From Peptococcaceae bacterium (GTDB taxonomy: Bacteria > Bacillota > Dehalobacteriia > UBA4068 > JAAVYR01), in contig JAAVYR010000018.1 of the NCBI GenBank assembly GCA_022791255.1, positions 186,001 through 250,000 of the forward strand: a stretch of DNA of 64,000 bases, read 5' to 3'. How positions within the stretch are numbered: the stretch's first letter is position 1; the number at the start of each line of letters is the position of its first letter. The notes beneath the pieces are model-generated. The model did not search any database, was not told the origin of the DNA, and saw only the letters and a program-made list of their open reading frames with translations. This document shows positions 1 to 64,000 of this stretch, one piece after another. Position numbers and translations under genes: made by a program.

Positions 1-294
1 TGTACCGATCAGGACAGGCAACATGTTTTTCTTTAATGCTTCCAGCTGGTGATACATGAGGACTGCAAGAGCGGCGGTAGCTGGGGCTAAGAGCATATTG
101 ATAACAGAACCGCCAATATTATAAGTTTCTAAAGAAATGCCTAATAGTTTCATGATTAAAATAACGAAACAGATGTCAAATAAGATAGGATTTAACAGGG
201 GACTCTTGGTTTTCTTGTTGAGCCATTTGCCTATCTCGTAACCTAGGATGGTGATGGCGATACTAAAAAGGGGTGACTCTATAATTTCTCTCAT
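1..294 (-). CDS. lrgB: LrgB/CidB-family membrane protein, 3' end outside the window
   Basis: Partner of the LrgA holin-like protein, in a family linked to control of murein hydrolase export, autolysis and overflow-metabolite (pyruvate) transport in the cytoplasmic membrane. Only the first 98 codons are inside the window. The start ATG at 294 overlaps the stop of the upstream lrgA in an ATGA arrangement, so the two are translationally coupled. The visible protein is hydrophobic and starts MREIIESPLFSIAITILGYE, as LrgB proteins do, with a short charged loop (GKWLNKKTKS) before the second membrane segment. The family assignment rests on this N-terminus and on the lrgA neighbour. Confidence 0.82.
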   Translation of the reverse strand, partial: MREIIESPLFSIAITILGYEIGKWLNKKTKSPLLNPILFDICFVILIMKLLGISLETYNIGGSVINMLLAPATAALAVLMYHQLEALKKNMLPVLIGT

Positions 295-674
295 GGTCTC
301 TTTTCTCCTTTCAGGGTAGTGCTATGTTTTGCCTGCCAGGCGACTACTAACTTTACCGTGGCAAAAGTGACGAAAAAAGTGATAATGGTAGAGAAGAGGC
401 AGACCAGAAAAATAGGTAGTAAGCTATCCTTCATAATGGGGTAACTCTCTAAAATAGAAACTCCTGCCGGTACAAAGAAAAAGGCCATATTGGCTAGGAG
501 AAAGCCGGTAAAATCCTGGATTTTTTCTGGTTTTATTACCTTCATCGATAGCAATATAAATAAAATAATCATGGCGATGATGTTGCCGGGGAAAGGAAAT
601 GGCAGTACCAGAGAGATAGCTTGTCCTAATAGACAGATGAAAAATAAAAGGGCGATTTGCATACAAATATTCAT
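291..674 (-). CDS. lrgA: LrgA/CidA-family holin-like protein
   Basis: Small integral membrane protein (127 aa, usual family size) with about four hydrophobic segments. It contains the family-typical stretch LVLPFPFPGNIIAMIILFIL near residues 22-41 and FFFVPAGVSILE near 66-77, both characteristic of LrgA/CidA/YohJ. It is proposed to work with LrgB in the membrane, modulating murein hydrolase activity or pyruvate flux. The gene order lrgA-lrgB and the 4-base ATGA overlap with the next gene are standard. No LytSR-like regulator is visible in the window. Confidence 0.85.
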   Translation of the reverse strand: MNICMQIALLFFICLLGQAISLVLPFPFPGNIIAMIILFILLSMKVIKPEKIQDFTGFLLANMAFFFVPAGVSILESYPIMKDSLLPIFLVCLFSTIITFFVTFATVKLVVAWQAKHSTTLKGEKRP

Positions 675-765
675 AAATTGAACCTCAGTTTCTGATTGTT
701 TCTAATTGATGACGTTTCATATCATTTCTGCTTATTATAGAATTGTTTATGAAAAAAGGCAATAA

Positions 766-795
766 AAAAGAGAGGCGTTTTAGCGCCTCTCTTTT
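766..795 (-). terminator. Intrinsic terminator after tyrS
   Basis: A perfect 12-bp inverted repeat (arms 766-777 and 784-795, core GAGAGGCG) with a 6-base loop. Read on the minus strand it is followed by a run of T. It lies just after the tyrS stop and separates tyrS from lrgAB. Confidence 0.85.
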
Positions 796-799
796 GCAG

Positions 800-2047
800 T
801 TATTCTCCTAAAACTACTTGCTGATGAACTTTCTTGCCTTTGCGGAGAAGGGCTGCTCCCTCTGGAAAGTCTGCCAAAGTAATTTTTTGGTCAAAGGCGT
901 TGACCCGTTCATTATTCAGGTATACGCCGCCTTCTTGGACTAATCTTCTGCCATCGCTTTTGGATTTGATTAGCCCTGCTAAAGTTAGTAAATCCAAAAT
1001 GGTAGTGTCGGCTGTAATGTCATTTTTGCTGATGGTAACAGAAGGGATGTTGGACTTATCTGCGCTATTACCAAAGAGAGCAGCGGTGGCTTCTTGAGCG
1101 GTTTTTGCTGCTTCTTCGCCGTGGACTAATTTGGTAACTTCATAAGCGAGTACTGCTTTTGCCTCATTGATGGCAGCGTCTTGTAGTGCGCCCAGCCGTC
1201 TTACTTCTTCCATAGGTAGGAAAGTGAGGAGCGCCAAGCATTTTTCTACATCGGCGTCGTCTACATTGCGCCAGTATTGGTAAAATTCATAAGGAGAAGT
1301 CTTTTCAGCGTCCAGCCAGAGCGCGCCGCTTTCTGTTTTACCCATTTTTTTGCCGGCGCTGTTGGTGAGCAGCTTAAATGTGAGACCGTAGACTTGGGCT
1401 TCTTCTTTTCTTCTGACTAGGTCTACACCATAGATGATATTGGACCATTGGTCGTTGCCACCTAATTCTAATTTACAGTTGTATCTTCTGTAAAGCTCTA
1501 AAAAGTCATAGCTTTGCATGAGCATATAGTTAAACTCTAAGAAAGATAAGCCTTTTTCTAAGCGGCTTTTAAAACATTCTGCTGTGAGCATGCGATTTAC
1601 GGAGAAGTGAGCGCCTACTTCCCGTAAAAACTCAATGTAATTCAAATCCAACAGCCAGTCACCGTTGTCCACCATGCGGGCGCCGTTGTCTCCAAAATCA
1701 ATGAAGCGGCTCATTTGCTTTTGGAAGGATTTTACATTATAGTCGATTTGTTCTTTGGTAAGCATCTTCCGCATATCTGTTCTGCCGGATGGGTCGCCTA
1801 TCATACCAGTACCGCCGCCGAATAAAGCAATGGGACGGTGTCCGGCCCGCTGCATGTGCATCATCACCATGATTTGGATGAAATGCCCTACATGGAGACT
1901 ATCTGCTGTCGGGTCAAAGCCAATATAAAAGGTAACCTGTTCCTTCCCTAAAAGGTCGCGGATTTCTTCTTCATTGGTAGCCTGTTCAATGTAACCTCTT
2001 TCTTTTAATATATCATAAACATTTTGTTTTGCTTGTGTTTCACTCAT
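800..2047 (-). CDS. tyrS: Tyrosine--tRNA ligase (class I)
   Basis: Charges tRNA-Tyr with tyrosine using ATP in the cytoplasm. The 415-aa length is normal. The class I HIGH motif appears as HVGH (residues 52-55) after the TyrRS-typical [13 protein letters not shown]. The KMSKS loop appears as KMGKT in the [16 protein letters not shown] segment. The C-terminus is an S4 RNA-binding domain ([18 protein letters not shown]). The start ATG at 2047 has a good AGGAAAGGAG site upstream. The leader is only about 50 nt from the predicted promoter and has no T-box element, although many Bacillota tyrS genes have one. Confidence 0.97.
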
Positions 2048-2104
2048 GAATAAATGGCTCCTTTCCTATATCCAACTATACTGCCATAAAGCTAACATAT
2101 AGCT

Positions 2105-2133
2105 ATCATAAGGTTTTCCTTGGCCTTTGTCAA
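2105..2133 (-). promoter_or_regulatory. Probable sigma-A promoter of tyrS
   Basis: On the minus strand TTGACA (2128-2133) and TATGAT (2105-2110) are separated by exactly 17 bases, a near-consensus housekeeping promoter about 55 bases before the tyrS start. Confidence 0.7.
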
Positions 2134-2338
2134 GGTACAGCAGTTATTCCGGTGAGGAGTTTCTTATGGCTTAATCGTATGGTTCATTTTATTTAAAAAT
2201 TTAAGAATTCTTAAGAATTTGGCAATCTTTTTCTGTTTTGTTTTTAGGAAGTTTATATTATAATAGGGAGAGAAATTTTTGGTGAGGTATTTTATATCGT
2301 TTCAGATATTCAGATATATGGAATAAGGGGAGAGATAT

Positions 2339-3301
2339 ATGAAAATCAATCAACTGGGAAAAACAGACTTGTTTGTAAGCGAGCTATGTTTTGGTGCATT
2401 GCCTATGGGGCCGCTGCAGATGGGGGTATCTGTGGATGATGGGGCTAGGTTATTGGCAAAAGCCATAGATAGTGGCATTAACTTTATTGATACAGCGGAA
2501 ATGTATGGTACCTATGAACATATTCGCAAAGGTATCCAGGGCCATAGCGGAGAAGTGATTATCAATTCCAAATCTACCGCATGCGATTATCAGACCATGG
2601 AAAAGTCTATCCAAGACGCATTAGCTGCGCTAGGTAGAGATTACTTAGATATTTTCCTCTTGCATGGGGCAAGAGCCGGTGCTGATGTTTTTAGTGAACG
2701 AGCAGGGGCCTGGCAGTGCCTCATGGACTACAAAGAGAAGGGGTATCTGCGGGCTATCGGCCTTGCTACTCATCATGTAGGGGCGGCCGCTAATGCTGCA
2801 AAAGAACAAGAGCTGGATGTCCTCTTTCCTTTAATCAATAAAACGGGCATTGGTATCATAGGTGGCGGTGTGGCTGAAATGCTTACATCTATAGAAATGT
2901 GTCACAAAGCGAGCAAAGGTATTTATGCTATGAAGGCTTTAGGTGGCGGTACCATGCTAGATGATATTCCTGGTAATATTCAATTTGTGCGGGATATTCC
3001 AGGGATATCAGCTGTTGCCTTGGGTATGGTCAATGAAAAGGAACTTAATATGAATTTGAAAATCTTTAACGGGGAAGCTCTTGCCCCTGAAGATTTGACG
3101 GATTGTAAAAGCGGCAAACGATTGACCATCTTAGAGGCTTGTACTGGTTGTGGTACTTGTATTGCGACTTGTCATAATAATGCTTTATATTTTGACGAGG
3201 CAACAACAGGAAAGAAAAAACCCCAGGTGTATCAAGATAAATGCCTACTTTGTGGCTATTGTACCAAAGCTTGCCCTGGATTTTATATTCGTCTTGTATA
3301 A
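2339..3301 (+). CDS. Aldo/keto reductase fused to a 2[4Fe-4S] ferredoxin domain
   Basis: Predicted cytoplasmic oxidoreductase of 320 aa. Residues 1 to about 255 form an aldo/keto reductase barrel with the catalytic tetrad visible: Asp51 and Tyr56 in DTAEMYG, Lys78 in INSKS and His109 in FLLHG. Residues 264-313 form a bacterial-type ferredoxin module with two cysteine clusters, C268-C271-C274-C278 and C302-C305-C308-C312 followed by Pro. Such fusions are found in anaerobes and suggest that electrons move between an iron-sulfur carrier and the substrate rather than through NADPH alone. The substrate cannot be told. The start has a GGGGAGAG site. It is probably a single-gene unit, with a weak hairpin plus T-run after it. 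Confidence 0.9.
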   Translation: MKINQLGKTDLFVSELCFGALPMGPLQMGVSVDDGARLLAKAIDSGINFIDTAEMYGTYEHIRKGIQGHSGEVIINSKSTACDYQTMEKSIQDALAALGRDYLDIFLLHGARAGADVFSERAGAWQCLMDYKEKGYLRAIGLATHHVGAAANAAKEQELDVLFPLINKTGIGIIGGGVAEMLTSIEMCHKASKGIYAMKALGGGTMLDDIPGNIQFVRDIPGISAVALGMVNEKELNMNLKIFNGEALAPEDLTDCKSGKRLTILEACTGCGTCIATCHNNALYFDEATTGKKKPQVYQDKCLLCGYCTKACPGFYIRLV

Positions 3302-3321
3302 TTGTGTCGTTTTGTTGAAAT

Positions 3322-3348
3322 AAACTTTTGCAGAAAGCAAGTTTTTTT
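3322..3348 (+). terminator. Weak intrinsic terminator after the aldo/keto reductase
   Basis: AAAC and TTGC pair with GCAA and GTTT across a short loop, leaving a two-base bulge, followed by seven T. It is imperfect, so termination may be partial. Confidence 0.4.
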
Positions 3349-3456
3349 CAAAAAGAAGGAAACTTTTCAGAAAGCTTTTTCGTCTAAGGATTGAAATAAA
3401 ATATCATCAACAAGAAAGATAGTGTCCACCAGGAATGAAGGGCATGAGGTGAAGGC

Positions 3457-4473
3457 ATGGCGTTATTAGAGTTACAAGATATTACACGCACATTTGTCAA
3501 TGACCAGGTAGAAACAAAAGTCCTCAAGGGGATTAACCTTAATGTAGAAAAAGGGGAATTTGTTTCTATCATGGGGGCGTCTGGTTCAGGAAAATCCACA
3601 TTGCTGAATATTATCGGCTGTCTGGATAGGGCTACCAGCGGTACTTATGTGGTAAATAGTGTATTAGTTGATAAATTAAGTGAAAACGAACTAGCAGATA
3701 TGCGTAATCGGGAAATGGGTTTTGTTTTCCAAAGCTTCCATTTATTGAAGAATTTGACAGCAAGGGCCAATGTAGAGCTGCCGCTCATTTATCGTGGTAT
3801 GAGTGGTGAAGAACGGAAAACGCGGGCTATTAAGGCATTAGAGCGGGTAGGCCTCGGGCACCGTATGGACCACTACCCCAAGCAAATGTCAGGGGGGGAA
3901 CAGCAGCGGGTAGCCATTGCCCGTTCTATTGTAGGGGATCCTAGCTTTATGCTGGCGGATGAACCTACTGGTGCTTTGGATACCAAAAACACTTGGAATG
4001 TGATGGAGCTCTTCTATGAGTTGAATAAAAAAGAAGGCATTACTATCGTTATGGTAACCCACGATACCCAAGTTGCACACTATGCAGATAAGATTATCTG
4101 GCTGGTGGACGGCGTGATTGATCGTATCGAAGTAGTGACAGAGGATAAACGGAATAAAGTACGGGCCAAAGCTGCAGTAGTTATCGCAGAAGCAAAACAG
4201 AAAGAAAAAACGGACGAGGCCAAGAAGGCGGCTGAAGGCAAGCCTCAGAAACAACAAGAGGAAGAGCCTAAAGCAAAATCAGTTGAGAAGTCTGACTCTA
4301 AAAACAAAGAGAAGAAATGGTTCTTTCATAAAAAGAAGCAAGCGTCAGAAGTAGAACCAGAAGTCAAAAACAAAGAACAATCACCCGAAACTTTGCAGGA
4401 TGCTAATAAAAATACAGATGCTATACATATAGAGGCGAAAGACAATATTGAGGAGGCAAACAAGAATGAATAA
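3457..4473 (+). CDS. MacB-type ABC transporter ATP-binding protein with a long charged C-terminal tail
   Basis: ATPase subunit of a three-gene exporter (ATPase, adaptor, permease). Residues 1 to about 225 are a LolD/MacB-class nucleotide-binding domain: Walker A GASGSGKST (40-48), Q-loop FVFQSFHLL, signature MSGGEQQRVAIAR, Walker B FMLADEPTGALD and switch VTHD. Family members usually stop there at about 225-235 aa. This one continues to 338 aa with a tail of about 110 residues very rich in Lys, Glu and Gln, probably disordered or coiled. The reading frame is intact and the next gene overlaps its last codons, so the tail is real coding sequence. The start has an AGGTGA site. Confidence 0.9.
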   Translation: MALLELQDITRTFVNDQVETKVLKGINLNVEKGEFVSIMGASGSGKSTLLNIIGCLDRATSGTYVVNSVLVDKLSENELADMRNREMGFVFQSFHLLKNLTARANVELPLIYRGMSGEERKTRAIKALERVGLGHRMDHYPKQMSGGEQQRVAIARSIVGDPSFMLADEPTGALDTKNTWNVMELFYELNKKEGITIVMVTHDTQVAHYADKIIWLVDGVIDRIEVVTEDKRNKVRAKAAVVIAEAKQKEKTDEAKKAAEGKPQKQQEEEPKAKSVEKSDSKNKEKKWFFHKKKQASEVEPEVKNKEQSPETLQDANKNTDAIHIEAKDNIEEANKNE

Positions 4474-6160
4474 CACAACGAAAAAAATCGTGACAGTCGG
4501 TGTTTTAGGGGTCATTGCCATTGGTGGCTGCTTTTGGGCAGTGAAGCAATTGTTCCCATCTAATCAAGGGGTGAGTGGTCCTCAATATTCCATCCATACG
4601 GTGGCTCGCGGTGATATTAATGTAGGGGTAGAGGCTACTGGTAATCTGCATCCTTCTTATGGCGGCAGTATCCAGGTACCTAGAGGCGATAGTTCCAGTG
4701 GTGTTTCCAGCTATATCATTGATAAAATTTTAGTAAAAGCGGGCGACCATGTAGATGCTGGGCAGCCCCTGGTGCAGCTTTCTGCTCCTGGACTTGATAC
4801 CCAATTAGAAACGACACGGGATCAATTAGAGTCGGAACGGAAATCTCTTGCCTCTATGCTCAATGTAGATGTAGACCAAGTGGATAAGGTAGACCCTAAT
4901 AAAGGGATTTCGCTGACGGCGCCTATTGACGGCCGTGTAACAGAGTTAGAAGTAAAAAACGGCACGGAGGTCAATGCCGGGCAAATCGTGGCGACAGTCG
5001 TAAACGATAGCCGTATTGAGTTGGTAGCCAAGCTTTCTGCCACAGAAATCGAAGCCTTACAGGACGACTCCTGCGCTATGCTGCGTTTTCCTGATTTCTA
5101 TAACGACCCGGTAGAAGCAAAAATTACCGATATTAACAGAACGGCAATCCCTACGCCTAATAAGGAGTTAAATGTCTTTGTTGGTGTTGACGCTAAGATA
5201 GAAGGCTATAGCTATGTGTATTGGGTTAATGTAGAGGCGGATAACCCGGGGCTTCTTGCTCCTGAAATGATTGCCCAATTTGGCTTTTATGACAAGGCGG
5301 AAAAAGAATTGCCCGTTGACCAGCGGCATATTACCTGGTGTTCTTATTATACGAAAATCGAAAAATACGTAGACCAGGAAGATGTTTTGAGCGGTGTGGA
5401 AGGGGTTATCACCAAAACCTTGGTAAAACCAATGGAAATCGTCAAAAAAGGAACGCCTATTGCTACCATGGCAGGGCAGGATGTTCGTGACGAAATCGAA
5501 AAACGGTTAGACAGTGTTCGTAAAAAGAAAATTGAACTGAGTAAATTAGAAGCCCAATCTGGTACTTTGACCATTAAATCGCCCAGTGACGGGACTTTAC
5601 AGGAGTTTGAAAAGCAAGAGGGCGCTTCCGTTAGCCCTGGGGAATGGTTGGGTAGTGTATTCAAAACCTCTGACATCTATATGTATGTGCAGGTAGACGA
5701 CACTGATATTCTTCTCGTACAGCAAGGTGCAGCCGTTACCGTAACGGTGGACGCTATTCCCGGAGAAAAATTTGAAGGTGTAGTAGAAGAAGTATCTGCT
5801 AGCGGCAAAGATGAAAGCGGCGTTACCCGTTTTGAAGTAGGTATCAAAGTAGTAGGGAACGAAAAAGTGCGTTCTGGTATGCAGGGGAAAGCATTTATCG
5901 GTGCAGGTTCTGCTGAGGACGTCTTGTTAGTTCCTTTGGAGGCTATCTTTGAAGAAGAAGGGGTAAGAAAAGTAGAAATCTTAGACGCTGATGGCAATGT
6001 GCAGGTAGTGCCTATCGAAGTAGGTATGATGAATTCCCGTTGGGCAGAAGTAACTTCTGGACTCTCCGAAGGAGACCAAGTAATTACTGGTAGTACCTCT
6101 GACTTGCTTCCTAGTCAACAAGTATCTGGCGGTAATAATAATTTATTTACCGGGAAATAA
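4466..6160 (+). CDS. MacA/HlyD-like efflux adaptor with a duplicated core
   Basis: Membrane-anchored periplasmic or extracytoplasmic adaptor of the exporter encoded around it. The ATG at 4466 is chosen because a GAGGAGG site lies just before it; this start overlaps the preceding ATPase gene by 8 bases. An N-terminal membrane segment (about residues 8-25) is followed by a biotinyl/lipoyl-like half (ILVKAGDHVDAGQPLVQL, then LTAPIDGRVTELEVKNGTEV). About 250 residues later there is a second hairpin and lipoyl-like half (VRDEIEKRLDSVRKKKIELS, then IKSPSDGTLQEFEKQEGASV), and then beta-barrel and membrane-proximal domains. At 564 aa it is much longer than MacA (about 370-400 aa), which fits internal duplication. 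The transported substrate is unknown. Confidence 0.85.
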   Translation: MNNTTKKIVTVGVLGVIAIGGCFWAVKQLFPSNQGVSGPQYSIHTVARGDINVGVEATGNLHPSYGGSIQVPRGDSSSGVSSYIIDKILVKAGDHVDAGQPLVQLSAPGLDTQLETTRDQLESERKSLASMLNVDVDQVDKVDPNKGISLTAPIDGRVTELEVKNGTEVNAGQIVATVVNDSRIELVAKLSATEIEALQDDSCAMLRFPDFYNDPVEAKITDINRTAIPTPNKELNVFVGVDAKIEGYSYVYWVNVEADNPGLLAPEMIAQFGFYDKAEKELPVDQRHITWCSYYTKIEKYVDQEDVLSGVEGVITKTLVKPMEIVKKGTPIATMAGQDVRDEIEKRLDSVRKKKIELSKLEAQSGTLTIKSPSDGTLQEFEKQEGASVSPGEWLGSVFKTSDIYMYVQVDDTDILLVQQGAAVTVTVDAIPGEKFEGVVEEVSASGKDESGVTRFEVGIKVVGNEKVRSGMQGKAFIGAGSAEDVLLVPLEAIFEEEGVRKVEILDADGNVQVVPIEVGMMNSRWAEVTSGLSEGDQVITGSTSDLLPSQQVSGGNNNLFTGK

Positions 6161-6191
6161 GGTACTGAACGGACAGGAAGGAGGGGGATTT

Positions 6192-7547
6192 ATGAAAAAA
6201 GACTCGTTAGGCAGTTTACGAGTGCGCTTATGGTTTAGTATGCAAATGGCAGCTCACGGCATTATGTCAAACTTTTTACGGTCTGCTCTTACGGTGCTAG
6301 GTGTAACCATCGGGGTGGCTTCTGTTGTTGCTCTTATGGGCATTGGGGAAGGTGCTCGGGTATCGGTTATGGACCAATTTGAAAGTTTAGGCTCTAATGT
6401 GGTTGTGGTGAAAGCCTCTAAGACCAATTATTATTTCGCCCCTAGCTATGCGGTGGAATTACAAGAGCGGGTGCCAACCTTAAGCGCAGTAACGCCTGTG
6501 GTCTATGGTAATGTGAATATGAAATGGCGGCGCACAAAAACGAAAGTGGATGTGTTGGGGGTAAATGAAGATTTCCCTTTCATTCGAGACCAGGGTTTTG
6601 CTGCTGGGCAAAACTTTACCTTTCTTCATGTAGAGCAGCGGGCGCCGGTGGTGCTGTTAGGCAGCAACCTAGCTTCGAAGCTAATGAATGGCAGAAGTCC
6701 TGTAGGACAGACCATTTCTATTAATGGATTAGACTATCGTATTTTAGGCGTGCTGGCGGCGAAGGGGGAAGGCAAGGCAGACGGTATTGATGATAAAATC
6801 GTAATGCCTTATACTTCTGCGCTAAAGGTATTAAATACAAAAAAAATCCCAGAAATCTGGGGAAAAGCTCCAGACACCAACTCGGTAGAACTATCAGTGG
6901 TACAGCTTAGCCGTATTATCCGCAAAGAATTGCGTTTAGATGGTAATGTATCCTCTGTCGGTGGTGGTGGAGATATGGAGGGCGGAGAGGCTTCTGTTGA
7001 CGTTATGGTAGACGGCGATATCATGATAGAAGAACCAATGCCTGCACCTATGCCGGATGAGGGTGATGGTTCTTCTGGCAGTAGTTCCCTTTTAGGTGAG
7101 GATCTACCCGTCACAGTAACCAGTTTAAATCAGATGGTGCAAGAAGCAGATAATGCAAATCGTGTGATGACGCTGCTTTTGGGTGGTATTGCTGCAGTAT
7201 CCCTGCTTGTTGGTGGTCTTGGCATCATGAATATTATGCTGGTAGCTGTTACCGAACGGACCGGGGAAATCGGTGTAAGACGGGCACTGGGCGCGCGGCA
7301 AAGCGACTTGATTATCCAGTTTGTTTTAGAAGCTATTTATTTGAGCGCTATCGGTGCCTTCCTAGGTGTGGTCTTTGGTGTGATAGGTTTAGGCATTTTC
7401 GACCAATATGGGTTCCACACAGCGGTCAATGCGGCAGCAATCCAAGTTGCAGTGTTTATGGCTATCGGTTGCGGTTTAATCTTTGGGGTATACCCGGCAG
7501 TATCGGCCTCTTCCATTCCACCAGTAGAAGCGTTAAGAAGAAACTAA
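6192..7547 (+). CDS. MacB/FtsX-type ABC transporter permease
   Basis: Integral membrane subunit (451 aa) of the same exporter. The N-terminal membrane helix is followed by the typical SALTVLGVTIGVASVVALMG segment. Then comes an extracytoplasmic MacB-PCD domain, and three C-terminal helices (from LLLGGIAAVSLLVGGLGIMN) with the family motif ERTGEIGVRRALGAR. Between about residues 255 and 305 the periplasmic domain carries a Gly/Ser/Asp/Met-Pro-rich insert (GGGGDMEGGE, then EEPMPAPMPDEGDGSSGSSS) that is unusual for the family. The start has a strong GGAGGGGG site. A terminator follows. Confidence 0.9.
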   Translation: MKKDSLGSLRVRLWFSMQMAAHGIMSNFLRSALTVLGVTIGVASVVALMGIGEGARVSVMDQFESLGSNVVVVKASKTNYYFAPSYAVELQERVPTLSAVTPVVYGNVNMKWRRTKTKVDVLGVNEDFPFIRDQGFAAGQNFTFLHVEQRAPVVLLGSNLASKLMNGRSPVGQTISINGLDYRILGVLAAKGEGKADGIDDKIVMPYTSALKVLNTKKIPEIWGKAPDTNSVELSVVQLSRIIRKELRLDGNVSSVGGGGDMEGGEASVDVMVDGDIMIEEPMPAPMPDEGDGSSGSSSLLGEDLPVTVTSLNQMVQEADNANRVMTLLLGGIAAVSLLVGGLGIMNIMLVAVTERTGEIGVRRALGARQSDLIIQFVLEAIYLSAIGAFLGVVFGVIGLGIFDQYGFHTAVNAAAIQVAVFMAIGCGLIFGVYPAVSASSIPPVEALRRN

Positions 7548-7560
7548 ATATTGTAATACA

Positions 7561-7587
7561 AAAAGAGCAATTTATATTGCTCTTTTT
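7561..7587 (+). terminator. Intrinsic terminator after the MacAB-like operon
   Basis: A perfect 10-bp stem (core AGAGCAA) with loop TTTATA and a T-run follows the permease stop. Confidence 0.88.
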
Positions 7588-7626
7588 TGTTGTTCTTTTC
7601 GTAAAATTCTTAAAAAATTTTTCATT

Positions 7627-7656
7627 TTGCAGGAATTTGTAGAATGAATATAGAAT
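7627..7656 (+). promoter_or_regulatory. Candidate promoter of the purine operon
   Basis: TTGCAG (7627-7632) is followed 16 bases later by TATAGA (7649-7654), or 18 bases later by TAGAAT (7651-7656). This would give a leader of about 90 nt before purE that holds two dyads: CCTGTT/AACAGG at 7687-7700 and TATCAT/ATGATA at 7701-7725. The known guanine/adenine riboswitch core is not seen. Confidence 0.45.
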
Positions 7657-7753
7657 TTAACTTTTTCTTAAAAGGTTGTTTATTGGCCTGTTAGAACAGG
7701 TATCATCCATAAAAATTTATGATAAATATCGAGATGCGGGAGGGATTGTTTGT

Positions 7754-8263
7754 ATGAAAGTTGCTATTATCATGGGAAGCGACTCTGATTTACCAGTAAT
7801 GAAGGAAAGTGCAAAATTTTTGGAGGAATTCAATATCCCTTATGAAGTGTATATTTCTTCTGCCCATCGGGTGCCAGACAAAACTGCTGATATTGCTAAA
7901 AATGCAGCTGCAAATGGTATCGATGTGATTATTGCAGGAGCAGGTGGTGCTGCTCACTTGCCTGGTGTGATTGCTGCTTTTACCACTGTTCCGGTCATCG
8001 GCGTGCCTATCCAATCTGGCGCTTTGAATGGTTTAGACGCTTTGTATGCTATTGTGCAGATGCCTTCCGGTATTCCAGTCGCAACAGTTGCCATCAATGG
8101 GGCAAGAAATGCTGCAATTCTTGCTGCAGAGATTTTAGCGGTGAAAGAACCAGAAATTCGACAAAAGTTGATTGCTTTTAAAAAGGAATTAGCTGCCGGG
8201 GTAGAAAAAAAGGATGCAAAACTGCAAGCCTTGGGTATTGATGGTTATTTAGCACAAAAATAA
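7754..8263 (+). CDS. purE: N5-carboxyaminoimidazole ribonucleotide mutase (PurE)
   Basis: Carboxylation step of purine synthesis, forming CAIR. The ATG at 7754 is used because GGGAGGG lies 9 bases upstream and the protein then starts [16 protein letters not shown], the normal PurE N-terminus; a longer in-frame extension has no ribosome site. It is 169 aa, the usual size. The class I signatures [13 protein letters not shown] and [11 protein letters not shown] are present. Class I enzymes normally use N5-CAIR made by PurK, which is not in this cluster, so either purK is elsewhere or high CO2 is used. First gene of the pur operon. Confidence 0.95.
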
Positions 8264-8281
8264 ATAGAAAGGGATAAAAAT

Positions 8282-9580
8282 ATGATATCCAGATATTCGC
8301 TGCCGGAAATGGAACAGGTATGGACCAATGAAAATCGCTTCCGTAAAATGCTGGAAGTAGAAATCCGTGCTTGTGAAGCCATGAACCAGCTGGGTCTTAT
8401 TCCAAATGATGCCTTAAAGGACATCCAAGAAAAAGCAGATTTTAATATTGACCGTATTAATGAAATCGAAGCAGTGATTAAACACGATACGGTGGCTTTT
8501 CTTACTTGTGTGGGTGAGTATGTGGGGGACGCTTCTAAATATATCCACATGGGGATGACTTCCACTGATGTGGTTGATACGGCTTTTTGCTGTCAGATGA
8601 AAGAGTCTATGGATATTCTCTTAGCAAAAGCAAAGGCTTTAAGAGAGGTCTTAGCAGGGCTTGCCGTACAATATAAAGATACTTTGATGATGGGACGGAC
8701 CCATGGCATTCATGCTGAGCCCATGACCTTTGGCCTAAAAATGGGGTTGTGGACATTGGAAATGGATCGCAACATTGCTCGTATGGAACGGGCTAGAGAA
8801 ATCATTGCTGTCGGGAAAATCTCAGGGGCGGTAGGTACTTTCGCTAATATTAGTCCCAAAGTGGAAGAATATGTTTGCGAAAAAATGGGGTTAAAACCAG
8901 CCGAAATCTCTACCCAAGTCATCCAGCGGGACCGTCATGCAGAGTTTATGAGTACTCTTGCTATTGTAGGTTGTTCTTTGGATAAATTTGCCATTGAAAT
9001 TCGTAATCTGCAGCGGACAGATATTGGGGAGGTCTGTGAGCCTTTTACCAAAGGGCAAAAGGGGTCTTCTGCCATGCCGCATAAGAAAAATCCTATTGCA
9101 TGTGAGCGCATCAGCGGTCTTTCTCGGGTATTGCGGGGTAATGCAGTGGCAGCCATGGAGGATGTGGCCCTCTGGCATGAACGAGACATTAGCCATTCCT
9201 CTGTAGAACGGATGATTATCCCGGATAGCTGCGGTATCTTAAACTATATGCTGCATCTGTTTACCGGCATCATGAAGGATGTGGTGGTGTTCCCAGCTAC
9301 CATGCGACAAAATGTAGAAAAGACTTTAGGTTTGGTCTTTTCTCAACAGGTGCTTTTGGCGTTGGTTAATAAAGGGTTGCTTCGAGAAACGGCTTATGCA
9401 TGGGTGCAAAGAAATGCCTTAAAAGCCTGGGACGATAAGACGCCGTTTATGGATTTAATCTTAGCAGATGAAGATATTCGCGGTGCTTTAACAGAAACAG
9501 AAATAAAAGAGATTTTCAATTATGATTATCATGTAAAAAACATTGATTATATTTTCCGGCGGGCAGGGTTAATCGAATAA
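8282..9580 (+). CDS. purB: Adenylosuccinate lyase
   Basis: Cleaves SAICAR to AICAR and adenylosuccinate to AMP, acting twice in purine synthesis. It is 432 aa, as expected. The fumarase/aspartase superfamily signature GSSAMPHKKNPIACERI carries the mobile catalytic serine loop, and MGMTSTDVVDTA and GRTHGIHAEP provide the other conserved regions with the catalytic His. It lies 18 bases after purE with an AAAGGGAT site, so it is in the same operon. Confidence 0.97.
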   Translation: MISRYSLPEMEQVWTNENRFRKMLEVEIRACEAMNQLGLIPNDALKDIQEKADFNIDRINEIEAVIKHDTVAFLTCVGEYVGDASKYIHMGMTSTDVVDTAFCCQMKESMDILLAKAKALREVLAGLAVQYKDTLMMGRTHGIHAEPMTFGLKMGLWTLEMDRNIARMERAREIIAVGKISGAVGTFANISPKVEEYVCEKMGLKPAEISTQVIQRDRHAEFMSTLAIVGCSLDKFAIEIRNLQRTDIGEVCEPFTKGQKGSSAMPHKKNPIACERISGLSRVLRGNAVAAMEDVALWHERDISHSSVERMIIPDSCGILNYMLHLFTGIMKDVVVFPATMRQNVEKTLGLVFSQQVLLALVNKGLLRETAYAWVQRNALKAWDDKTPFMDLILADEDIRGALTETEIKEIFNYDYHVKNIDYIFRRAGLIE

Positions 9581-9640
9581 GGGTTTTACACATTGTTGTT
9601 TTACGATAAAGTAAATCTTATGTGAGAAGGGAATGGTATC

Positions 9641-11086
9641 ATGAGCTCTTTCAATCAAGAAAATTGTGTATCTTGCGGTCATCACTGTACAAGTTGTCAA
9701 GCGGCTTTTGCAGACGATAAGGTAAAAGATGAATGCGGTGTGTTTGGCATTTATGCGCCGGGGGTAGATGTGGCGCAGATTTGCTACTTTGCACTTTATG
9801 CCTTGCAGCATAGAGGCCAAGAAAGCACTGGTATTGCTACCTTTGATGGTGATGATTTCTATGTAGAGAAAGACTCCGGTTTGGTTTCTGAAATCTTTGA
9901 TATAGAGAACTTGCATCGCCTGAAAGGTGATATTGCTCTTGCCCATTGTCGGTATGGTGGGCGAAATAAGAAAATCAGCAATGATAATATCATCAATGCG
10001 CTTCCTATGTCTTTCAACTACTATCATGGAGAAATTGCCCTCTCTTATAACGGCGCCTTGGTTAATAAAGACGCTTTGTGGCAGCAATTAACAGAAAATG
10101 GTGCTGTATTTCAAACGGAGTCAGACTGTGAGATTATTGCCAGCCTCTTAGCCAAACATAGCAAAGAAGCTTTGGTTGATAGCTTTGCCAAAACTATGGG
10201 TGAATTAAAAGGTGCCTATGCTCTTGTTGCTATGATGAAAGATAAGCTGATTGGTGTCCGCGACCCTCATGGTATTCGTCCTCTTACCATTGGGAAGCTG
10301 GGGGAACATTATTTGCTCTCTTCCGAAAGCTGTGCCTTTGATGCAGTTGGTGCAGAAACTATCCGTGATGTTCGCCCTGGTGAAATTGTTGTTATCGACA
10401 AAGACGGTTTGCATACTTATCAGATTTTTGATGAACAACCAAACTTCTGTATTTTTGAACATGTATATATTGCTCGTCCGGACTCTGTCTTTGACGGGCA
10501 AAGCGTCAGCGAAGTAAGACGGAGAATGGGGCAAATCTTAGCGGAAGAAGCAAAGATTGATGCTGATATCGTTATCCCGGTTCCAGACTCGGGGACTGCT
10601 TGTGCGCTTGGTTATGCAGAAGGTTCTGGTTTGCCTTTTAGAATGGGGCTCTTAAAGAACCGTTATATTGGCAGAACTTTTATTCAACCTACTCAAGAAA
10701 TGCGGGAACGGAGCGTACATATTAAGCTAAATCCAATCCGTGCCACTTTAGAGGGGCAACGGGTTATCATGGTAGATGACTCTGTAGTAAGAGGTACCAC
10801 CTCCAAGCAAATCGTGGAAATGGTGCGTAATGCTGGTGCCAAAGAAGTCCATTTGGTATTAAGCTGCCCACCAGTAAAATTCGGTTGTCCTTATGGTATT
10901 GATACTGCTTCTGGTCAGCTCATTGCTGTGACGCACACTGTAGAACAAATTAGCGAGTATATCGGCGCAGACAGTGTTCACTTCTTATCCCAAGAAGGGA
11001 TGCTGAGAGCTACTGGATTAAAACCGGAAGACTTCTGTGTAGCTTGTTTTGACGGCAATTATATTGTAGACCCAGAAGGCAAATAA
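9641..11086 (+). CDS. purF: Amidophosphoribosyltransferase with a Cys-rich propeptide
   Basis: First committed step of purine synthesis: PRPP plus glutamine gives phosphoribosylamine. It has an N-terminal Ntn glutaminase domain starting at the nucleophile Cys32 (ECGVFGI) and a phosphoribosyltransferase domain with the PRPP loop VIMVDDSVVRGTTS. The C-terminal Cys pair in FCVACFDGNY matches the Fe-S ligands of Bacillus-type PurF. The propeptide to be removed is 31 residues and contains four cysteines, C9-x2-C12-x3-C16-x2-C19, whereas the Bacillus subtilis propeptide is about 11 residues and has no such cluster. The start ATG at 9641 has AGAAGGGA upstream, so the extension is likely translated. 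Confidence 0.96.
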   Translation: MSSFNQENCVSCGHHCTSCQAAFADDKVKDECGVFGIYAPGVDVAQICYFALYALQHRGQESTGIATFDGDDFYVEKDSGLVSEIFDIENLHRLKGDIALAHCRYGGRNKKISNDNIINALPMSFNYYHGEIALSYNGALVNKDALWQQLTENGAVFQTESDCEIIASLLAKHSKEALVDSFAKTMGELKGAYALVAMMKDKLIGVRDPHGIRPLTIGKLGEHYLLSSESCAFDAVGAETIRDVRPGEIVVIDKDGLHTYQIFDEQPNFCIFEHVYIARPDSVFDGQSVSEVRRRMGQILAEEAKIDADIVIPVPDSGTACALGYAEGSGLPFRMGLLKNRYIGRTFIQPTQEMRERSVHIKLNPIRATLEGQRVIMVDDSVVRGTTSKQIVEMVRNAGAKEVHLVLSCPPVKFGCPYGIDTASGQLIAVTHTVEQISEYIGADSVHFLSQEGMLRATGLKPEDFCVACFDGNYIVDPEGK

Positions 11087-11157
11087 GAAGGTAAATGGAA
11101 AAATTTGTCTAATATCTAAAGTAAGCGACAAATGAGGAAAATAAAAGGAGATTGGAT

Positions 11158-12174
11158 ATGGCAATCACATATAAAGACGCAGGGGTAGATATCACTGCTG
11201 GCAACGAAGCCGTAGAAAAAATGAAAGCCCATGTAAAAAGAACCTTTCGCCCGGAAGTGCTGACAGACTTAGGTAGTTTTGCCGGTCTTTTTGCGCTGGA
11301 TACGAAGAAATATCAGCAGCCGGTGCTCATCTCTGGTACAGATGGTGTGGGTACCAAACTCAAAGTAGCCATGCTGACTGATAAACATGATACCATTGGT
11401 ATTGACGCGGTGGCTATGTGCGTCAATGATATTTTAGTCCAAGGGGCAGAGCCACTCTTTTTCTTGGATTATATTGCGGTAGGTAAGTTATTCCCTGACC
11501 GCGTAGCTGATATTGTGAAAGGTGTAGCGGAGGGTTGTATTCAATCCAACTGTTCCTTGATTGGTGGAGAGACGGCAGAAATGCCTGGCTTCTATGGAGA
11601 AGACGAATACGATATCGCCGGCTTTGCCGTAGGGGTAGCTGACAAAGATAAAATCATTACCGGAGCAAAGGTAGCCAAAGGTGATGTCCTATTGGGCTTA
11701 AAGTCTACCGGTATCCACTCCAATGGTTTTTCTCTGGCTAGAAAAGTGTTCTTTGAAGTAGGAGGCCTTTCCATTGAAGATTTTGTGTCGGAGCTGGGCA
11801 TGACTGTAGGAGAAGCAATGCTGGTGCCTACTAAAATCTATGTAAAAGATGTACTGCCTGTTATCGAGCAAGTAGATATTCACGGCATGGCTCATATTAC
11901 TGGTGGCGGGTTAATCGAAAATTTACCGCGGGTATTTGGCAAAAACTTAAATGCGGTTATTAACACTGCTAGCTGGGAAGTGCCGGCTGTATTTAAATTC
12001 ATGCAAAAAACAGCTGACATTGCAGCAGAAGAAATGTTCCGCGTCTTTAATATGGGTGTAGGGTTTGTGATGATCGTAGCACCAGAAGATGTAGCAAAAG
12101 TACAAGCTATCTGTCCAGAAGCCTTTGTCATGGGTGAAATGACAGAAGGCAGTGGCATTGTAGAATTTAAATAA
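11158..12174 (+). CDS. purM: Phosphoribosylformylglycinamidine cyclo-ligase (AIR synthetase)
   Basis: Closes the imidazole ring, FGAM to AIR, using ATP. The ATG at 11158 is preceded by AAAGGAG at a 7-base spacing; a TTG two codons upstream is less likely. It is 338 aa. Conserved PurM stretches are SGTDGVGTKLKVA, DAVAMCVNDILVQGAEPLFF, GGETAEMPGFY and GLKSTGIHSNGFSLAR. It follows purF by about 70 bases without a terminator, so it shares the operon. Confidence 0.97.
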   Translation: MAITYKDAGVDITAGNEAVEKMKAHVKRTFRPEVLTDLGSFAGLFALDTKKYQQPVLISGTDGVGTKLKVAMLTDKHDTIGIDAVAMCVNDILVQGAEPLFFLDYIAVGKLFPDRVADIVKGVAEGCIQSNCSLIGGETAEMPGFYGEDEYDIAGFAVGVADKDKIITGAKVAKGDVLLGLKSTGIHSNGFSLARKVFFEVGGLSIEDFVSELGMTVGEAMLVPTKIYVKDVLPVIEQVDIHGMAHITGGGLIENLPRVFGKNLNAVINTASWEVPAVFKFMQKTADIAAEEMFRVFNMGVGFVMIVAPEDVAKVQAICPEAFVMGEMTEGSGIVEFK

Positions 12175-12246
12175 GAAAAAGAAAACTGGTAGTTTCGCAA
12201 TGAGAAAAAGGGCTATCAGTTTCTTTTGTGCAGAGGAGGCATTATC

Positions 12247-12855
12247 GTGCGGTTGCAATTAGGTGTGCTGGCGTCTGGCAATGGCAGCAATTTACAGGCT
12301 ATTATCGACGCCATTGAGGCGGGAAAATTAAATGCAGATATTCATGTGGTCCTTAGCGACAAGCCAGAAGCTTATGCTTTAGCGCGGGCAGAGAAGCATA
12401 AAATTCCTTGTCTTCCCATGCATCCGTCTAATTATCAGACACGGGAAGATTTTGATAGCGCTATGGCAGAATTGCTAGAGGATTTTAATGTGGATTTTTT
12501 GGTGCTAGCTGGTTATATGCGCATTGTTACCAAAGAGCTTTTGAAGAAATTCCGCAAACGAGTTATCAATATCCATCCGGCATTGCTGCCTTCTTTTCCA
12601 GGACTCCATGGGCAGCGACAGGCTGTGGAATATGGGGTAAAGTATAGTGGATGTACCGTTCATTTTGTAGATGAGGGGCTAGACTCCGGTCCTATTATTG
12701 CCCAACGGGTGGTGCCGGTCCTGGATGATGACACGGAAGAAACACTGGCAGCTCGCATCTTAGAACAGGAACATCAGGTATTACCGGAAGTGCTGCAGTG
12801 GATATCCGAAGGACGAGTCCATGTAGATGGCAGAAAAGTGACCATAGATAAGTAA
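12247..12855 (+). CDS. purN: Phosphoribosylglycinamide formyltransferase (folate-dependent)
   Basis: Transfers a formyl group from 10-formyl-THF to GAR. A GTG start at 12247 is chosen because AGAGGAGG lies 7 bases upstream and gives the usual N-terminus ([18 protein letters not shown]). It is 202 aa. The active-site block [19 protein letters not shown], and the Asp of [11 protein letters not shown], are intact. It sits between purM and purH in the operon. Confidence 0.96.
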
Positions 12856-12877
12856 GAAGATGGGAGAGGATAGAGAA

Positions 12878-14419
12878 ATGAAAAAAAGAGCAATCATCAG
12901 CGTATCAGATAAAACGGGTGTAGTAGATTTTGCCAGAGAATTAGCTGCTTTGGGCTATGAAATCGTTTCTACTGGCGGTACCTTTAAGACCATTCAAGAG
13001 GCAGGTATTCCGGCGACTTATGTAACGGAAGTAACAGGCTTTCCGGAAATTTTAGGTGGTCGTGTGAAGACCCTCCATCCTTTTGTACACGGGGGCATTC
13101 TTGCTATGCGCACACCGGAACACTTATCTCAATTAGATGATTTAAGCATTGTCCCGATTGACCTGGTAGTTGTTAATCTTTATCCTTTCCGCGCGACCAT
13201 TGCGCGTCCAGATGTAACGCTGGCTGATGCCATCGAAAATATCGACATCGGCGGACCGACCATGGTGCGGGCTGCTGCCAAAAACAATAAATATGTAGCC
13301 ATCGTGGTAAACCCAGAACGGTATGGCATGGTTATCGATATGTTAAAAACACAAGGAGAAATCGATGAAAAGACCAGACTGGAACTGGCCGCAGAAGCCT
13401 TTACCCACACGGCGGAATACGATAGCTTCATCTCAAACTATTTGAAAGAGCAAACTGGCTTTGGTGAAAAATTCCCTGAAACAGCTATCCTTGCTGGAGA
13501 AAAAATCCAGGATATGCGTTACGGGGAAAACCCTCATCAAGGGGCGGCCTTTTATCGCAGCTTGGGTGCGAAGGGCGTCTGTGTAGCGACTGCTAAACAA
13601 CTCCATGGCAAAGAGCTCTCCTATAATAACATTGTAGATTTAAATGCTGCACTGGAATTGGTAAAAGAATTTACCCAGCCTGCCGCTGTAGTAATTAAAC
13701 ATACCAATCCATGTGGGACAAGTATTGGTACTGATATTTGCGACGCTTATAAGAAAGCCTATGCCTGTGACTCTGTCTCTGCCTTTGGCGGTATTGTAGG
13801 AGTAAATCGTATGGTAGACGCGGCTACTGCTACAGAAATGAGCAAGACCTTCTTAGAAGCTGTCATTGCACCGAGCTTTGCACCAGAAGCATTAGAAATT
13901 CTCACGAAAAAAGCCAATATTCGCTTGTTGGAAACAGGGGAATTTAGCGGTAACAGCTATAATGGTCTAGATGTGAAGCGTGTAAACGGTGGCTTCCTGT
14001 TGCAGGATGCTGATAACGAAGCAGAAGATAGCACTACCTGGCAGGTAGTGACAGATATCCAACCAACACCAGAGCAAATGGAAGAACTAGGCTTTGCATG
14101 GCGGGTGGTAAAACATGTGAAATCCAATGCCATTGTTGTTGCTAAGGATAAGCAGGCTATCGGTGTTGGCGCTGGGCAAATGAACCGGGTTGGTTCTGCC
14201 AATATTGCCTTTGCCCAAGCTGGTGAAAAGGCCAATGGTGCAGTCCTTGCTTCTGACGCATTCTTTCCTTTCCGTGATACCATTGACCAAGCGGCAAAAG
14301 CTGGTATTAAGGCAATTGTACAGCCGGGGGGCTCTATCCGGGATGAAGAGTCTATCCAGGCAGCTAACGAACATGGTATTGCTATGATATTTACCGGCAC
14401 CAGACATTTTAGACATTAA
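12878..14419 (+). CDS. purH: Bifunctional AICAR transformylase / IMP cyclohydrolase
   Basis: Carries out the last two steps to IMP. The ATG at 12878 follows GGGAGAGGA and starts [14 protein letters not shown]; an ATG 18 bases earlier overlaps that ribosome site and is not preferred. The N-terminal MGS-like IMP cyclohydrolase domain ([25 protein letters not shown]) is followed by the transformylase domain with LRYGENPHQ-type [23 protein letters not shown] and SDAFFPFRD. It is 513 aa, full length. Confidence 0.97.
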
Positions 14420-14459
14420 AAGTAAAAGCAGAGAGGCGTTTTGCCTTTAGGAGGAGAAT

Positions 14460-15731
14460 ATGAAGGTATTGGTCGTAGGCGGCGGCGGCAGAGAACATGC
14501 TCTTGTGTGGAAGCTAGCCCAAAGCCCTAAAGTAGAAAAAATTTATTGTGCGCCTGGTAATGCAGGAACTGCAGCCATTGCTGAAAATATTTCAGTAGCG
14601 GCTGATGATGTAGAAAATCTTTTAGCCTTTGCCATGGTAAATTCTATTGATTTGACTGTGGTAGGGCCAGAAGCACCGCTCATGGAAGGCATTGCTGACC
14701 GTTTCCAATCTGCAGGATTAAAAATCTTTGCGCCCAGTAAGCGAGCGGCAGCTATCGAAGGGTCTAAAGCATTATCTAAAGACTTGATGGCAAAATACAA
14801 TATCCCGACTGCAAAATATGCAACCTTTACAGAAGCAGCAGAAGCCATTGCTTGTATCAAAGAGTGGGGTGCGCCCATTGTCGTGAAAGCGGATGGCCTA
14901 GCAGCAGGAAAAGGCGTTGTCGTTGCCTTTGACGAAGAGACGGCAATCCAAGCGGTAAAAGATATCATGGATGATCATCTCTTTGGTGATGCTGGAAGCG
15001 TTGTAGTGATAGAAGAGTATTTGAGCGGCGAAGAAGTCAGCATTCTAGCGTTTACTGATGGCTTTACGGTGGTACCAATGGTCAGCGCTCAAGACCATAA
15101 GCGGGTGTTTGATGGCGATGAAGGTCCGAATACTGGCGGTATGGGGGCTTATTCTCCTGCTCCTATTTATACAGACGCCTTAGCGGAAGAAGTGCAGAGA
15201 ACCATTTTGCAGCCAACTATTGACGCGCTCCGGGCAGAAGGCAGATTGTACCAAGGCGTAATCTATGCCGGGCTGATGGTGACAGCAGATGGTCCCAAAG
15301 TATTAGAATATAACGCTCGTTTTGGCGACCCGGAAACCCAGCCGATTATGATGCGGCTAAAGACTGATTTAGTAGAGATTATTGAGGCTATCTTAGATGG
15401 TAAACTGCAGTCTATGGACATTCAGTGGTATGGAGAACCTGCTGTTTGTGTAGTGATGGTAGCTGGCGGTTATCCAGGGAAATACGCTAAGGGCGAGGAA
15501 ATCCTGGGTCTTGCTGGGCTAGATGATGAAAAGACGACCGTATTCCATGCGGGGACTGCCCTCAAAAATGAGAAGATTGTTACTGCTGGCGGCAGAGTGC
15601 TGGGGGTAACGACTCGAGCTGCAACTATTGCAGAAGCTATTCGAGCTGCTTATGAAGCAGTTGGTAAGATTTCTTTTAAAGATGCATTTTATCGTAAAGA
15701 TATTGGTCATCGGGCGTTAAACAGAAAATAG
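14460..15731 (+). CDS. purD: Phosphoribosylamine--glycine ligase
   Basis: ATP-grasp enzyme that joins phosphoribosylamine with glycine to give GAR. It is 423 aa. It has the N-terminal motif MKVLVVGGGGREHALVWKLA, the ATP-grasp loop VKADGLAAGKGVVVA, and the metal/ATP segment EYNARFGDPETQPIM. A GGAGGAG site precedes the start. It is the last recognised purine enzyme of the operon. Confidence 0.97.
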   Translation: MKVLVVGGGGREHALVWKLAQSPKVEKIYCAPGNAGTAAIAENISVAADDVENLLAFAMVNSIDLTVVGPEAPLMEGIADRFQSAGLKIFAPSKRAAAIEGSKALSKDLMAKYNIPTAKYATFTEAAEAIACIKEWGAPIVVKADGLAAGKGVVVAFDEETAIQAVKDIMDDHLFGDAGSVVVIEEYLSGEEVSILAFTDGFTVVPMVSAQDHKRVFDGDEGPNTGGMGAYSPAPIYTDALAEEVQRTILQPTIDALRAEGRLYQGVIYAGLMVTADGPKVLEYNARFGDPETQPIMMRLKTDLVEIIEAILDGKLQSMDIQWYGEPAVCVVMVAGGYPGKYAKGEEILGLAGLDDEKTTVFHAGTALKNEKIVTAGGRVLGVTTRAATIAEAIRAAYEAVGKISFKDAFYRKDIGHRALNRK

Positions 15732-15755
15732 TCATTGGGAAAGGCGGCGGACCAT

Positions 15756-15962
15756 ATGAGTAAATATGAGCCGTTATGGATTTATTTACAGACGCAAAAT
15801 CAAGATGATTATTTATTGACCTATGGGGATATCAAAAGGATTTTAGGCTTTTCCATAGACCATTCTTTTTTGACTTACAAAAAAGAAGCAGGAGACTATG
15901 GCTATGGTGTGGGGAAAATCTCCATGAAAGAGAAGACAGTCTCTTTTTATAAAATAAAATAG
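15756..15962 (+). CDS. Small conserved hypothetical protein (DUF7662-like)
   Basis: A 68-aa protein starting at the ATG at 15756 (MSKYEPLWIYLQTQ), preceded by AAAGGCGG. It begins 25 bases after purD and ends just before the operon terminator, so it is co-transcribed with the purine genes. No membrane segment or signal is visible. The layout (KYEPLWIYL, then a YGDIKRILGF helix, then conserved aromatic positions) resembles small DNA-associated hypothetical proteins grouped as DUF7662. That assignment is from memory of the family and is tentative. Function unknown. Confidence 0.6.
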   Translation: MSKYEPLWIYLQTQNQDDYLLTYGDIKRILGFSIDHSFLTYKKEAGDYGYGVGKISMKEKTVSFYKIK

Positions 15963-15977
15963 TAAATTGATGATGAT

Positions 15978-16012
15978 AAAAAGCAACCAGGCGAAAGCTT
16001 GGTTGCTTTTTT
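15978..16012 (+). terminator. Intrinsic terminator of the purine operon
   Basis: A long stem (AAAAGCAACCA-GC paired with GC-TTGGTTGCTTTT, one G-U pair) with a GAAA loop and T-run follows the last small gene. Confidence 0.88.
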
Positions 16013-16056
16013 GTATTTGAGATTTACCAGAATGGAAAATGCAGATGTTAATCAGG

Positions 16057-16085
16057 GTATAAAAAGGGAAAATTTTTTCATAATA
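16057..16085 (+). promoter_or_regulatory. Predicted sigma-G (forespore) promoter of the gerA operon
   Basis: GTATA (16057-16061), a 17-base spacer and CATAATA (16079-16085) match the sigma-G/sigma-F consensus GHATR-N17-CATNHTA. It lies about 45 bases before the gerAA start. Germinant receptor operons in Bacillus are sigma-G controlled, which fits. The match is read by eye. Confidence 0.55.
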
Positions 16086-16129
16086 AGATTATAGGTGTGG
16101 AAAAAAGATGGAATATAAGAGGAATTGCT

Positions 16130-17662
16130 ATGGGAATAGAATTTGTGGCAGAAAAAGAAAGAAAAGTTTTTTCTGCTTTACAACAGAATATTGATTATCT
16201 GCAACATACCTGGAAGGAAAATACCGATGTTGTTTTTCGGGAATTTTATTTGGCAGGTAATCAAGGGAAAAAGGCGGTTCTTGTTTTTGTTGATGGCTTG
16301 GTAGATAAAAAAATCTTAAATGATAATGTGCTGACTCCTCTGATGCTCTATCGGGAAGAGAAAATTACGGATAGTGTTTCCTTTATCAAGGACTATATTT
16401 TAACAGTCAATAGTGTAAAAGAAGCAACAGAGCTGCAAAAGATAGTAGAAGGCGTTATGAGCGGGGCTGCCTATATTTTCGTTGATGGTTGTGCTGCAGG
16501 ACTGGAGCTGGATATTCGGGATTGGAGTGCTCGTTCTGTCGGGGAGCCTGGCACAGAAATTACCATTCGTGGGCCCCAGGAAGGCTTTGTAGAGACCCTA
16601 AAAGTAAATTTATCTCTGTTGCGGCGAAAAATCCGCCATCCTGACCTGAAAATGGAAATGGTAAAAGTGGGAGAATACACGCAGACAGATATTGCTATTG
16701 TTTATATCGAAAGTATTTGTGATGCTGGATTAGTAGAGGAAGTGCGAAGACGGATAGCTTCTATCAAGGTAGACGCCATCTTAGACTCTGGCTATGTGGA
16801 ACAATATATAGAGGATGCGCCTCATTCTATTTTTCCTACTGTAGGGAATACGGAACGACCGGATAAGGTTAGTGCTAAGTTATTAGAGGGACGAGTGGCT
16901 ATCTTTGTAGATGGTTCGCCGGTTGTGCTGACGGTACCGTTACTATTACCAGAATTATTTCAAAGTGTGGAAGACTATTATTCCCGTCCTTTTTATGCTA
17001 GCTTCATTCGGCTTTTGCGGTATCTGGCTTTTTTCTTTTCCATTTATGGTCCAGCGCTATATATTGTCGTTAGTTCTTTTCATCAAGAATTATTACCGGT
17101 GCAGTTGTTTGCGGTTATCTTAGCAACCGAAGGGACAGTGCCTTTTTCTTCCTCAGTAAGTATTTTTTATGCTAATCTTTTAAATGAATTATTGCGGGAG
17201 GCAGGACTAAGGCTGCCGAAGTCGGTAGGGCAGGCTATCGGTATTGTCGGTGGGATTGTACTGGGGGATGCGGCCATTTCTACTGGGATTATCAGTGCGC
17301 CAGTCGTTATTGTTATGGCCATTACGATGATTTGCACATTCATTGTTAATCCACTTCTGGATGTATCCAGTCTTTTGCGGTTAGTATTTATTATCATCAG
17401 TAGCATGATGGGGGCTTTTGGTCTAATGGCGGCATCTGTTGTGTTATTATTTCATTTGGTGTCGCTAAGGTCTTTTGGTGTGCCATATCTTTCCCCTATT
17501 GCACCAATATCCCGCGGCTTATTAAAGGATACTTTTGTCAGAATGCCTTTATGGAAGCACGATAAGCGTCCTGGCGGGTTTCATATCAAAAATATTGTGC
17601 GGGAAAAGAAACATCAGGAACCCTTACCACCTCATCAACTGCAGCAAGAAATAAAGAATTAA
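16130..17662 (+). CDS. gerAA: GerA-family spore germination protein, A subunit
   Basis: A subunit of a germinant receptor in the inner spore membrane. The ATG at 16130 is chosen for its AAGAGGAA site; an upstream GTG lacks one. It is 510 aa. The N-terminal cytoplasmic domain contains the GerA hallmark RSVGEPGTEITIRGPQEGF around residue 140 and VYIESICDAGLVEEV. It is followed by about five to six membrane helices from about residue 295 (YLAFFFSIYGPALYIVVSSF) and a charged C-terminal tail. First gene of an A-C-B-small ORF operon. Confidence 0.95.
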   Translation: MGIEFVAEKERKVFSALQQNIDYLQHTWKENTDVVFREFYLAGNQGKKAVLVFVDGLVDKKILNDNVLTPLMLYREEKITDSVSFIKDYILTVNSVKEATELQKIVEGVMSGAAYIFVDGCAAGLELDIRDWSARSVGEPGTEITIRGPQEGFVETLKVNLSLLRRKIRHPDLKMEMVKVGEYTQTDIAIVYIESICDAGLVEEVRRRIASIKVDAILDSGYVEQYIEDAPHSIFPTVGNTERPDKVSAKLLEGRVAIFVDGSPVVLTVPLLLPELFQSVEDYYSRPFYASFIRLLRYLAFFFSIYGPALYIVVSSFHQELLPVQLFAVILATEGTVPFSSSVSIFYANLLNELLREAGLRLPKSVGQAIGIVGGIVLGDAAISTGIISAPVVIVMAITMICTFIVNPLLDVSSLLRLVFIIISSMMGAFGLMAASVVLLFHLVSLRSFGVPYLSPIAPISRGLLKDTFVRMPLWKHDKRPGGFHIKNIVREKKHQEPLPPHQLQQEIKN

Positions 17663-17678
17663 GAAAAAGGGTAGAGCA

Positions 17679-18890
17679 ATGAAGGATCAAAGAAAAAAAA
17701 TACCATATCTTGTGCGATATCTGATGCTATGTTGTTGCTGTGCGATACTTTTTAGCGGCTGCTGGGATAGGCGGGATGTAACGCATTTAGGTGTGGTCGG
17801 TGGGGTTGCTATTGATAGAGAGGACAACGGTCTCATTCGTGTAACGGTAAGCTTATTAAATGGTTCTCCTGGTAATACTGGTAATGTGCGCGCTAGTGGG
17901 GATTTTCACCTGACTGCTTGCGGGGAAACGGTGTATCAGGCGGTGAGCAACTTAGAATTTATCAATAATCGTATGCTTAGTTGGCAGCATAATAGCATTA
18001 TTATTATCGGAGAAAAAGCACTGGACCAGTCCATTTTTGATTATGTTGATATGTTTTTACGGAAGGATTTGCGGCCCAAAGCGCTCCTTGTGGTGACGCC
18101 TGGCAGAGCTTTTGATTTAATCAATACCCCCATTGGCGACGACTGGGTAAATGCGTTGGGGATTGCAAGACTTCTTTATGTAAATAGCAAGATACATCGA
18201 GGCGCCGGGTATGGCGTTAGTATCAATGATTTTATCACGGCTGCGGCGACTCCTAATGCCTCTCCCTATTTACCAATTTTGACCCTGCAGGAAAAGGAGC
18301 CGGATAAAAAGGAAAGTGCTGCTTCTGAAAGTGCAACTAGTCAGGGCCAGCTTACAGAGGAAGTAGCATTAATTGGTTTTATGGTTTTTCGTGATGGTAT
18401 CCCGGTAGGAAGTTTAGGGGATATTGCTAGCAAAGGTTTGCTATGGTATAGCGGTAGGGCTGAAAATAGTACACTTTCTATTACAGATGAAAAGGGCGGT
18501 ATTTTTAACCTGGAAATCGTAAAATTAAGTATGAAGCCGAAATTCCAAGTAAAGGATGGCACTCCTTTTGTGACTGTCCGGGTAGATGTGGATAGTGCTA
18601 TCGTTGAAATGGTGGGGGCGGAGGCTCCAAAAAGCAGAGAAGATTTCCAGAAACTGGAAGAGAACCAAAGTCAAGTTATGACAGAAATATTAAAAACAAC
18701 CCTGCACAAAAGTCAAGAGCTGCAAGCTGACTATTTGCAAATCGGTCAATTAGCAAGAAGTACCAACTATAAATGGTGGAAGAAGCATCAGGACCAATGG
18801 CGGGATATTTTCCCACAGGTGCAGATGGAGGTAACGGTAAACAGCCATATTGCCTTTGCTGGTAATCTTCGGGATGATGTGGCAGAGTAG
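17679..18890 (+). CDS. gerAC: Ger(x)C-family spore germination lipoprotein, C subunit
   Basis: Lipid-anchored C subunit of the germinant receptor. The signal peptide is unusually cysteine-rich (LMLCCCCAILFSGC), with the lipobox FSGC and modified Cys28. The mature protein begins CWDRRDVTHLGVVGGVAID, a hallmark of Ger(x)C proteins, which carry a conserved CWD start. It is 403 aa, normal length. It lies 16 bases after gerAA. Here the C subunit precedes the B subunit, unlike the A-B-C order of Bacillus subtilis gerA. Confidence 0.95.
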   Translation: MKDQRKKIPYLVRYLMLCCCCAILFSGCWDRRDVTHLGVVGGVAIDREDNGLIRVTVSLLNGSPGNTGNVRASGDFHLTACGETVYQAVSNLEFINNRMLSWQHNSIIIIGEKALDQSIFDYVDMFLRKDLRPKALLVVTPGRAFDLINTPIGDDWVNALGIARLLYVNSKIHRGAGYGVSINDFITAAATPNASPYLPILTLQEKEPDKKESAASESATSQGQLTEEVALIGFMVFRDGIPVGSLGDIASKGLLWYSGRAENSTLSITDEKGGIFNLEIVKLSMKPKFQVKDGTPFVTVRVDVDSAIVEMVGAEAPKSREDFQKLEENQSQVMTEILKTTLHKSQELQADYLQIGQLARSTNYKWWKKHQDQWRDIFPQVQMEVTVNSHIAFAGNLRDDVAE

Positions 18891-18936
18891 TGGAGATGGG
18901 AAATAAGATAGAGAAAAGAAAGGGGGCTTCGTCAAG

Positions 18937-20076
18937 GTGAGAAAAGAGGTAGAACTGGAGACAACTACAAAACAAGATGGGCAGCCGCAAATCAGCAGTA
19001 GGCAACTAGGTTTGCTAGCAGCAGCTTTTCTCTTAGGGGGACAGCAGATTTTCCTTCCAGTAGAACAGGGTATTCCGCATAATCAATGGTTTGCAACATT
19101 TGGCGCGGCTGTGATTGGCTTTCTTTTATTGGGGCTTTATCTGACTATAGCCAAGCTGTTTCCTGGTAAGGATTTTTCTAAAGTTTTGACAACAGGGTTT
19201 GGTCGGATTGTTGGTAAAATTCTTTCCTTTCTTTATATTATTCAGTTTTTGTTTGCCACTGGTTTTTCTTTGTTGCTTATGGTGAATTTTTGGGTAGCTC
19301 TGGATATGTGGTATACGCCGCAAATGGTTATTATGTTTTTAGTGATTGTGGCAGCGGCATTTGGTGCTTATCTAGGCTTAGAGGTTCTTGCCCGTGCGGC
19401 TGTTGTTGTGGTTTCTCTTTTGTTGGCGGTAGCTTTTCTAGATACGATTTTTGTCCTTCCGGAAATGAAGTTTTCTTATTTGTTGCCATTCCAGGAGATT
19501 GACGGGGCTGCCTGGTTAAAAAGTATGAAATATATTGTTTTGCTAGAGTATGCTAACCTCCTCATGTTATTAGTGCCGAGTGCTCATACACAAGCAGCAG
19601 AAAAGTTGAAAAAACCAGTGAAAGTCTGGGGACTCTGGATATTTCTTTATCTGATTTTTCTAGATGTGCGTAATACTTTGGTATTAGGCCCCGCGGCTTA
19701 TTTATATGATTATCCTGGAACCAATGTCCTCAAGGTCATCAACCTGACGGAAGTAGTGCCGCAGATAGAATTGATGGGCATTATGACATTAATTGCTGGT
19801 GGGATTTTTCGGATTGCCTATATGTTTCTTGTGTCTTTAGAAATGATGAATGTGACTTTTGCCATGAGAGAAAAAAAGGTACTCATTTTACCGCTGGCCT
19901 TACTCATGGTGGCGGTCGCCTTTCTCTTTGTTGGCTTTGCTGAAGATATCACCCAGCCATTGGATTTTTATTTTGCTTGGGTTTGCATTCCGCTCTATGG
20001 CATCATTCCTATTTTACTGGTGGCCGTTGGCTATTATCAGCGGCATAAGAGAAGAAAGCAAGCAGCCATAAATTAA
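18937..20076 (+). CDS. gerAB: GerAB/YndE-family spore germination permease, B subunit
   Basis: B subunit of the germinant receptor, an APC-superfamily-like membrane protein with about ten helices (379 aa). It has the start ISSRQLGLLAAAFLLGGQQI and a central FLDTIFVLPEMKFSYLLPF typical of the family. In studied receptors this subunit binds the germinant or forms the ligand pocket. The start is a GTG at 18937 with AAGGGGG 10 bases upstream. It is part of the gerA operon. Confidence 0.93.
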   Translation: MRKEVELETTTKQDGQPQISSRQLGLLAAAFLLGGQQIFLPVEQGIPHNQWFATFGAAVIGFLLLGLYLTIAKLFPGKDFSKVLTTGFGRIVGKILSFLYIIQFLFATGFSLLLMVNFWVALDMWYTPQMVIMFLVIVAAAFGAYLGLEVLARAAVVVVSLLLAVAFLDTIFVLPEMKFSYLLPFQEIDGAAWLKSMKYIVLLEYANLLMLLVPSAHTQAAEKLKKPVKVWGLWIFLYLIFLDVRNTLVLGPAAYLYDYPGTNVLKVINLTEVVPQIELMGIMTLIAGGIFRIAYMFLVSLEMMNVTFAMREKKVLILPLALLMVAVAFLFVGFAEDITQPLDFYFAWVCIPLYGIIPILLVAVGYYQRHKRRKQAAIN

Positions 20077-20100
20077 AAAGGAAAATGAGGTGACTGGGTT

Positions 20101-20289
20101 ATGTGGATTGTATTGGTGGTGATATTTCTAGTTGCTGTAAAAAAGCAATTATATCCACTGGTAAAGCAGTCTTATAAAAAAGAAGTCGTCGTATATATTG
20201 TTTGCTATCTGCTTGGGGCAGTGCTTCTGGTGATGGTTGCCAATGATACAAATAGCATTAGTCTCTTTAACCTGTCTATGAACAAATGA
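20101..20289 (+). CDS. Two-helix membrane protein, probable germinant-receptor D subunit
   Basis: A 62-aa protein with two membrane segments (residues 2-14 region and about 29-47, VVVYIVCYLLGAVLLVMVAN) separated by a basic loop (VKQSYKKE). It follows gerAB by 24 bases with a GAGGTGA site. Small two-helix D proteins accompany several GerA-family operons and can modulate receptor activity. Size, topology and position fit that class, but sequence alone does not prove it. Confidence 0.65.
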   Translation: MWIVLVVIFLVAVKKQLYPLVKQSYKKEVVVYIVCYLLGAVLLVMVANDTNSISLFNLSMNK

Positions 20290-20420
20290 TGAACAAACAA
20301 AATAGGTATAAATAAAAATCAAAGAAGAGAAAAAAGAGGGTGGTTTTTTGTAGAAAAATATATTAAAATGATAAAGTAAAATAACAGCTTAAAATTGAAA
20401 ATAAAACGGAGGCATGGCTT

Positions 20421-21146
20421 ATGTTAATCATACCTGCAATTGAATTAAGAGAGGGCATTTCTACCAGAGCTCTGGCAGAATGGGACGATGATGAGCCTGT
20501 GTTTCCTTTGGACCCTCAAAGTGTGGCTCAAACTTGGTATAATATGGGCGCACGATATATCCATGTAGGCGATTTAGATGGTGCTTTTTCTGGGCATTGC
20601 GATAATTTAGACGCCATTAAACGCATTTTAGAAGTAGAGGGCATTGAAATCCAAGTAGGCGGTGGTATTCGTACCATGGAAACCATCGACGCTTTGTTGG
20701 CAGCCGGTGTAAAACGGGTCGTATTAGGTACGGTTGCTATTACTAATCATCAACTGGTCCGTGAAGCTTGCCAGAAATATGGCGATCGTATTGTTATTAG
20801 CATTGATGGTCGCGATGGTATGGTGCTCATGGAAGGCTGGAAAGCGGGAGTTCCTACCTCTGTGCTAGAAATGGTGCAAGTCATGGAGCAGCTAGGGGTA
20901 ACCCATATTGTCTATCATGACAGCAACCGGGCGGGAAAGCTGAAAGGGCCGGACTTTTCTCATATCTTACCGGTGCTGGAAGCTACCAATATGAAGGTGA
21001 TTATTTCCGGTGGCATTTCTTCTCTAGCGGATATTCAAGCTATCAAAGCTTTGCCCCAGGATAATATTGTTGGAGCCATTTTGGGTAAGGCATTATATAC
21101 CAAAGATATCGACTTGCAAAAGGCTATCAGCGAAGCAGCAAAATAA
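20421..21146 (+). CDS. hisA: Divergent HisA-like (ProFAR isomerase family) protein, orphan
   Basis: A (beta/alpha)8-barrel of the HisA/HisF family, 241 aa, the usual length. It retains MLIIPAIEL, HVGDLDGAFSG, the phosphate-loop QVGGGIRTMETI, VVLGTVAI, ISIDGRDGMVLMEGW and IISGGISSLAD. Several HisA hallmarks differ: the catalytic base Asp8 is Glu8, the VRLxQGDY phosphate loop is replaced by TRALAEWDDDEPVF, and the usual YTDxxRDG strand reads VYHDSNRAG. No other histidine gene is near; it is flanked by the gerA operon and pcrA. It may be a working but diverged HisA or a paralogue with another sugar-phosphate substrate. A CGGAGG site precedes the start. Confidence 0.7.
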   Translation: MLIIPAIELREGISTRALAEWDDDEPVFPLDPQSVAQTWYNMGARYIHVGDLDGAFSGHCDNLDAIKRILEVEGIEIQVGGGIRTMETIDALLAAGVKRVVLGTVAITNHQLVREACQKYGDRIVISIDGRDGMVLMEGWKAGVPTSVLEMVQVMEQLGVTHIVYHDSNRAGKLKGPDFSHILPVLEATNMKVIISGGISSLADIQAIKALPQDNIVGAILGKALYTKDIDLQKAISEAAK

Positions 21147-21176
21147 ATACATAAAACCAAACAGCAGGAAAAAGGC

Positions 21177-21207
21177 AAAAAAGGTGGCGTATCACACCAC
21201 CTTTTTC
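21177..21207 (+). terminator. Intrinsic terminator after the HisA-like gene
   Basis: AAAAAGGTGG pairs with CCACCTTTTT over a 9-base loop. Confidence 0.8.
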
Positions 21208-21210
21208 TAT

Positions 21211-21246
21211 GTAGAAAACCAGGTTGAAAATCAGGTAGAAAACCAG
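21211..21246. repeat. Three tandem 12-bp repeats upstream of pcrA
   Basis: Units GTAGAAAACCAG, GTTGAAAATCAG and GTAGAAAACCAG lie between the terminator and the pcrA ribosome site, about 35 bases before the start. The first and third are identical and the middle differs at two positions. No role is apparent. Confidence 0.75.
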
Positions 21247-21281
21247 ATTAAGCAAAAGTATAAAAAGGAGCTTTAGCTTTT

Positions 21282-23567
21282 ATGAAATATATCCAGGAAG
21301 AAGAGATTATCCAAGGTTTAAATCCTCAGCAGCAGGCAGGGGTGCAGACCACAGAGGGTCCTATTCTTATTGTTGCAGGGGCTGGCAGTGGCAAGACAAA
21401 AGTATTGGTGACAAAGGTAGCTTATCTTATTTCTGTGAAGAATGTGGCGCCTGGTCGGATTTTAGCGGTGACCTTTACCAACAAAGCTGCGAAAGAAATG
21501 AAGGACCGGCTGGAAAATCTGATGGAATTTGACCCTAGAGGCATGTGGATTGGGACTTTTCATGCTATTTGTGGTAGGATTTTGCGGCAGGAAAGTGAGC
21601 ATTGCCCTTTTGATAAAAACTACACCATTTATGATGACGCAGACCAACAGCAAGTGATTAAGAAAATCCTCAAAGAGTTGGGACTATCTGATAAAGAGTA
21701 TCATCCTAGGGCCGTATCTGCTGCTATCAGCAAGGCGAAAAATAAGTTGCAAACACCGGAAGCAGCGGCTAAAAATGCTGCTAATGACTGGGATGAGATT
21801 ACAGCGCGGATTTATCGTAAGTACCAAACTTATTTGCGGCAAAGCAATGCCCTGGACTTTGATGATTTATTAGTAGAGACCGTATATCTTTTACAGAAAA
21901 ATCCCGATTTATTAGAAACTTATCAAGAACGATTTCAATACATATTGGTGGACGAATATCAGGACACCAACTATTGTCAGTATCAGTTTATCAAAATGCT
22001 GGCGGCAAAGAGAAAAAATATTTGTGTCGTGGGCGACCCTGACCAGTCTATTTACCGTTGGCGGGGGGCGGATGTCCGTAATATTATGGACTTTGAAAAA
22101 GACTATCCTCAGGCGACTGTCATTAATCTAGAACAAAATTACCGTTCTACGCAAAATATCCTAGACGCTGCTAACGGTGTAATCCAGAACAATCATGGCC
22201 GTAAAGAGAAAAAGCTATGGAGCAGCAATGGGGAAGGGGATATCATTACCTATTATCAGGCTACTTCAGACCGGGAAGAAGCTGCCTTTGTCCTTCAAGA
22301 AATCGTTAATTTGAAAAGTAAAAAATCCATGCACTATCAGGATTTTGCTATTCTTTACCGCACCCATAGTCAGAGTCGCTTATTTGAAGACTTGTGCATC
22401 AAATATAACTTGCCTTATCGGATTTATGGCGGTATGAAGTTCTATGAACGGAAAGAAATCAAAGATATTATGGCCTACTTGCGGCTTCTTTCTAATCCGG
22501 CAGATAATATCAGCTTACGGCGGATTATCAATGAACCAAAGCGAGGCATCGGGGAGACGACCTGGCAAAAGCTGGAGCAATATGCAGGAGAGCAAGGAGA
22601 GTGCATCTTTACTGTCTTTACCCATTTAGAAGATGTAGCGGGTATTTCTGCTGGTACTACAAGGAAGCTGTTGGATTTTTATACCATGATTGTAGAATTA
22701 TTAGCCCAGGCTGAACAAATCTCTCTTAGTGATTTAGTGCCAATGGTCTGGGAAAGAACGGGGTATTGGCATATGCTCTTAGAAGATAAATCTGCAGAAG
22801 GGGAAAGCCGACAGGAAAACTTGCAAGAGTTTCTATCCGTTGTTGTAGAGTTTGAACGGAACACTCCGGAAAACTCTTTAGAAGATTTCCTGGCTCAGAT
22901 GTCACTGGCTACAGATATGGATACAGAAGACAAGAGAGATGACTACATTACTTTAATGACTTTGCATGCAGCAAAAGGGTTGGAATTCCCCGTTGTGTTT
23001 ATCACGGGTATGGAAGAAAAGATTTTCCCTCATAGCAGAGCATTGGTAGATGATGATGAGTTAGAAGAAGAACGGCGGCTATGTTATGTAGGAATGACCC
23101 GTGCGAAAAAAAAGCTTTATCTGAGTCGTTCTGACCGCAGACTGCAGTGGGGGAATGATAACTATAACTTGCCCTCTCGTTTCTTAGATGAAATCCCTGC
23201 TCACCTTTTAGAAGTCCAAGGCAATGGCGGACAACCTCGCAAAGAAACCTGGGAAGAACAAACCGCCAGAGCCAATAACTATGGCGGTATTTGGGGCAAA
23301 CCTAGTAACACTGGTGCCAGTAGCTTTGTGCCAAAACAAACGACCAATACCTTTGGCGGCAATACAGATGATAAAACTGCTGCTGTTTCTCTAGGAAAAG
23401 GTGTTGCGCTCATTAATATTGGGGACAAGGTGCAGCATAGTAAATTCGGTATTGGTGTGGTAGTGGGATCTAGCGGCAGCGGAGATACGACAGAACTGAA
23501 GGTTGCTTTTCCTGACCAAGGCATCAAACAATTACTCTTAAAATATGCACCTATTAAGAAGCTGTAA
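21282..23567 (+). CDS. pcrA: ATP-dependent DNA helicase PcrA/UvrD
   Basis: Superfamily 1A 3'-5' helicase for repair and replication conflicts. It is 761 aa. It has Walker A GAGSGKTK (33-40), motif Ia TFTNKAAKEM, motif II VDEYQDTN, motif III VGDPDQSIYRWRGAD, motif IV QNYRST, motif V TLHAAKGLEFPVVF and motif VI RRLCYVGMTRAKKKLY. The C-terminal Tudor-like domain (GDKVQHSKFGIGVVV) marks PcrA and can contact RNA polymerase. It is followed about 100 bases later by ligA, a common pairing. Confidence 0.97.
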   Translation: MKYIQEEEIIQGLNPQQQAGVQTTEGPILIVAGAGSGKTKVLVTKVAYLISVKNVAPGRILAVTFTNKAAKEMKDRLENLMEFDPRGMWIGTFHAICGRILRQESEHCPFDKNYTIYDDADQQQVIKKILKELGLSDKEYHPRAVSAAISKAKNKLQTPEAAAKNAANDWDEITARIYRKYQTYLRQSNALDFDDLLVETVYLLQKNPDLLETYQERFQYILVDEYQDTNYCQYQFIKMLAAKRKNICVVGDPDQSIYRWRGADVRNIMDFEKDYPQATVINLEQNYRSTQNILDAANGVIQNNHGRKEKKLWSSNGEGDIITYYQATSDREEAAFVLQEIVNLKSKKSMHYQDFAILYRTHSQSRLFEDLCIKYNLPYRIYGGMKFYERKEIKDIMAYLRLLSNPADNISLRRIINEPKRGIGETTWQKLEQYAGEQGECIFTVFTHLEDVAGISAGTTRKLLDFYTMIVELLAQAEQISLSDLVPMVWERTGYWHMLLEDKSAEGESRQENLQEFLSVVVEFERNTPENSLEDFLAQMSLATDMDTEDKRDDYITLMTLHAAKGLEFPVVFITGMEEKIFPHSRALVDDDELEEERRLCYVGMTRAKKKLYLSRSDRRLQWGNDNYNLPSRFLDEIPAHLLEVQGNGGQPRKETWEEQTARANNYGGIWGKPSNTGASSFVPKQTTNTFGGNTDDKTAAVSLGKGVALINIGDKVQHSKFGIGVVVGSSGSGDTTELKVAFPDQGIKQLLLKYAPIKKL

Positions 23568-23657
23568 ACAAAAGGTGAGAGGATGAATATCCAATCTTGG
23601 GCATATAATAATGCTATCAGAAATCAAAAATTAGTAAAATGATGGTATATGGAGTGA

Positions 23658-25664
<2,007 letters not shown>

Positions 25665-25695
25665 GAAGAGCGGCAAGGCAGTTGAAAGAGAAATC

Positions 25696-25725
25696 TTTAC
25701 TTTCTCTGGAAAAGTATGATACAAT
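25696..25725 (+). promoter_or_regulatory. Candidate promoter for the HypB-like gene
   Basis: TTTACT (25696-25701), an 18-base spacer and TACAAT (25720-25725). The roughly 80-nt leader contains ATTCGT and ACGAAT as separated complementary arms, the second just before the ribosome site. Confidence 0.4.
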
Positions 25726-25810
25726 ACCTCGGTAACGATTTTTAGGGTTAAATTCGTTTTTATTGCAGCTTTTGACGATAAAGAGTGCTTACGAATAAAA
25801 GGAGGAATTT

Positions 25811-26488
25811 GTGACGATGGATGCACATTTAGAAGAGAACCAAGCAGAAGAAGTCTTGGTTCCCGTCCTGTCTTGTGCTGAAAAAAACAGAAACTTCTTT
25901 CAAGAAAAAAGAGTCTTTGTGATAAATCTATTAGGTGCGCCAGGGGCTGGGAAAACCTCTATTTTAGAGGGGCTGTTTCCTTACCTTGTCGGCAAGGTAA
26001 ATAGTGCTGTGATTTTAGGCGATGTAGAAACAGCAAAGGACGCGCAGCGTATTGCAGATTGTAATGTGCCTGCTGTACAAATCAATTCTCAAGATGGGAC
26101 CGCCTTAGATGGGGAAATGGTCGCAAAAGTTTTGGGCATGTTTGACTGGTCAGAGATTGATTTATTATTTGTAGAAAATATCGGTTCTCTTGCGTTGCCG
26201 CAGCAGCTAGACTTTGGTGAAGATATCAAGATGGTCGTGATTAGCGTGCCGGAAGGTGAGGACCGTCCAGCAAAGTATCCTTACACGTTTTCTCAATCTG
26301 AGGTATGCATTATCAATAAAGAGGATTTGCTGCCCTATGCAGGTGTTGATATTGCCTGTATGGAAGAGGAAATCACTAAAATCAACCCAGATATTAGCTT
26401 ATTTGTTACCTCTTGTAAAGAGGATTTAGGGTTAGAAGGTCTAGCTGATTGGCTAATGGAAAAGGTTCATCAGAAAAAGCAGGATTAA
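25811..26488 (+). CDS. HypB-family SIMIBI GTPase lacking the usual metal-binding residues
   Basis: A 225-aa P-loop GTPase of the HypB/UreG class: Walker A GAPGAGKTS (42-50), base-recognition NKED, and the HypB-like stretches GDVETAKDAQRIAD, LLFVENIGSLALP, VPEGEDRPAKYPYTF and CIINKEDLLPY. True HypB has a Cys-His pair in GKGCHLDA and a Cys in NVGNLVCP that bind nickel or zinc. Here these are DGTALDG (Thr97-Ala98) and NIGSLALP, so all three ligands are gone. No hyp or hydrogenase genes are nearby. The start may be GTG 25811 or ATG 25817, both near AGGAGG. It may be a metallochaperone-derived GTPase with a new role, or a nickel-insertion protein using other ligands. Confidence 0.8.
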   Translation: MTMDAHLEENQAEEVLVPVLSCAEKNRNFFQEKRVFVINLLGAPGAGKTSILEGLFPYLVGKVNSAVILGDVETAKDAQRIADCNVPAVQINSQDGTALDGEMVAKVLGMFDWSEIDLLFVENIGSLALPQQLDFGEDIKMVVISVPEGEDRPAKYPYTFSQSEVCIINKEDLLPYAGVDIACMEEEITKINPDISLFVTSCKEDLGLEGLADWLMEKVHQKKQD

Positions 26489-26503
26489 AAACAGGATGCA
26501 GAG

Positions 26504-26540
26504 AAAAGAGAAGCCTTAAATAGTTGGTTTCTCTTTTTCC
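26504..26540 (+). terminator. Intrinsic terminator after the HypB-like gene
   Basis: AAAAGAGAAGCC pairs with GGTTTCTCTTTT (one G-U) across a 10-base loop with a T-run. Confidence 0.75.
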
Positions 26541-26580
26541 TTTCGCAAGTTGCAAGATAGGTGAAACAGGAGGGAAAAGA

Positions 26581-27075
26581 GTGTTTCGAGAAATGCGGAG
26601 AAAGGGTCAGTCCTTGTCCCTGGATGAATGTGAGGAAGTATTAAAGACATGTACTTCTGGTGTATTATCTTTAAGTGGCGATGAGGGGTATCCATATGGG
26701 GTACCGCTTAGTTATGTCTTTGCTGGAGATAAGATTTATTTTCACTGTGCAAAAGAAGGTCATAAAATTGACGCCATTGCTAGGGAGAAAAAAGCTTCTT
26801 TTTGTGTCATAGCAACGGATGAGGTTATACCAGAGAAGTACACTACTTGCTATCAAAGCGTCATCGTTTTTGGTGAAATCCATATCCTTGCTGAAGGAGA
26901 GGAAAAACGGGCGGCCATTGAAAAGCTGGCGGCAAAGTATTCTCCAGAGGAAAATGAAGGGGATAGAAATGCAGAAATCGATAAATATTGGCAGCATCTG
27001 TGTATGCTTGCGCTGAATATTCAACATATGACAGGGAAACAAGGGCTGGAAATGATGAGAAGAAAAGATAAATAA
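26581..27075 (+). CDS. Pyridoxamine 5'-phosphate oxidase-like flavin-binding protein
   Basis: A 164-aa split-barrel flavoprotein of the NimA-like group. The GTG at 26581 is used because AGGAGGG lies 6 bases upstream and gives the typical VFREMRRKGQSLSLDECEE start. Family features are GVLSLSGDEGYPYGVPLSYV and IYFHCAKEGHKIDAI, then YQSVIVFGEIHIL. Relatives bind FMN and some reduce nitroimidazoles, but the natural substrate is usually unknown. It is a single-gene unit that converges on purL over a shared terminator. Confidence 0.85.
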   Translation: MFREMRRKGQSLSLDECEEVLKTCTSGVLSLSGDEGYPYGVPLSYVFAGDKIYFHCAKEGHKIDAIAREKKASFCVIATDEVIPEKYTTCYQSVIVFGEIHILAEGEEKRAAIEKLAAKYSPEENEGDRNAEIDKYWQHLCMLALNIQHMTGKQGLEMMRRKDK

Positions 27076-27093
27076 AATAAAATAAAATAAAAC

Positions 27094-27127
27094 AAAAAGA
27101 CCGACACGATTTCGTGTCGGTCTTTTT
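27094..27127. terminator. Bidirectional terminator between the flavoprotein gene and purL
   Basis: AAAAGACCGACACGA pairs perfectly with TCGTGTCGGTCTTTT, with A and T runs on both sides. Just before it are tandem AAAAT units (about 27069-27091). Confidence 0.9.
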
Positions 27128-27144
27128 TATAAGGCAATCTGATT

Positions 27145-30100
27145 TTATTTGAAATAGTTAACCCCACCGGCAAAGATTGGCTGTACCTTATTGCCGGGGA
27201 TATTGATAGCGGTGTGTTTGGTAATGCGTTCACTATGGCCCATTTTCCCAAAGACACGGCCGTCTGGGCTGGTAATGCCTTCGATGGCTGCCATGGAACC
27301 ATTTGGGTTGTAAGGCGTATTCAAAGTCGGTGTGCCGCTTTCATCTACATATTGGGTAGCTACTTGACCGTTTTTGATTAAATCAGCGATGACATCTGCC
27401 GGGGCCACAAAGCGTCCTTCGCCGTGGGAAGCAGGGATCGTATAAACATCGCCTAAGTTGCATTCACTGAGCCAAGGAGAAAGGTTCGATACCACTTTGG
27501 TCTGTACCATGCAGGAAATATGCCGACCGATTTTATTAAAGCTTAAGGTTGGGGAGCTTTCTGTCATGGGGACGATTTTCCCATAAGGTACTAAGCCCAG
27601 TTTGATAAGGGCTTGGAAACCATTACAAATGCCTAAAATCAGGCCGTCATTTTGTCCTAAATGCTGATGAATGGCTTCAATTAGTCGAGGATGATTAAAG
27701 AAGGCACTGATAAATTTCCCGGAACCGTCTGGTTCATCCCCGGCGCTAAAGCCGCCCGGAAAGGCGATAATCTGGGATTGGTTTATGATTTTTACCATAT
27801 CGCTGACAGATTGTTCAATATCTGCGGCACTTAAATTTTTCACTACATAAGTTTGGGCGATGGCGCCTGCTCGTTTGAAGGCAAGAGCTGTATCGTATTC
27901 ACAGTTGGTGCCAGGGAATACGGGAATAAATACTTTTGGCTGGGCGTTGAGAATATGAGGTTTGGCAATATTAGGGTTATCATAAGAGATAACCGGCGCT
28001 GCTTCTTTGGTATCCTTGGTCTTGGTTGGGAATACTTTTTCCAGGGTATTCATCCAAGCTGCAATGGCGTTATCTAATGGGATGATTGTGTCATTAACAA
28101 GAATATTTGCTTCGCTGTAGGTATGCCCGATGTATTCATATTCTACAGGAGAGAGGTAACCCTCGATTTCCTCTTCCTTCATATCGCCGTCTAATTCTAA
28201 AATGATAGAACCGATTTCTGGGGCAAATAGTTCATCATTAAACCATTGACCACTGAATTTTACGCCGATTTTATTACCAAACGCCATTTTGCTGACAGCT
28301 GCTGCAATACCACCGTTACCGACAGTAGAAGAGGATAGCACCCAGCCGTCGCGGATGAGTTGCGTTACCTTTTCATACATGGTTTTCAGTGCGTCAAAGT
28401 CAGGGATTTCGTTAATATCACAAGTTACCGGTAGTACGACCAAATGGCTGTTGGTAGATTTTAACTCAGAAGAGATGATTTGTACCGTATCTGTTACAGT
28501 TACGGCAAAGGTAACGAGGGTAGGCGGCACATGGATATCCTTGAAGGTGCCGGACATACTGTCTTTGCCGCCGATAGCACCAATGCCCAGAGATTTCTCT
28601 GCTTGGAACGCACCAAGAAGTGCTGCGAACGGCTTGCCCCATTTTGCAGGGTCTTTGCCTAGCTTTTCAAAGTATTCCTGGCAGCTTAAATATGCCTTCC
28701 GATAATCGCCACCCATGGCTACTAGCTTGGAAATGGCCTCAACGACTGAGTAGAGACCGCCATGGTATGGACTCCAGCTGGCAAGATAAGGATGATAACC
28801 ATAGGTCATCAGTGTGGCAGTGGTGGTTTCTCCATGGAGAACCGGTACTTTTGCAGCCATGCCGATGGCAGGGGAAAGCTGGTACTTGCCGCCAAAAGGC
28901 ATGAGCACGGTGCCGCCGCCGATGGAGCTATCAAACTGTTCGGCCAAACCCTTTTGTCCAGCAGTATTTAGGTCGGAAAGATTGGTGTACCACATATCTG
29001 CTAAGCTAGCGTCGTCTTTGACAAAAGCGGGCAACTGTTGGAAGAAATTATCTTCTTCCGATGGAGAGGTTATGATAACCGTTGCTTCCTGCTGTATACC
29101 GTTGGTATTCAAGAAGTCACGGCTAATATCAACAATGGTGTTATCCTTCCACATCATACGCAAGCGGTTGGTATCCGTTACCACTGCTACCTGGGTGCAT
29201 TCTAAGTTTTCTTCTTGAGAAAGACGGATGAAGGTATCGCTGTCCTTGGCTGCAACGACGACAGCCATTCTTTCTTGAGACTCAGAAATAGCAAGCTCGG
29301 TACCGTCTAGACCTTCGTATTTTTTCGGTACGGTATCTAAGAAGATGTCTAGACCGTTGGTTAGTTCACCGATGGCAACAGATACGCCGCCGGCACCAAA
29401 GTCATTACACCGTTTAATCAGAGTGCTGGCTGCTTTGTTGCGGAATAACCGTTGGATCTTCCGTTCGGTAGGTGCATTCCCTTTTTGCACTTCTGCACCG
29501 CAGGCAGCAAGGGATTTTTCATCGTGTTCTTTAGAGGAACCGGTGGCGCCGCCACAGCCGTCGCGTCCAGTCTTACCGCCAACGAGGAGCACTACATCGC
29601 CGGGAAGGGGTGTGGTACGGATGACATTTTCTTCAGGTGCGGCTGCAATAACGGCGCCTAATTCAAACCGTTTCGCAACAAAGTCAGGATGATATACCTC
29701 GGAGACTTGTCCAGTAGCCAGACCGATTTGGTTGCCATAGGAGCTATAGCCTTTGGCTGCTTCGCGGGTGAGCTTCCGCTGGGGAAGTTTCCCCGGCAGG
29801 GTATCTGCCATGGGGGTGAGGGGAGAGGCGCTGCCTGTTACCCGCATAGCCTGGTATACGAAAGAACGACCGGACAATGGGTCCCGGATAGCACCGCCAA
29901 GACAAGTAGAGGCGCCGCCGAAAGGTTCGATTTCTGTTGGATGGTTGTGGGTTTCATTTTTGAACATAATCAGCCAGTGTTCAGGGGTTCCGTCTACCAT
30001 GACATGAGCTTTGATACTGCAGGCATTGATTTCTTCAGACTCATCTAAGCCGTCTAGTAGGCCCTTGGCTTTTAATTCTTTGGCGGCAAGGGTGGCCAAA

Positions 30101-30939
30101 TCCATGAGACAAACACTTTTTTGTGGGAGACGGGCGCCATAGGTCTCTTCTCGGGAGCCGAGATATGCCTGATAAGATTGTTCCATGGCTTGGGCAAACT
30201 TATCTGCGCTACCAAACTGTACATCTGTAATCTTTGTGAGGAAAGTAGTGTGGCGGCAGTGGTCAGACCAATAAGTATCAATGACGCGGATTTCTGTGAT
30301 AGTAGGGTCTCTATGTTCTTCTTCACGGAAATATTTCTGACAGAAAAGTAAATCTTCATATGTCATAGCCAGACCCATTGCTTCAACCATGGTCTTTACT
30401 TCTGCAGGGGTTTTATCTATAAAGCCAGTCAATGTTTCTACGGTGGTTGGGATAGTTAAATCCATCACCAAAGTATCTGGTTTTTTGATAGCAGCTTCCC
30501 GGGAGTCTACAGGATTGATGATATAATGTTTGATAATATCAATATCAGCAGGGGATAGCTGACCTTTTAAGACGATAACTCTGGCATTTTGAACGATAGG
30601 TCGTTCCTTTTGGGTGATGATTTGGATACATTGGGCGGCAGAGTCTGCTCGTTGGTCAAATTGGCCGGGAAGATATTCCCAAGCAAAGACTGTTTCTGTT
30701 TTGTTATCAAAAGGAAAGTCTTCAATGTAAATGGTATCAACAGCCTTTTCTGCAACGACAGATAGAACAGCAGGAAAGTCCTCCTCTGTGATACCGTCGA
30801 TATCGTAACGGTTCAAAATGCGTACGCCTTCTAGTGGGATTTGCGGAAACAGCTCGTTAATCGTGCTGCAAAGAGCAGCTGCTTCTACAGCATGTTCTGT
30901 TGTCTTTTCTACAAAAACCCGGTATACTTGTTGCTTCAT
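27145..30939 (-). CDS. purL: Phosphoribosylformylglycinamidine synthase, single-chain
   Basis: Converts FGAR to FGAM using ATP and glutamine. The start is the ATG at 30939, because GGAGG lies 8 bases before it and overlaps the alternative ATG. It is 1264 aa, the large fused form in which PurS-like, PurL and PurQ functions sit in one chain. The synthetase core has FKNETHNHPTEIEPFGGAST and GGKTGRDGCGGATGSS. The C-terminal glutamine amidotransferase has PVFPGTNCEYDTA, nucleophile Cys in LGICNGFQAL and ASHGEGRF. It is unlinked to the main pur operon and transcribed from its own promoter. Several long antisense ORFs inside it are shadows. Confidence 0.97.
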   Translation of the reverse strand: MKQQVYRVFVEKTTEHAVEAAALCSTINELFPQIPLEGVRILNRYDIDGITEEDFPAVLSVVAEKAVDTIYIEDFPFDNKTETVFAWEYLPGQFDQRADSAAQCIQIITQKERPIVQNARVIVLKGQLSPADIDIIKHYIINPVDSREAAIKKPDTLVMDLTIPTTVETLTGFIDKTPAEVKTMVEAMGLAMTYEDLLFCQKYFREEEHRDPTITEIRVIDTYWSDHCRHTTFLTKITDVQFGSADKFAQAMEQSYQAYLGSREETYGARLPQKSVCLMDLATLAAKELKAKGLLDGLDESEEINACSIKAHVMVDGTPEHWLIMFKNETHNHPTEIEPFGGASTCLGGAIRDPLSGRSFVYQAMRVTGSASPLTPMADTLPGKLPQRKLTREAAKGYSSYGNQIGLATGQVSEVYHPDFVAKRFELGAVIAAAPEENVIRTTPLPGDVVLLVGGKTGRDGCGGATGSSKEHDEKSLAACGAEVQKGNAPTERKIQRLFRNKAASTLIKRCNDFGAGGVSVAIGELTNGLDIFLDTVPKKYEGLDGTELAISESQERMAVVVAAKDSDTFIRLSQEENLECTQVAVVTDTNRLRMMWKDNTIVDISRDFLNTNGIQQEATVIITSPSEEDNFFQQLPAFVKDDASLADMWYTNLSDLNTAGQKGLAEQFDSSIGGGTVLMPFGGKYQLSPAIGMAAKVPVLHGETTTATLMTYGYHPYLASWSPYHGGLYSVVEAISKLVAMGGDYRKAYLSCQEYFEKLGKDPAKWGKPFAALLGAFQAEKSLGIGAIGGKDSMSGTFKDIHVPPTLVTFAVTVTDTVQIISSELKSTNSHLVVLPVTCDINEIPDFDALKTMYEKVTQLIRDGWVLSSSTVGNGGIAAAVSKMAFGNKIGVKFSGQWFNDELFAPEIGSIILELDGDMKEEEIEGYLSPVEYEYIGHTYSEANILVNDTIIPLDNAIAAWMNTLEKVFPTKTKDTKEAAPVISYDNPNIAKPHILNAQPKVFIPVFPGTNCEYDTALAFKRAGAIAQTYVVKNLSAADIEQSVSDMVKIINQSQIIAFPGGFSAGDEPDGSGKFISAFFNHPRLIEAIHQHLGQNDGLILGICNGFQALIKLGLVPYGKIVPMTESSPTLSFNKIGRHISCMVQTKVVSNLSPWLSECNLGDVYTIPASHGEGRFVAPADVIADLIKNGQVATQYVDESGTPTLNTPYNPNGSMAAIEGITSPDGRVFGKMGHSERITKHTAINIPGNKVQPIFAGGVNYFK

Positions 30940-31042
30940 AAATGAAACCTCCATTATATAAAAGAAATATAAAAGAAAATAGTAATACAGAAATGTGGAT
31001 ACTACTGTATTTGGTTCGGTTTAGCTACATGATATATAGTTT

Positions 31043-31072
31043 AGTATACCATATATTGTAGAGAAAGGCGAA
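31043..31072 (-). promoter_or_regulatory. Candidate promoter of purL
   Basis: On the minus strand TGGTATACT (extended -10, hexamer at 31043-31048) has TTCGCC 18 bases upstream. The -35 is poor, which an extended -10 can offset. Confidence 0.5.
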
Positions 31073-31140
31073 TAGAAATACCAATCAAAAAGAAAAAAAT
31101 TATCATTTTTCTGAAAGAGGATAGGTTTTCAGTTTTTTTG

Positions 31141-31170
31141 CTGGAAATCCGTATAGATAATTGGTATAAT
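31141..31170 (+). promoter_or_regulatory. Candidate promoter of gatCAB
   Basis: TTGGTATAAT is an extended -10 (TATAAT at 31165-31170) with CTGGAA 18 bases upstream. The leader to gatC is about 130 nt. Confidence 0.55.
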
Positions 31171-31308
31171 ATCACTTTGAGAAGGGATTTTTTTCTTTTT
31201 CTCGAATTCTTATTCTAAGTTTATATTTTTAAGTTTAATGGATGTATGGACCATCTTTTATTCATCATTCATTCATCATAAAAAGAAAGGAATAGGTGAG
31301 AAGTTATT

Positions 31309-31587
31309 ATGACGCCAGAACAAGTAGAACGAGCTGCAAAAATCGCTATGATTAAAATAAGCGAAGAAGAAGCTGCGACCCTTGCAAAAGAATTAACAGA
31401 TATTATCGAATATGTATCTATGGTAAAAGATGTGGATACAGAAGGGGTACCGCCTACTATTCATGTTTTGCCTATTAGTAATGTGATGCGAGAGGATGAA
31501 GCTTCTTCTTTTGGCAATCGGGAAGGCTTACTCTCACAGGCACCAGAAACAGAAAACGGTCATTTCAAAGTGCCGAGAATTATTTAA
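31309..31587 (+). CDS. gatC: Asp-tRNA(Asn)/Glu-tRNA(Gln) amidotransferase subunit C
   Basis: Small subunit (92 aa) that holds GatA and GatB together in the enzyme that makes Gln-tRNA(Gln), and possibly Asn-tRNA(Asn), by transamidation. Typical sequence: N-terminal helix VERAAKIAMIKISEEEAATLAKELTDII, then TEGVPPTIHVLP and MREDE, with a C-terminal PETENGHFKVPRII. First gene of a complete gatCAB operon. Confidence 0.95.
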   Translation: MTPEQVERAAKIAMIKISEEEAATLAKELTDIIEYVSMVKDVDTEGVPPTIHVLPISNVMREDEASSFGNREGLLSQAPETENGHFKVPRII

Positions 31588-31599
31588 GGAGGGACTATT

Positions 31600-33072
31600 G
31601 TGGATTTATTTCGTCTCACAGCCCATGAACTGCAAGATAAAATCAAAGCAAAAGAAATCAGCTATACGGAATTAACCCAAAATGTTATCGACCGTATGGA
31701 TACGGTAGAAGACCAGGTACATGCCTATGTAAATACTGTCAAAGAACAAGCTTTGGCAGAAGCAGCTAAGGCTGATAAAGCGCTTGCTGCAGGGGAAACG
31801 GTAGGTCCGTTATTCGGTATTCCTATTTCCTTAAAGGACAATATGAGTTCTACCGATATGCCTACTACCAGCTGTTCCCGTATTCTTTCCAACTTTACGG
31901 CGCCTTACACGGCGACGGTAGTGGAAAAAATCCGCAATGCCGGGACCATTGTTTTAGGCAAAACAAACATGGATGAATTTGCCATGGGTTCCTCTACCAT
32001 TACTTCCTATTATGGTCCCACCCAAAACCCATGGGGAAAAGACCTGGTGCCAGGAGGCTCTAGTGGCGGGGCGGCGGCGGCCGTATCTGCTGGGGAGGCA
32101 ATTCTCTCTTTAGGGTCTGACACTGGGGGGTCTATCCGTCAGCCAGCAGCATTTTGCGGGGTGGTAGGCTTCAAGCCTACTTATGGCATGGTATCTCGTT
32201 ATGGGGTGCACGCCATGACTTGTTCTCTGGACCAAGTTGGACCCATTGCGAAAGATGTAATGGACTGCGCTCTGGCTATGAATGCCATTGCCGGTTATGA
32301 TAAAAAGGACTCTACTTCTGCTAATGTACCGGTGCCGGATTATACAGCTAATTTGAATGGAGATATCAAGGGGATGCGTATTGGTGTGCCTAGTGAATAT
32401 TTCCCATCTAAGCTGCACCCCGGCATTAAAGAAAAGGTAGAAGCTGCATTAAAACTTTTAGAAGACCAAGGGGCTATCATCGAAGAAGTATCTTTGCCTG
32501 CCAGCAAATATGCCCTCTCTGCTTATTACATTATCTCTCCGGCGGAAATCAGCTTAAACATTTCTCGCTTAGACGGTGTTAGCTACGGTGTGCGGGAAGA
32601 TGTGATAGATGGTGATGTTTATGATATGATGGTAGCAACTCGTGCTAAAGGTCTGGGGAAAGAAGTAAAAAGCCGGGTTATTTTAGGGACGCACTTCCTT
32701 TGTATCGAACAATTAAAGCCTTATTATCATAAAGCTTTGAAAGTAAGAACCCTGGTAAAACAAGACTTTGAAGAAGTATTTAAAAAAGTGGATTGCATTA
32801 TTGGGCCTACGACGCTTACCACTTCCTTTAATTTTAATAATTTCCCCGACCCTCTGACTTTACGGCAAAACGATTTGCTGTTGGCGGGTTCTAACTTAGC
32901 AGGGAATTGCGCTATTTCCCTGCCTTGCGGCATCGTAGATGGTTTGCCCGTAGGGATGCAGATTATGGGTAACGCCTTTGATGATGAAAAAGTATTGCGG
33001 ATGGCTTATTGCTTTGAACAAGCCTCCGGTATTAAAAACTTACAGCCTAGCTTTATAGAAGGAGGGGAATAG
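31600..33072 (+). CDS. gatA: Asp-tRNA(Asn)/Glu-tRNA(Gln) amidotransferase subunit A
   Basis: Glutaminase subunit of GatCAB (490 aa), amidase-signature family. The Ser-cisSer-Lys triad is visible: Lys in PISLKDNMS, Ser in PGGSSGGAAAAV, and the nucleophile Ser in SDTGGSIRQPAAFCG. The start is a GTG at 31600 with AAGGAGGG upstream. It lies 12 bases after gatC and 3 bases before gatB. Confidence 0.97.
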   Translation: MDLFRLTAHELQDKIKAKEISYTELTQNVIDRMDTVEDQVHAYVNTVKEQALAEAAKADKALAAGETVGPLFGIPISLKDNMSSTDMPTTSCSRILSNFTAPYTATVVEKIRNAGTIVLGKTNMDEFAMGSSTITSYYGPTQNPWGKDLVPGGSSGGAAAAVSAGEAILSLGSDTGGSIRQPAAFCGVVGFKPTYGMVSRYGVHAMTCSLDQVGPIAKDVMDCALAMNAIAGYDKKDSTSANVPVPDYTANLNGDIKGMRIGVPSEYFPSKLHPGIKEKVEAALKLLEDQGAIIEEVSLPASKYALSAYYIISPAEISLNISRLDGVSYGVREDVIDGDVYDMMVATRAKGLGKEVKSRVILGTHFLCIEQLKPYYHKALKVRTLVKQDFEEVFKKVDCIIGPTTLTTSFNFNNFPDPLTLRQNDLLLAGSNLAGNCAISLPCGIVDGLPVGMQIMGNAFDDEKVLRMAYCFEQASGIKNLQPSFIEGGE

Positions 33073-33075
33073 GTC

Positions 33076-34521
33076 ATGTATGATAAATATCAACCGGTTA
33101 TCGGCTTAGAAGTTCATGTGGAACTAAAAACCAAAAGTAAGATTTTCTGTACTTGTCCTGTAGCCTTCGGCTGTGAGCCAAATACCAATGTTTGCCCAGT
33201 ATGCGGTGGGCTTCCTGGTTCTTTACCGGTGCTCAACAAAGAAGTAGTGAATATGGCTATCAAGCTTGGCCTTGCTGTTAATTGCCAGATTGCCGAATAT
33301 ACAGATTTTTATCGGAAAAATTATTTTTATCCTGATTTACCATCTAACTACCAGATTACCCAAGGTGATGATCCAATTTGTGCCAAGGGCTACCTGGAGG
33401 TGGATACAGATGGCGTCAAGACTAAAGTAGGCATTACCCGTATCCATATGGAAGAAGACGCCGGGAAACTGGTACATTCTGGGGATACCATTTCTACTTC
33501 TCAGTATGCCATGGCGGACTTTAACCGGACCGGGACGCCGCTCCTGGAAATTGTCTCTGAACCTGATATTCGGTCTGCTGCAGAAGCCAGAGCCTATCTG
33601 GAACAATTAAAAGCCATTGTGGAATATTTAGATATTTCCGACTGTAAAATGGAGGAGGGCTCTCTTCGTTGTGACGCTAACATCTCTGTTATGCCTAAAG
33701 GTAGTGATGTGTATGGTACCAGAGTGGAAGTGAAAAACTTAAACTCCTTCAAAGCCGTGCAGAAGGCTATCGAATATGAAATCTATCGGCAGATGTGCGC
33801 CCTGGAAGACGGTACGCCTTTAACCCAAGAAACCAGAACCTGGGACGATGGCAAAGGGGTAACCCTCTCTATGCGCAGTAAAGAAAGCGCTCAGGACTAT
33901 CGCTATTTTCCAGACCCGAACTTGCCGCCTGTTTATGTAAGCCGGGAATGGGTAGATGGTATCAAAGCGTCTTTACCGGAATTACCAAAAGAACGAAAAG
34001 CCAGACTTATAGAGTTAGGATTGCCGGAATATGACGCGAAAATTATTACTTCTTCTAAGGCTATGGCAGATTATTTTGACGCGTGCTATGATAAATTTAA
34101 CGAAGCAAAAGCCATCAGTAACTGGATGATGGGGGATTTATCTGCGGCATTAAACAATGCAGGACAGGACTTTAAAAATTCTCCTGTTACTCCGGATATG
34201 CTGGTTGAATTATTAAAGTTTATTGCCGACGATACTATTTCTGGGAAAATCGCTAAAACTGTCTTTGAAGAAGCCTTCCAGACGGGGAAAGCACCTGGAG
34301 ATATCGTCAAAGAAAAGGGTTTGGTGCAAATTAAAGATACTGGGGCTATTGGTGAAATGGTAGACCAAGTTATCGCTGCTAATCCACAATCTGTTGCAGA
34401 CTTTAAGGCAGGGAAGAAACAGGCTATTGGTTTCTTAGTGGGCCAAGTAATGAAACTGTCTCAAGGAAAAGCAAACCCAGGTATGGTAAATAAACTGCTC
34501 CAGGAAAAATTAAGCGAATAG
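33076..34521 (+). CDS. gatB: Asp-tRNA(Asn)/Glu-tRNA(Gln) amidotransferase subunit B
   Basis: tRNA-binding and kinase subunit of GatCAB (481 aa). N-terminal [20 protein letters not shown] is followed by the zinc-site cysteines C25, C27, C40 and C43 (CTC, then CPVCGG). The catalytic cradle includes [16 protein letters not shown] and the tail has the YqeY-like C-terminal domain (ending [17 protein letters not shown]). The presence of all three subunits suggests that the organism relies on indirect tRNA amidation. Confidence 0.97.
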
Positions 34522-34554
34522 GCGAATTAAGCCTATAGAAAAGAGAGGTGCAAT

Positions 34555-34668
34555 ATGGGAGAAATGGGTTGGTGGATTTCCTTATTGCGTGATTTGGCAG
34601 TGCCGGTGGCGCTAGTTGTAGTGGCTTGTCTATGGAATAGTGCGGCCAAAAAGAAGAGAAACAAATAA
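34555..34668 (+). CDS. 37-residue single-helix membrane peptide
   Basis: A tiny ORF 33 bases after gatB with a good AGAGAGGTG site. It codes MGEMGWWISLLRDLAVPVAL, continues as a hydrophobic run (VVVACLW) and ends in a basic tail (AAKKKRNK). The layout, one membrane helix with a positively charged C-terminus, is that of a genuine membrane micropeptide. It is likely co-transcribed with gatCAB. I do not recognise a family. Confidence 0.5.
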   Translation: MGEMGWWISLLRDLAVPVALVVVACLWNSAAKKKRNK

Positions 34669-34777
34669 AATAGCTAATCAGATAGATAGCTTGATTTTTC
34701 ACTTCTTTGTGATAAAATAATTCTCATACGCAAGGGATAGCGTATAAAAAAAATGAAAATACAGATAATATAAAGGA

Positions 34778-34872
34778 ACAAAGGGGAGTAGCCCGCAGTT
34801 TATCTGTACACAGTGAGTCGTCAGCACGATAGATTGTTATCCGGCCTGTGTTGAAAGAAGCAAGACCTTTGT
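34778..34872 (+). ncRNA. yybP-ykoY (Mn2+) riboswitch
   Basis: The aptamer consensus is visible: closing helix P1 ACAAAGG (34778-34784) with CCTTTGT (34866-34872), the conserved AAAGGGGAGTAGC, GTCGTCAGCACGA, CCGGCCTGTGTTG and AGCAAGACC blocks. The 3' strand of P1 is shared with a following terminator hairpin, so Mn2+ binding should favour readthrough into the downstream exporter. Known members sense Mn2+. Confidence 0.92.
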
Positions 34873-34936
34873 TGCCCCTGGAAAGCTATGTCCTTTAATA
34901 GGTCCATAGATTTTCTCTGGCAACAGGGGTCTTTTA
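34862..34936 (+). terminator. Riboswitch expression-platform terminator
   Basis: AAGACCTTTGTTGCC (34862-34876) pairs with GGCAACAGGGGTCTT (34919-34933) over a 42-base loop, followed by a T-run. The left arm includes the aptamer P1 strand, giving mutually exclusive structures. Confidence 0.85.
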
Positions 34937-34966
34937 TTGTCTTGTAGCAGGAGGTAAAAAGATAAG

Positions 34967-35929
34967 ATGAGTTATGTGTTATTAGTTGTCGGTTTTTTCT
35001 TGTTGGTGAAGGGAGCGGACTGGTTTGTAGAGGGTTCTGCTTCTATTGCGCGCAAACTGCACATTCCTGCTATTGTTATCGGCCTGACCATTGTTTCTTT
35101 TGGTACTTCGGCACCAGAAGCTGCAGTGAGCATTACGGCAGGATTAAATGGGCAGAATGATATCGCTCTGGGGAATATTATTGGCTCTAATATTTTTAAT
35201 ATTTTAGCGGTGATTGGTGCGGCTGCCTTTATCCATCCTATCCGTATCCAAAAATCAACCATCCAAAAGGAATTTCCTTTCGCCATTTCTACAGCGATTG
35301 TTCTATTAATATTGTCTTTAGATACGCTGTTGCAAGGCTATCCTACTAATATGATTAGCCGGGCAGATGGTCTAATCCTATTAATTTTCTTTGCTATTTT
35401 TTTGTTTTACTTGTTTGATTTGGCCTTTCAATCTCATAAAAAGGGGGAAGATATAGAAGAGGACGAAATGTCGGAGGAGCGGTCTATCGGTAAAAGTATC
35501 TTATTAGGACTTGTTGGGGTAACTGGTATTGTGCTAGGCGGGACCCTTACGGTAGATAGTGCAGAGACTATCGCTCTTTCTTGGGGCCTTAGTGAAAAGC
35601 TAGTGGGTTTGACTATTCTTGCTGTGGGTACATCCTTACCGGAATTTGTTACTAGTGTGGTAGCAGCAAAAAAGGGAGAAAACGATATTGCTATTGGCAA
35701 TGTGCTCGGGTCTAATGTATTTAATGTGTTCTTTATTTTGGCAGCTTCTGCTGTGCTTTCTCCTATTGCAGTGGCGCCGGCCATCTTTTTTGATTTAGGG
35801 ATTATGTTGGCTTCGATGTTGTTTGTTTTTTTCTTCTCCATCCTGGGGAAGGATATTAATAAGGGAGAAGGGGCTTTTCTTTTTCTTTGTTATGTTGCTT
35901 ATATGGTGTATATCGTTATTCGTAATTAA
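34967..35929 (+). CDS. CaCA-family sodium/calcium exchanger-like transporter, probably a Mn2+ exporter
   Basis: A 320-aa membrane antiporter with two inverted halves. The alpha repeats are GTSAPEAAVSITAGL with NDIALGNIIGSNIFNI, and GTSLPEFVTSVVAA with NDIAIGNVLGSNVFNV, each with the acidic residue that binds the cation. A charged cytoplasmic loop (HKKGEDIEEDEMSEERS) lies in the middle. Control by a Mn2+ riboswitch implies that the physiological job is exporting excess Mn2+, though the family is named for Ca2+. Single gene with its own terminator. Confidence 0.93.
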   Translation: MSYVLLVVGFFLLVKGADWFVEGSASIARKLHIPAIVIGLTIVSFGTSAPEAAVSITAGLNGQNDIALGNIIGSNIFNILAVIGAAAFIHPIRIQKSTIQKEFPFAISTAIVLLILSLDTLLQGYPTNMISRADGLILLIFFAIFLFYLFDLAFQSHKKGEDIEEDEMSEERSIGKSILLGLVGVTGIVLGGTLTVDSAETIALSWGLSEKLVGLTILAVGTSLPEFVTSVVAAKKGENDIAIGNVLGSNVFNVFFILAASAVLSPIAVAPAIFFDLGIMLASMLFVFFFSILGKDINKGEGAFLFLCYVAYMVYIVIRN

Positions 35930-35940
35930 AACAGAAAATA

Positions 35941-35973
35941 AAAAGAACAGGGGCTTTTGCCCTTGTTCTTTTT
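35941..35973 (+). terminator. Intrinsic terminator after the exchanger gene
   Basis: AAAAGAACAGGGGC and GCCCTTGTTCTTTT pair with one G-U, TTTT loop and T-run. Confidence 0.85.
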
Positions 35974-36053
35974 GATTAAATAAGATATGCTTATAGTAAC
36001 GCTTGTCAGAATTTGGCAGTTCTATGCGAATATAAAAATGGATGGTGAAGGTA

Positions 36054-36608
36054 ATGCGATTATTTAATCGGTCTATATGGCTGGTTATGGGGATTTTATT
36101 TATTATCACGGGGGTCCTTTCTATTTGGAACCCTAGTTTTGTCATGGTATCCTTGGTTTTTCTTGCAGGCTGTATTTTTATTTTCAGCGGAGTCGGTAAT
36201 ATTATCTTTTATCTTTCGGCGAATTCCTATGTGTTTGCGCCGGCTTGGTTTTTAGCAGATGGGATTATTTCAGTGCTTTTAGGAATTTTTCTTTTCTTCC
36301 ATCATGAGGCGGCGGCAACAGCCCTTTCTTATATCATTGGCATGTGGTTGATATTTGCAGGTGTGAGCAATTTGATTAAATCCTTGGATTTGTATCGTTT
36401 TCGTGTTTCTGGCTGGGCTTTGGTAACTGTGGCCGGGATATTAGAAGCGGGACTTGGTTTTGTTTCTTTATGGCATCCATTTGTAGCGATGCTTACAGCT
36501 AGCTCTCTCATTGGTTATTGCTTTATCTTCCAGGGAATTATTTTTGTCCTTTTATGGTGGTTCATTTTGCGATATATTGATAAAAACAGCATGAGTATTT
36601 TTTATTAA
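36054..36608 (+). CDS. DUF308/HdeD-family membrane protein
   Basis: A 184-aa protein of about six hydrophobic helices in three repeated pairs: LVMGILFIITGVLSIWNPSF, LADGIISVLLGIFLFFHHEA and VAGILEAGLGFVSLWHPF each open a pair. This matches the HdeD/DUF308 repeat, known from an acid-resistance protein in Escherichia coli; the function in Bacillota is unclear. The ATG at 36054 has GGTGA upstream; an ATG 12 bases earlier is possible. Confidence 0.75.
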   Translation: MRLFNRSIWLVMGILFIITGVLSIWNPSFVMVSLVFLAGCIFIFSGVGNIIFYLSANSYVFAPAWFLADGIISVLLGIFLFFHHEAAATALSYIIGMWLIFAGVSNLIKSLDLYRFRVSGWALVTVAGILEAGLGFVSLWHPFVAMLTASSLIGYCFIFQGIIFVLLWWFILRYIDKNSMSIFY

Positions 36609-36636
36609 AAAAGAGAGGCAAATGCCTCTCTTTTAT
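36609..36636. terminator. Bidirectional terminator
   Basis: AAAAGAGAGGCA/TGCCTCTCTTTT, two-base loop, between the convergent DUF308 gene and the minus-strand small membrane gene. Confidence 0.88.
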
Positions 36637-36872
36637 TTTTTCTTTTTAGCTTTATTTTGTTTGGCGGGGTCTATGTTCTTTAGCCGTTTGGGAGTAGGAA
36701 GGTACTCACCGATGAGTGCGCCGAGATTGGTGCCAACAACTAAAATCATCAAATATAAAATGGCATTAAATACAAGTGGTGAGGCCTCTTTGTCCATAAA
36801 TTTACTCCAGAGAAAAAGCATCAAGCAGGCAATAGCGATAAAAGTAAGATAGCGTTGTTTGCGTTTGTTCAT
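36633..36872 (-). CDS. Small two-helix membrane protein, unknown
   Basis: A 79-aa protein. The start ATG at 36872 has AAGGAG upstream; a longer frame extension has no site. Two hydrophobic segments (YLTFIAIACLMLFLWSKF and VFNAILYLMILVVGTNLGAL) are followed by a lysine-rich C-terminus (NKAKKKK). I do not recognise the family. It has its own promoter and shares a terminator with the gene facing it. Confidence 0.6.
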   Translation of the reverse strand: MNKRKQRYLTFIAIACLMLFLWSKFMDKEASPLVFNAILYLMILVVGTNLGALIGEYLPTPKRLKNIDPAKQNKAKKKK

Positions 36873-36930
36873 AAGAGACTCCTTATTATTTTGAGGTGTT
36901 GTGATAGAGGATATCTTGAATGATATCTTG

Positions 36931-36959
36931 AGTATAATATGGATGGTGTTTTTTCGCAA
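36931..36959 (-). promoter_or_regulatory. Probable promoter of the small membrane protein gene
   Basis: On the minus strand TTGCGA (36954-36959), 17 bases, TATACT (36931-36936). Next to it GATATCTTGA occurs twice in tandem (about 36909-36930), possibly a regulator site. Confidence 0.55.
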
Positions 36960-37085
36960 GAGGCCAAAGATGAAAAGAAGGGAAAAGAAAACTTTACTTG
37001 GCATATGGATATTTATGGGAAACTATGATAAAATCTATAATAAGAAAAGTTATGCGCTTGGAAAAAATAGAAGGAGTTGGTTTTG

Positions 37086-38306
37086 GTGTCTGGCAATGCA
37101 ATCATCGCGCAATCTGGCGGTCCTACCGCTGTTATCAATAACAGTGTGTGTGGGGTAATCCAAGAATGGTATCGGGCAAACACCGGTGGCAAAATGTATG
37201 CCGGGATTGCTGGGATTAAAGGAATATTAGAAGGGGATATTATTGATTTGGGCTATCAGGACCCAAAAGTCATTGATGGGCTTCGTTATACCCCCGGTGC
37301 AGGATTATGGTCTTGCCGATATAAAGTAAATGGTGACGACCAAGAAAAACTCATTGACATCTGCAAAAAATTAAATATTCGCTATTTCTTTTATAATGGT
37401 GGTAACGACTCTATGGATACCGCCTATAAAACATATCAGGCAGCTGTGGCTTCCGGCTGGGAGATGCAGGTTATTGGCGTGCCAAAAACGGTAGACAACG
37501 ATTTGCCGTTTACAGACCATTGTCCCGGTTATGGCAGTGCTGCAAAATATATTGCAACGACTGTATTGGAAACAGGTTATGATTTGCAAAGTGTTTCTAC
37601 TAAAACAAAGGTAACCATCTTAGAAGCTATGGGCAGAAATGCTGGTTGGTTGACAGCAGCAGGTGCGCTTGCAAAACGGACTCCTGATGAAGCGCCTCAT
37701 CTTATCTATCTGCCAGAGGTGGCGTTCTCCAAAGACCAATTCTTAAAAGATGTAGAAGCTGTCTATAAACGGTTAGGCTATGTCTATATTGTGGCTTCTG
37801 AAGGGTTAGCAGATGCAGATGGGAATTATTTCTGTGCTAGTGATAATAAAGACGCTTTTGGTCATGCGCAGCTCAGCGGCTTAGGCGACGCCTTAAAACA
37901 GGTGGTAGAAGGGGAACTAGGCTTAAAAGCCCGCTGCAACACATTAGGTTCTGCACAGCGCTCCGCTACCCACTGGGCCTCTAAAACAGATATGGATGAA
38001 GCCTATGCAGCAGGGGCTACTGCTGTAAAATATGCATTGGCTGGGAAAACGGGGGTAATGGTATCTTTAGACCGTGCGCCTGGCAACGTATATCAATGCA
38101 CCATGGGGGAAGTCCCATTGGAAAAAGTAGCTAATATTGAAAAGAAAATTCCATTAGAATGGATTAACCAAGAACATAACTATGTAACCCAAGAATTTAT
38201 CGACTATGCTAGACCGCTGATTATCGGCGAGCCAACTTTGCCAATGGAAAATGGCGTGCCCGCTTATGTTACCATTGACAGAAATTTAGGCAAAGTAAAT
38301 CTATAA
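37086..38306 (+). CDS. pfp: 6-phosphofructokinase, pyrophosphate-type
   Basis: Phosphorylates fructose 6-phosphate in glycolysis, reversibly if PPi-dependent. It is about 406 aa. The phosphoryl-donor site reads NGGNDSMDT, with Asp where ATP-PFK has Gly, and the next loop reads VPKTVDNDLPFTDHCPGYGSA with Lys; both mark PPi-using enzymes. Start codon: GTG 37086, 9 bases after AAGGAG, or TTG 37083; no ATG fits. A cyclophilin gene follows after 16 bases. Confidence 0.9.
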   Translation: MSGNAIIAQSGGPTAVINNSVCGVIQEWYRANTGGKMYAGIAGIKGILEGDIIDLGYQDPKVIDGLRYTPGAGLWSCRYKVNGDDQEKLIDICKKLNIRYFFYNGGNDSMDTAYKTYQAAVASGWEMQVIGVPKTVDNDLPFTDHCPGYGSAAKYIATTVLETGYDLQSVSTKTKVTILEAMGRNAGWLTAAGALAKRTPDEAPHLIYLPEVAFSKDQFLKDVEAVYKRLGYVYIVASEGLADADGNYFCASDNKDAFGHAQLSGLGDALKQVVEGELGLKARCNTLGSAQRSATHWASKTDMDEAYAAGATAVKYALAGKTGVMVSLDRAPGNVYQCTMGEVPLEKVANIEKKIPLEWINQEHNYVTQEFIDYARPLIIGEPTLPMENGVPAYVTIDRNLGKVNL

Positions 38307-38322
38307 AAAGCGAGGGGAAATC

Positions 38323-38859
38323 ATGACAGAAGTAAAAAATCCGCAGGTAACCATCACCATGGCAAATGGCAATACCATTGTTGCCGAATTATACCCGGAA
38401 ATCGCGCCGAATACCGTTAACAACTTTATCTCTTTGGTAAAACAAGGCTTTTATGACGGCTTGATTTTTCATCGGGTCATTCCTGGCTTTATGATCCAAG
38501 GGGGATGCCCGGAAGGCAGTGGCATGGGCGGCCCAGGTTATTCTATCCGTGGTGAATTTAATGCTAATGGTTTTGAAAACAATTTATTCCATGACAGAGG
38601 GGTTCTTTCTATGGCAAGAGCCATGCACCCTGACTCTGCTGGCAGTCAATTCTTCATCATGGTGAAGAAAAGCCCTCATTTAGATGGAGCATATGCTGCT
38701 TTTGGTAAAGTCATCTCTGGTATGGAGGAAGTAGACCGCATTGTAGGTGTGCCGAGAAATGGCCAGGATAGACCTGATGAAGAACAAAAAATTGCTTCTA
38801 TGACCGTAGAATGTTTTGGTGTGGAATACCCAGAACCGGTAAAAGGTAATCGTCGGTAG
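38323..38859 (+). CDS. Peptidyl-prolyl cis-trans isomerase, cyclophilin type
   Basis: Cytoplasmic cyclophilin (178 aa, no signal peptide) that speeds proline isomerisation. The family core is intact: FYDGLIFHRVIPGFMIQGG with the active-site Arg and Phe, GSQFFIMVKKSPHLDGAYA, and FGKVISGMEEVDRI. It lies directly after the phosphofructokinase gene, probably co-transcribed. Confidence 0.95.
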   Translation: MTEVKNPQVTITMANGNTIVAELYPEIAPNTVNNFISLVKQGFYDGLIFHRVIPGFMIQGGCPEGSGMGGPGYSIRGEFNANGFENNLFHDRGVLSMARAMHPDSAGSQFFIMVKKSPHLDGAYAAFGKVISGMEEVDRIVGVPRNGQDRPDEEQKIASMTVECFGVEYPEPVKGNRR

Positions 38860-38868
38860 GTCTTGCGC

Positions 38869-38897
38869 TTGACAAATCTGCAGTTCTTTGTTATGGT
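38869..38897 (+). promoter_or_regulatory. Promoter of the ABC-F attenuator unit
   Basis: Consensus TTGACA (38869-38874), 17-base spacer, TATGGT (38892-38897). It begins immediately after the cyclophilin stop and starts a leader of about 320 nt. Confidence 0.75.
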
Positions 38898-38937
38898 AAA
38901 AAATATCTAGATAATCAGATAGATAAGGGGTGGGAAG

Positions 38938-38958
38938 ATGCGTCATTTTTCTTGCTAA
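38938..38958 (+). CDS. Six-residue leader peptide (MRHFSC) of the ABC-F attenuator
   Basis: A short ORF, ATG to TAA, with a strong AAGGGGTGGGAAG ribosome site 35-40 bases after the predicted transcription start. Such uORFs sense antibiotic-stalled ribosomes in front of ABC-F and erm genes. Its position, and the terminator/antiterminator structure downstream, support a regulatory role. Translation itself is inferred. Confidence 0.6.
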   Translation: MRHFSC

Positions 38959-39027
38959 TGAAGTAAATAGGCTATAACAAATAGGAAAATCTAGAAAGCA
39001 GTGTGTAACTGTTTTACTTTGTTATGG

Positions 39028-39203
39028 CCGGCAAGAAGAATAACCGTCTTTCTTATTATCAATTTACAGCTTATTCAAAGAGCAGTATCTTACTATCTAT
39101 TGCTATTTACTAGCAGTCGTTTGGGCAGAAGGATAAGCGAGTGAAAATGTAACAAGGTAGTGTATATACCGCAGGAAGAGGTTTCTTCTTGCGGTATTTT
39201 TTT
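39028..39203 (+). promoter_or_regulatory. Antiterminator/terminator module before the ABC-F gene
   Basis: CCGGCAAGAAGAA (39028-39040) can pair with TTCTTCTTGCGG (39183-39194), the right arm of the terminator, with one bulged G. That pairing would exclude the terminator. GTTAT/ATAAC around the left element could in turn sequester it. This is classical ribosome-mediated transcription attenuation geometry. Confidence 0.65.
39166..39203 (+). terminator. Attenuator terminator 25 bases before the ABC-F start
   Basis: ATACCGCAGGAAGA pairs with TCTTCTTGCGGTAT (one G-U), GGTT loop, seven T. It stands before the gene it controls, not after one. Confidence 0.85.
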
Positions 39204-39227
39204 GACTGTATTTAGGAGGTGGTTTGT

Positions 39228-40715
39228 ATGTCGATGATACAAATTTCCAATCTGACTTTTGCCTATCCTGGACAATATGAAACAATTTTTGAGCATCTAT
39301 CTTTGCACTTGGATAGCGACTGGAAGCTGGGCCTAATCGGCCGCAATGGCAAGGGGAAAACCAGTTTCTTAAAACTTTTGACAGGAATATATGATTATAA
39401 AGGGAGTATCTCTGCACAGGTTAAATTTGCTTATTTCCCTTATGAAGTGACAGATAGGACGGCGACTAGCCTTGATTTATTTTACCAGATTAATCCAGAG
39501 GTGCAGCAATGGGAAATAGAACGAGAATTATCGTTGTTAGATGTTGCAGAAGATGTTTTGTTTCGGTCCTTTTCTTCTTTGAGTCCGGGGGAGCAGACGA
39601 AAGTAACACTTGCTGCCTTGTTCCTGAAGGAAAATGTCTTTCCTCTGATAGATGAACCGACCAACCATTTGGACGAGGTTGGACGGGAGTCGCTGGCGCG
39701 GTATTTGCGTAAGAAAAATGGTTTTATCTTAGTGTCTCATGACCGTTGGCTTTTAGACCAATGTGTAGATCATATTTTGGCTATTAACCGTAATGGAATA
39801 GAGCTGCAGCAGGGAAACTTTTCTAGTTGGCAGGAGAATAAAGAACGACAAGACCAGTTCGAACGAAACAAAAATGAAAAGCTATCCAAGGAGGTGAAAC
39901 GATTATCAGCGCGGGCAAAAGAGACAAAAGCGTGGGCAGATTATACGGAACGACAGAAAATTGGCTATGACCCTATCAAAGAGGACCGCTTTATTGGGAC
40001 GAGAGCTTACCTCGGTGAAAAATCTCGTAAAATGCAGCAGCAAAGAAAAAACTTGGAAAAGCGGCAGGAAAAGGCTCTTAATGAAAAGGCAGCACTATTA
40101 AAAAATATAGAAAAACAAGAGCCGTTAAAATGTTTTCCTCTTGCTTACACAAAAAATGAATTAGTAAGATTAGAAAATGTTTCTGTCTTGTATGATGATA
40201 AGGCCATTTGTGAGCCGGTATCTTTTTCCTTGCGGCAGGGGGATAGAGTGGCGCTGGTAGGGAAAAACGGTTGTGGAAAATCTAGCTTATTAAAGCTGAT
40301 TTGTGGAGAAGCTATCCATTATCAAGGTTTGTTGGAAGTGGGCAGTGGCTTGAAAATATCCTATGTTCCCCAACGCACTAATTTCTTACAAGGGGACTTA
40401 TCTGCCTTTGCTCGAGAAAATGCTATAGACGAAACATTGTTTAAAACTATTTTGCGAAAGTTGGACTTTAGTCGGGAGCAATTTGAGAAGGATATGGCTT
40501 CTTTTAGTGATGGGCAAAAGAAAAAGGTATTGCTGGCAAAAAGTTTATCAGAAGAAGCGCACTTATTTATTTGGGATGAACCCTTAAATTTTATCGACAT
40601 CATTTCTCGGCTGCAGATAGAGGAGGTCTTATTGAAATACCGACCAACCATGATTTTTGTAGAACATGACAGAGTATTCCGAGAGATGCTAGTCACGAAA
40701 ACGATAGTGCTGTAA
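39228..40715 (+). CDS. ABC-F ribosome-protection protein, Lsa-like (predicted antibiotic resistance)
   Basis: A soluble 495-aa protein with two ABC domains and no membrane domain. NBD1 has GLIGRNGKGKTSFLKLL, the signature FSSLSPGEQTKV and IDEPTNHLDEVG; NBD2 has ALVGKNGCGKSSLLKL, MASFSDGQKKKV and FIWDEPLNFID. A charged linker between them (about residues 200-300) is the antibiotic-resistance domain. The WKLGLIGRNG region, the QWEIERELSLLDV segment and the IVL C-terminus resemble Lsa(A)-type proteins, which protect ribosomes from lincosamides, streptogramin A and pleuromutilins. The actual spectrum cannot be told from sequence. The start ATG at 39228 has AGGAGG 8 bases upstream. Confidence 0.88.
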   Translation: MSMIQISNLTFAYPGQYETIFEHLSLHLDSDWKLGLIGRNGKGKTSFLKLLTGIYDYKGSISAQVKFAYFPYEVTDRTATSLDLFYQINPEVQQWEIERELSLLDVAEDVLFRSFSSLSPGEQTKVTLAALFLKENVFPLIDEPTNHLDEVGRESLARYLRKKNGFILVSHDRWLLDQCVDHILAINRNGIELQQGNFSSWQENKERQDQFERNKNEKLSKEVKRLSARAKETKAWADYTERQKIGYDPIKEDRFIGTRAYLGEKSRKMQQQRKNLEKRQEKALNEKAALLKNIEKQEPLKCFPLAYTKNELVRLENVSVLYDDKAICEPVSFSLRQGDRVALVGKNGCGKSSLLKLICGEAIHYQGLLEVGSGLKISYVPQRTNFLQGDLSAFARENAIDETLFKTILRKLDFSREQFEKDMASFSDGQKKKVLLAKSLSEEAHLFIWDEPLNFIDIISRLQIEEVLLKYRPTMIFVEHDRVFREMLVTKTIVL

Positions 40716-40720
40716 AAATA

Positions 40721-40751
40721 AAAACAGTAATCAAAATAATTACTGTTTTTT
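40721..40751. terminator. Terminator after the ABC-F gene
   Basis: AAAACAGTAAT/ATTACTGTTTT stem with a T-run. Also usable by the convergent minus-strand gene. Confidence 0.8.
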
Positions 40752-40822
40752 ATCAGCAAAGAACATAGATTGTTATACAAGGCTTTCTAAAAATGTTCTT
40801 TGTTTGAGATGACATATTGTGT

Positions 40823-41872
40823 TTATATAAAATTATTCCATGTTTTTGAACGTTTGATAGCACCCATAAATGTTTTTTTATACCTTTCTCTTAAGAGAAC
40901 TTGTGCTTTTTCATGATTTAGTGATGCTGCGCGATGCAGAAGCGATAATTCTAAATCAATATCGTCAATAATAATCCACCCAGCCACATTTTTTCCCTGA
41001 GAGTTTTTGCAACGGGTATCATGAAGCGCTACATAAGTGTTGTAACATATTTCCGCTGATTCGTTTTGAGCAATATACTCTACATAGTCCTTGCACTCTT
41101 TCAATCGATTTATCCGACAAAGACATTCTGTAAGGTTAACATAATACTTATGGTTATCAGCGCTTTGACCGAGAGCATTCTCTATAAAATAAATTGCCTT
41201 TTCCGGATTGGAATATGTGTAATGTTTTGCCAATAACTCAAATCGTTTGGGATCTGCGGATTCTTCCATTCTTTTGTACCAATATTCGGATTTGGCTAAA
41301 TTGTATTCTACTAGGCGGGACATATTGAAATCGGAATCCTTTGAGCCATACGAGAATCCTAAAACATCTTGTGCAGACAAATCACCTTTTTTTGCTGCTG
41401 AAAAAGTAAGTGCCCGTGCTAATTGTATATTCCCTTGAACATCTCTTGCTCCTTGCTGAATAATCATTCGTTCAGTATTGTATGCAGGTGTATAATTTTG
41501 CTCAACTGCCTTAACTGCCCAAAAAAGGGCTGGCGAACGATATTCCTCTAATAGCCATTGACAAACAGGCGATTCCGGAAATTGATATCTCCTTAATGCA
41601 TCGGATGCACATAATAATGATAGTGCCAATTCATTTTGCACTTTAGGCGAATGGTCTGAGCGTTCTCTTTCTGAAAGTGATTTAATTTTTGCTTTTAAAT
41701 CTTTAGGGCATACAGATATCATCATTTCTAGTATTTCGTTAACTTGATTTGTAAAAACCATATTTGCATTACAAGTCTCTATGTATAAATCTAAAAAATC
41801 GATGGATAAATCTTCTGAAATGGTCACATTTACCTCAGATCTTGTTTCAATAGTAAAGGCGGATTCGTTCAC
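40823..41872 (-). CDS. Hypothetical protein with Sel1/TPR-like helical repeats
   Basis: A 349-aa soluble protein I cannot assign. From about residue 100 it looks like alpha-helical repeats, with repeat-like segments such as ALTFSAAKKGDLSAQDVLGFSY, NLAKSEYWYKRMEESADPKRF and NPEKAIYFIENALGQSADNH, similar in style to Sel1/TPR proteins that bind partners. No signal or membrane segment. The start is GTG at 41872 with AAGAGAGG upstream. Base composition is lower in GC than the neighbours, and it sits between a terminator and two tRNA genes. These traits suggest an accessory, possibly acquired gene. Confidence 0.65.
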   Translation of the reverse strand: MNESAFTIETRSEVNVTISEDLSIDFLDLYIETCNANMVFTNQVNEILEMMISVCPKDLKAKIKSLSERERSDHSPKVQNELALSLLCASDALRRYQFPESPVCQWLLEEYRSPALFWAVKAVEQNYTPAYNTERMIIQQGARDVQGNIQLARALTFSAAKKGDLSAQDVLGFSYGSKDSDFNMSRLVEYNLAKSEYWYKRMEESADPKRFELLAKHYTYSNPEKAIYFIENALGQSADNHKYYVNLTECLCRINRLKECKDYVEYIAQNESAEICYNTYVALHDTRCKNSQGKNVAGWIIIDDIDLELSLLHRAASLNHEKAQVLLRERYKKTFMGAIKRSKTWNNFI

Positions 41873-41919
41873 AATGAGAGCCTCTCTTTCAACATAAATG
41901 CTATCTTTTATCGTTCATT

Positions 41920-41948
41920 ATTTTACCATATTTTTACCTATTCAACAA
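41920..41948 (-). promoter_or_regulatory. Candidate promoter of the 349-aa protein gene
   Basis: Minus strand: TTGTTG (41943-41948), 17 bases, TAAAAT (41920-41925) preceded by TGG (extended -10). Confidence 0.5.
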
Positions 41949-42159
41949 TGCAGATAATAAAAGGAAAGCTTTACAATAATATGCCTGTTTTGTGTGATGT
42001 AAAAGATAAGAGTTTTAAGTGGAATATGCTATCTATTAGATAGAATGGTGAATCACTCATAAAGAGCATGGTTATATCTTGAAAAAAATCATCTAACATC
42101 AAAATAAGGTGATGTTTTATGTGTCGAACATTGGGGTTCAAATGATAGCAGAAGTTTTT

Positions 42160-42202
42160 TTATTAAAAAAAGTACTCAGACTTTATATACAATCTGAGTA
42201 CT
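42160..42202 (-). terminator. Terminator of the tRNA-Pro/tRNA-Gln unit
   Basis: AAGTACTCAGA/TCTGAGTACTT inverted repeat, with T-runs on the minus strand, just after tRNA-Gln. Confidence 0.8.
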
Positions 42203-42206
42203 TAAA

Positions 42207-42281
42207 TGGCAGGGGTAGATGGATTCGAACCACCGAATGTCGGTACCAAAAACCGATGCCTTACCGCTTGGCGATACCCCT
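42207..42281 (-). tRNA. tRNA-Gln (anticodon TTG)
   Basis: A 75-nt cloverleaf with CCA encoded. Acceptor AGGGGTA/TACCCCT, D-arm TCGCCAAGCGGTAAGGC, anticodon loop TTTTTGG with anticodon TTG, T-arm GGTTCGAATCC. The discriminator is G, as in tRNA-Gln. Confidence 0.93.
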
Positions 42282-42289
42282 AAAAAAAA

Positions 42290-42366
42290 TGGTCGGGACG
42301 ACAGGATTTGAACCTGCGACCCTCTGATCCCAAATCAGATACGCTACCAAACTGCGCTACGTCCCG
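42290..42366 (-). tRNA. tRNA-Pro (anticodon TGG)
   Basis: A 77-nt cloverleaf with CCA encoded. Acceptor CGGGACG/CGTCCCG, D-arm TAGCGCAGTTTGGTAGCG, anticodon loop with TGG, T-loop GTTCAAAT, discriminator A. It lies 8 bases upstream of tRNA-Gln in the same transcript. Confidence 0.94.
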
Positions 42367-42378
42367 ACAACATGAATG

Positions 42379-42407
42379 ATTATATAAGAAATGGCAAAAT
42401 AAGTCAA
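42379..42407 (-). promoter_or_regulatory. Strong promoter of the tRNA-Pro/tRNA-Gln unit
   Basis: Minus strand TTGACT (42402-42407), 17-base spacer, perfect TATAAT (42379-42384), 13 bases before tRNA-Pro. Confidence 0.85.
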
Positions 42408-42481
42408 GCAAAAATAAAAACTTTTTCAGAATTGTTGCGATTGTTTTTAGAGAAAAATTTTTGCTTTTATAGAAAAAAACA

Positions 42482-42510
42482 TTCTCACGGTAGAAAAACT
42501 GTGATATAAT
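42482..42510 (+). promoter_or_regulatory. Promoter of the aminotransferase gene
   Basis: TGATATAAT extended -10 (TATAAT at 42505-42510) with TTCTCA 17 bases upstream. Confidence 0.6.
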
Positions 42511-42546
42511 ACCTCTATATAAAAATAAAGTATAGGAGGGCTGATT

Positions 42547-43728
42547 ATGGCTTTTGATGCAAAAGAATTTATTTCTCCCGTGATTAGAGATATGCCGCCT
42601 TCTGGCATTCGACGGTTCTTTGGTCTGGCGGCAGAAATGAAAGATGTTATCTCCTTGGGCATTGGCGAACCAGACTTCGTTACGCCGGATAAAATGAGAA
42701 ATGCGGGGATTGCGTCTCTGCAAGCGGGAAAAACCGGGTATACTTCTAATGCCGGTTTATTGGAGCTAAGAGAAGCCATTGCCGAATATTTGGCAAACCG
42801 CTTTGATGTGCATTATGACCCGAAAAACGAAATCATGATTACGGTAGGCGCCAGCGAAGCCGTAGACCTTGCTCTCCGCGCGATTATTAATCCCGGCGAT
42901 GAGGTGCTATTGCCGGAGCCTTGTTATGTTTGCTATCGTCCAGGTATTATCATGGCAAGAGGGGTACCAGTAACAGTAGAAACTACTGACGCTAATGGAT
43001 TTAAAATCACTCCAGAAATGTTAGAAGAAAAAATTACCCCCAAAACCAAGGCATTGCTTATTAACTACCCTGGCAACCCTTGCGGCGGCATTATGACCAA
43101 AGAGGATTTTGAAGCCATCGTTCCTGTGATTATCAAACATAATTTGATTGTTATCACCGATGAAATTTATGCAGAGTTGACCTATGAAGGCAAACATACC
43201 AGCATTGCGTCTCTTCCTGGTATGCGTGACAGAACCATCCTGATTTCCGGTGTATCTAAGGCCTTTGCTATGACAGGGTGGCGCATTGGTTATGTTTGCG
43301 CCAATAATGACATCTACGAACAAATGTATAAAATTCACCAGTATATCATTATGAGCGCGCCGACCATGGGGCAATATGCGGCACTGGAAGCGTTCCGCAA
43401 TGGCATGGATGATATGGAATATATGGTTGGTGAATACAAAAAAAGACGGGATTTGATTACGGCAGGATTGCGAGAAGCAGGACTTAGTCTCTTCTTGCCC
43501 AAGGGTGCGTTTTATGCATTCCCATCTATCCAGGTAACCGGTTTAAGCTCTGAAGATTTCTGCATGCGGTTATTAAACGAAAAGCGGGTAGCGGTTGTTC
43601 CTGGTTATCCCTTTGGCGATTGCGGGGAAGGCTTTGTTCGTTGTTCTTACGCCTATTCAGTAGAACACATCAAAGAAGCGTGCAGTCGCATTGGCGAATT
43701 CGTCCAAGAGGTAACGGCGAATAAATAA
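42547..43728 (+). CDS. PLP-dependent class I/II aminotransferase (aspartate aminotransferase-like)
   Basis: Moves amino groups between an amino acid, probably aspartate or an aromatic amino acid, and 2-oxoglutarate. It is 393 aa, full length. The PLP-binding lysine is Lys238 in ISGVSKAFAMTGWRIGY; Asp and Tyr of VITDEIYAEL contact the ring; YPGNPCGG and the C-terminal Arg region (GFVRCSYAYS) are conserved. The IRRFFGLAAEMKDVISLGIG start places it in the PatA/AspC-like group of Bacillota. Substrate not certain. It has its own promoter and an AGGAGGG site. Confidence 0.92.
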   Translation: MAFDAKEFISPVIRDMPPSGIRRFFGLAAEMKDVISLGIGEPDFVTPDKMRNAGIASLQAGKTGYTSNAGLLELREAIAEYLANRFDVHYDPKNEIMITVGASEAVDLALRAIINPGDEVLLPEPCYVCYRPGIIMARGVPVTVETTDANGFKITPEMLEEKITPKTKALLINYPGNPCGGIMTKEDFEAIVPVIIKHNLIVITDEIYAELTYEGKHTSIASLPGMRDRTILISGVSKAFAMTGWRIGYVCANNDIYEQMYKIHQYIIMSAPTMGQYAALEAFRNGMDDMEYMVGEYKKRRDLITAGLREAGLSLFLPKGAFYAFPSIQVTGLSSEDFCMRLLNEKRVAVVPGYPFGDCGEGFVRCSYAYSVEHIKEACSRIGEFVQEVTANK

Positions 43729-43834
43729 CAAGTGTTGTTTGTTAACCTTATTTAAATTTTAGACCAAAGCCCATCTTATTATTGATTTGGTTCGAAAAAA
43801 TAATGAGATGGGTTTTTCCGTGGAGGGGCACGCA

Positions 43835-44581
43835 ATGGGGAAAAAAAAGAACAATCTAGAGGCAAACTTTTCTGTGCATTTATTGACCGATACTGTAGCG
43901 GTGCCAAAAATGCTCTTAACCTATTATCCGCAGCTAGGGATTAATGAACAAGAACTGGTCGTGCTCTTAAAGGTATACGCGGCAGATAGAAACCAGGGGC
44001 TTGTTTTTTCTGCCTTTGGTGAGGAACGAATGGTCATACCCGGTCTTGTAAAAAAGAAATTTGTTGTTATTCAAAAGAGGGAACAGCAGGAATATTTATG
44101 CTTGTCTTGGCAGGTTTTATTTGAACGGCTATTAGAACTTTGGGTCTATCAGCAAAGTGTGGGAGAGGAGACGGCTGCTCTTCATCGAACTGCTTATGCC
44201 GATCTCCAAGATGCTTTGCCGGCCGATGATGAAAAGTATCATTTTGGGGAGCTATATCAGGCATTTGAACAAGAGTTTGGGCGGGGCCTATCTCCTTTGG
44301 AAACAGAAAAAATTGCAGAGTGGCAGGAAAACCTGGGTTTTCGCGGCGATATGATTTTGGAAGCATTGAAACGGGCTGTCTATCGAGGGAAATATTCTTT
44401 TGCTTATATTGATACCATTCTGCATGATTGGTATAAGAAAAATATCCGTACGCCTATGGAGATAGAACAGTCTGAAGCGAGCCGGGCAGGTACTCCTGGA
44501 AAAGCACCAAGAAAACCAAAAGCAAAGGAAAAAGAGGAAAAAAACAAGACTGATTATTCGCTGGTCTATCAGAAAAAGTAG
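43835..44581 (+). CDS. DnaD-like replication initiation/primosome protein
   Basis: A 248-aa protein starting at the ATG at 43835, with GGAGGGG 6 bases upstream. The N-terminal winged-helix-like half (LLTYYPQLGINEQELVVLLKVY) is followed by a DnaB/DnaD C-terminal domain (GRGLSPLETEKIAEWQENLGF to the YIDTILHDWYKKNI motif, the family signature) and a basic disordered tail (KAPRKPKAKEKEEKN). It would help load the helicase at oriC or restart sites with the DnaI-like ATPase encoded next, 29 bases downstream. Confidence 0.85.
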   Translation: MGKKKNNLEANFSVHLLTDTVAVPKMLLTYYPQLGINEQELVVLLKVYAADRNQGLVFSAFGEERMVIPGLVKKKFVVIQKREQQEYLCLSWQVLFERLLELWVYQQSVGEETAALHRTAYADLQDALPADDEKYHFGELYQAFEQEFGRGLSPLETEKIAEWQENLGFRGDMILEALKRAVYRGKYSFAYIDTILHDWYKKNIRTPMEIEQSEASRAGTPGKAPRKPKAKEKEEKNKTDYSLVYQKK

Positions 44582-44610
44582 TCTGTAGATAGCAGAGGGG
44601 GCAAGGACTT

Positions 44611-45393
44611 ATGGAAAAGATAAATCAATCATTAGAGCAGCTGGCAGGCTTTCCTGAAACTATGGAAAAGCCTGTTTACCAGTGTGAAAAGTGTCAGGAT
44701 ACAGGGCTTGTCATTATTGATGGCATTGCAAAAATCTGTCCTTGCCAAAAAAAGGTGGTCCTTGCTCAAAAAAAGCAAGCCTCAAATATGACGCCTAAGC
44801 TGGCGGAAAAAACTTTTGAGAATTTCTCTTTGCGCTATTATCCCGCGTATCAATACAGTGAATTGCACCAAAAAAATTATCAGCAGTTGGCTGAGGCGGC
44901 GCTTTTGGCATGTAAGCATTTTGTTTCTGATGTAAAGGCAGACCGTTATCGGGAAGGCTTGATATTGGAAGGAAGTATTGGCAGCGGTAAGACGCACCTA
45001 GCGGCGGCTATTGCCAATGCGTTATTAGATGCTGGAAGGACTGTGCTATTTTTAGTTGTACCAGAGTTTTTAGATGAAATTCGCAGCAGTTATCAAGATA
45101 GCTCCGATGGCAGTGAAGGTGCCTTGATGCAAAAAGCAAAAAATGTACCCGTTCTGATTTTAGATGATTTAGGAGCCCATACTTATACCAGTTGGACCCA
45201 GAGTAAGATTTTTACTTTGCTTAATCATCGTCTGAACTATAATCTACCCACGGTAATTACAACCAATCTTTCTGTAGAGGAAATTGGCGAGGCCTTGGGG
45301 GAACGGACGGCCTCCCGGTTATTAGAGTTAGGGGCTTTTTATCCCTTAAGGGTAGAGCAGGACATTCGCTTGACCAAATGTTTGGAAAAATAA
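44611..45393 (+). CDS. DnaI/DnaC-like helicase-loader ATPase
   Basis: AAA+ ATPase of 260 aa that likely loads the replicative helicase. The N-terminal zinc-finger-like segment has Cys25, Cys28, Cys43 and Cys45 (CEKCQD, then CPC). The AAA+ part has Walker A GSIGSGKTH (121-129), Walker B PVLILDDLG, sensor TTNLS and the Arg of ERTASRLLEL. The pair with the DnaD-like gene is a typical Bacillota primosome module. Confidence 0.88.
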   Translation: MEKINQSLEQLAGFPETMEKPVYQCEKCQDTGLVIIDGIAKICPCQKKVVLAQKKQASNMTPKLAEKTFENFSLRYYPAYQYSELHQKNYQQLAEAALLACKHFVSDVKADRYREGLILEGSIGSGKTHLAAAIANALLDAGRTVLFLVVPEFLDEIRSSYQDSSDGSEGALMQKAKNVPVLILDDLGAHTYTSWTQSKIFTLLNHRLNYNLPTVITTNLSVEEIGEALGERTASRLLELGAFYPLRVEQDIRLTKCLEK

Positions 45394-45451
45394 ATTAGTG
45401 CTGGCAGTTAGGCTAATTGATGCGATAAGAGGAGATAAGAGGTGGTAAGGT

Positions 45452-46285
45452 GTGAGAGAACGAACAATGATGCAGGCTGCTATCATTCAAATGGCTGTGG
45501 AGCCGGGGAATGCAGCTGTGAATATGGGAAAGGCCGCAGCCTTTGTAACAGAGGCAGCAAAGCAGGGATGTGATTTTATTGTCTTACCGGAATTATGGTA
45601 TGGCGGTTATGCGCTGGACCGTTTAGATGAACTTGCTGCACCTTTAGCTAGCCACCCTGGTATCCTGCGTATGCAACAGTTGGCAAAAGAATATGGGGTA
45701 ATGTTGGCAGCCGGCTCTGTGGCAACGGTAAAAGACGGCAAATACTATAACACCGCTGTGTTAATTGGTGAAACAGGCCAGATTATCGGACAATATGATA
45801 AAATTCATTTGTTTCCCCTGGGCCTGCACGAGGACCAGTATTTTACGCCGGGAGAGGATTTTTGTTTAGTTGATACACCTTGGGGGCGGCTGGGTATTAT
45901 TCTTTGTTATGACATTCGTTTCCCTGCATTGTGCCAAAACTTAGCTTTGCAAGGAGCAGAGCTTCTTATTATCCCAGCTCAGTTTGGTGCAGCGCGTATC
46001 CAACATTGGAATATCTTGGCCCAAGCTCGCGCCATTGAAAATCAATGCTTTGTCTTGGCTTGTGATGTGACCGGGGACAAAGACAGCGGTTATTGCGGTT
46101 CTTCTCTCATGGTATCACCTTGGGGCGAATTAATTGCCCATGGGGATGAACGGGAACAAATCCTCTATGGGGAATTAGACTTTAGTCAAATAGAAAAAGT
46201 GCGGCGAACCATTCCTGTTTTTCAGCAGCGACGAAGCAATGTAGATGAAATAGATAATAACTTGATAACAAAAAACCACCTGTAA
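45452..46285 (+). CDS. Nitrilase-superfamily carbon-nitrogen hydrolase
   Basis: Amidase of the Nit2/omega-amidase-like branch (277 aa). The Glu-Lys-Cys triad is present: Glu47 in VLPELWYGGY, Lys117 in YDKIHLFP and Cys152 in ILCYDIRFP. These enzymes cleave small amides such as 2-oxoglutaramate or repair deaminated glutathione; the substrate here is unknown. The GTG at 45452 has AGAGGTGG 6 bases upstream; ATG 45467 is an alternative that fits the conserved N-terminus (MQAAIIQMAVEPG) better. Confidence 0.88.
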   Translation: MRERTMMQAAIIQMAVEPGNAAVNMGKAAAFVTEAAKQGCDFIVLPELWYGGYALDRLDELAAPLASHPGILRMQQLAKEYGVMLAAGSVATVKDGKYYNTAVLIGETGQIIGQYDKIHLFPLGLHEDQYFTPGEDFCLVDTPWGRLGIILCYDIRFPALCQNLALQGAELLIIPAQFGAARIQHWNILAQARAIENQCFVLACDVTGDKDSGYCGSSLMVSPWGELIAHGDEREQILYGELDFSQIEKVRRTIPVFQQRRSNVDEIDNNLITKNHL

Positions 46286-46309
46286 TCTTATGATTACAGG
46301 TGGTTTTTT
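46270..46309 (+). terminator. Intrinsic terminator after the amidase gene
   Basis: Perfect 18-bp stem (AAAAAACCACCTGTAATC with its complement), TTAT loop. Confidence 0.92.
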
Positions 46310-46350
46310 GTTTCATTGTTCGGAGGATGAGTGGTGAGGGTAATGATTTT

Positions 46351-47073
46351 TCATAATTGGATGCTGCCATCTTCATTTTGTACGGTATCAAAAATACCTA
46401 AATAGTCTTTTGCATGCTGTGATTTTGGGATGTTTGCAAGCTGTTTCTTTAAATTAGATATATATTTTTTATTATATCCTATTGAGTTAGCTGCTTCAGC
46501 ATCAAAGATAATAGTTTGCGGTTTATTTCCCTGACTAGGTAGGTAGCTGATAGCAAACAGCGTTTTTATTTTGCTATTTTTAAGAGCTGTTAGCCCGCCT
46601 AAAACAGCGCCAACAGGACCAATTACAGGACCAAGCAGTAGTGCACCGACAGCACTTCTGCCAAGAATAGACTTATTTTTTAATTCTTCTTTTGTGATGA
46701 TGTCAGCTTTTAATATATCTGCAGCATTTATTTTCCATGTTTGGATGATTTCATCAGCACTAAACATTTTTAATTTTACTTTGTTGATTTCTAAGGCATC
46801 ATTGTTTAGTTTTAATCTAATGCAATCATTGTCTTGCACATCAGCGCCAAGTCCGCTTATATAATAAAATAAATTATTGTTGCTTTTAATGGGGGGATCT
46901 GTCCTGAAAATAAGTATGATTAAGCAGCAAATGCCAAAACAAATACTAAAAGCAGCTAAGGCAATGAATAGAGAAAAGCCCCAGCCTGCATTTATGGTCA
47001 TGCCTGTCCAGAAAAATAGTAGGGTTGGACATAAAGAAAGAATGGTTGATATGAAAATTTGCTTTTTATTCAT
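46351..47073 (-). CDS. Membrane-anchored hypothetical protein with a glycine-zipper segment
   Basis: A 240-aa protein. Two N-terminal membrane helices (residues about 5-55) are followed by a cytoplasmic part that begins with a small beta-rich region (ADVQDNDCIRLKLNNDALEI) and has a hydrophobic Gly-rich stretch (GRSAVGALLLGPVIGPVGAV) and a final alpha/beta region. Related proteins in Bacillota are poorly described; a bacterial PH-like fold is possible. The start ATG has GGGGAGGG upstream. The gene is low in GC, transcribed against its neighbours and next to tRNA-Arg. Function unknown. Confidence 0.65.
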   Translation of the reverse strand: MNKKQIFISTILSLCPTLLFFWTGMTINAGWGFSLFIALAAFSICFGICCLIILIFRTDPPIKSNNNLFYYISGLGADVQDNDCIRLKLNNDALEINKVKLKMFSADEIIQTWKINAADILKADIITKEELKNKSILGRSAVGALLLGPVIGPVGAVLGGLTALKNSKIKTLFAISYLPSQGNKPQTIIFDAEAANSIGYNKKYISNLKKQLANIPKSQHAKDYLGIFDTVQNEDGSIQL

Positions 47074-47161
47074 TCAGGCCCTCCCCAGCTGCTTACATGG
47101 GTTTATATAAATATAATGCTAAGTGAATACAATTTAGCTCTTTTGATAAATTAAATAAAAT

Positions 47162-47196
47162 AAAAAGATCGGGGAGTACTCCCTGATCCTTTTTAT
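47162..47196 (-). terminator. Terminator of tRNA-Arg
   Basis: AAAAAGATC-GGGAGTACTCCC-GATC-TTTTT hairpin with mismatches at the bulges, about 75 bases after the tRNA on the minus strand. Confidence 0.65.
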
Positions 47197-47267
47197 TTGG
47201 CAAAGGTGAACACTATCAATATTCCGTCAAAGAAATATATTTTGTTATGGTTCGTCTTTGCGTTGTA

Positions 47268-47342
47268 TGGTACGCCCGATAGGAGTCGAACCTACGCACC
47301 TGGCTCCGGAGGCCAGTGCTCTATCCACTGAGCTACGGGCGC
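47268..47342 (-). tRNA. tRNA-Arg (anticodon CCG)
   Basis: A 75-nt cloverleaf with CCA encoded. Acceptor GCGCCCG/CGGGCGT (first pair G-U), D-arm TAGCTCAGTGGATAGAGC, anticodon stem CTGGC/GCCAG with loop CTCCGGA, so the anticodon is CCG; T-arm GTAGGTTCGACTCCTAT. Confidence 0.93.
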
Positions 47343-47513
47343 ATAATGAAAATAAGACTGATAGAAATCAGCTTTATTATTTTACCTGAAAATAGCAGAA
47401 TAGTCAATTGTTTTCTTGCCAAAATGAAAGAAGTTTTCTGTCGAGGTAAAAAGGGGATTTTGTGCTCTGTGTGGAATAGTTATAGTCGGAAAAAGGAAAG
47501 GCGGTTTAAATAA

Positions 47514-50399
47514 GTGAATTTTGTTGTAATTGATTTAGAAACAACCGGTCTGGACCATAATACCTGCGAGATTATAGAAATCGGTGCAGTGAAAATAAAA
47601 AATAATGTGATTATTGACGAGCTTTCTATGCTGATAAAACCCCAGGAAGATATTCCTCCGGAAGTGCAAGAGCTAACGGGGATATCTCCGGAAATGGTGG
47701 CAGATGCGCCGCCTATTGAGACAGGTATAGAAGCTTTGCGGGATTTTTTAGGCGACTATTGTCCAGTGGCTCATAATATTTCTTTTGAAAGCGGTTTTTT
47801 AATGCCTTATTTGGGAGAAATGGATTGGCTGGATACCATTGACTTGGGGCGCATTTTTTGGCCGGGACACAGCAGCTATAGCCTTAAAGAGCTTATTAAA
47901 GTGGTGGGAATTACCAATAGCAATCCGCACCGGGCATTAGCTGATGCTATGGCTAGTGCAGAGATTGTCTTAGCTGCTATGGATAAATTGCGAGATTTGG
48001 ACTTATGGGTACAGCAAAACTTATATTTACTGGCAGATCAATTTGGTGAAGAAGCTCTAGGTAGATTGTTGCTCCAAGAGACAGGAAAAAACTTGAAAAT
48101 AACCGGTATGATACCTGCAGCCGGCAGTAAATTGAAAGCGCCGCCTGGAGAAGAGCGACCACTGCTACTGGATTGGGATGAGGAAATCCCGGAAGAAGAG
48201 GCAGAAGACTTTTTCTCAGTGACGCCGGTACCTCTTCAAAAGCTAGATAGTTTTTTAGGGGAAAATGGCATTGGCAGGGAGAAATACCCGAATTTTGAAT
48301 ATCGTCCGCAGCAATTAGAAATGGCTAGAAAAGTGCTGGATAGCTTTAACGCTGGAGAACCCTTGGTAATAGAAGCAGGAACTGGCACAGGGAAGTCCCT
48401 GGCCTATTTGTTGCCTTCCTTACTTTTTGCCAAAGAAAACCATACTAAAGTGGTTGTGAGCACCCATACCATTAATCTGCAGGAGCAGCTTTTGCAAAAA
48501 GATATTCCCCAGTTATCAGAGCTATTAGGGGAAGAGATAAAGGCAAGCGTCGTAAAGGGGCGCGGCAATTATTTGTGTCTATCTCGGTGGAGTCATGCTC
48601 TTACCTATAATGGACCGCAGATTATTCCTTTTTTGATGTCTGTTGCGGTGTGGATGGGAGAGTCTGGTTCTGGTGATATTAGCCATCTTTCTTTGCGCCG
48701 GGACCAAAAATGGCAAGGTCAAGCTATCAGTGCCAGCAAAGAAAGCTGTTTAGGGCCATTATGTCCTTATTTTAAAACCAAGTGTTTTGTGCATAAGGCA
48801 CGGCAAAAGGCCTTTCTTTCTGATATTGTTGTCATTAATCATTCGTTGCTGCTTGCCAATGCTGGCATGGAACGAGGCTTTTTACCTGCATTTTCTTATC
48901 TTGTTATTGATGAAGCCCATCACTTGGATAAGGTGGCCAAAGAACAGCTGACCCAGCAAATCAGCTATTACCAAATAGCGGGGCTCCTGGAGCGTCTTAG
49001 TAAGAAGGAACGGGGCAGCATTTTAGCAAAATGGAAAGGACAGCTAGAAAAGGTAGAAATCGAGCGAGACCAATATCTGGATATGATAACGGATATTGAT
49101 AAGGTGTTAAAAGAAATCAGCATGTGTTGGCGGCTCTTAGATGAATTTTTCTCGGCATTATTGTATGGCTTTGCTGGCTACATCCAGGGGAATTTTTTCC
49201 CAGCGCAAATCCGTCTGTTGCCTGCCATGCGGCAAAAGCCCGATTATGAAACAATCCTTGCTGCTAAGAATAATTTAGCGGCAAACCTGCAGCAAATCAC
49301 CAAAAAGCTGGATGCTATTATTAACCAAATCGACCGCTTAGAAAAGGACCAAGGTGTATCCATTGATAACACCATGGAAGCTGTTATTTTGCAGGAAACG
49401 TTGTCTGAGGCTGTTTCCGTGCTTCATACGGCCATGGCTTCTTGGCAAAATGATAACAGTGATTTTGTCAGCTGGGTAGAATTTAGCGGGAAAATCAATA
49501 AAGACACCCTCTTTGTAGATACAGACGATATTGATTTAAAGGATGTTTATTACTTACCTAGCTTGTATTTGGCTCCCATTGATGTGGGGGACTTGATATC
49601 TTCTTCTCTCATCGAACAAAAGAATGCTGTCGTTATGACCTCGGCAACCCTTTCTATTAATGGAGATTTTTCTTTCTTTTTGAAAGAGTGTGGGTTGGAT
49701 ACTTTGCCCGACCTGCGGCTCCATGTGTTATCATCGCCTTTTTTCTATGATGAGCAAATGCTTTTTGCAGTGGCGACAGATATTCCGGAGCCAACACAAG
49801 TACCGGAGGCCGTTTATCTATGTAAGTTAGCAGAAAGCATTATTGAACTGGTGAAAGTGACCAATGGCAGAACGATGATTTTGTTCACCTCTCACTATCA
49901 TTTAAAATCTGTTTATCGCATTATCAATCCAGTATTGAAGGAATTGGATATTAAAGTACTAGCCCATGGCATATCCGGTAGCCATCATAGCATCACCGAA
50001 GAATTTAAGACAGAAGATAAAGCTTGTCTTCTAGGTGCGGCTAGCTTTTGGGAAGGGGTAGATATTGTAGGGGAAGCTCTTTCCATGGTGATTATGGTGA
50101 AAATTCCTTTCTGGCCTCCTAATACGCCTATTATTAGCGCCAAGCTGGATAAGTTAAAAGCAGATGGGATAGATGGTTTCTCTAAGTATAGCTTGCCTCA
50201 AGCAGTTATTCGCTTTAAACAAGGTTATGGTCGATTGATACGGTCAACAGAGGATGTCGGCGCTGTTGTTCTTTTAGATAAGCGCTTTGTCAATAAACGC
50301 TATGGTGCGGTCTTCCGCAATGCGCTCCCTGTGCAGAAAATCTTAGCAGCGCCAATCGGTGAGATTGGGAAAAAAGTAGAGCGGTGGCTACAAAAATAA
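47514..50399 (+). CDS. dinG: DinG-family helicase with an N-terminal 3'-5' exonuclease domain
   Basis: A 961-aa two-part protein. Residues 1 to about 165 are a DnaQ-like exonuclease: Exo I DLETTG (Asp7, Glu9), Exo II AHNISFESGF and Exo III HRALADAMAS. The rest is an XPD/DinG-type superfamily 2 helicase: Walker A GTGTGKSLAYLLP, DEAH box VIDEAHH, motif SATL and motif VI QGYGRLIRS. A cysteine set (SCLGPLCPYFKTKC plus Cys in GNYLCLSRW) lies where XPD has its 4Fe-4S cluster. The fusion is normal in Bacillota. The start is GTG with AAAGGCGG. Confidence 0.93.
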   Translation: MNFVVIDLETTGLDHNTCEIIEIGAVKIKNNVIIDELSMLIKPQEDIPPEVQELTGISPEMVADAPPIETGIEALRDFLGDYCPVAHNISFESGFLMPYLGEMDWLDTIDLGRIFWPGHSSYSLKELIKVVGITNSNPHRALADAMASAEIVLAAMDKLRDLDLWVQQNLYLLADQFGEEALGRLLLQETGKNLKITGMIPAAGSKLKAPPGEERPLLLDWDEEIPEEEAEDFFSVTPVPLQKLDSFLGENGIGREKYPNFEYRPQQLEMARKVLDSFNAGEPLVIEAGTGTGKSLAYLLPSLLFAKENHTKVVVSTHTINLQEQLLQKDIPQLSELLGEEIKASVVKGRGNYLCLSRWSHALTYNGPQIIPFLMSVAVWMGESGSGDISHLSLRRDQKWQGQAISASKESCLGPLCPYFKTKCFVHKARQKAFLSDIVVINHSLLLANAGMERGFLPAFSYLVIDEAHHLDKVAKEQLTQQISYYQIAGLLERLSKKERGSILAKWKGQLEKVEIERDQYLDMITDIDKVLKEISMCWRLLDEFFSALLYGFAGYIQGNFFPAQIRLLPAMRQKPDYETILAAKNNLAANLQQITKKLDAIINQIDRLEKDQGVSIDNTMEAVILQETLSEAVSVLHTAMASWQNDNSDFVSWVEFSGKINKDTLFVDTDDIDLKDVYYLPSLYLAPIDVGDLISSSLIEQKNAVVMTSATLSINGDFSFFLKECGLDTLPDLRLHVLSSPFFYDEQMLFAVATDIPEPTQVPEAVYLCKLAESIIELVKVTNGRTMILFTSHYHLKSVYRIINPVLKELDIKVLAHGISGSHHSITEEFKTEDKACLLGAASFWEGVDIVGEALSMVIMVKIPFWPPNTPIISAKLDKLKADGIDGFSKYSLPQAVIRFKQGYGRLIRSTEDVGAVVLLDKRFVNKRYGAVFRNALPVQKILAAPIGEIGKKVERWLQK

Positions 50400-50401
50400 A
50401 T

Positions 50402-50438
50402 AAAAAAAGAGATTGTCCTCGCGGCAATCTCTTTTTTG
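50402..50438 (+). terminator. Intrinsic terminator after dinG
   Basis: AAAAAGAGATTG pairs with CAATCTCTTTTT across a 9-base loop. Confidence 0.88.
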
Positions 50439-50526
50439 TACAAACACCAATAGAAAAATTTGCAGTATAATAAAGCAAGATGAAACGGAAACTGGCATAT
50501 CAGCCAGCAAGAGGAGGGATAGCAAG

Positions 50527-50595
50527 TTGAAAATTTATTATGTAAAGCTGCCTAATTTTTTACGGAATGTATTAAAAAAAGCATTGAAACAGTAA
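50527..50595 (+). CDS. spoVM: Stage V sporulation protein M, 22 aa
   Basis: A tiny amphipathic peptide that in Bacillus subtilis recognises the convex forespore membrane and anchors SpoIVA during coat and cortex assembly. The TTG at 50527 has a strong GAGGAGGG site 8 bases upstream. The product begins MKIYYVKLPNFLRNVL and ends KKALKQ. Bacillus SpoVM begins MKFYTIKLPKFL, so the N-terminal MK-Y-KLP-FL pattern matches closely, including the conserved proline, followed by an amphipathic helix. It is 22 aa against 26. It lies between dinG and a sporulation-type membrane gene. A TATAAT lies at 50466-50471. Confidence 0.87.
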   Translation: MKIYYVKLPNFLRNVLKKALKQ

Positions 50596-50662
50596 ATATA
50601 TCAGGTTGACATTGAAAATAAAATAAGTTTCAGAATAGGCTATGGCAGATAGATGCTATAGC

Positions 50663-51100
50663 CTATTTTACACCACAAATGCCACCAACAGCAGCGGCGG
50701 CTAGGCCATAATAACATTTACCAAGAATACTGGAAATAGGATACCCCATAACACTGCCAATGATGGTAATGACCAGATAAAAACAGCAGGCAAAAACAAT
50801 GCCCATGATTAAGCCTTGGCTACCGCTTTTTCTTGCCGTTAAGAAACCACCGCTAAACAAGGCGCAAATACTAATAAGCATGGCGGCAGGTGCAGCGTAT
50901 TCTGGCTTTAACAATTCTGTGAAAAAATTGACCAAGCTATAGATGAGTGTGCAGCCTAAAATCATCCCGAAGGAGAGCGCTAATCCCCATAACACTGCAG
51001 CTAGCTTTCCGCCAGGGGCCTTTGCTGCAAGGGCTGATAAGGGAGAGCCGAAGGATACAGAGGGAAGCATTTTTTTCATGTTCATATTTTTTATATTCAT
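50663..51100 (-). CDS. TIGR04086-type membrane protein, probably sporulation-related
   Basis: A 145-aa protein with about four membrane helices (from LAAVLWGLALSFGMILGCTL) and small Gly/Ala-rich loops (ALFSGGFLTARKSGSQGLIMG). The architecture matches TIGR04086/YrzE-like membrane proteins, seen mostly in endospore formers; this is recalled, not searched. The GAGGAGG site supports the ATG at 51100. A sigma-E-like promoter upstream and the neighbouring spoVM support a role in the mother cell. Biochemical function unknown. Confidence 0.65.
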   Translation of the reverse strand: MNIKNMNMKKMLPSVSFGSPLSALAAKAPGGKLAAVLWGLALSFGMILGCTLIYSLVNFFTELLKPEYAAPAAMLISICALFSGGFLTARKSGSQGLIMGIVFACCFYLVITIIGSVMGYPISSILGKCYYGLAAAAVGGICGVK

Positions 51101-51135
51101 AGTGAGACCTCCTCAAAGGAAATAATGTTATCCTA

Positions 51136-51164
51136 TCTATATGCCAGGTAATGAAAAATATGAC
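51136..51164 (-). promoter_or_regulatory. Predicted sigma-E promoter for the TIGR04086-type gene
   Basis: Minus strand GTCATATT (51157-51164), 13-base spacer, CATATAGA (51136-51143). The -35 is a full match to the sigma-E consensus; the -10 matches its CATA core. Confidence 0.5.
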
Positions 51165-51193
51165 TAGGGCCATTGCCTGGGGACATCCCTTGC

Positions 51194-51222
51194 TTGACGA
51201 TTAATTGGTTTCGTTATAAAAT
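51194..51222 (+). promoter_or_regulatory. Candidate promoter of folE
   Basis: TTGACG (51194-51199), 17-base spacer, TAAAAT (51217-51222). Confidence 0.6.
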
Positions 51223-51302
51223 AATAAGACATGTAAAAATTCAGATAGTATTCAAGAAAAAATATATAATAATAAGAGAAGCAAGAAAACGAAGGTGCAG
51301 AC

Positions 51303-51899
51303 ATGGTAGAGTTAAAGAAAAAAGAAGTAGATAGAGAAAAAATCGCAGCAGCGGTAAAAGATATCCTAGAAGCCATCGGGGAAGACCCTAACAGGGAAGG
51401 CTTAGAGGGGACGCCTATGCGGGTCGCTCGTATGTATGAAGAGATTTTGGCCGGTATGGAACAATCTGCCGAGACTCACTTATCGGTGCAATTTAGCGAA
51501 GAAAATTACGATGATATGATTATCGTCAAAGATATCCCTGTCTATTCTATGTGTGAACATCATATGATGCCGTTCTTTGGCGTTGCTCATATTGCTTATA
51601 TCCCCAAAAACGGTAAGGTAACGGGACTTTCTAAAATAGCGCGGACAGTGGAGTGCTTTGCTCGGCGGCTGCAAATCCAGGAGCGGATGACGGCGCAAAT
51701 AGCTGACGCGATTGTTCAAGTATTAGACCCTCATGGGGTATTAGTCATTGTAGAGGCGGAGCATATGTGCATGACCATGCGAGGAGTCAATAAGCCTGGT
51801 TCTGTAACGGTGACTTCTGCTGTACGGGGTTATTTTAAGACCAGCGCGGCGACTCGGAATGAAGCCATCGGATTAATCCATCAGGAACGAACCAAGTAA
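51303..51899 (+). CDS. folE: GTP cyclohydrolase I
   Basis: Makes dihydroneopterin triphosphate from GTP, the first step of folate (or queuosine precursor) synthesis. It is 198 aa, typical. The zinc-site cysteine and histidines are in [21 protein letters not shown] and in [13 protein letters not shown]; the substrate loop and C-terminus ([12 protein letters not shown]) are conserved. No other folate genes are adjacent. This is the zinc-dependent FolE type. Confidence 0.96.
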
Positions 51900-51944
51900 G
51901 GGCGTAAGCCAGCAAGAGAAAACCAAGAAAATGGAGCGATGATA

Positions 51945-52511
51945 ATGGTGAAAAATCATGACGAAATCGTAAATATGGAGTCGCGAACCTTGGGTGATAT
52001 TATCAAAGAATATGCTGTTTTAATTATCATTGCATTTTGTATTGCAACGGTTATTAAAATCTTTGTGATAGACAGCCGTATCGTGCCGACTACCTCTATG
52101 TATCCAACTGTTTTTGCTAATGATAGGGTATTGGTAAATAAATTTATTTATCGTTTTGGTGATGTAGAGCGGCAGGATATTATTGTCTTTACGCCAAATG
52201 ACAGCATTGCAGAGAAGAAAGATTTGCTGAAGCGTGTAATTGGTTTGCCAGGGGATAAAGTAAAAGTAGAGAATGGTCAGGTTTATATCAATGGTCAGGT
52301 TTTGGATGAGTCTGGCTACGACCATGATATTCCTTCTTATTACTTTGCTGAAGTACAAGTGCCGGAAGGCTGCATTTTTGTGCTGGGGGATAATCGTAAC
52401 CACAGCTTCGATAGTCATCTCTGGGAAGACCCATTTGTACCGATGGAGAATATCAAAGGCAAGGCCTTTTGCTGCTATTGGCCTATGGACCGCATTGGCG
52501 GACTAAATTAA
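51945..52511 (+). CDS. lepB: Signal peptidase I
   Basis: Membrane protease that removes signal peptides from exported proteins. The ATG at 51945 (188 aa) is chosen because GGAG lies 8 bases upstream; an ATG 6 bases earlier is too near. One N-terminal helix (YAVLIIIAFCIATVIKIFVI) precedes the catalytic Ser51 in PTTSMYPT and Lys96 in LLKRVIGLPGD. The C-terminal box GDNRNHSFDSH is conserved. The usual SxSM is TTSM here. Confidence 0.94.
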   Translation: MVKNHDEIVNMESRTLGDIIKEYAVLIIIAFCIATVIKIFVIDSRIVPTTSMYPTVFANDRVLVNKFIYRFGDVERQDIIVFTPNDSIAEKKDLLKRVIGLPGDKVKVENGQVYINGQVLDESGYDHDIPSYYFAEVQVPEGCIFVLGDNRNHSFDSHLWEDPFVPMENIKGKAFCCYWPMDRIGGLN

Positions 52512-52529
52512 ACTATAGAGGTATTGCCA

Positions 52530-52934
52530 ATGAAGGAGTGTTCTGTTTATTATGAAAGCTGGCAGTATGAATGCTGCGGCAGATTTTTTCGAATAGGAGA
52601 GACTATCAAATGGCTGGTATATGCAGTAAATGGGCTGGATTTTCCCTTTGACATAGGAAAAGTTGAATATTACTATGAAGCTCATAGCTCTGATTGGCAA
52701 AGTCTTCTTGTTTTGGAGGGTACTGTCACAGGGCTACAAGTCACATATGTAAAATATGAACCCTCTGCAGAAAATGAAAAATTGCTGCTTCCTTGTGATG
52801 GGCGGTTGCTGCCAACGGAAAGTATTGAGCATTACGAACAAACTTTAAATGATATGGAGTTTAGCGGATTTCTTGTTACGATAAGCGACTATGTTGTTCG
52901 GCCTGCGAGACAAGAAGAAGTAACCTTTGTGTGA
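52530..52934 (+). CDS. DUF6578-like hypothetical protein
   Basis: A 134-aa soluble protein starting at the ATG at 52530 (AGAGGT 8 bases upstream). The N-terminal VYYESWQYECCGRFFRIG, with its WQ-CCG-F-IG pattern, resembles the DUF6578 family, otherwise best known from Actinobacteria; the rest is beta-rich with no catalytic motif I recognise. It is probably in an operon with lepB upstream and the acetyltransferase that follows, whose alternative GTG start overlaps its stop. Confidence 0.55.
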   Translation: MKECSVYYESWQYECCGRFFRIGETIKWLVYAVNGLDFPFDIGKVEYYYEAHSSDWQSLLVLEGTVTGLQVTYVKYEPSAENEKLLLPCDGRLLPTESIEHYEQTLNDMEFSGFLVTISDYVVRPARQEEVTFV

Positions 52935-52954
52935 AGCTTGACGGAAAGAAAACA

Positions 52955-53392
52955 ATGATTAGATTGATGAAAAAAGAAGATATGCCTGCTGTCTTGGATA
53001 TGTGGCTGGCTGGGAATACCCAGGCTCATCCCTTTATTCCAGTTACCTATTGGCAGGGGCAGTTGGAGAAGATGGAGCAGGTCTACTTACCTTCAGCTGA
53101 AGTATTTGTTTATGAGACGGAAGATACCCATAAAGTAATAGGTTTCCTTGGTATTACAGAGAGTTCCTACATAGCCGGGCTTTTTGTTCATCCTGCGGCG
53201 CAAGGGCAAGGTATTGGTAAATGTTTGCTTGCTTATGGGCAGGGGATTTACCCGTCTTTGGCATTACATGTGTATTGTGATAATGAAAAAGCAGTGCGCT
53301 TCTATGAGCGAAATGGCTTTACGGCAGTAGAAACATCTATGGATGAAGCAACTGGTGTTAAGGAACAACTGATGGTTTGGGAACAGGCATAA
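52955..53392 (+). CDS. GNAT-family N-acetyltransferase
   Basis: A 145-aa acetyl-CoA-dependent acetyltransferase of the YjaB/YiaC type. The N-terminal MIRLMKKEDMPAVLDMWLAG and HPFIP segments and motif A (AGLFVHPAAQGQGIGKCLLAY), which binds acetyl-CoA, are clear, followed by NEKAVRFYERNGFTAV (motif B). The ATG at 52955 matches the family N-terminus; a GTG at 52931, overlapping the upstream stop, is an alternative. Substrate unknown. Confidence 0.85.
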   Translation: MIRLMKKEDMPAVLDMWLAGNTQAHPFIPVTYWQGQLEKMEQVYLPSAEVFVYETEDTHKVIGFLGITESSYIAGLFVHPAAQGQGIGKCLLAYGQGIYPSLALHVYCDNEKAVRFYERNGFTAVETSMDEATGVKEQLMVWEQA

Positions 53393-53431
53393 AAAATAAG
53401 AGAGTCTTTGCAAAGACTCTCTTATTTTTTT
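53393..53431. terminator. Bidirectional terminator overlapping the spoVB stop codon
   Basis: AAAATAAGAGAGTCTTTG is perfectly complementary to CAAAGACTCTCTTATTTT. The convergent minus-strand gene ends inside its right arm (stop at 53422-53424). Confidence 0.9.
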
Positions 53432-54945
53432 CTTGGCAAGGGAACAGCGCCACCCAAAATAAGTAAGCAGCTATAGACTACCATAGCCATTATGGTGGAG
53501 AGTGTCATAACGGTAAGCAGTGGGTAATGCTGCAAGAGCAGCAATCCTTTGATAGTTTCCAGAGTCAAATAACTTATAAGGATAGCTAGGAGCGGCAACA
53601 GGATGCCTTTCCATAGTTGGGGGCGGAAACTTGTTTTCGTAATTAGTCGCCAGCCGTTTAAGAGGCAGGAGGCAAGGGCGGATACAAAGATGGCAATGGC
53701 CGCGCCGCGAATGCCCAGCCAAGGTTTGGGAACCAGCCAATAGATGCCACCCAAGAGGAGAATGCCATTGACAATCATGGTAAAAAGAAGATATTGTACT
53801 TCTCCTAAGCCCTGTAAAATGCTGGAAAAGGTAATTTGCATGTACATAAAGATACCGCCTAGGGAAAGTAGCGTAAGAATAGGGGCAGCCTCCGGTGCGT
53901 GAAAAAGAAAATCGCAAAGTTCTTTGCTGTAGCAAAAGAGCACTAACATGCCTGGTAGGGTACAATACATGGTGGCATTGAGCGCTTGATTGATACGGTT
54001 TTGCAGGGCTTTTGGCTGGTGCAGTACGGAAGCAATGCCGGGGATGATGGATACGGTGAGACTGGTGGTAAAAACGCCTGGCAGATGAACTAAGGACATG
54101 GCAACACCAGCAAAGTTGCCATAAATAGCAGTAGCTGTAGGCATGTCAAAACCGCTTTTTTGCAGACAGAGAGGGATTAGGATTGATTGCAACATAAGGA
54201 TACCGCTGGAAACCATACGATTGAGTGTAACAGGAGTGCCAAATTTTACCATGTGATAAGCAAGGGGTAAGCTGTATTTTGCGTTATTATTTGCAAAGGG
54301 ATAATCCCGCGCTGTAATGGAGCGAAAGCGTAGCCATAGATAGAGATTGCCTCCTAACTCACCAAAGAAGGTACCAATGGCGACTGCAAGGATGGCAATT
54401 TCTAGACCATAGGGTAGCAGGAAATAGGCAAAGCCAAGGCCTACAATGGTGCGGATAAACTGTTCTGTTAATTGTCCGCCGCCAATGATGGATATTTGTT
54501 GAATGCCCTGGAAGAAACTGCGGTAAGAGGAGGAAAGAGCGATAATGAAAATGCTGGGAATGAGAAGCAGGAAACAATGGTAAATGCGGGTATCCGGTGC
54601 AATATAGGTAATAAAATGGGGTGCAAATAAAAAGGCCAAAAGGGTAACGATTAGGCTATTGGTGATGAGCATTGTTTTTCCAGTAGAGAATATCTCCGCG
54701 ACTAGAGGGTAGTCTTTTTGTTCATCTGCATGGGCAATCATGCGAGACATAGCGAGGCCGATGCCCCAGCCTGCAACTACCAGAAAAAAGGAATAGACCG
54801 GTACAATCATTTCTGTAAGACCGACGCCTTCTGCACCTAATAGACGAACTAAGACGACCCGATAAAAAAAGCCCAGTGCCTTAATAATCACATTGGCACC
54901 TAATAAGATGAGTGTTCCCATGAAGAGTGTTTGTTTTTTTAGCAT
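53422..54945 (-). CDS. spoVB: SpoVB-like polysaccharide/lipid II flippase
   Basis: A 507-aa membrane protein of the MOP/MATE superfamily with about 14 helices. It starts MLKKQTLFMGTLILLGANVI followed by KALGFFYRVVLVRLLGAEGVGL, the pattern of stage V sporulation protein B, which is needed for spore cortex peptidoglycan, probably by flipping lipid-linked precursors. The ATG at 54945 with GGAGAG upstream is preferred over a TTG 21 bases earlier. A sigma-E-like promoter lies upstream. Other members of the family export other glycans, so the exact substrate is inferred. Confidence 0.82.
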   Translation of the reverse strand: MLKKQTLFMGTLILLGANVIIKALGFFYRVVLVRLLGAEGVGLTEMIVPVYSFFLVVAGWGIGLAMSRMIAHADEQKDYPLVAEIFSTGKTMLITNSLIVTLLAFLFAPHFITYIAPDTRIYHCFLLLIPSIFIIALSSSYRSFFQGIQQISIIGGGQLTEQFIRTIVGLGFAYFLLPYGLEIAILAVAIGTFFGELGGNLYLWLRFRSITARDYPFANNNAKYSLPLAYHMVKFGTPVTLNRMVSSGILMLQSILIPLCLQKSGFDMPTATAIYGNFAGVAMSLVHLPGVFTTSLTVSIIPGIASVLHQPKALQNRINQALNATMYCTLPGMLVLFCYSKELCDFLFHAPEAAPILTLLSLGGIFMYMQITFSSILQGLGEVQYLLFTMIVNGILLLGGIYWLVPKPWLGIRGAAIAIFVSALASCLLNGWRLITKTSFRPQLWKGILLPLLAILISYLTLETIKGLLLLQHYPLLTVMTLSTIMAMVVYSCLLILGGAVPLPRKK

Positions 54946-54980
54946 GATTTTCTCTCCGATTGGCAAAATAGATTGTTATA

Positions 54981-55009
54981 AAATTATGCGCAGAGGAGGA
55001 AAGAAATGC
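54981..55009 (-). promoter_or_regulatory. Possible sigma-E promoter of spoVB
   Basis: Minus strand GCATTTC (55003-55009), 14 bases, CATAATTT (54981-54988), about 36 bases before the ATG. The -35 is a partial match. Confidence 0.35.
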
Positions 55010-55196
55010 TAAGAAAAGGGAAACATAGATTATAAAATTGGAAATATTTGCCGAAAAGAAAAGGGTTTGCTTAGGTGACCCCGAATATATAACAATAAGA
55101 AGAGATTGCTATAGGGTTATTGATAAGCTTCTGATTGCAATGAATGCAATTTATGATAGAAATAAAATAAATAGGGCTAAAAAGGGGGTTCATTTT

Positions 55197-57224
55197 ATGA
55201 AGGTTTATCCATCGGAACAAATCCGGAACATCGGGGTTGTATCTCATCGCAGTGCAGGGAAAACTTCTTTGATAGAGGCGGCGCTGTATGCTTCAGGTGC
55301 GATTAAACGCTTGGGTAAGGTAGAAGAGGGCAACACAGCTTCTGATTATCTGCCGGAAGAAATAAAAAGAAAGATGTCTATCAGTACGACCCTTGCTGCT
55401 TGTGAATGGAAGGACTGCAAGCTAAATTTCTTAGATACACCGGGCTTTTCTGATTTTTATGGAGATGTAGTAGGGCCGATGGAAGTCAGTGACACACTGC
55501 TCTTTGTGATGGACTCTGTAGACCCAGTACAGGTGCGGACAGAAATCCTCTGGGAAAAGGCTATGGCCATGAAAAAACCAACGGTTATCTTCATCAATAA
55601 AATGGACAAAGAACATGCCCAGTATGAAAAAGCATTAGATGAAATCCGTCTTAAACTGAGCAAACGGACGGTAGCAGTGGAGCTTCCTATTGGTTTAGAA
55701 AATGAATTTCATGGTATCATTGACTTATTTACCATGAAGGCATATGAATATGATAATAACACCCGCAGAGAAATTCCTTTTCCTGAAGAAATGCGGGCGG
55801 ACGCTGTTCGTTTCCGGGAATATCTGATGGAGTTTGCTGCAGAAAATGATGATGACCTAACGGTAAAATTATTAGATGGTAATGACTTGACAGAAGAAGA
55901 AATCCGCTATGGCTTCAAAATCGGCGTACAGACAGGGAGAGCCATTCCTGTATTATATGGCGTTGCTACTGAAAATACTGGTACAGTGCTGCTTTTGGAT
56001 TTCTTAGCAGAGTTTGCGCCTAGTCCTTTGGTATCCATAGACGCTGACTTGGCGACAGCAAAGCCTGCTGCCCTTGTCTTTAAGACTATGGCAGACCCTT
56101 ATGTAGGGAAAATCAGCATGTTCAAAATGTATGAAGGGGAAATGTTGCCAGAAACCACCCTTTACAATGTCAATAAAGAGGTAGAAGAAAAAATCGGTCA
56201 GGTGTTTACCATGCAGGGGAAAAATCAATTTACGCTGGATAAAATCCCTCTGGGTGACATTGGTGTGGTAGCAAAGCTTGGGCAGACGGTAACAGGGGAT
56301 GTACTGACGACTGCTGGTAACGAGGTGCTTCTGCCTGAGCTTGTCTTCCCAGAACCAAACTTCTCTGTGGCTTTAGTGCCAAAAAGCAAGGCTGATGAAG
56401 ATAAAATGGCTGGTGCTATCAACCGGATGCTGGAAGAAACGCCAACCCTTCGTTATCGGAAAGACAAAGAAACACGACAGACTATTCTTACGGCTATGGG
56501 GGAAAACCATGCTGATATTACTATCGAATGTTTACAAAGGAAATTCGGCGTCAATGTAGATAAAGAAGATATCCGCATCCCTTATCGGGAAACCATCAAA
56601 GGAGTGGCAAAAGATGTGGAAGGCAAACATAAAAAGCAATCTGGCGGACATGGGCAATATGGTCATGTGGTGGTAAATATTGAGCCATATCCAGATGGAG
56701 ATTTCCTCTTTGCTGAGACGATTTTTGGTGGCTCGGTGCCAAAGCAATACATCCCAGCTGTAGAAAAAGGTATGCGGGAAGCTATGCAAGAAGGGGTTCT
56801 GGCGGGGTTCCCGGTAACTAATATCAAAATTACTTTGACGGATGGGTCTTATCATAATGTAGACTCTTCAGAAATGGCCTTTAAAATTGCATCCAACTTA
56901 GCCTTCCGTAAAGGCTGCGAACAGGCAAAACCAGTTCTCTTAGAACCGATTATGGATTTAAGTATCTTAGTGCCAGACCAATATATGGGTGATATTATGG
57001 GGGATATGAATAGCCGCCGTGGTAGAATTCTTGGCATGGAGCAAGAAGGTAAAAAACAGCGGATTACGGCCCAGGCGCCTTTGGCGGAAATCCTTCGTTA
57101 TACGCCGGACTTAAAATCCTTGAGCCAAGGAAAAGGCTCTTATACCGTAGCATTCAGTCATTATGAAGAAGTGCCTGCTAATGTAGCAGAAAAAGTAATT
57201 GCAGCCCATAAAGATAAAGAATAA
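55197..57224 (+). CDS. EF-G-like translational GTPase (EF-G-2 type paralogue)
   Basis: A 675-aa protein with all five EF-G domains. G1 is SHRSAGKTS (16-24) and G4 is NKMDKEHAQYE. G3 reads DTPGFSDF, with Phe84 where canonical EF-G has the catalytic His of DTPGHVDF. Such changes mark the EF-G-2-like paralogues found beside a normal fusA; their role is not well defined. The ribosome-facing part is present (GGHGQYGHVVVNIEPYP, and PVTNIKITLTDGSYH). The ATG at 55197 has AAGGGGG 8 bases upstream, so about 50 residues of in-frame upstream sequence are not coding. No rpsL/rpsG/tuf context. Confidence 0.9.
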   Translation: MKVYPSEQIRNIGVVSHRSAGKTSLIEAALYASGAIKRLGKVEEGNTASDYLPEEIKRKMSISTTLAACEWKDCKLNFLDTPGFSDFYGDVVGPMEVSDTLLFVMDSVDPVQVRTEILWEKAMAMKKPTVIFINKMDKEHAQYEKALDEIRLKLSKRTVAVELPIGLENEFHGIIDLFTMKAYEYDNNTRREIPFPEEMRADAVRFREYLMEFAAENDDDLTVKLLDGNDLTEEEIRYGFKIGVQTGRAIPVLYGVATENTGTVLLLDFLAEFAPSPLVSIDADLATAKPAALVFKTMADPYVGKISMFKMYEGEMLPETTLYNVNKEVEEKIGQVFTMQGKNQFTLDKIPLGDIGVVAKLGQTVTGDVLTTAGNEVLLPELVFPEPNFSVALVPKSKADEDKMAGAINRMLEETPTLRYRKDKETRQTILTAMGENHADITIECLQRKFGVNVDKEDIRIPYRETIKGVAKDVEGKHKKQSGGHGQYGHVVVNIEPYPDGDFLFAETIFGGSVPKQYIPAVEKGMREAMQEGVLAGFPVTNIKITLTDGSYHNVDSSEMAFKIASNLAFRKGCEQAKPVLLEPIMDLSILVPDQYMGDIMGDMNSRRGRILGMEQEGKKQRITAQAPLAEILRYTPDLKSLSQGKGSYTVAFSHYEEVPANVAEKVIAAHKDKE

Positions 57225-57262
57225 ATCAGAAAACAGTTATGTTAGAGTTCTCTCTCTTCCTG

Positions 57263-57297
57263 AAAAGCCTATTGCAAATATTTGCAGTAGGCTTTTC
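57263..57297 (+). terminator. Intrinsic terminator after the EF-G-like gene
   Basis: AAAAGCCTA-TTGCAAATATTTGCAG-TAGGCTTTT hairpin with one mismatch. Confidence 0.8.
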
Positions 57298-57398
57298 TAT
57301 TTCTTCATAAAAAGTGAGGGAATATGAAAAAATAGAAGAATAAATAAGTGAAAAGCTTTTCCGAACAGAAGAAAACAGACAGAAAGGAGGCAGATGTT

Positions 57399-57962
57399 TT
57401 GGAGAAGATAACAGATGATGCATTAATAAAAGAGATAAAAGAACATCCTGAACAAGGACTAAAGATAGCCCTTGGGATTTATGGTGGGGCAGTAAAGACT
57501 ATTTGCGGAAATATTCTGGGCCGGGATAAGAAAAGCGATATCGAGGAATGTATTAGTGAAGTATTTTTTCAACTGTGGAAAGATTGCGGTCGCTATCATC
57601 CGGATTATCCCCTAAAAAATTACATTTACGGCATTGCAAGATATACCGCGCTGGATATGCGAAAGAAGTTATTAAAGCATAGCCAGACTGTGACTTTTGA
57701 AGAGATAGAACTGGCGCTAGATAGCAATATTGACACGGCAAACAGTGTGGTAAGTCAGGAAACGGCAAAAGATATTTATTCAGAAATGCTGACATTTCCC
57801 TTTCCGGATAAAGAAATATTTCTTTATCGTTACTATTTTTGGTTTTCCATTCAAGAGATTGCGGACATGTTAAATCTTAGTTATAAAGCGGTAGAAAGCC
57901 GTTTGTATCGAGGCAAGGAAAGATTACGCAAGAAATTATCAGAGAGGGGTGTTGCTCTATGA
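57399..57962 (+). CDS. ECF-type RNA polymerase sigma factor
   Basis: A 187-aa sigma-70 family protein. A TTG start at 57399 is chosen because a consensus AAAGGAGG is 8 bases upstream; the GTG at 57348 has none. Region 2 (ALGIYGGAVKTICGNILGRD to YIYGIARYTALDMRKKL) and region 4 helix-turn-helix (SIQEIADMLNLSYKAVESRLYRGKERLRKKL) are clear. It overlaps the next gene by ATGA, the usual arrangement of a sigma factor with its membrane regulator. Confidence 0.88.
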   Translation: MEKITDDALIKEIKEHPEQGLKIALGIYGGAVKTICGNILGRDKKSDIEECISEVFFQLWKDCGRYHPDYPLKNYIYGIARYTALDMRKKLLKHSQTVTFEEIELALDSNIDTANSVVSQETAKDIYSEMLTFPFPDKEIFLYRYYFWFSIQEIADMLNLSYKAVESRLYRGKERLRKKLSERGVAL

Positions 57963-59107
57963 ACCAACAGGAGAAACAACCGGAAAAGCAATCCGATTTA
58001 TTTTTAACGGCACTAAATGATGTTGATTTTGGAGAGTCACTAGAAGAGGCAGAGGTTCATCATATTCTGGGACTAACCATGGAAAAAATCATGCAAGAAA
58101 AGAAAAATAATTCTCTGGCTGCAACACCGATAGCAGCAAAACAAATGGAACAAGAGGTGAAATCAATGACGCCCATAAGAGCAAAGAAAAAATATTTTAC
58201 AGGGTTAGTGGCTTGTGCTGCATTATTTCTAGCCTTGACTGTATCGGCTGTGGCATATTTTCAGCTGGATGAGGGCTTTCAGAAATTCTTGAAATTAGAT
58301 AAGGATCAAAATCAACTGGTGGAAAAGGCTGGTACTGCTATTAATGTGGAAGCGGAAAACCAAGGATATCGCTTGGTTGCTAAGGAAAGCATAGGCGACC
58401 GTAACCATCTCTATGTTTTATTAGATTTGTTTGCACCGGAAGGAACTGTGCTGGATGCAAAGGATTATGCATTTCGAAAATTCCATTTTGATTTGACAAA
58501 CAAAAATAATATTTCTGGCGGTTCCACTGTAAACCAATTGCCGGATGATGACCCTACTGATAATAAAATCAGCTTTGTTTTTGAAATTGAAGCTTCGGAA
58601 GAATTGGTAGACGCTGATATTTTCTTAAAACTAACTGGGTTGATTGGTTATAACGAGGAAGAGGAAATCTTGTATCTGGATATGGATGGCGATTGGGATT
58701 TAAATTTTCCCCTTCGTTATGAAGATGTATCCCAATGCTTCCAACCGAATATAACGGTTCCTTTTAATGGCAAAGAGGTGCAGGTAACAGAGATTTATTT
58801 ATCTCCATTATCCTTATCTGTTACTTTAAAGGGCGAGGCTATTGCTGAATATGACCGTACGCCACCACCGCTTCCCAGTGAAATAAAAACAGGGGAATTT
58901 GACATTGTGGATTATGAAGATACCATGGAACGGTTTCCTATTAAAATTATTTTGCAGGATGGCAGTGTGCTAAAGGGCATTCGTTCTGAGCGCGTCGAAA
59001 TCGATGAAGATGTCTTAACGCGCAGCATTCAGTTTGATAGGGTTATCGAAATGTCTGATATTGCTGCAGTAGAATTTCTAGGAGAAAACATTTATTTAAA
59101 CAAATAA
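57959..59107 (+). CDS. DUF4179-type membrane protein, probable anti-sigma partner
   Basis: A 382-aa protein with a cytoplasmic N-terminus (about 75 residues, Glu/Gln/Lys-rich), one membrane helix (YFTGLVACAALFLALTVSAV, about 76-95) and a large extracytoplasmic beta-rich domain (DUF4179-like, for example GYRLVAKESIGDRNHLYVLL). Such proteins sit next to ECF sigma genes and are thought to hold or sense for them. No zinc-binding HxxxCxxC anti-sigma motif is visible, so regulation is inferred from linkage. Confidence 0.75.
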   Translation: MNQQEKQPEKQSDLFLTALNDVDFGESLEEAEVHHILGLTMEKIMQEKKNNSLAATPIAAKQMEQEVKSMTPIRAKKKYFTGLVACAALFLALTVSAVAYFQLDEGFQKFLKLDKDQNQLVEKAGTAINVEAENQGYRLVAKESIGDRNHLYVLLDLFAPEGTVLDAKDYAFRKFHFDLTNKNNISGGSTVNQLPDDDPTDNKISFVFEIEASEELVDADIFLKLTGLIGYNEEEEILYLDMDGDWDLNFPLRYEDVSQCFQPNITVPFNGKEVQVTEIYLSPLSLSVTLKGEAIAEYDRTPPPLPSEIKTGEFDIVDYEDTMERFPIKIILQDGSVLKGIRSERVEIDEDVLTRSIQFDRVIEMSDIAAVEFLGENIYLNK

Positions 59108-59118
59108 ATATAAACAAG

Positions 59119-59148
59119 AAAAAGAGAGGTGTTTGACCTCTCTTTTTT
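59119..59148 (+). terminator. Intrinsic terminator of the sigma factor operon
   Basis: AAAAGAGAGGT/ACCTCTCTTTT stem, loop GTTTG, T-run. Confidence 0.88.
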
Positions 59149-59167
59149 GTTATTGCTGGTTCCTTGC

Positions 59168-59195
59168 TTTACAATAAGAGGAAAAAGAGTATAAT
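59168..59195 (+). promoter_or_regulatory. Promoter of the ECF-transporter S component gene
   Basis: TTTACA (59168-59173), 16-base spacer, TATAAT (59190-59195). Confidence 0.65.
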
Positions 59196-59207
59196 ATAAA
59201 AATAAAT

Positions 59208-59223
59208 ATTTTAGGCCTAAAAT
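59208..59223. promoter_or_regulatory. Perfect 16-bp palindrome, likely operator
   Basis: ATTTTAGGCCTAAAAT is fully self-complementary. It lies about 6 bases after the expected transcription start and before the ribosome site, an ideal repressor site. The regulator is unknown. Confidence 0.6.
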
Positions 59224-59242
59224 TGGCTATGGGGTGAATTTT

Positions 59243-59734
59243 GTGGAAAATCAAAAATTGATACGGTTGGCCTATGGTGGTATGTTTGCAGCAGCTATTG
59301 CGGTAGCCACGATGTTTTTTAAAGTTCCTATTATAGTTGGCTATATTCATCTTGGAGACGGACTTATCTTTTTGGCGGCGGCAGTAATGGGTCCTTTTGC
59401 TGCATTAGCTGCTGGTATTGGTTCAGCTCTTGCAGATTTGGGCGCCGGCTATCTTATCTACATACCAGTTACTTTTTGCATCAAAGCGCTTATGGCGCTC
59501 ATTGCTTCCTGGGGCTTCCGGCGTAAGCTGGGCTTTTTGCAGACAGCATGTCTTTACACTTTTTGTGAGGCTTTAATGGTAGTGGGATATTTTCTCTTTG
59601 AATGGGTTATTTATGGTTTTGAAACGGCTAGTGTTGCTATTGTTTTTAATACTGTGCAAGGGGCGGTGGGCATGGTAGTTGGCTGTGTGCTGGTTTCTTT
59701 TTTCAAAAATCGCTTATTAGAAAAGCATAAATAA
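59243..59734 (+). CDS. ECF transporter S component
   Basis: A 163-aa substrate-binding membrane subunit of an energy-coupling-factor vitamin transporter, with about five to six helices. Family features are HLGDGLIFLAAAVMGPFAAL, GSALADLGAGYLIYIPVTF and the N-terminal LAYGGMFAAAIAVATM, where the AxxxA motif contacts EcfT. The GTG at 59243 with GGGGTGA upstream is preferred. Substrate is unknown; no vitamin riboswitch is visible, but a palindromic operator is. EcfA/EcfT must be elsewhere. Confidence 0.85.
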   Translation: MENQKLIRLAYGGMFAAAIAVATMFFKVPIIVGYIHLGDGLIFLAAAVMGPFAALAAGIGSALADLGAGYLIYIPVTFCIKALMALIASWGFRRKLGFLQTACLYTFCEALMVVGYFLFEWVIYGFETASVAIVFNTVQGAVGMVVGCVLVSFFKNRLLEKHK

Positions 59735-59744
59735 GATATTCTAT

Positions 59745-59779
59745 AAAAAAATACCGAAATTCTCGGTATTTTTTTTTAT
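59745..59779 (+). terminator. Intrinsic terminator after the S component gene
   Basis: AAATACCGA/TCGGTATTT stem, AATTC loop, long T-run. Confidence 0.85.
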
Positions 59780-60025
59780 GTTTCATCGTATATATCAGTA
59801 GTGTCTGGTAAAGCCCAAAATCATAAAAATTATCTTCATAGGGTGTCTTTGTGATAAATCTCGTCAAGCCTGATAACTTTTCTTAGCTGAAAATGAAGAT
59901 TTCACTAAGAATAGCAGGTGTTTTGTCGGAATAATTGTGGTGATTTTCTACTTTAATCATGGTAAAATTTTTTACGAGATACAGGGTTTTACAAAGAAAA
60001 AAGATAAAAATAGGGAGGATGTAAC

Positions 60026-60340
60026 ATGAAAAAAACAGCACTTGTATGTGTATTAGCAGCAAGCATGGCTTTATTTGCAGGCTGTGGCAAAGACGAAGAA
60101 AAGGTGGATGCTCCGCCAGCAGAACCACAACAACAGGAACAACAGCAAAATGATGTTCCTGATGCAAATAATGCTGCGCCAACTGAAGCGCCAGCTGGAG
60201 CACCAACAGATGACGCGGGTAATGCACCAGAAAATGCAGCACCAAGTAATGCCGATGTAACAGATGCAACCGATGATAGCGTATCTGATACTGAAGCACC
60301 CGCTGATGCTACTGATGCTGCAGATGCAGATAAGGAATAA
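60026..60340 (+). CDS. Small Ala/Asp/Pro-rich lipoprotein
   Basis: A 104-aa protein with a lipoprotein signal peptide (MKKTALVCVLAASMALFAGC) and lipid-modified Cys20. The mature part is low complexity: a Gln-rich patch (PQQQEQQQNDVP) and repeats of Ala, Pro, Thr, Asp and Asn, strongly acidic and probably disordered. It could be a spacer or surface-exposed anchor. No family recognised. Start ATG with AGGGAGGA; it has its own terminator. Confidence 0.7.
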   Translation: MKKTALVCVLAASMALFAGCGKDEEKVDAPPAEPQQQEQQQNDVPDANNAAPTEAPAGAPTDDAGNAPENAAPSNADVTDATDDSVSDTEAPADATDAADADKE

Positions 60341-60365
60341 GCAATCGTTTTATCTCTGTGTACAT

Positions 60366-60399
60366 AAAAAATAAGCAATCTTCTGATTGCTTATTTTTT
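60366..60399. terminator. Bidirectional terminator between the lipoprotein and crcB genes
   Basis: AAAAATAAGCAATC/GATTGCTTATTTTT stem with TTCT loop. Confidence 0.9.
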
Positions 60400-60402
60400 G
60401 TT

Positions 60403-60780
60403 TTAAAACCAAAGCTTTATGAGATATTTACCTAAGAAAATACCTAATAGACAAAGACTAATACTAAAGAGTATGTTGCAGGTCGCTAGTAACCATTGTC
60501 CTTGTTCCATTAAGTTTACCGTCTCTAAAGAAAAGGTAGAGAAGGTGGTAAAGCCACCTAAAAGGCCAGTTGTCAGAAATGGCAGCCAAAGAGAAGCGGT
60601 TATCTCATATTTTGCCGCCCATTGGGTGATGGCTCCCATAAATACCGCTCCCAGAAAATTAGCAAGAAGCGTACCTAAGGGAAATGCAGATAGCCAAATG
60701 TGATTGATAAGTGTAGTTAAAGAGTATCGGGCTATGGCCCCTAGTCCGCCGCCTAGACCGATACAGAGAATTTTTAACAT
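60403..60780 (-). CDS. crcB: Fluoride channel CrcB/FluC
   Basis: Small dual-topology channel (125 aa, four helices) that exports fluoride. Signatures: GLGGGLGAIARYSL, PLGTLLANFLGAVFMG and LGGFTTFSTFSLE, with the Na+/F- site residues. Many crcB genes are under a fluoride riboswitch; none is visible upstream. Only one copy is seen here, so it should work as a homodimer unless a second is elsewhere. Confidence 0.93.
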   Translation of the reverse strand: MLKILCIGLGGGLGAIARYSLTTLINHIWLSAFPLGTLLANFLGAVFMGAITQWAAKYEITASLWLPFLTTGLLGGFTTFSTFSLETVNLMEQGQWLLATCNILFSISLCLLGIFLGKYLIKLWF

Positions 60781-60829
60781 GACATCATATCCTTCGATTT
60801 TTTTACTAGTATACTACAAGACGTCTGAC

Positions 60830-60857
60830 TTGACAAATCCTGTAAAATAGATAGAAT
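60830..60857 (+). promoter_or_regulatory. Promoter of tRNA-Thr
   Basis: TTGACA (60830-60835), 16-base spacer, TAGAAT (60852-60857), 17 bases before the tRNA. Confidence 0.7.
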
Positions 60858-60874
60858 ATAAGAAGTAGTGATGT

Positions 60875-60950
60875 GCTGCTGTGGCTCAGTTGGTAGAGCA
60901 GCTGATTCGTAATCAGCAGGTCGCCGGTTCAAATCCGGCCAGCAGCTCCA
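60875..60950 (+). tRNA. tRNA-Thr (anticodon CGT)
   Basis: A 76-nt cloverleaf with CCA encoded. Acceptor GCTGCTG/CAGCAGC, D-arm GGCTCAGTTGGTAGAGC, anticodon stem CTGAT/ATCAG with loop TCGTA giving anticodon CGT, T-arm CCGGTTCAAATCCGG. Confidence 0.95.
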
Positions 60951-60952
60951 TT

Positions 60953-60986
60953 AAAAATCCTGTTATCTATGATATCAGGATTTTTG
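60953..60986 (+). terminator. Terminator after tRNA-Thr
   Basis: AAAAATCCTG paired with CAGGATTTTT, inner stem ATC/GAT, then T-run. Confidence 0.8.
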
Positions 60987-61096
60987 TTTTGTGATACACT
61001 GAAAATACTTACTAGTTTGATGAAAACTATTATCAAGACGGACTTTTTATGAGAAAATCTTTTCTTGATTGAAAAGAATAAGAAACAGCAAACCTA

Positions 61097-61125
61097 TTGA
61101 AGAGAATACTGCGGTTTGTTATAAT
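61097..61125 (+). promoter_or_regulatory. Promoter of the TIR gene unit
   Basis: TTGAAG (61097-61102), 17-base spacer, TATAAT (61120-61125). CAAACC and GGTTTG flank the spacer as an inverted repeat, possibly an operator. Confidence 0.6.
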
Positions 61126-61159
61126 AATATATCAAGATAGGTTAATCAGATGTATAGGG

Positions 61160-61225
61160 ATGGTAGATATCACTAACGACAAATGGATAGGCATTGATGA
61201 AACTTCAGAATACCTGTATCTATAA
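61160..61225 (+). pseudogene. 21-codon ORF resembling the start of an excisionase-type HTH protein
   Basis: ATG to TAA in the leader of the TIR gene. The peptide MVDITNDKWIGIDETSEYLYL has the W-x-x-x-E-x-S-E-Y-L pattern with which excisionase/MerR-like DNA-binding domains begin, but stops where the second helix should start. It may be a remnant of a deleted regulator or a small leader peptide; its stop is 12 bases before the TIR start codon. Confidence 0.35.
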
Positions 61226-61237
61226 AGGGGAAAGGTT

Positions 61238-62104
61238 ATGAGAAATAAGATATTTATTAGTTATAGTCATAAAGACGCATTATATAAATTAGGATTAAAA
61301 ACACACTTAAAACCATTTGAACATTTATCTGAAATTGAAGAATGGGACGATGATAAATTAGCTGTTGGTGAAAATTTCCATAAACAGATCGACCAAATAA
61401 TTGAAGAAACTGCTGTTGCGATTTTGCTTGTTTCTAAAGATTATTTGGCGTCTGATTTTATTATGCATAAAGAACTAATCCCTTTGCTAGATGCTTGGAA
61501 AAAGGATAAAATTAAAATTATTCTTATTGTATTAACCTATTGTGTATATACTGAAATTGATATGCTTAAAAACATACAAGCTTTTAATGACCCTGCAAAA
61601 CCGTTATGCCTGTTATCACCTAACGAACTTGATGCAGAATGGGTAGAAGTGGCAAAAATGGCACGAGCAGAATTACAAAAATATATAGAAAATTCTGAAA
61701 ATTCAACACATGATACAGGTGACCAACACAAAAAAAAGGATACCGCTGTTTTTAAAGCGGCAGGGTTTAACACGGTTTCTGATACAAATGGTAAATTGTT
61801 ACCCGACAAAGCTGGTTGGTATCATGCCAAAATTTCAGAAATTCGTGAAAACCTTAGCGAAGATTTTCGTTGTTATCGTTTGAACAAGCTTATTTGTTCA
61901 GAAGAGAATGAACCGGTAGAGAATGAAACGCATTGGATTTTTTTCAACAACACACAATTTATTGATTTATCAGTCGGAGATAATATCCTGTTTAAGATAG
62001 ACAAGGTTGATGAACTCAAAAATTGGTTTGATGGCTTAACCAATGCGCGAAATGTATATATTACTGAATTATTCATAAGTGCCAAGAAGCAACAAAAGCA
62101 ATAA
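61238..62104 (+). CDS. TIR-domain protein, candidate defence effector
   Basis: A 288-aa cytoplasmic protein. Residues 1 to about 140 are a TIR domain: KIFISYSHKDALY, WDDDKLAVGENFHKQI, AVAILLVSKDYLASDF and a Glu79 in FIMHKELIPLL where NAD-cleaving TIR enzymes have the catalytic glutamate. After a polar linker (residues about 152-165) comes a domain of about 120 residues (DKAGWYHAKISEI, then DLSVGDNILFKIDKV) that I do not recognise, possibly beta-barrel/OB-like. The start has AGGGGAAAGG. It stands alone with its own promoter and terminator, downstream of tRNA-Thr. An anti-phage role is an inference. Confidence 0.8.
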   Translation: MRNKIFISYSHKDALYKLGLKTHLKPFEHLSEIEEWDDDKLAVGENFHKQIDQIIEETAVAILLVSKDYLASDFIMHKELIPLLDAWKKDKIKIILIVLTYCVYTEIDMLKNIQAFNDPAKPLCLLSPNELDAEWVEVAKMARAELQKYIENSENSTHDTGDQHKKKDTAVFKAAGFNTVSDTNGKLLPDKAGWYHAKISEIRENLSEDFRCYRLNKLICSEENEPVENETHWIFFNNTQFIDLSVGDNILFKIDKVDELKNWFDGLTNARNVYITELFISAKKQQKQ

Positions 62105-62146
62105 AGATGAAGCTAAAATTTTCAAGTCACCTTATAATCTCTATAG

Positions 62147-62186
62147 AAAGAGCCTAGTATCTTATGCAGATATTAGGCTCTTTTTT
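62147..62186 (+). terminator. Intrinsic terminator after the TIR gene
   Basis: AAAGAGCCTA-TATCT with its complement AGATA-TAGGCTCTTT (two mismatches), TATGC loop, T-run. Confidence 0.8.
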
Positions 62187-62220
62187 CTATGAAATGAGTG
62201 GTGAATTTATCAACTTATTA

Positions 62221-62229
62221 TGCTATAAT
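62221..62229 (+). promoter_or_regulatory. Extended -10 promoter of the anion permease gene
   Basis: TGCTATAAT at 62221-62229, about 45 bases before the start; no good -35 seen. Confidence 0.45.
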
Positions 62230-62271
62230 AATAAAATTATGGAAGAATATGTTGGGCTATGAGGCGACAAA

Positions 62272-63405
62272 ATGAAAGAGAAAATAATCTACTGCTTGCA
62301 GCGGGAGCGGATACTTTGTGTTGCGTTTGTTTTGGCACTAGTGTCTATGCTATTTGTTAGACCAGATTTTACATATATCACCTATATTGATTTTCGTATG
62401 CTAGCGATTTTGTTTTGTCTGATGGGTGTTATGGCTGGGTTAAAAGATATTGGTTTTTTTCAGTGGGTAGCAGAACTGCTTTTAAGCAAAGTGCAGAAGG
62501 TCTGGCAGTTAGTGCTGGGACTTGTCTTGCTTTGCTTTTTTTCTGCTATGCTGATTACCAATGATGTGGCACTGATTACCTTTGTTCCTTTTACTTTTAC
62601 TATTTTTGCCTTAATTGGGTCACAGATAAAAAAACAATTGCTTATTCCCATAGTCGTATTGCAAACCATTGCTGCCAATCTGGGTAGTATGTTGACGCCG
62701 ATTGGAAATCCACAAAATCTGTATTTATATAGTAAATCTGGAATTTCGTTATGTTCTTTTGTCGTGCTCATGTTACCATATACCCTGTTTGCCTTGCTGT
62801 TGACTGTTATCTGGTGTTTTGCATTGCTTAAAATGTATCCGACTAAGCTTGCGTGTTTTATTGAGGAAAGAAGAAAAATTTCCGGAACCAGGGGGCAACT
62901 ATTCATTTATGCCATTCTTTTTGGTCTGGTTTTGCTGACTGTTGCTAGATTAATTCCATATGGAATTACATTGGGAATTACGATTATAGGGCTGCTAATC
63001 GTAAATAAAAGAATTTTTTTGCAATTAGATTATAGTTTATTACTAACTTTTATCGGCTTTTTTATCTTCATCGGTAATATGGGAAGGCTGCCAGCTTTTC
63101 ATCAATTTTTACAGCAGGTTGTTTGTGATCATGAACTATTGGTAGCCGTTACGGCAAGCCAGATTATCAGCAATGTGCCAGCAGCACTTTTGCTCTCTGG
63201 CTTTACTGATAACTATACGGATTTACTTATTGGAGTAAATTTGGGTGGGCTGGGAACGTTGATTGCCTCAATGGCTAGCCTGATTTCTTATAAGTTAGTA
63301 GTGCGTGAAGCTAATGAGCTAAAAAGTGCATATTTCCGTTACTTTACGGCCGCGAATATTTGTTTTTTGCTACTATTGTTATTATTTACCGTTGTTTATA
63401 GGTGA
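62272..63405 (+). CDS. SLC13/ArsB/NhaD-superfamily anion permease
   Basis: A 377-aa membrane protein with about 10-11 helices. It carries the ion-transporter-family motif LITNDVALITFVPFT in the first half, with LGSMLTPIGNPQNLYLY, and the pseudo-repeat ISNVPAALLLSGFT with GVNLGGLGTLIASMASLISY in the second. This pattern is found in ArsB, citrate and dicarboxylate permeases. The substrate is unknown; no ars genes are adjacent. Single gene with an extended -10 promoter. Confidence 0.87.
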   Translation: MKEKIIYCLQRERILCVAFVLALVSMLFVRPDFTYITYIDFRMLAILFCLMGVMAGLKDIGFFQWVAELLLSKVQKVWQLVLGLVLLCFFSAMLITNDVALITFVPFTFTIFALIGSQIKKQLLIPIVVLQTIAANLGSMLTPIGNPQNLYLYSKSGISLCSFVVLMLPYTLFALLLTVIWCFALLKMYPTKLACFIEERRKISGTRGQLFIYAILFGLVLLTVARLIPYGITLGITIIGLLIVNKRIFLQLDYSLLLTFIGFFIFIGNMGRLPAFHQFLQQVVCDHELLVAVTASQIISNVPAALLLSGFTDNYTDLLIGVNLGGLGTLIASMASLISYKLVVREANELKSAYFRYFTAANICFLLLLLLFTVVYR

Positions 63406-63481
63406 TGGGATCGAATAATATTTTATTGAGAACATTTTTTATAAAATCAAGTTTATATGAAAAAGAGGAGAAGTATTCATC

Positions 63482-64000
63482 ATGATTATCAATACAGGGG
63501 GACGGACGGATACTGTTCAATATTATTCGGATTGGCTGTTGCGTCGCTTTGCAGAGGGCTATGTATTAAGTCGAAATCCATTATTTCCTAATAAAATCAG
63601 TCGCTATGATTTAACACCTGACAAAGTAGATTGTGTTGTATTTTGTTCTAAAAATTATCAACCAATCCTTTCTCGTCTTCATGAGATTACAGATGTATTC
63701 AATACTTATTTTCATTATACGATTACAGCATATGGAAGGGATATTGAACCAGGAGTGCCTGCTATTGAGGCGAGCATAGAGACATTGATAGAATTATCCC
63801 AATTAGTAGGAAAGCAACGTGTTGCCTGGCGGTATGACCCAATTTTGTTAACAGAAAAATACACTATTCAACGGCATTTAAAAACATTTGCCTCTATGGC
63901 AAAAGTATTGGCTCCTTACATAGACCGTTGCGTTTTCAGTTTTGTTGAGATGTATAAAAAACTAGACGTTAATATGCCAGATTTAATTCCTTTAACAGCA
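63482..64000 (+). CDS. DUF1848-family protein, 3' end outside the window
   Basis: The first 173 codons of a soluble protein starting MIINTGGRTDTVQYYSDWLL, with FCSKNYQPILSRL, YTITAYGRDIEPGVP and VAWRYDPILLTEKY, the pattern of DUF1848 proteins. That family is thought to include radical-SAM-related or metal-binding members, but the function is not established and the C-terminal cysteines that would help are not in view. The ATG has AAAGAGGAG upstream. Confidence 0.85.
   Translation, partial: MIINTGGRTDTVQYYSDWLLRRFAEGYVLSRNPLFPNKISRYDLTPDKVDCVVFCSKNYQPILSRLHEITDVFNTYFHYTITAYGRDIEPGVPAIEASIETLIELSQLVGKQRVAWRYDPILLTEKYTIQRHLKTFASMAKVLAPYIDRCVFSFVEMYKKLDVNMPDLIPLTA

Follow-up and report, generated by a model that had tools for sequence, protein, structure and literature searches.

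An intact gene for an ABC-F protein of 495 amino acids (39228..40715 on the forward strand, counted from its ATG) lies in the 64,000-nucleotide stretch of DNA analysed here, which we call the window, flanked by a gene for a cyclophilin-type peptidylprolyl isomerase and a convergent gene without a match in NCBIfam. Among the named subfamilies of NCBIfam, the Lsa model (NF000167) fits best, with 672.5 bits over its full length; as this is below the cut-off of 750, we call the gene Lsa-like. The broader model for ribosomal protection ABC-F proteins is passed (470 bits against a cut-off of 380), and the nearest PDB entry is Lsa(A) (7nhk). This agrees with the target named in the first-pass annotation of the locus, and by homology the gene is probably an antibiotic-resistance gene.

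The leader of this gene, all on the forward strand, starts with a candidate sigma-A-type promoter (38869..38897), recognized by consensus only: TTGACA (38869-38874), a spacer of 17 nt and TATGGT (38892-38897) with an extended -10 TG, matching the consensus at 10 of 12 positions. From its position, transcription is predicted to start near 38904. A Shine-Dalgarno (SD) sequence, GGGGTGG (38927..38933), follows, and behind AAGGGGTGGGAAG, which contributes a strong ribosome site, lies a six-codon upstream open reading frame (uORF) encoding MRHFSC-stop (ATGCGTCATTTTTCTTGCTAA, 38938..38958). Such an SD-led short uORF is expected of attenuators of ARE-ABCF genes, and relatives carry a short uORF at the same place. 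Further downstream, a terminator stem of 14 pairs (39166-39197) is formed by a left arm (region 3, 39166..39179), the loop GGTT (39180..39183) and a right arm (region 4, 39184..39197); its tract of seven T (39197..39203), the predicted termination site, ends 24 nt before the ATG at 39228. Promoter, uORF and terminator had all been pointed out in the first-pass annotation. It should be noted that 13 promoter-like sites, this one included, occur in 3.5 kb where 9.7 are expected, and 2 terminators where 2.4 are expected; these counts therefore carry little weight alone, and the case rests on comparative evidence.

A predicted three-strand switch in the leader

Folding pairs region 1 (TTTTTCTTGC, 38946..38955), which is uORF codons 3-6 (UUUUUCUUGC), with GCAAGAAGAA (39031-39040) inside the core of region 2 (CCGGCAAGAAGAA, 39028-39040). 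The latter is the element that had been proposed to pair with the right arm of the terminator, a pairing now backed by both folding and co-variation; taken with its extension (CCGGCAAGAAGAATAACC, 39028..39045), region 2 has two alternative partners, region 1 on the one hand and the loop plus right arm of the terminator on the other. The two regions are connected by the P2 hairpin (38970..39029, GGCTATAACAAA/TTTGTTATGGCC, -21.8 kcal/mol), and the segment 3' of region 2 (39046..39062) pairs with the SD sequence of the uORF when P1 is closed, giving a long P1/P2 structure. The pairing of region 1 with region 2, the P2 hairpin and the complementarity of the GGTT loop to the AACC directly 3' of region 2, a putative toehold for the antiterminator, had been overlooked before; these pairings make the RNA of the uORF the first strand of the switch.

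Region 2 mimics the left arm of the terminator and region 1 its right arm, so that three mutually exclusive states overlapping the uORF are predicted, and co-variation agrees: a 1:2 anti-antiterminator that also hides the SD sequence of the uORF, a 2:4 antiterminator and the 3:4 terminator. RNA folding, a check proposed along with the original annotation, gave -99 kcal/mol for the leader (z = -6.1, 0/100 shuffles as good), with P1/P2 and the terminator both present in the best structure. When a ribosome was masked at the start codon (-15 to +15), the 2:4 pairing dominated for transcripts of the window leader ending at 39182-39194, the interval of transcription during which the terminator would be forming; without the mask, P1 and the terminator were predicted at every transcript end tested. 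With the full terminator at equilibrium, 3:4 is better than 2:4 by about 2 kcal/mol even under the mask, and it wins only after the stem's final bases have become available; a kinetic mode of induction is accordingly predicted.

The leader is very probably a ribosome-mediated transcription attenuator, which would be induced by a ribosome that a drug holds at the start codon of the uORF. Without the drug, a ribosome would translate the six codons and depart, or none would load; region 1 would then pair with region 2, P1 would close and hide the ribosome site of the uORF, and the terminator would form. With the drug, the footprint of the held ribosome, reaching to about +16, would cover region 1, and region 2, left free, would pair with the emerging terminator loop and right arm; 3:4 would be blocked and RNA polymerase would transcribe into the ABC-F gene. 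The ABC-F product would free ribosomes and should lower the signal, a feedback. Sequence, folding and co-variation provide support for all three pairings as well as for the terminator and the short uORF; the drug stalling at the start codon, the read-through and the feedback we infer.

Distribution of the leader among Lsa-like genes

In two relatives from this genus, the ABC-F gene is 84% and 81% identical, respectively, to that of the window and the uORF is the same, and homologues of about 50-58% identity in other families and classes have the same leader plan. A covariance model built from the 5' half of the leader had matches in 24 of the 399 genomes searched from the phylum; in the 35 genomes of the window's order, all strong matches (E <= 4e-7) were leaders of Lsa-like genes. 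A specific pattern matched at least 117 stretches in named genomes; 80 were retrieved, and 75 of these 80 lie directly before an Lsa-like ABC-F gene. The other five comprise one locus truncated at a contig end, one with transposase-like sequence, found in Clostridium sp. OS1-26 where the ABC-F gene is expected, and three loci (L096, L111, L129) that were rejected as real leaders because they appear to be chance; we calculate that about 3.6 matches would arise by chance across the entire collection. Among the carriers are Clostridium, Desulfosporosinus, Sporomusa, Brevibacillus, Paenibacillus and Streptococcus. When Lsa-like genes were located by protein alone, the leader was found at about 54 of 64 nonredundant loci, 47 with the anchored three-strand motif and 7 more with a strong match to the covariance model. 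The mobile lsa(E) of enterococci, staphylococci and streptococci (L034) is also preceded by the leader, with the uORF MYNFSC, region 2 GCAAGAAAG and the terminator right arm CTTTCTTGC; it differs in a second leader ORF between terminator and gene.

The leader is absent before the Lsa-like genes at L009, L197, L205, L206 and L213, and leaders of other kinds precede lsa(B) as well as single genes from a Priestia plasmid, Enterococcus raffinosus and Latilactobacillus. At L197, L205 and L206, all Paenibacillaceae, a different conserved leader contains an ORF starting MTELE(V/I)VDVYV(D/N)LSTN.

Some attenuators appear orphaned: at L063 (G147), L067 (G194) and L141 the switch is intact and a remnant of the ABC-F gene or a transposase-like sequence stands in place of the gene. 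In two genomes besides that of Clostridium sp. OS1-26, only ABC-F relics remain behind the leader, and at L011 (G013:C1) an in-frame TAA breaks the Lsa-like gene.

Where the gap between terminator and ABC-F gene exceeds 120 nt, 21 of 27 leaders (L117, L092, L083, L079, L157 and L034 among them) contain in it a further SD-led ORF, some 17-29 codons long and often with a conserved D-T-x-x-T-H-D-N-L-H, as in MINKDTLLTHDNLHIESDTAGDTYME; it is followed by hairpins and CCGACTTTG, then by the SD sequence of the gene. This arrangement resembles a second, independent attenuator, acting on translation and placed in tandem after the first. Comparable ORFs stand before lsa(B) (L036) and the Priestia gene (L035), both without the first attenuator; the window has none, and DTLLTH, as a string, was absent from the literature searched.

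Co-variation and the signal that is probably sensed

Comparison across relatives, another check proposed at the outset, revealed pairings that are both conserved and co-varying. In the core 1:2 helix, 92.8% of cells are paired, with 21 double-change cells against 8.7 after shuffling and a covariation score of 0.173, compared with 0.124 for shuffled and 0.054-0.107 for slid alignments; most core pairs are so strongly conserved that they say little on co-variation, and in pattern-derived loci the core letters are fixed by construction. Segments beyond the anchored core provide the sharper test. The 8 nt that follow region 2 fit the terminator loop of their own leader better than the loops of other leaders (z 11.1) and likewise their own uORF codons 2-4 (z 10.2), each with 0/10,000 permutations, and both pairings persist with 20 very different leaders (z 6.5 for the loop, 5.8 for codons 2-4); these z-scores are not probabilities, since the sequences share descent, but five equally related control pairings showed no co-variation (z -0.3 to 1.9 at n = 77). 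The pairing of the SD/codon arm is also better for cognate partners (-14.7 against -10.9 kcal/mol; 0/20,000). As the loop is unpaired in the terminator, its co-variation supports specifically the 2:4 antiterminator. Conservation and co-variation together strongly support the transcription attenuator proposed from the single sequence.

The encoded peptide varies among these leaders. Besides MRHFSC we find MINFSC, MYNFSC and MIILSC, five-codon MDFSC and MDISC, seven-codon MxxFFCK and a GUG-started MRTFLA that reads region 1 in another frame, as well as two-codon uORFs (MR, MK, MI, ME) and, in many Paenibacillaceae, one-codon start-stop uORFs (AUG or GUG followed by UAG, UGA or UAA; those at L201, L227, L234, L248 and L255 were called by eye, because the automatic rule picked a weaker upstream TTG/ATG or none). 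Two features are constant: the position of the start codon, 15-19 nt upstream of where region 1 ends, which is as far as a ribosome resting on that codon extends, and the nucleotides of region 1 themselves, whether translated, translated in another frame or untranslated.

An alternative is that, as in erm or msr(D) leaders, the nascent M-x-x-F-S-C and the drug are recognized together inside the tunnel. Phe/Leu-Ser-Cys is indeed very common in the six-codon class, and a penultimate Ser would fit a phenicol-type stall as well. The RNA switch is nevertheless kept in natural leaders reading M-stop, MR-stop, MK-stop, MI-stop, ME-stop, MxxFFCK or MRTFLA, and region 1 is conserved where no such peptide is made; the Phe-Ser-Cys of the uORF is explained by the sequence that RNA pairing demands of region 1. 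We rejected peptide-specific arrest on the short and frame-shifted uORFs and regard it as improbable. Of the leader-peptide attenuator originally proposed, the uORF-based attenuation thus stands; relatives with one- and two-codon uORFs indicate that the peptide is not a specific sensor.

Starvation for cysteine or serine is still less probable: the UCU UGC codons are conserved before the stop in most leaders, but they are only single codons, the intact downstream genes encode Lsa-like ABC-F proteins and not biosynthesis, and cysteine attenuation was discarded on the same short and frame-shifted uORFs, those of one and two codons having neither Cys nor Ser. A translation-independent riboswitch or protein-bound leader, suggested by a long, structured leader with a terminator and by Rfam results that exclude known classes only, is equally hard to credit, since a start codon with its ribosome site keeps a constant spacing to region 1 in almost every leader, the stops are variously placed, no aptamer-like core is conserved, and P2 and the spacer between regions 2 and 3 vary.

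Sensing at the start codon is the best explanation for a start codon kept in position while the peptide varies, together with the toeprint of vmlR, which lies 16 nt downstream of the start codon, lincomycin and retapamulin being expected to stall ribosomes at initiation (PMC9226507). With the start codon at ribosome reach of region 1, ribosomes stalled on that codon by a lincosamide, a pleuromutilin or streptogramin A are the likely trigger. On balance we favor, with less assurance than for the attenuator itself, a widespread attenuator family of Lsa-type genes, including mobile lsa(E), that would sense an initiating ribosome stalled at the start codon, the peptide being irrelevant down to one-codon uORFs and the antiterminator nucleating on the terminator loop.

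Relation to known attenuators

Attenuation of ABC-F genes through short uORFs is established (PMC9226507, PMC10201436, PMC12421871), with published uORFs MIN (VmlR), MK[L/Q] (VmlR2), MR[I/M] (CplR) and MAGN (LsaA) (PMC10201436). In Bacillus subtilis, the vmlR leader responds to lincomycin and retapamulin, depends on the start codon and SD sequence of its uORF, and likewise has a uORF inside an anti-antiterminator, an antiterminator, a terminator and an ABC-F target (PMC9226507); it differs in its uORF (MIN), sequence and spacing, in a target of VmlR rather than Lsa type, and in an extra SD-sequestering hairpin, of which the window leader shows no counterpart. The cplR leader of Clostridioides difficile also places a short uORF (MRI) in a 5' hairpin and attenuates transcription of an ABC-F gene (PMC10201436), but its terminator stem also hides the SD sequence of the gene (translation attenuation), whereas in the window this sequence lies 3' of the terminator. 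The predicted uORF of lsaA in Enterococcus faecalis belongs to the same ABC-F subfamily (PMC10201436); its published consensus is MAGN and not MxxFSC, and the window uORF, MRHFSC, is not of the published LsaA type.

No Rfam family reaches the gathering score for the leader, weak matches to miRNA and sRNA families being dismissed as chance. In the literature searched, which comprised open-access papers, we found neither MRHFSC nor anything relevant on the lsa(E) leader, and neither there nor in Rfam the leader family, its presence at lsa(E) or start-stop uORFs; these three would accordingly be new, provisionally in view of that scope, to the known attenuation of ABC-F genes. The finding suggests a single regulatory logic for inducible Lsa-type resistance in many genera of the Bacillota and for the mobile lsa(E). 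The natural start-stop uORFs would offer a clean test of the question raised for vmlR and cplR: whether the uORF sequence is read in a drug- and peptide-specific manner, or whether stalling at the start codon is sufficient.
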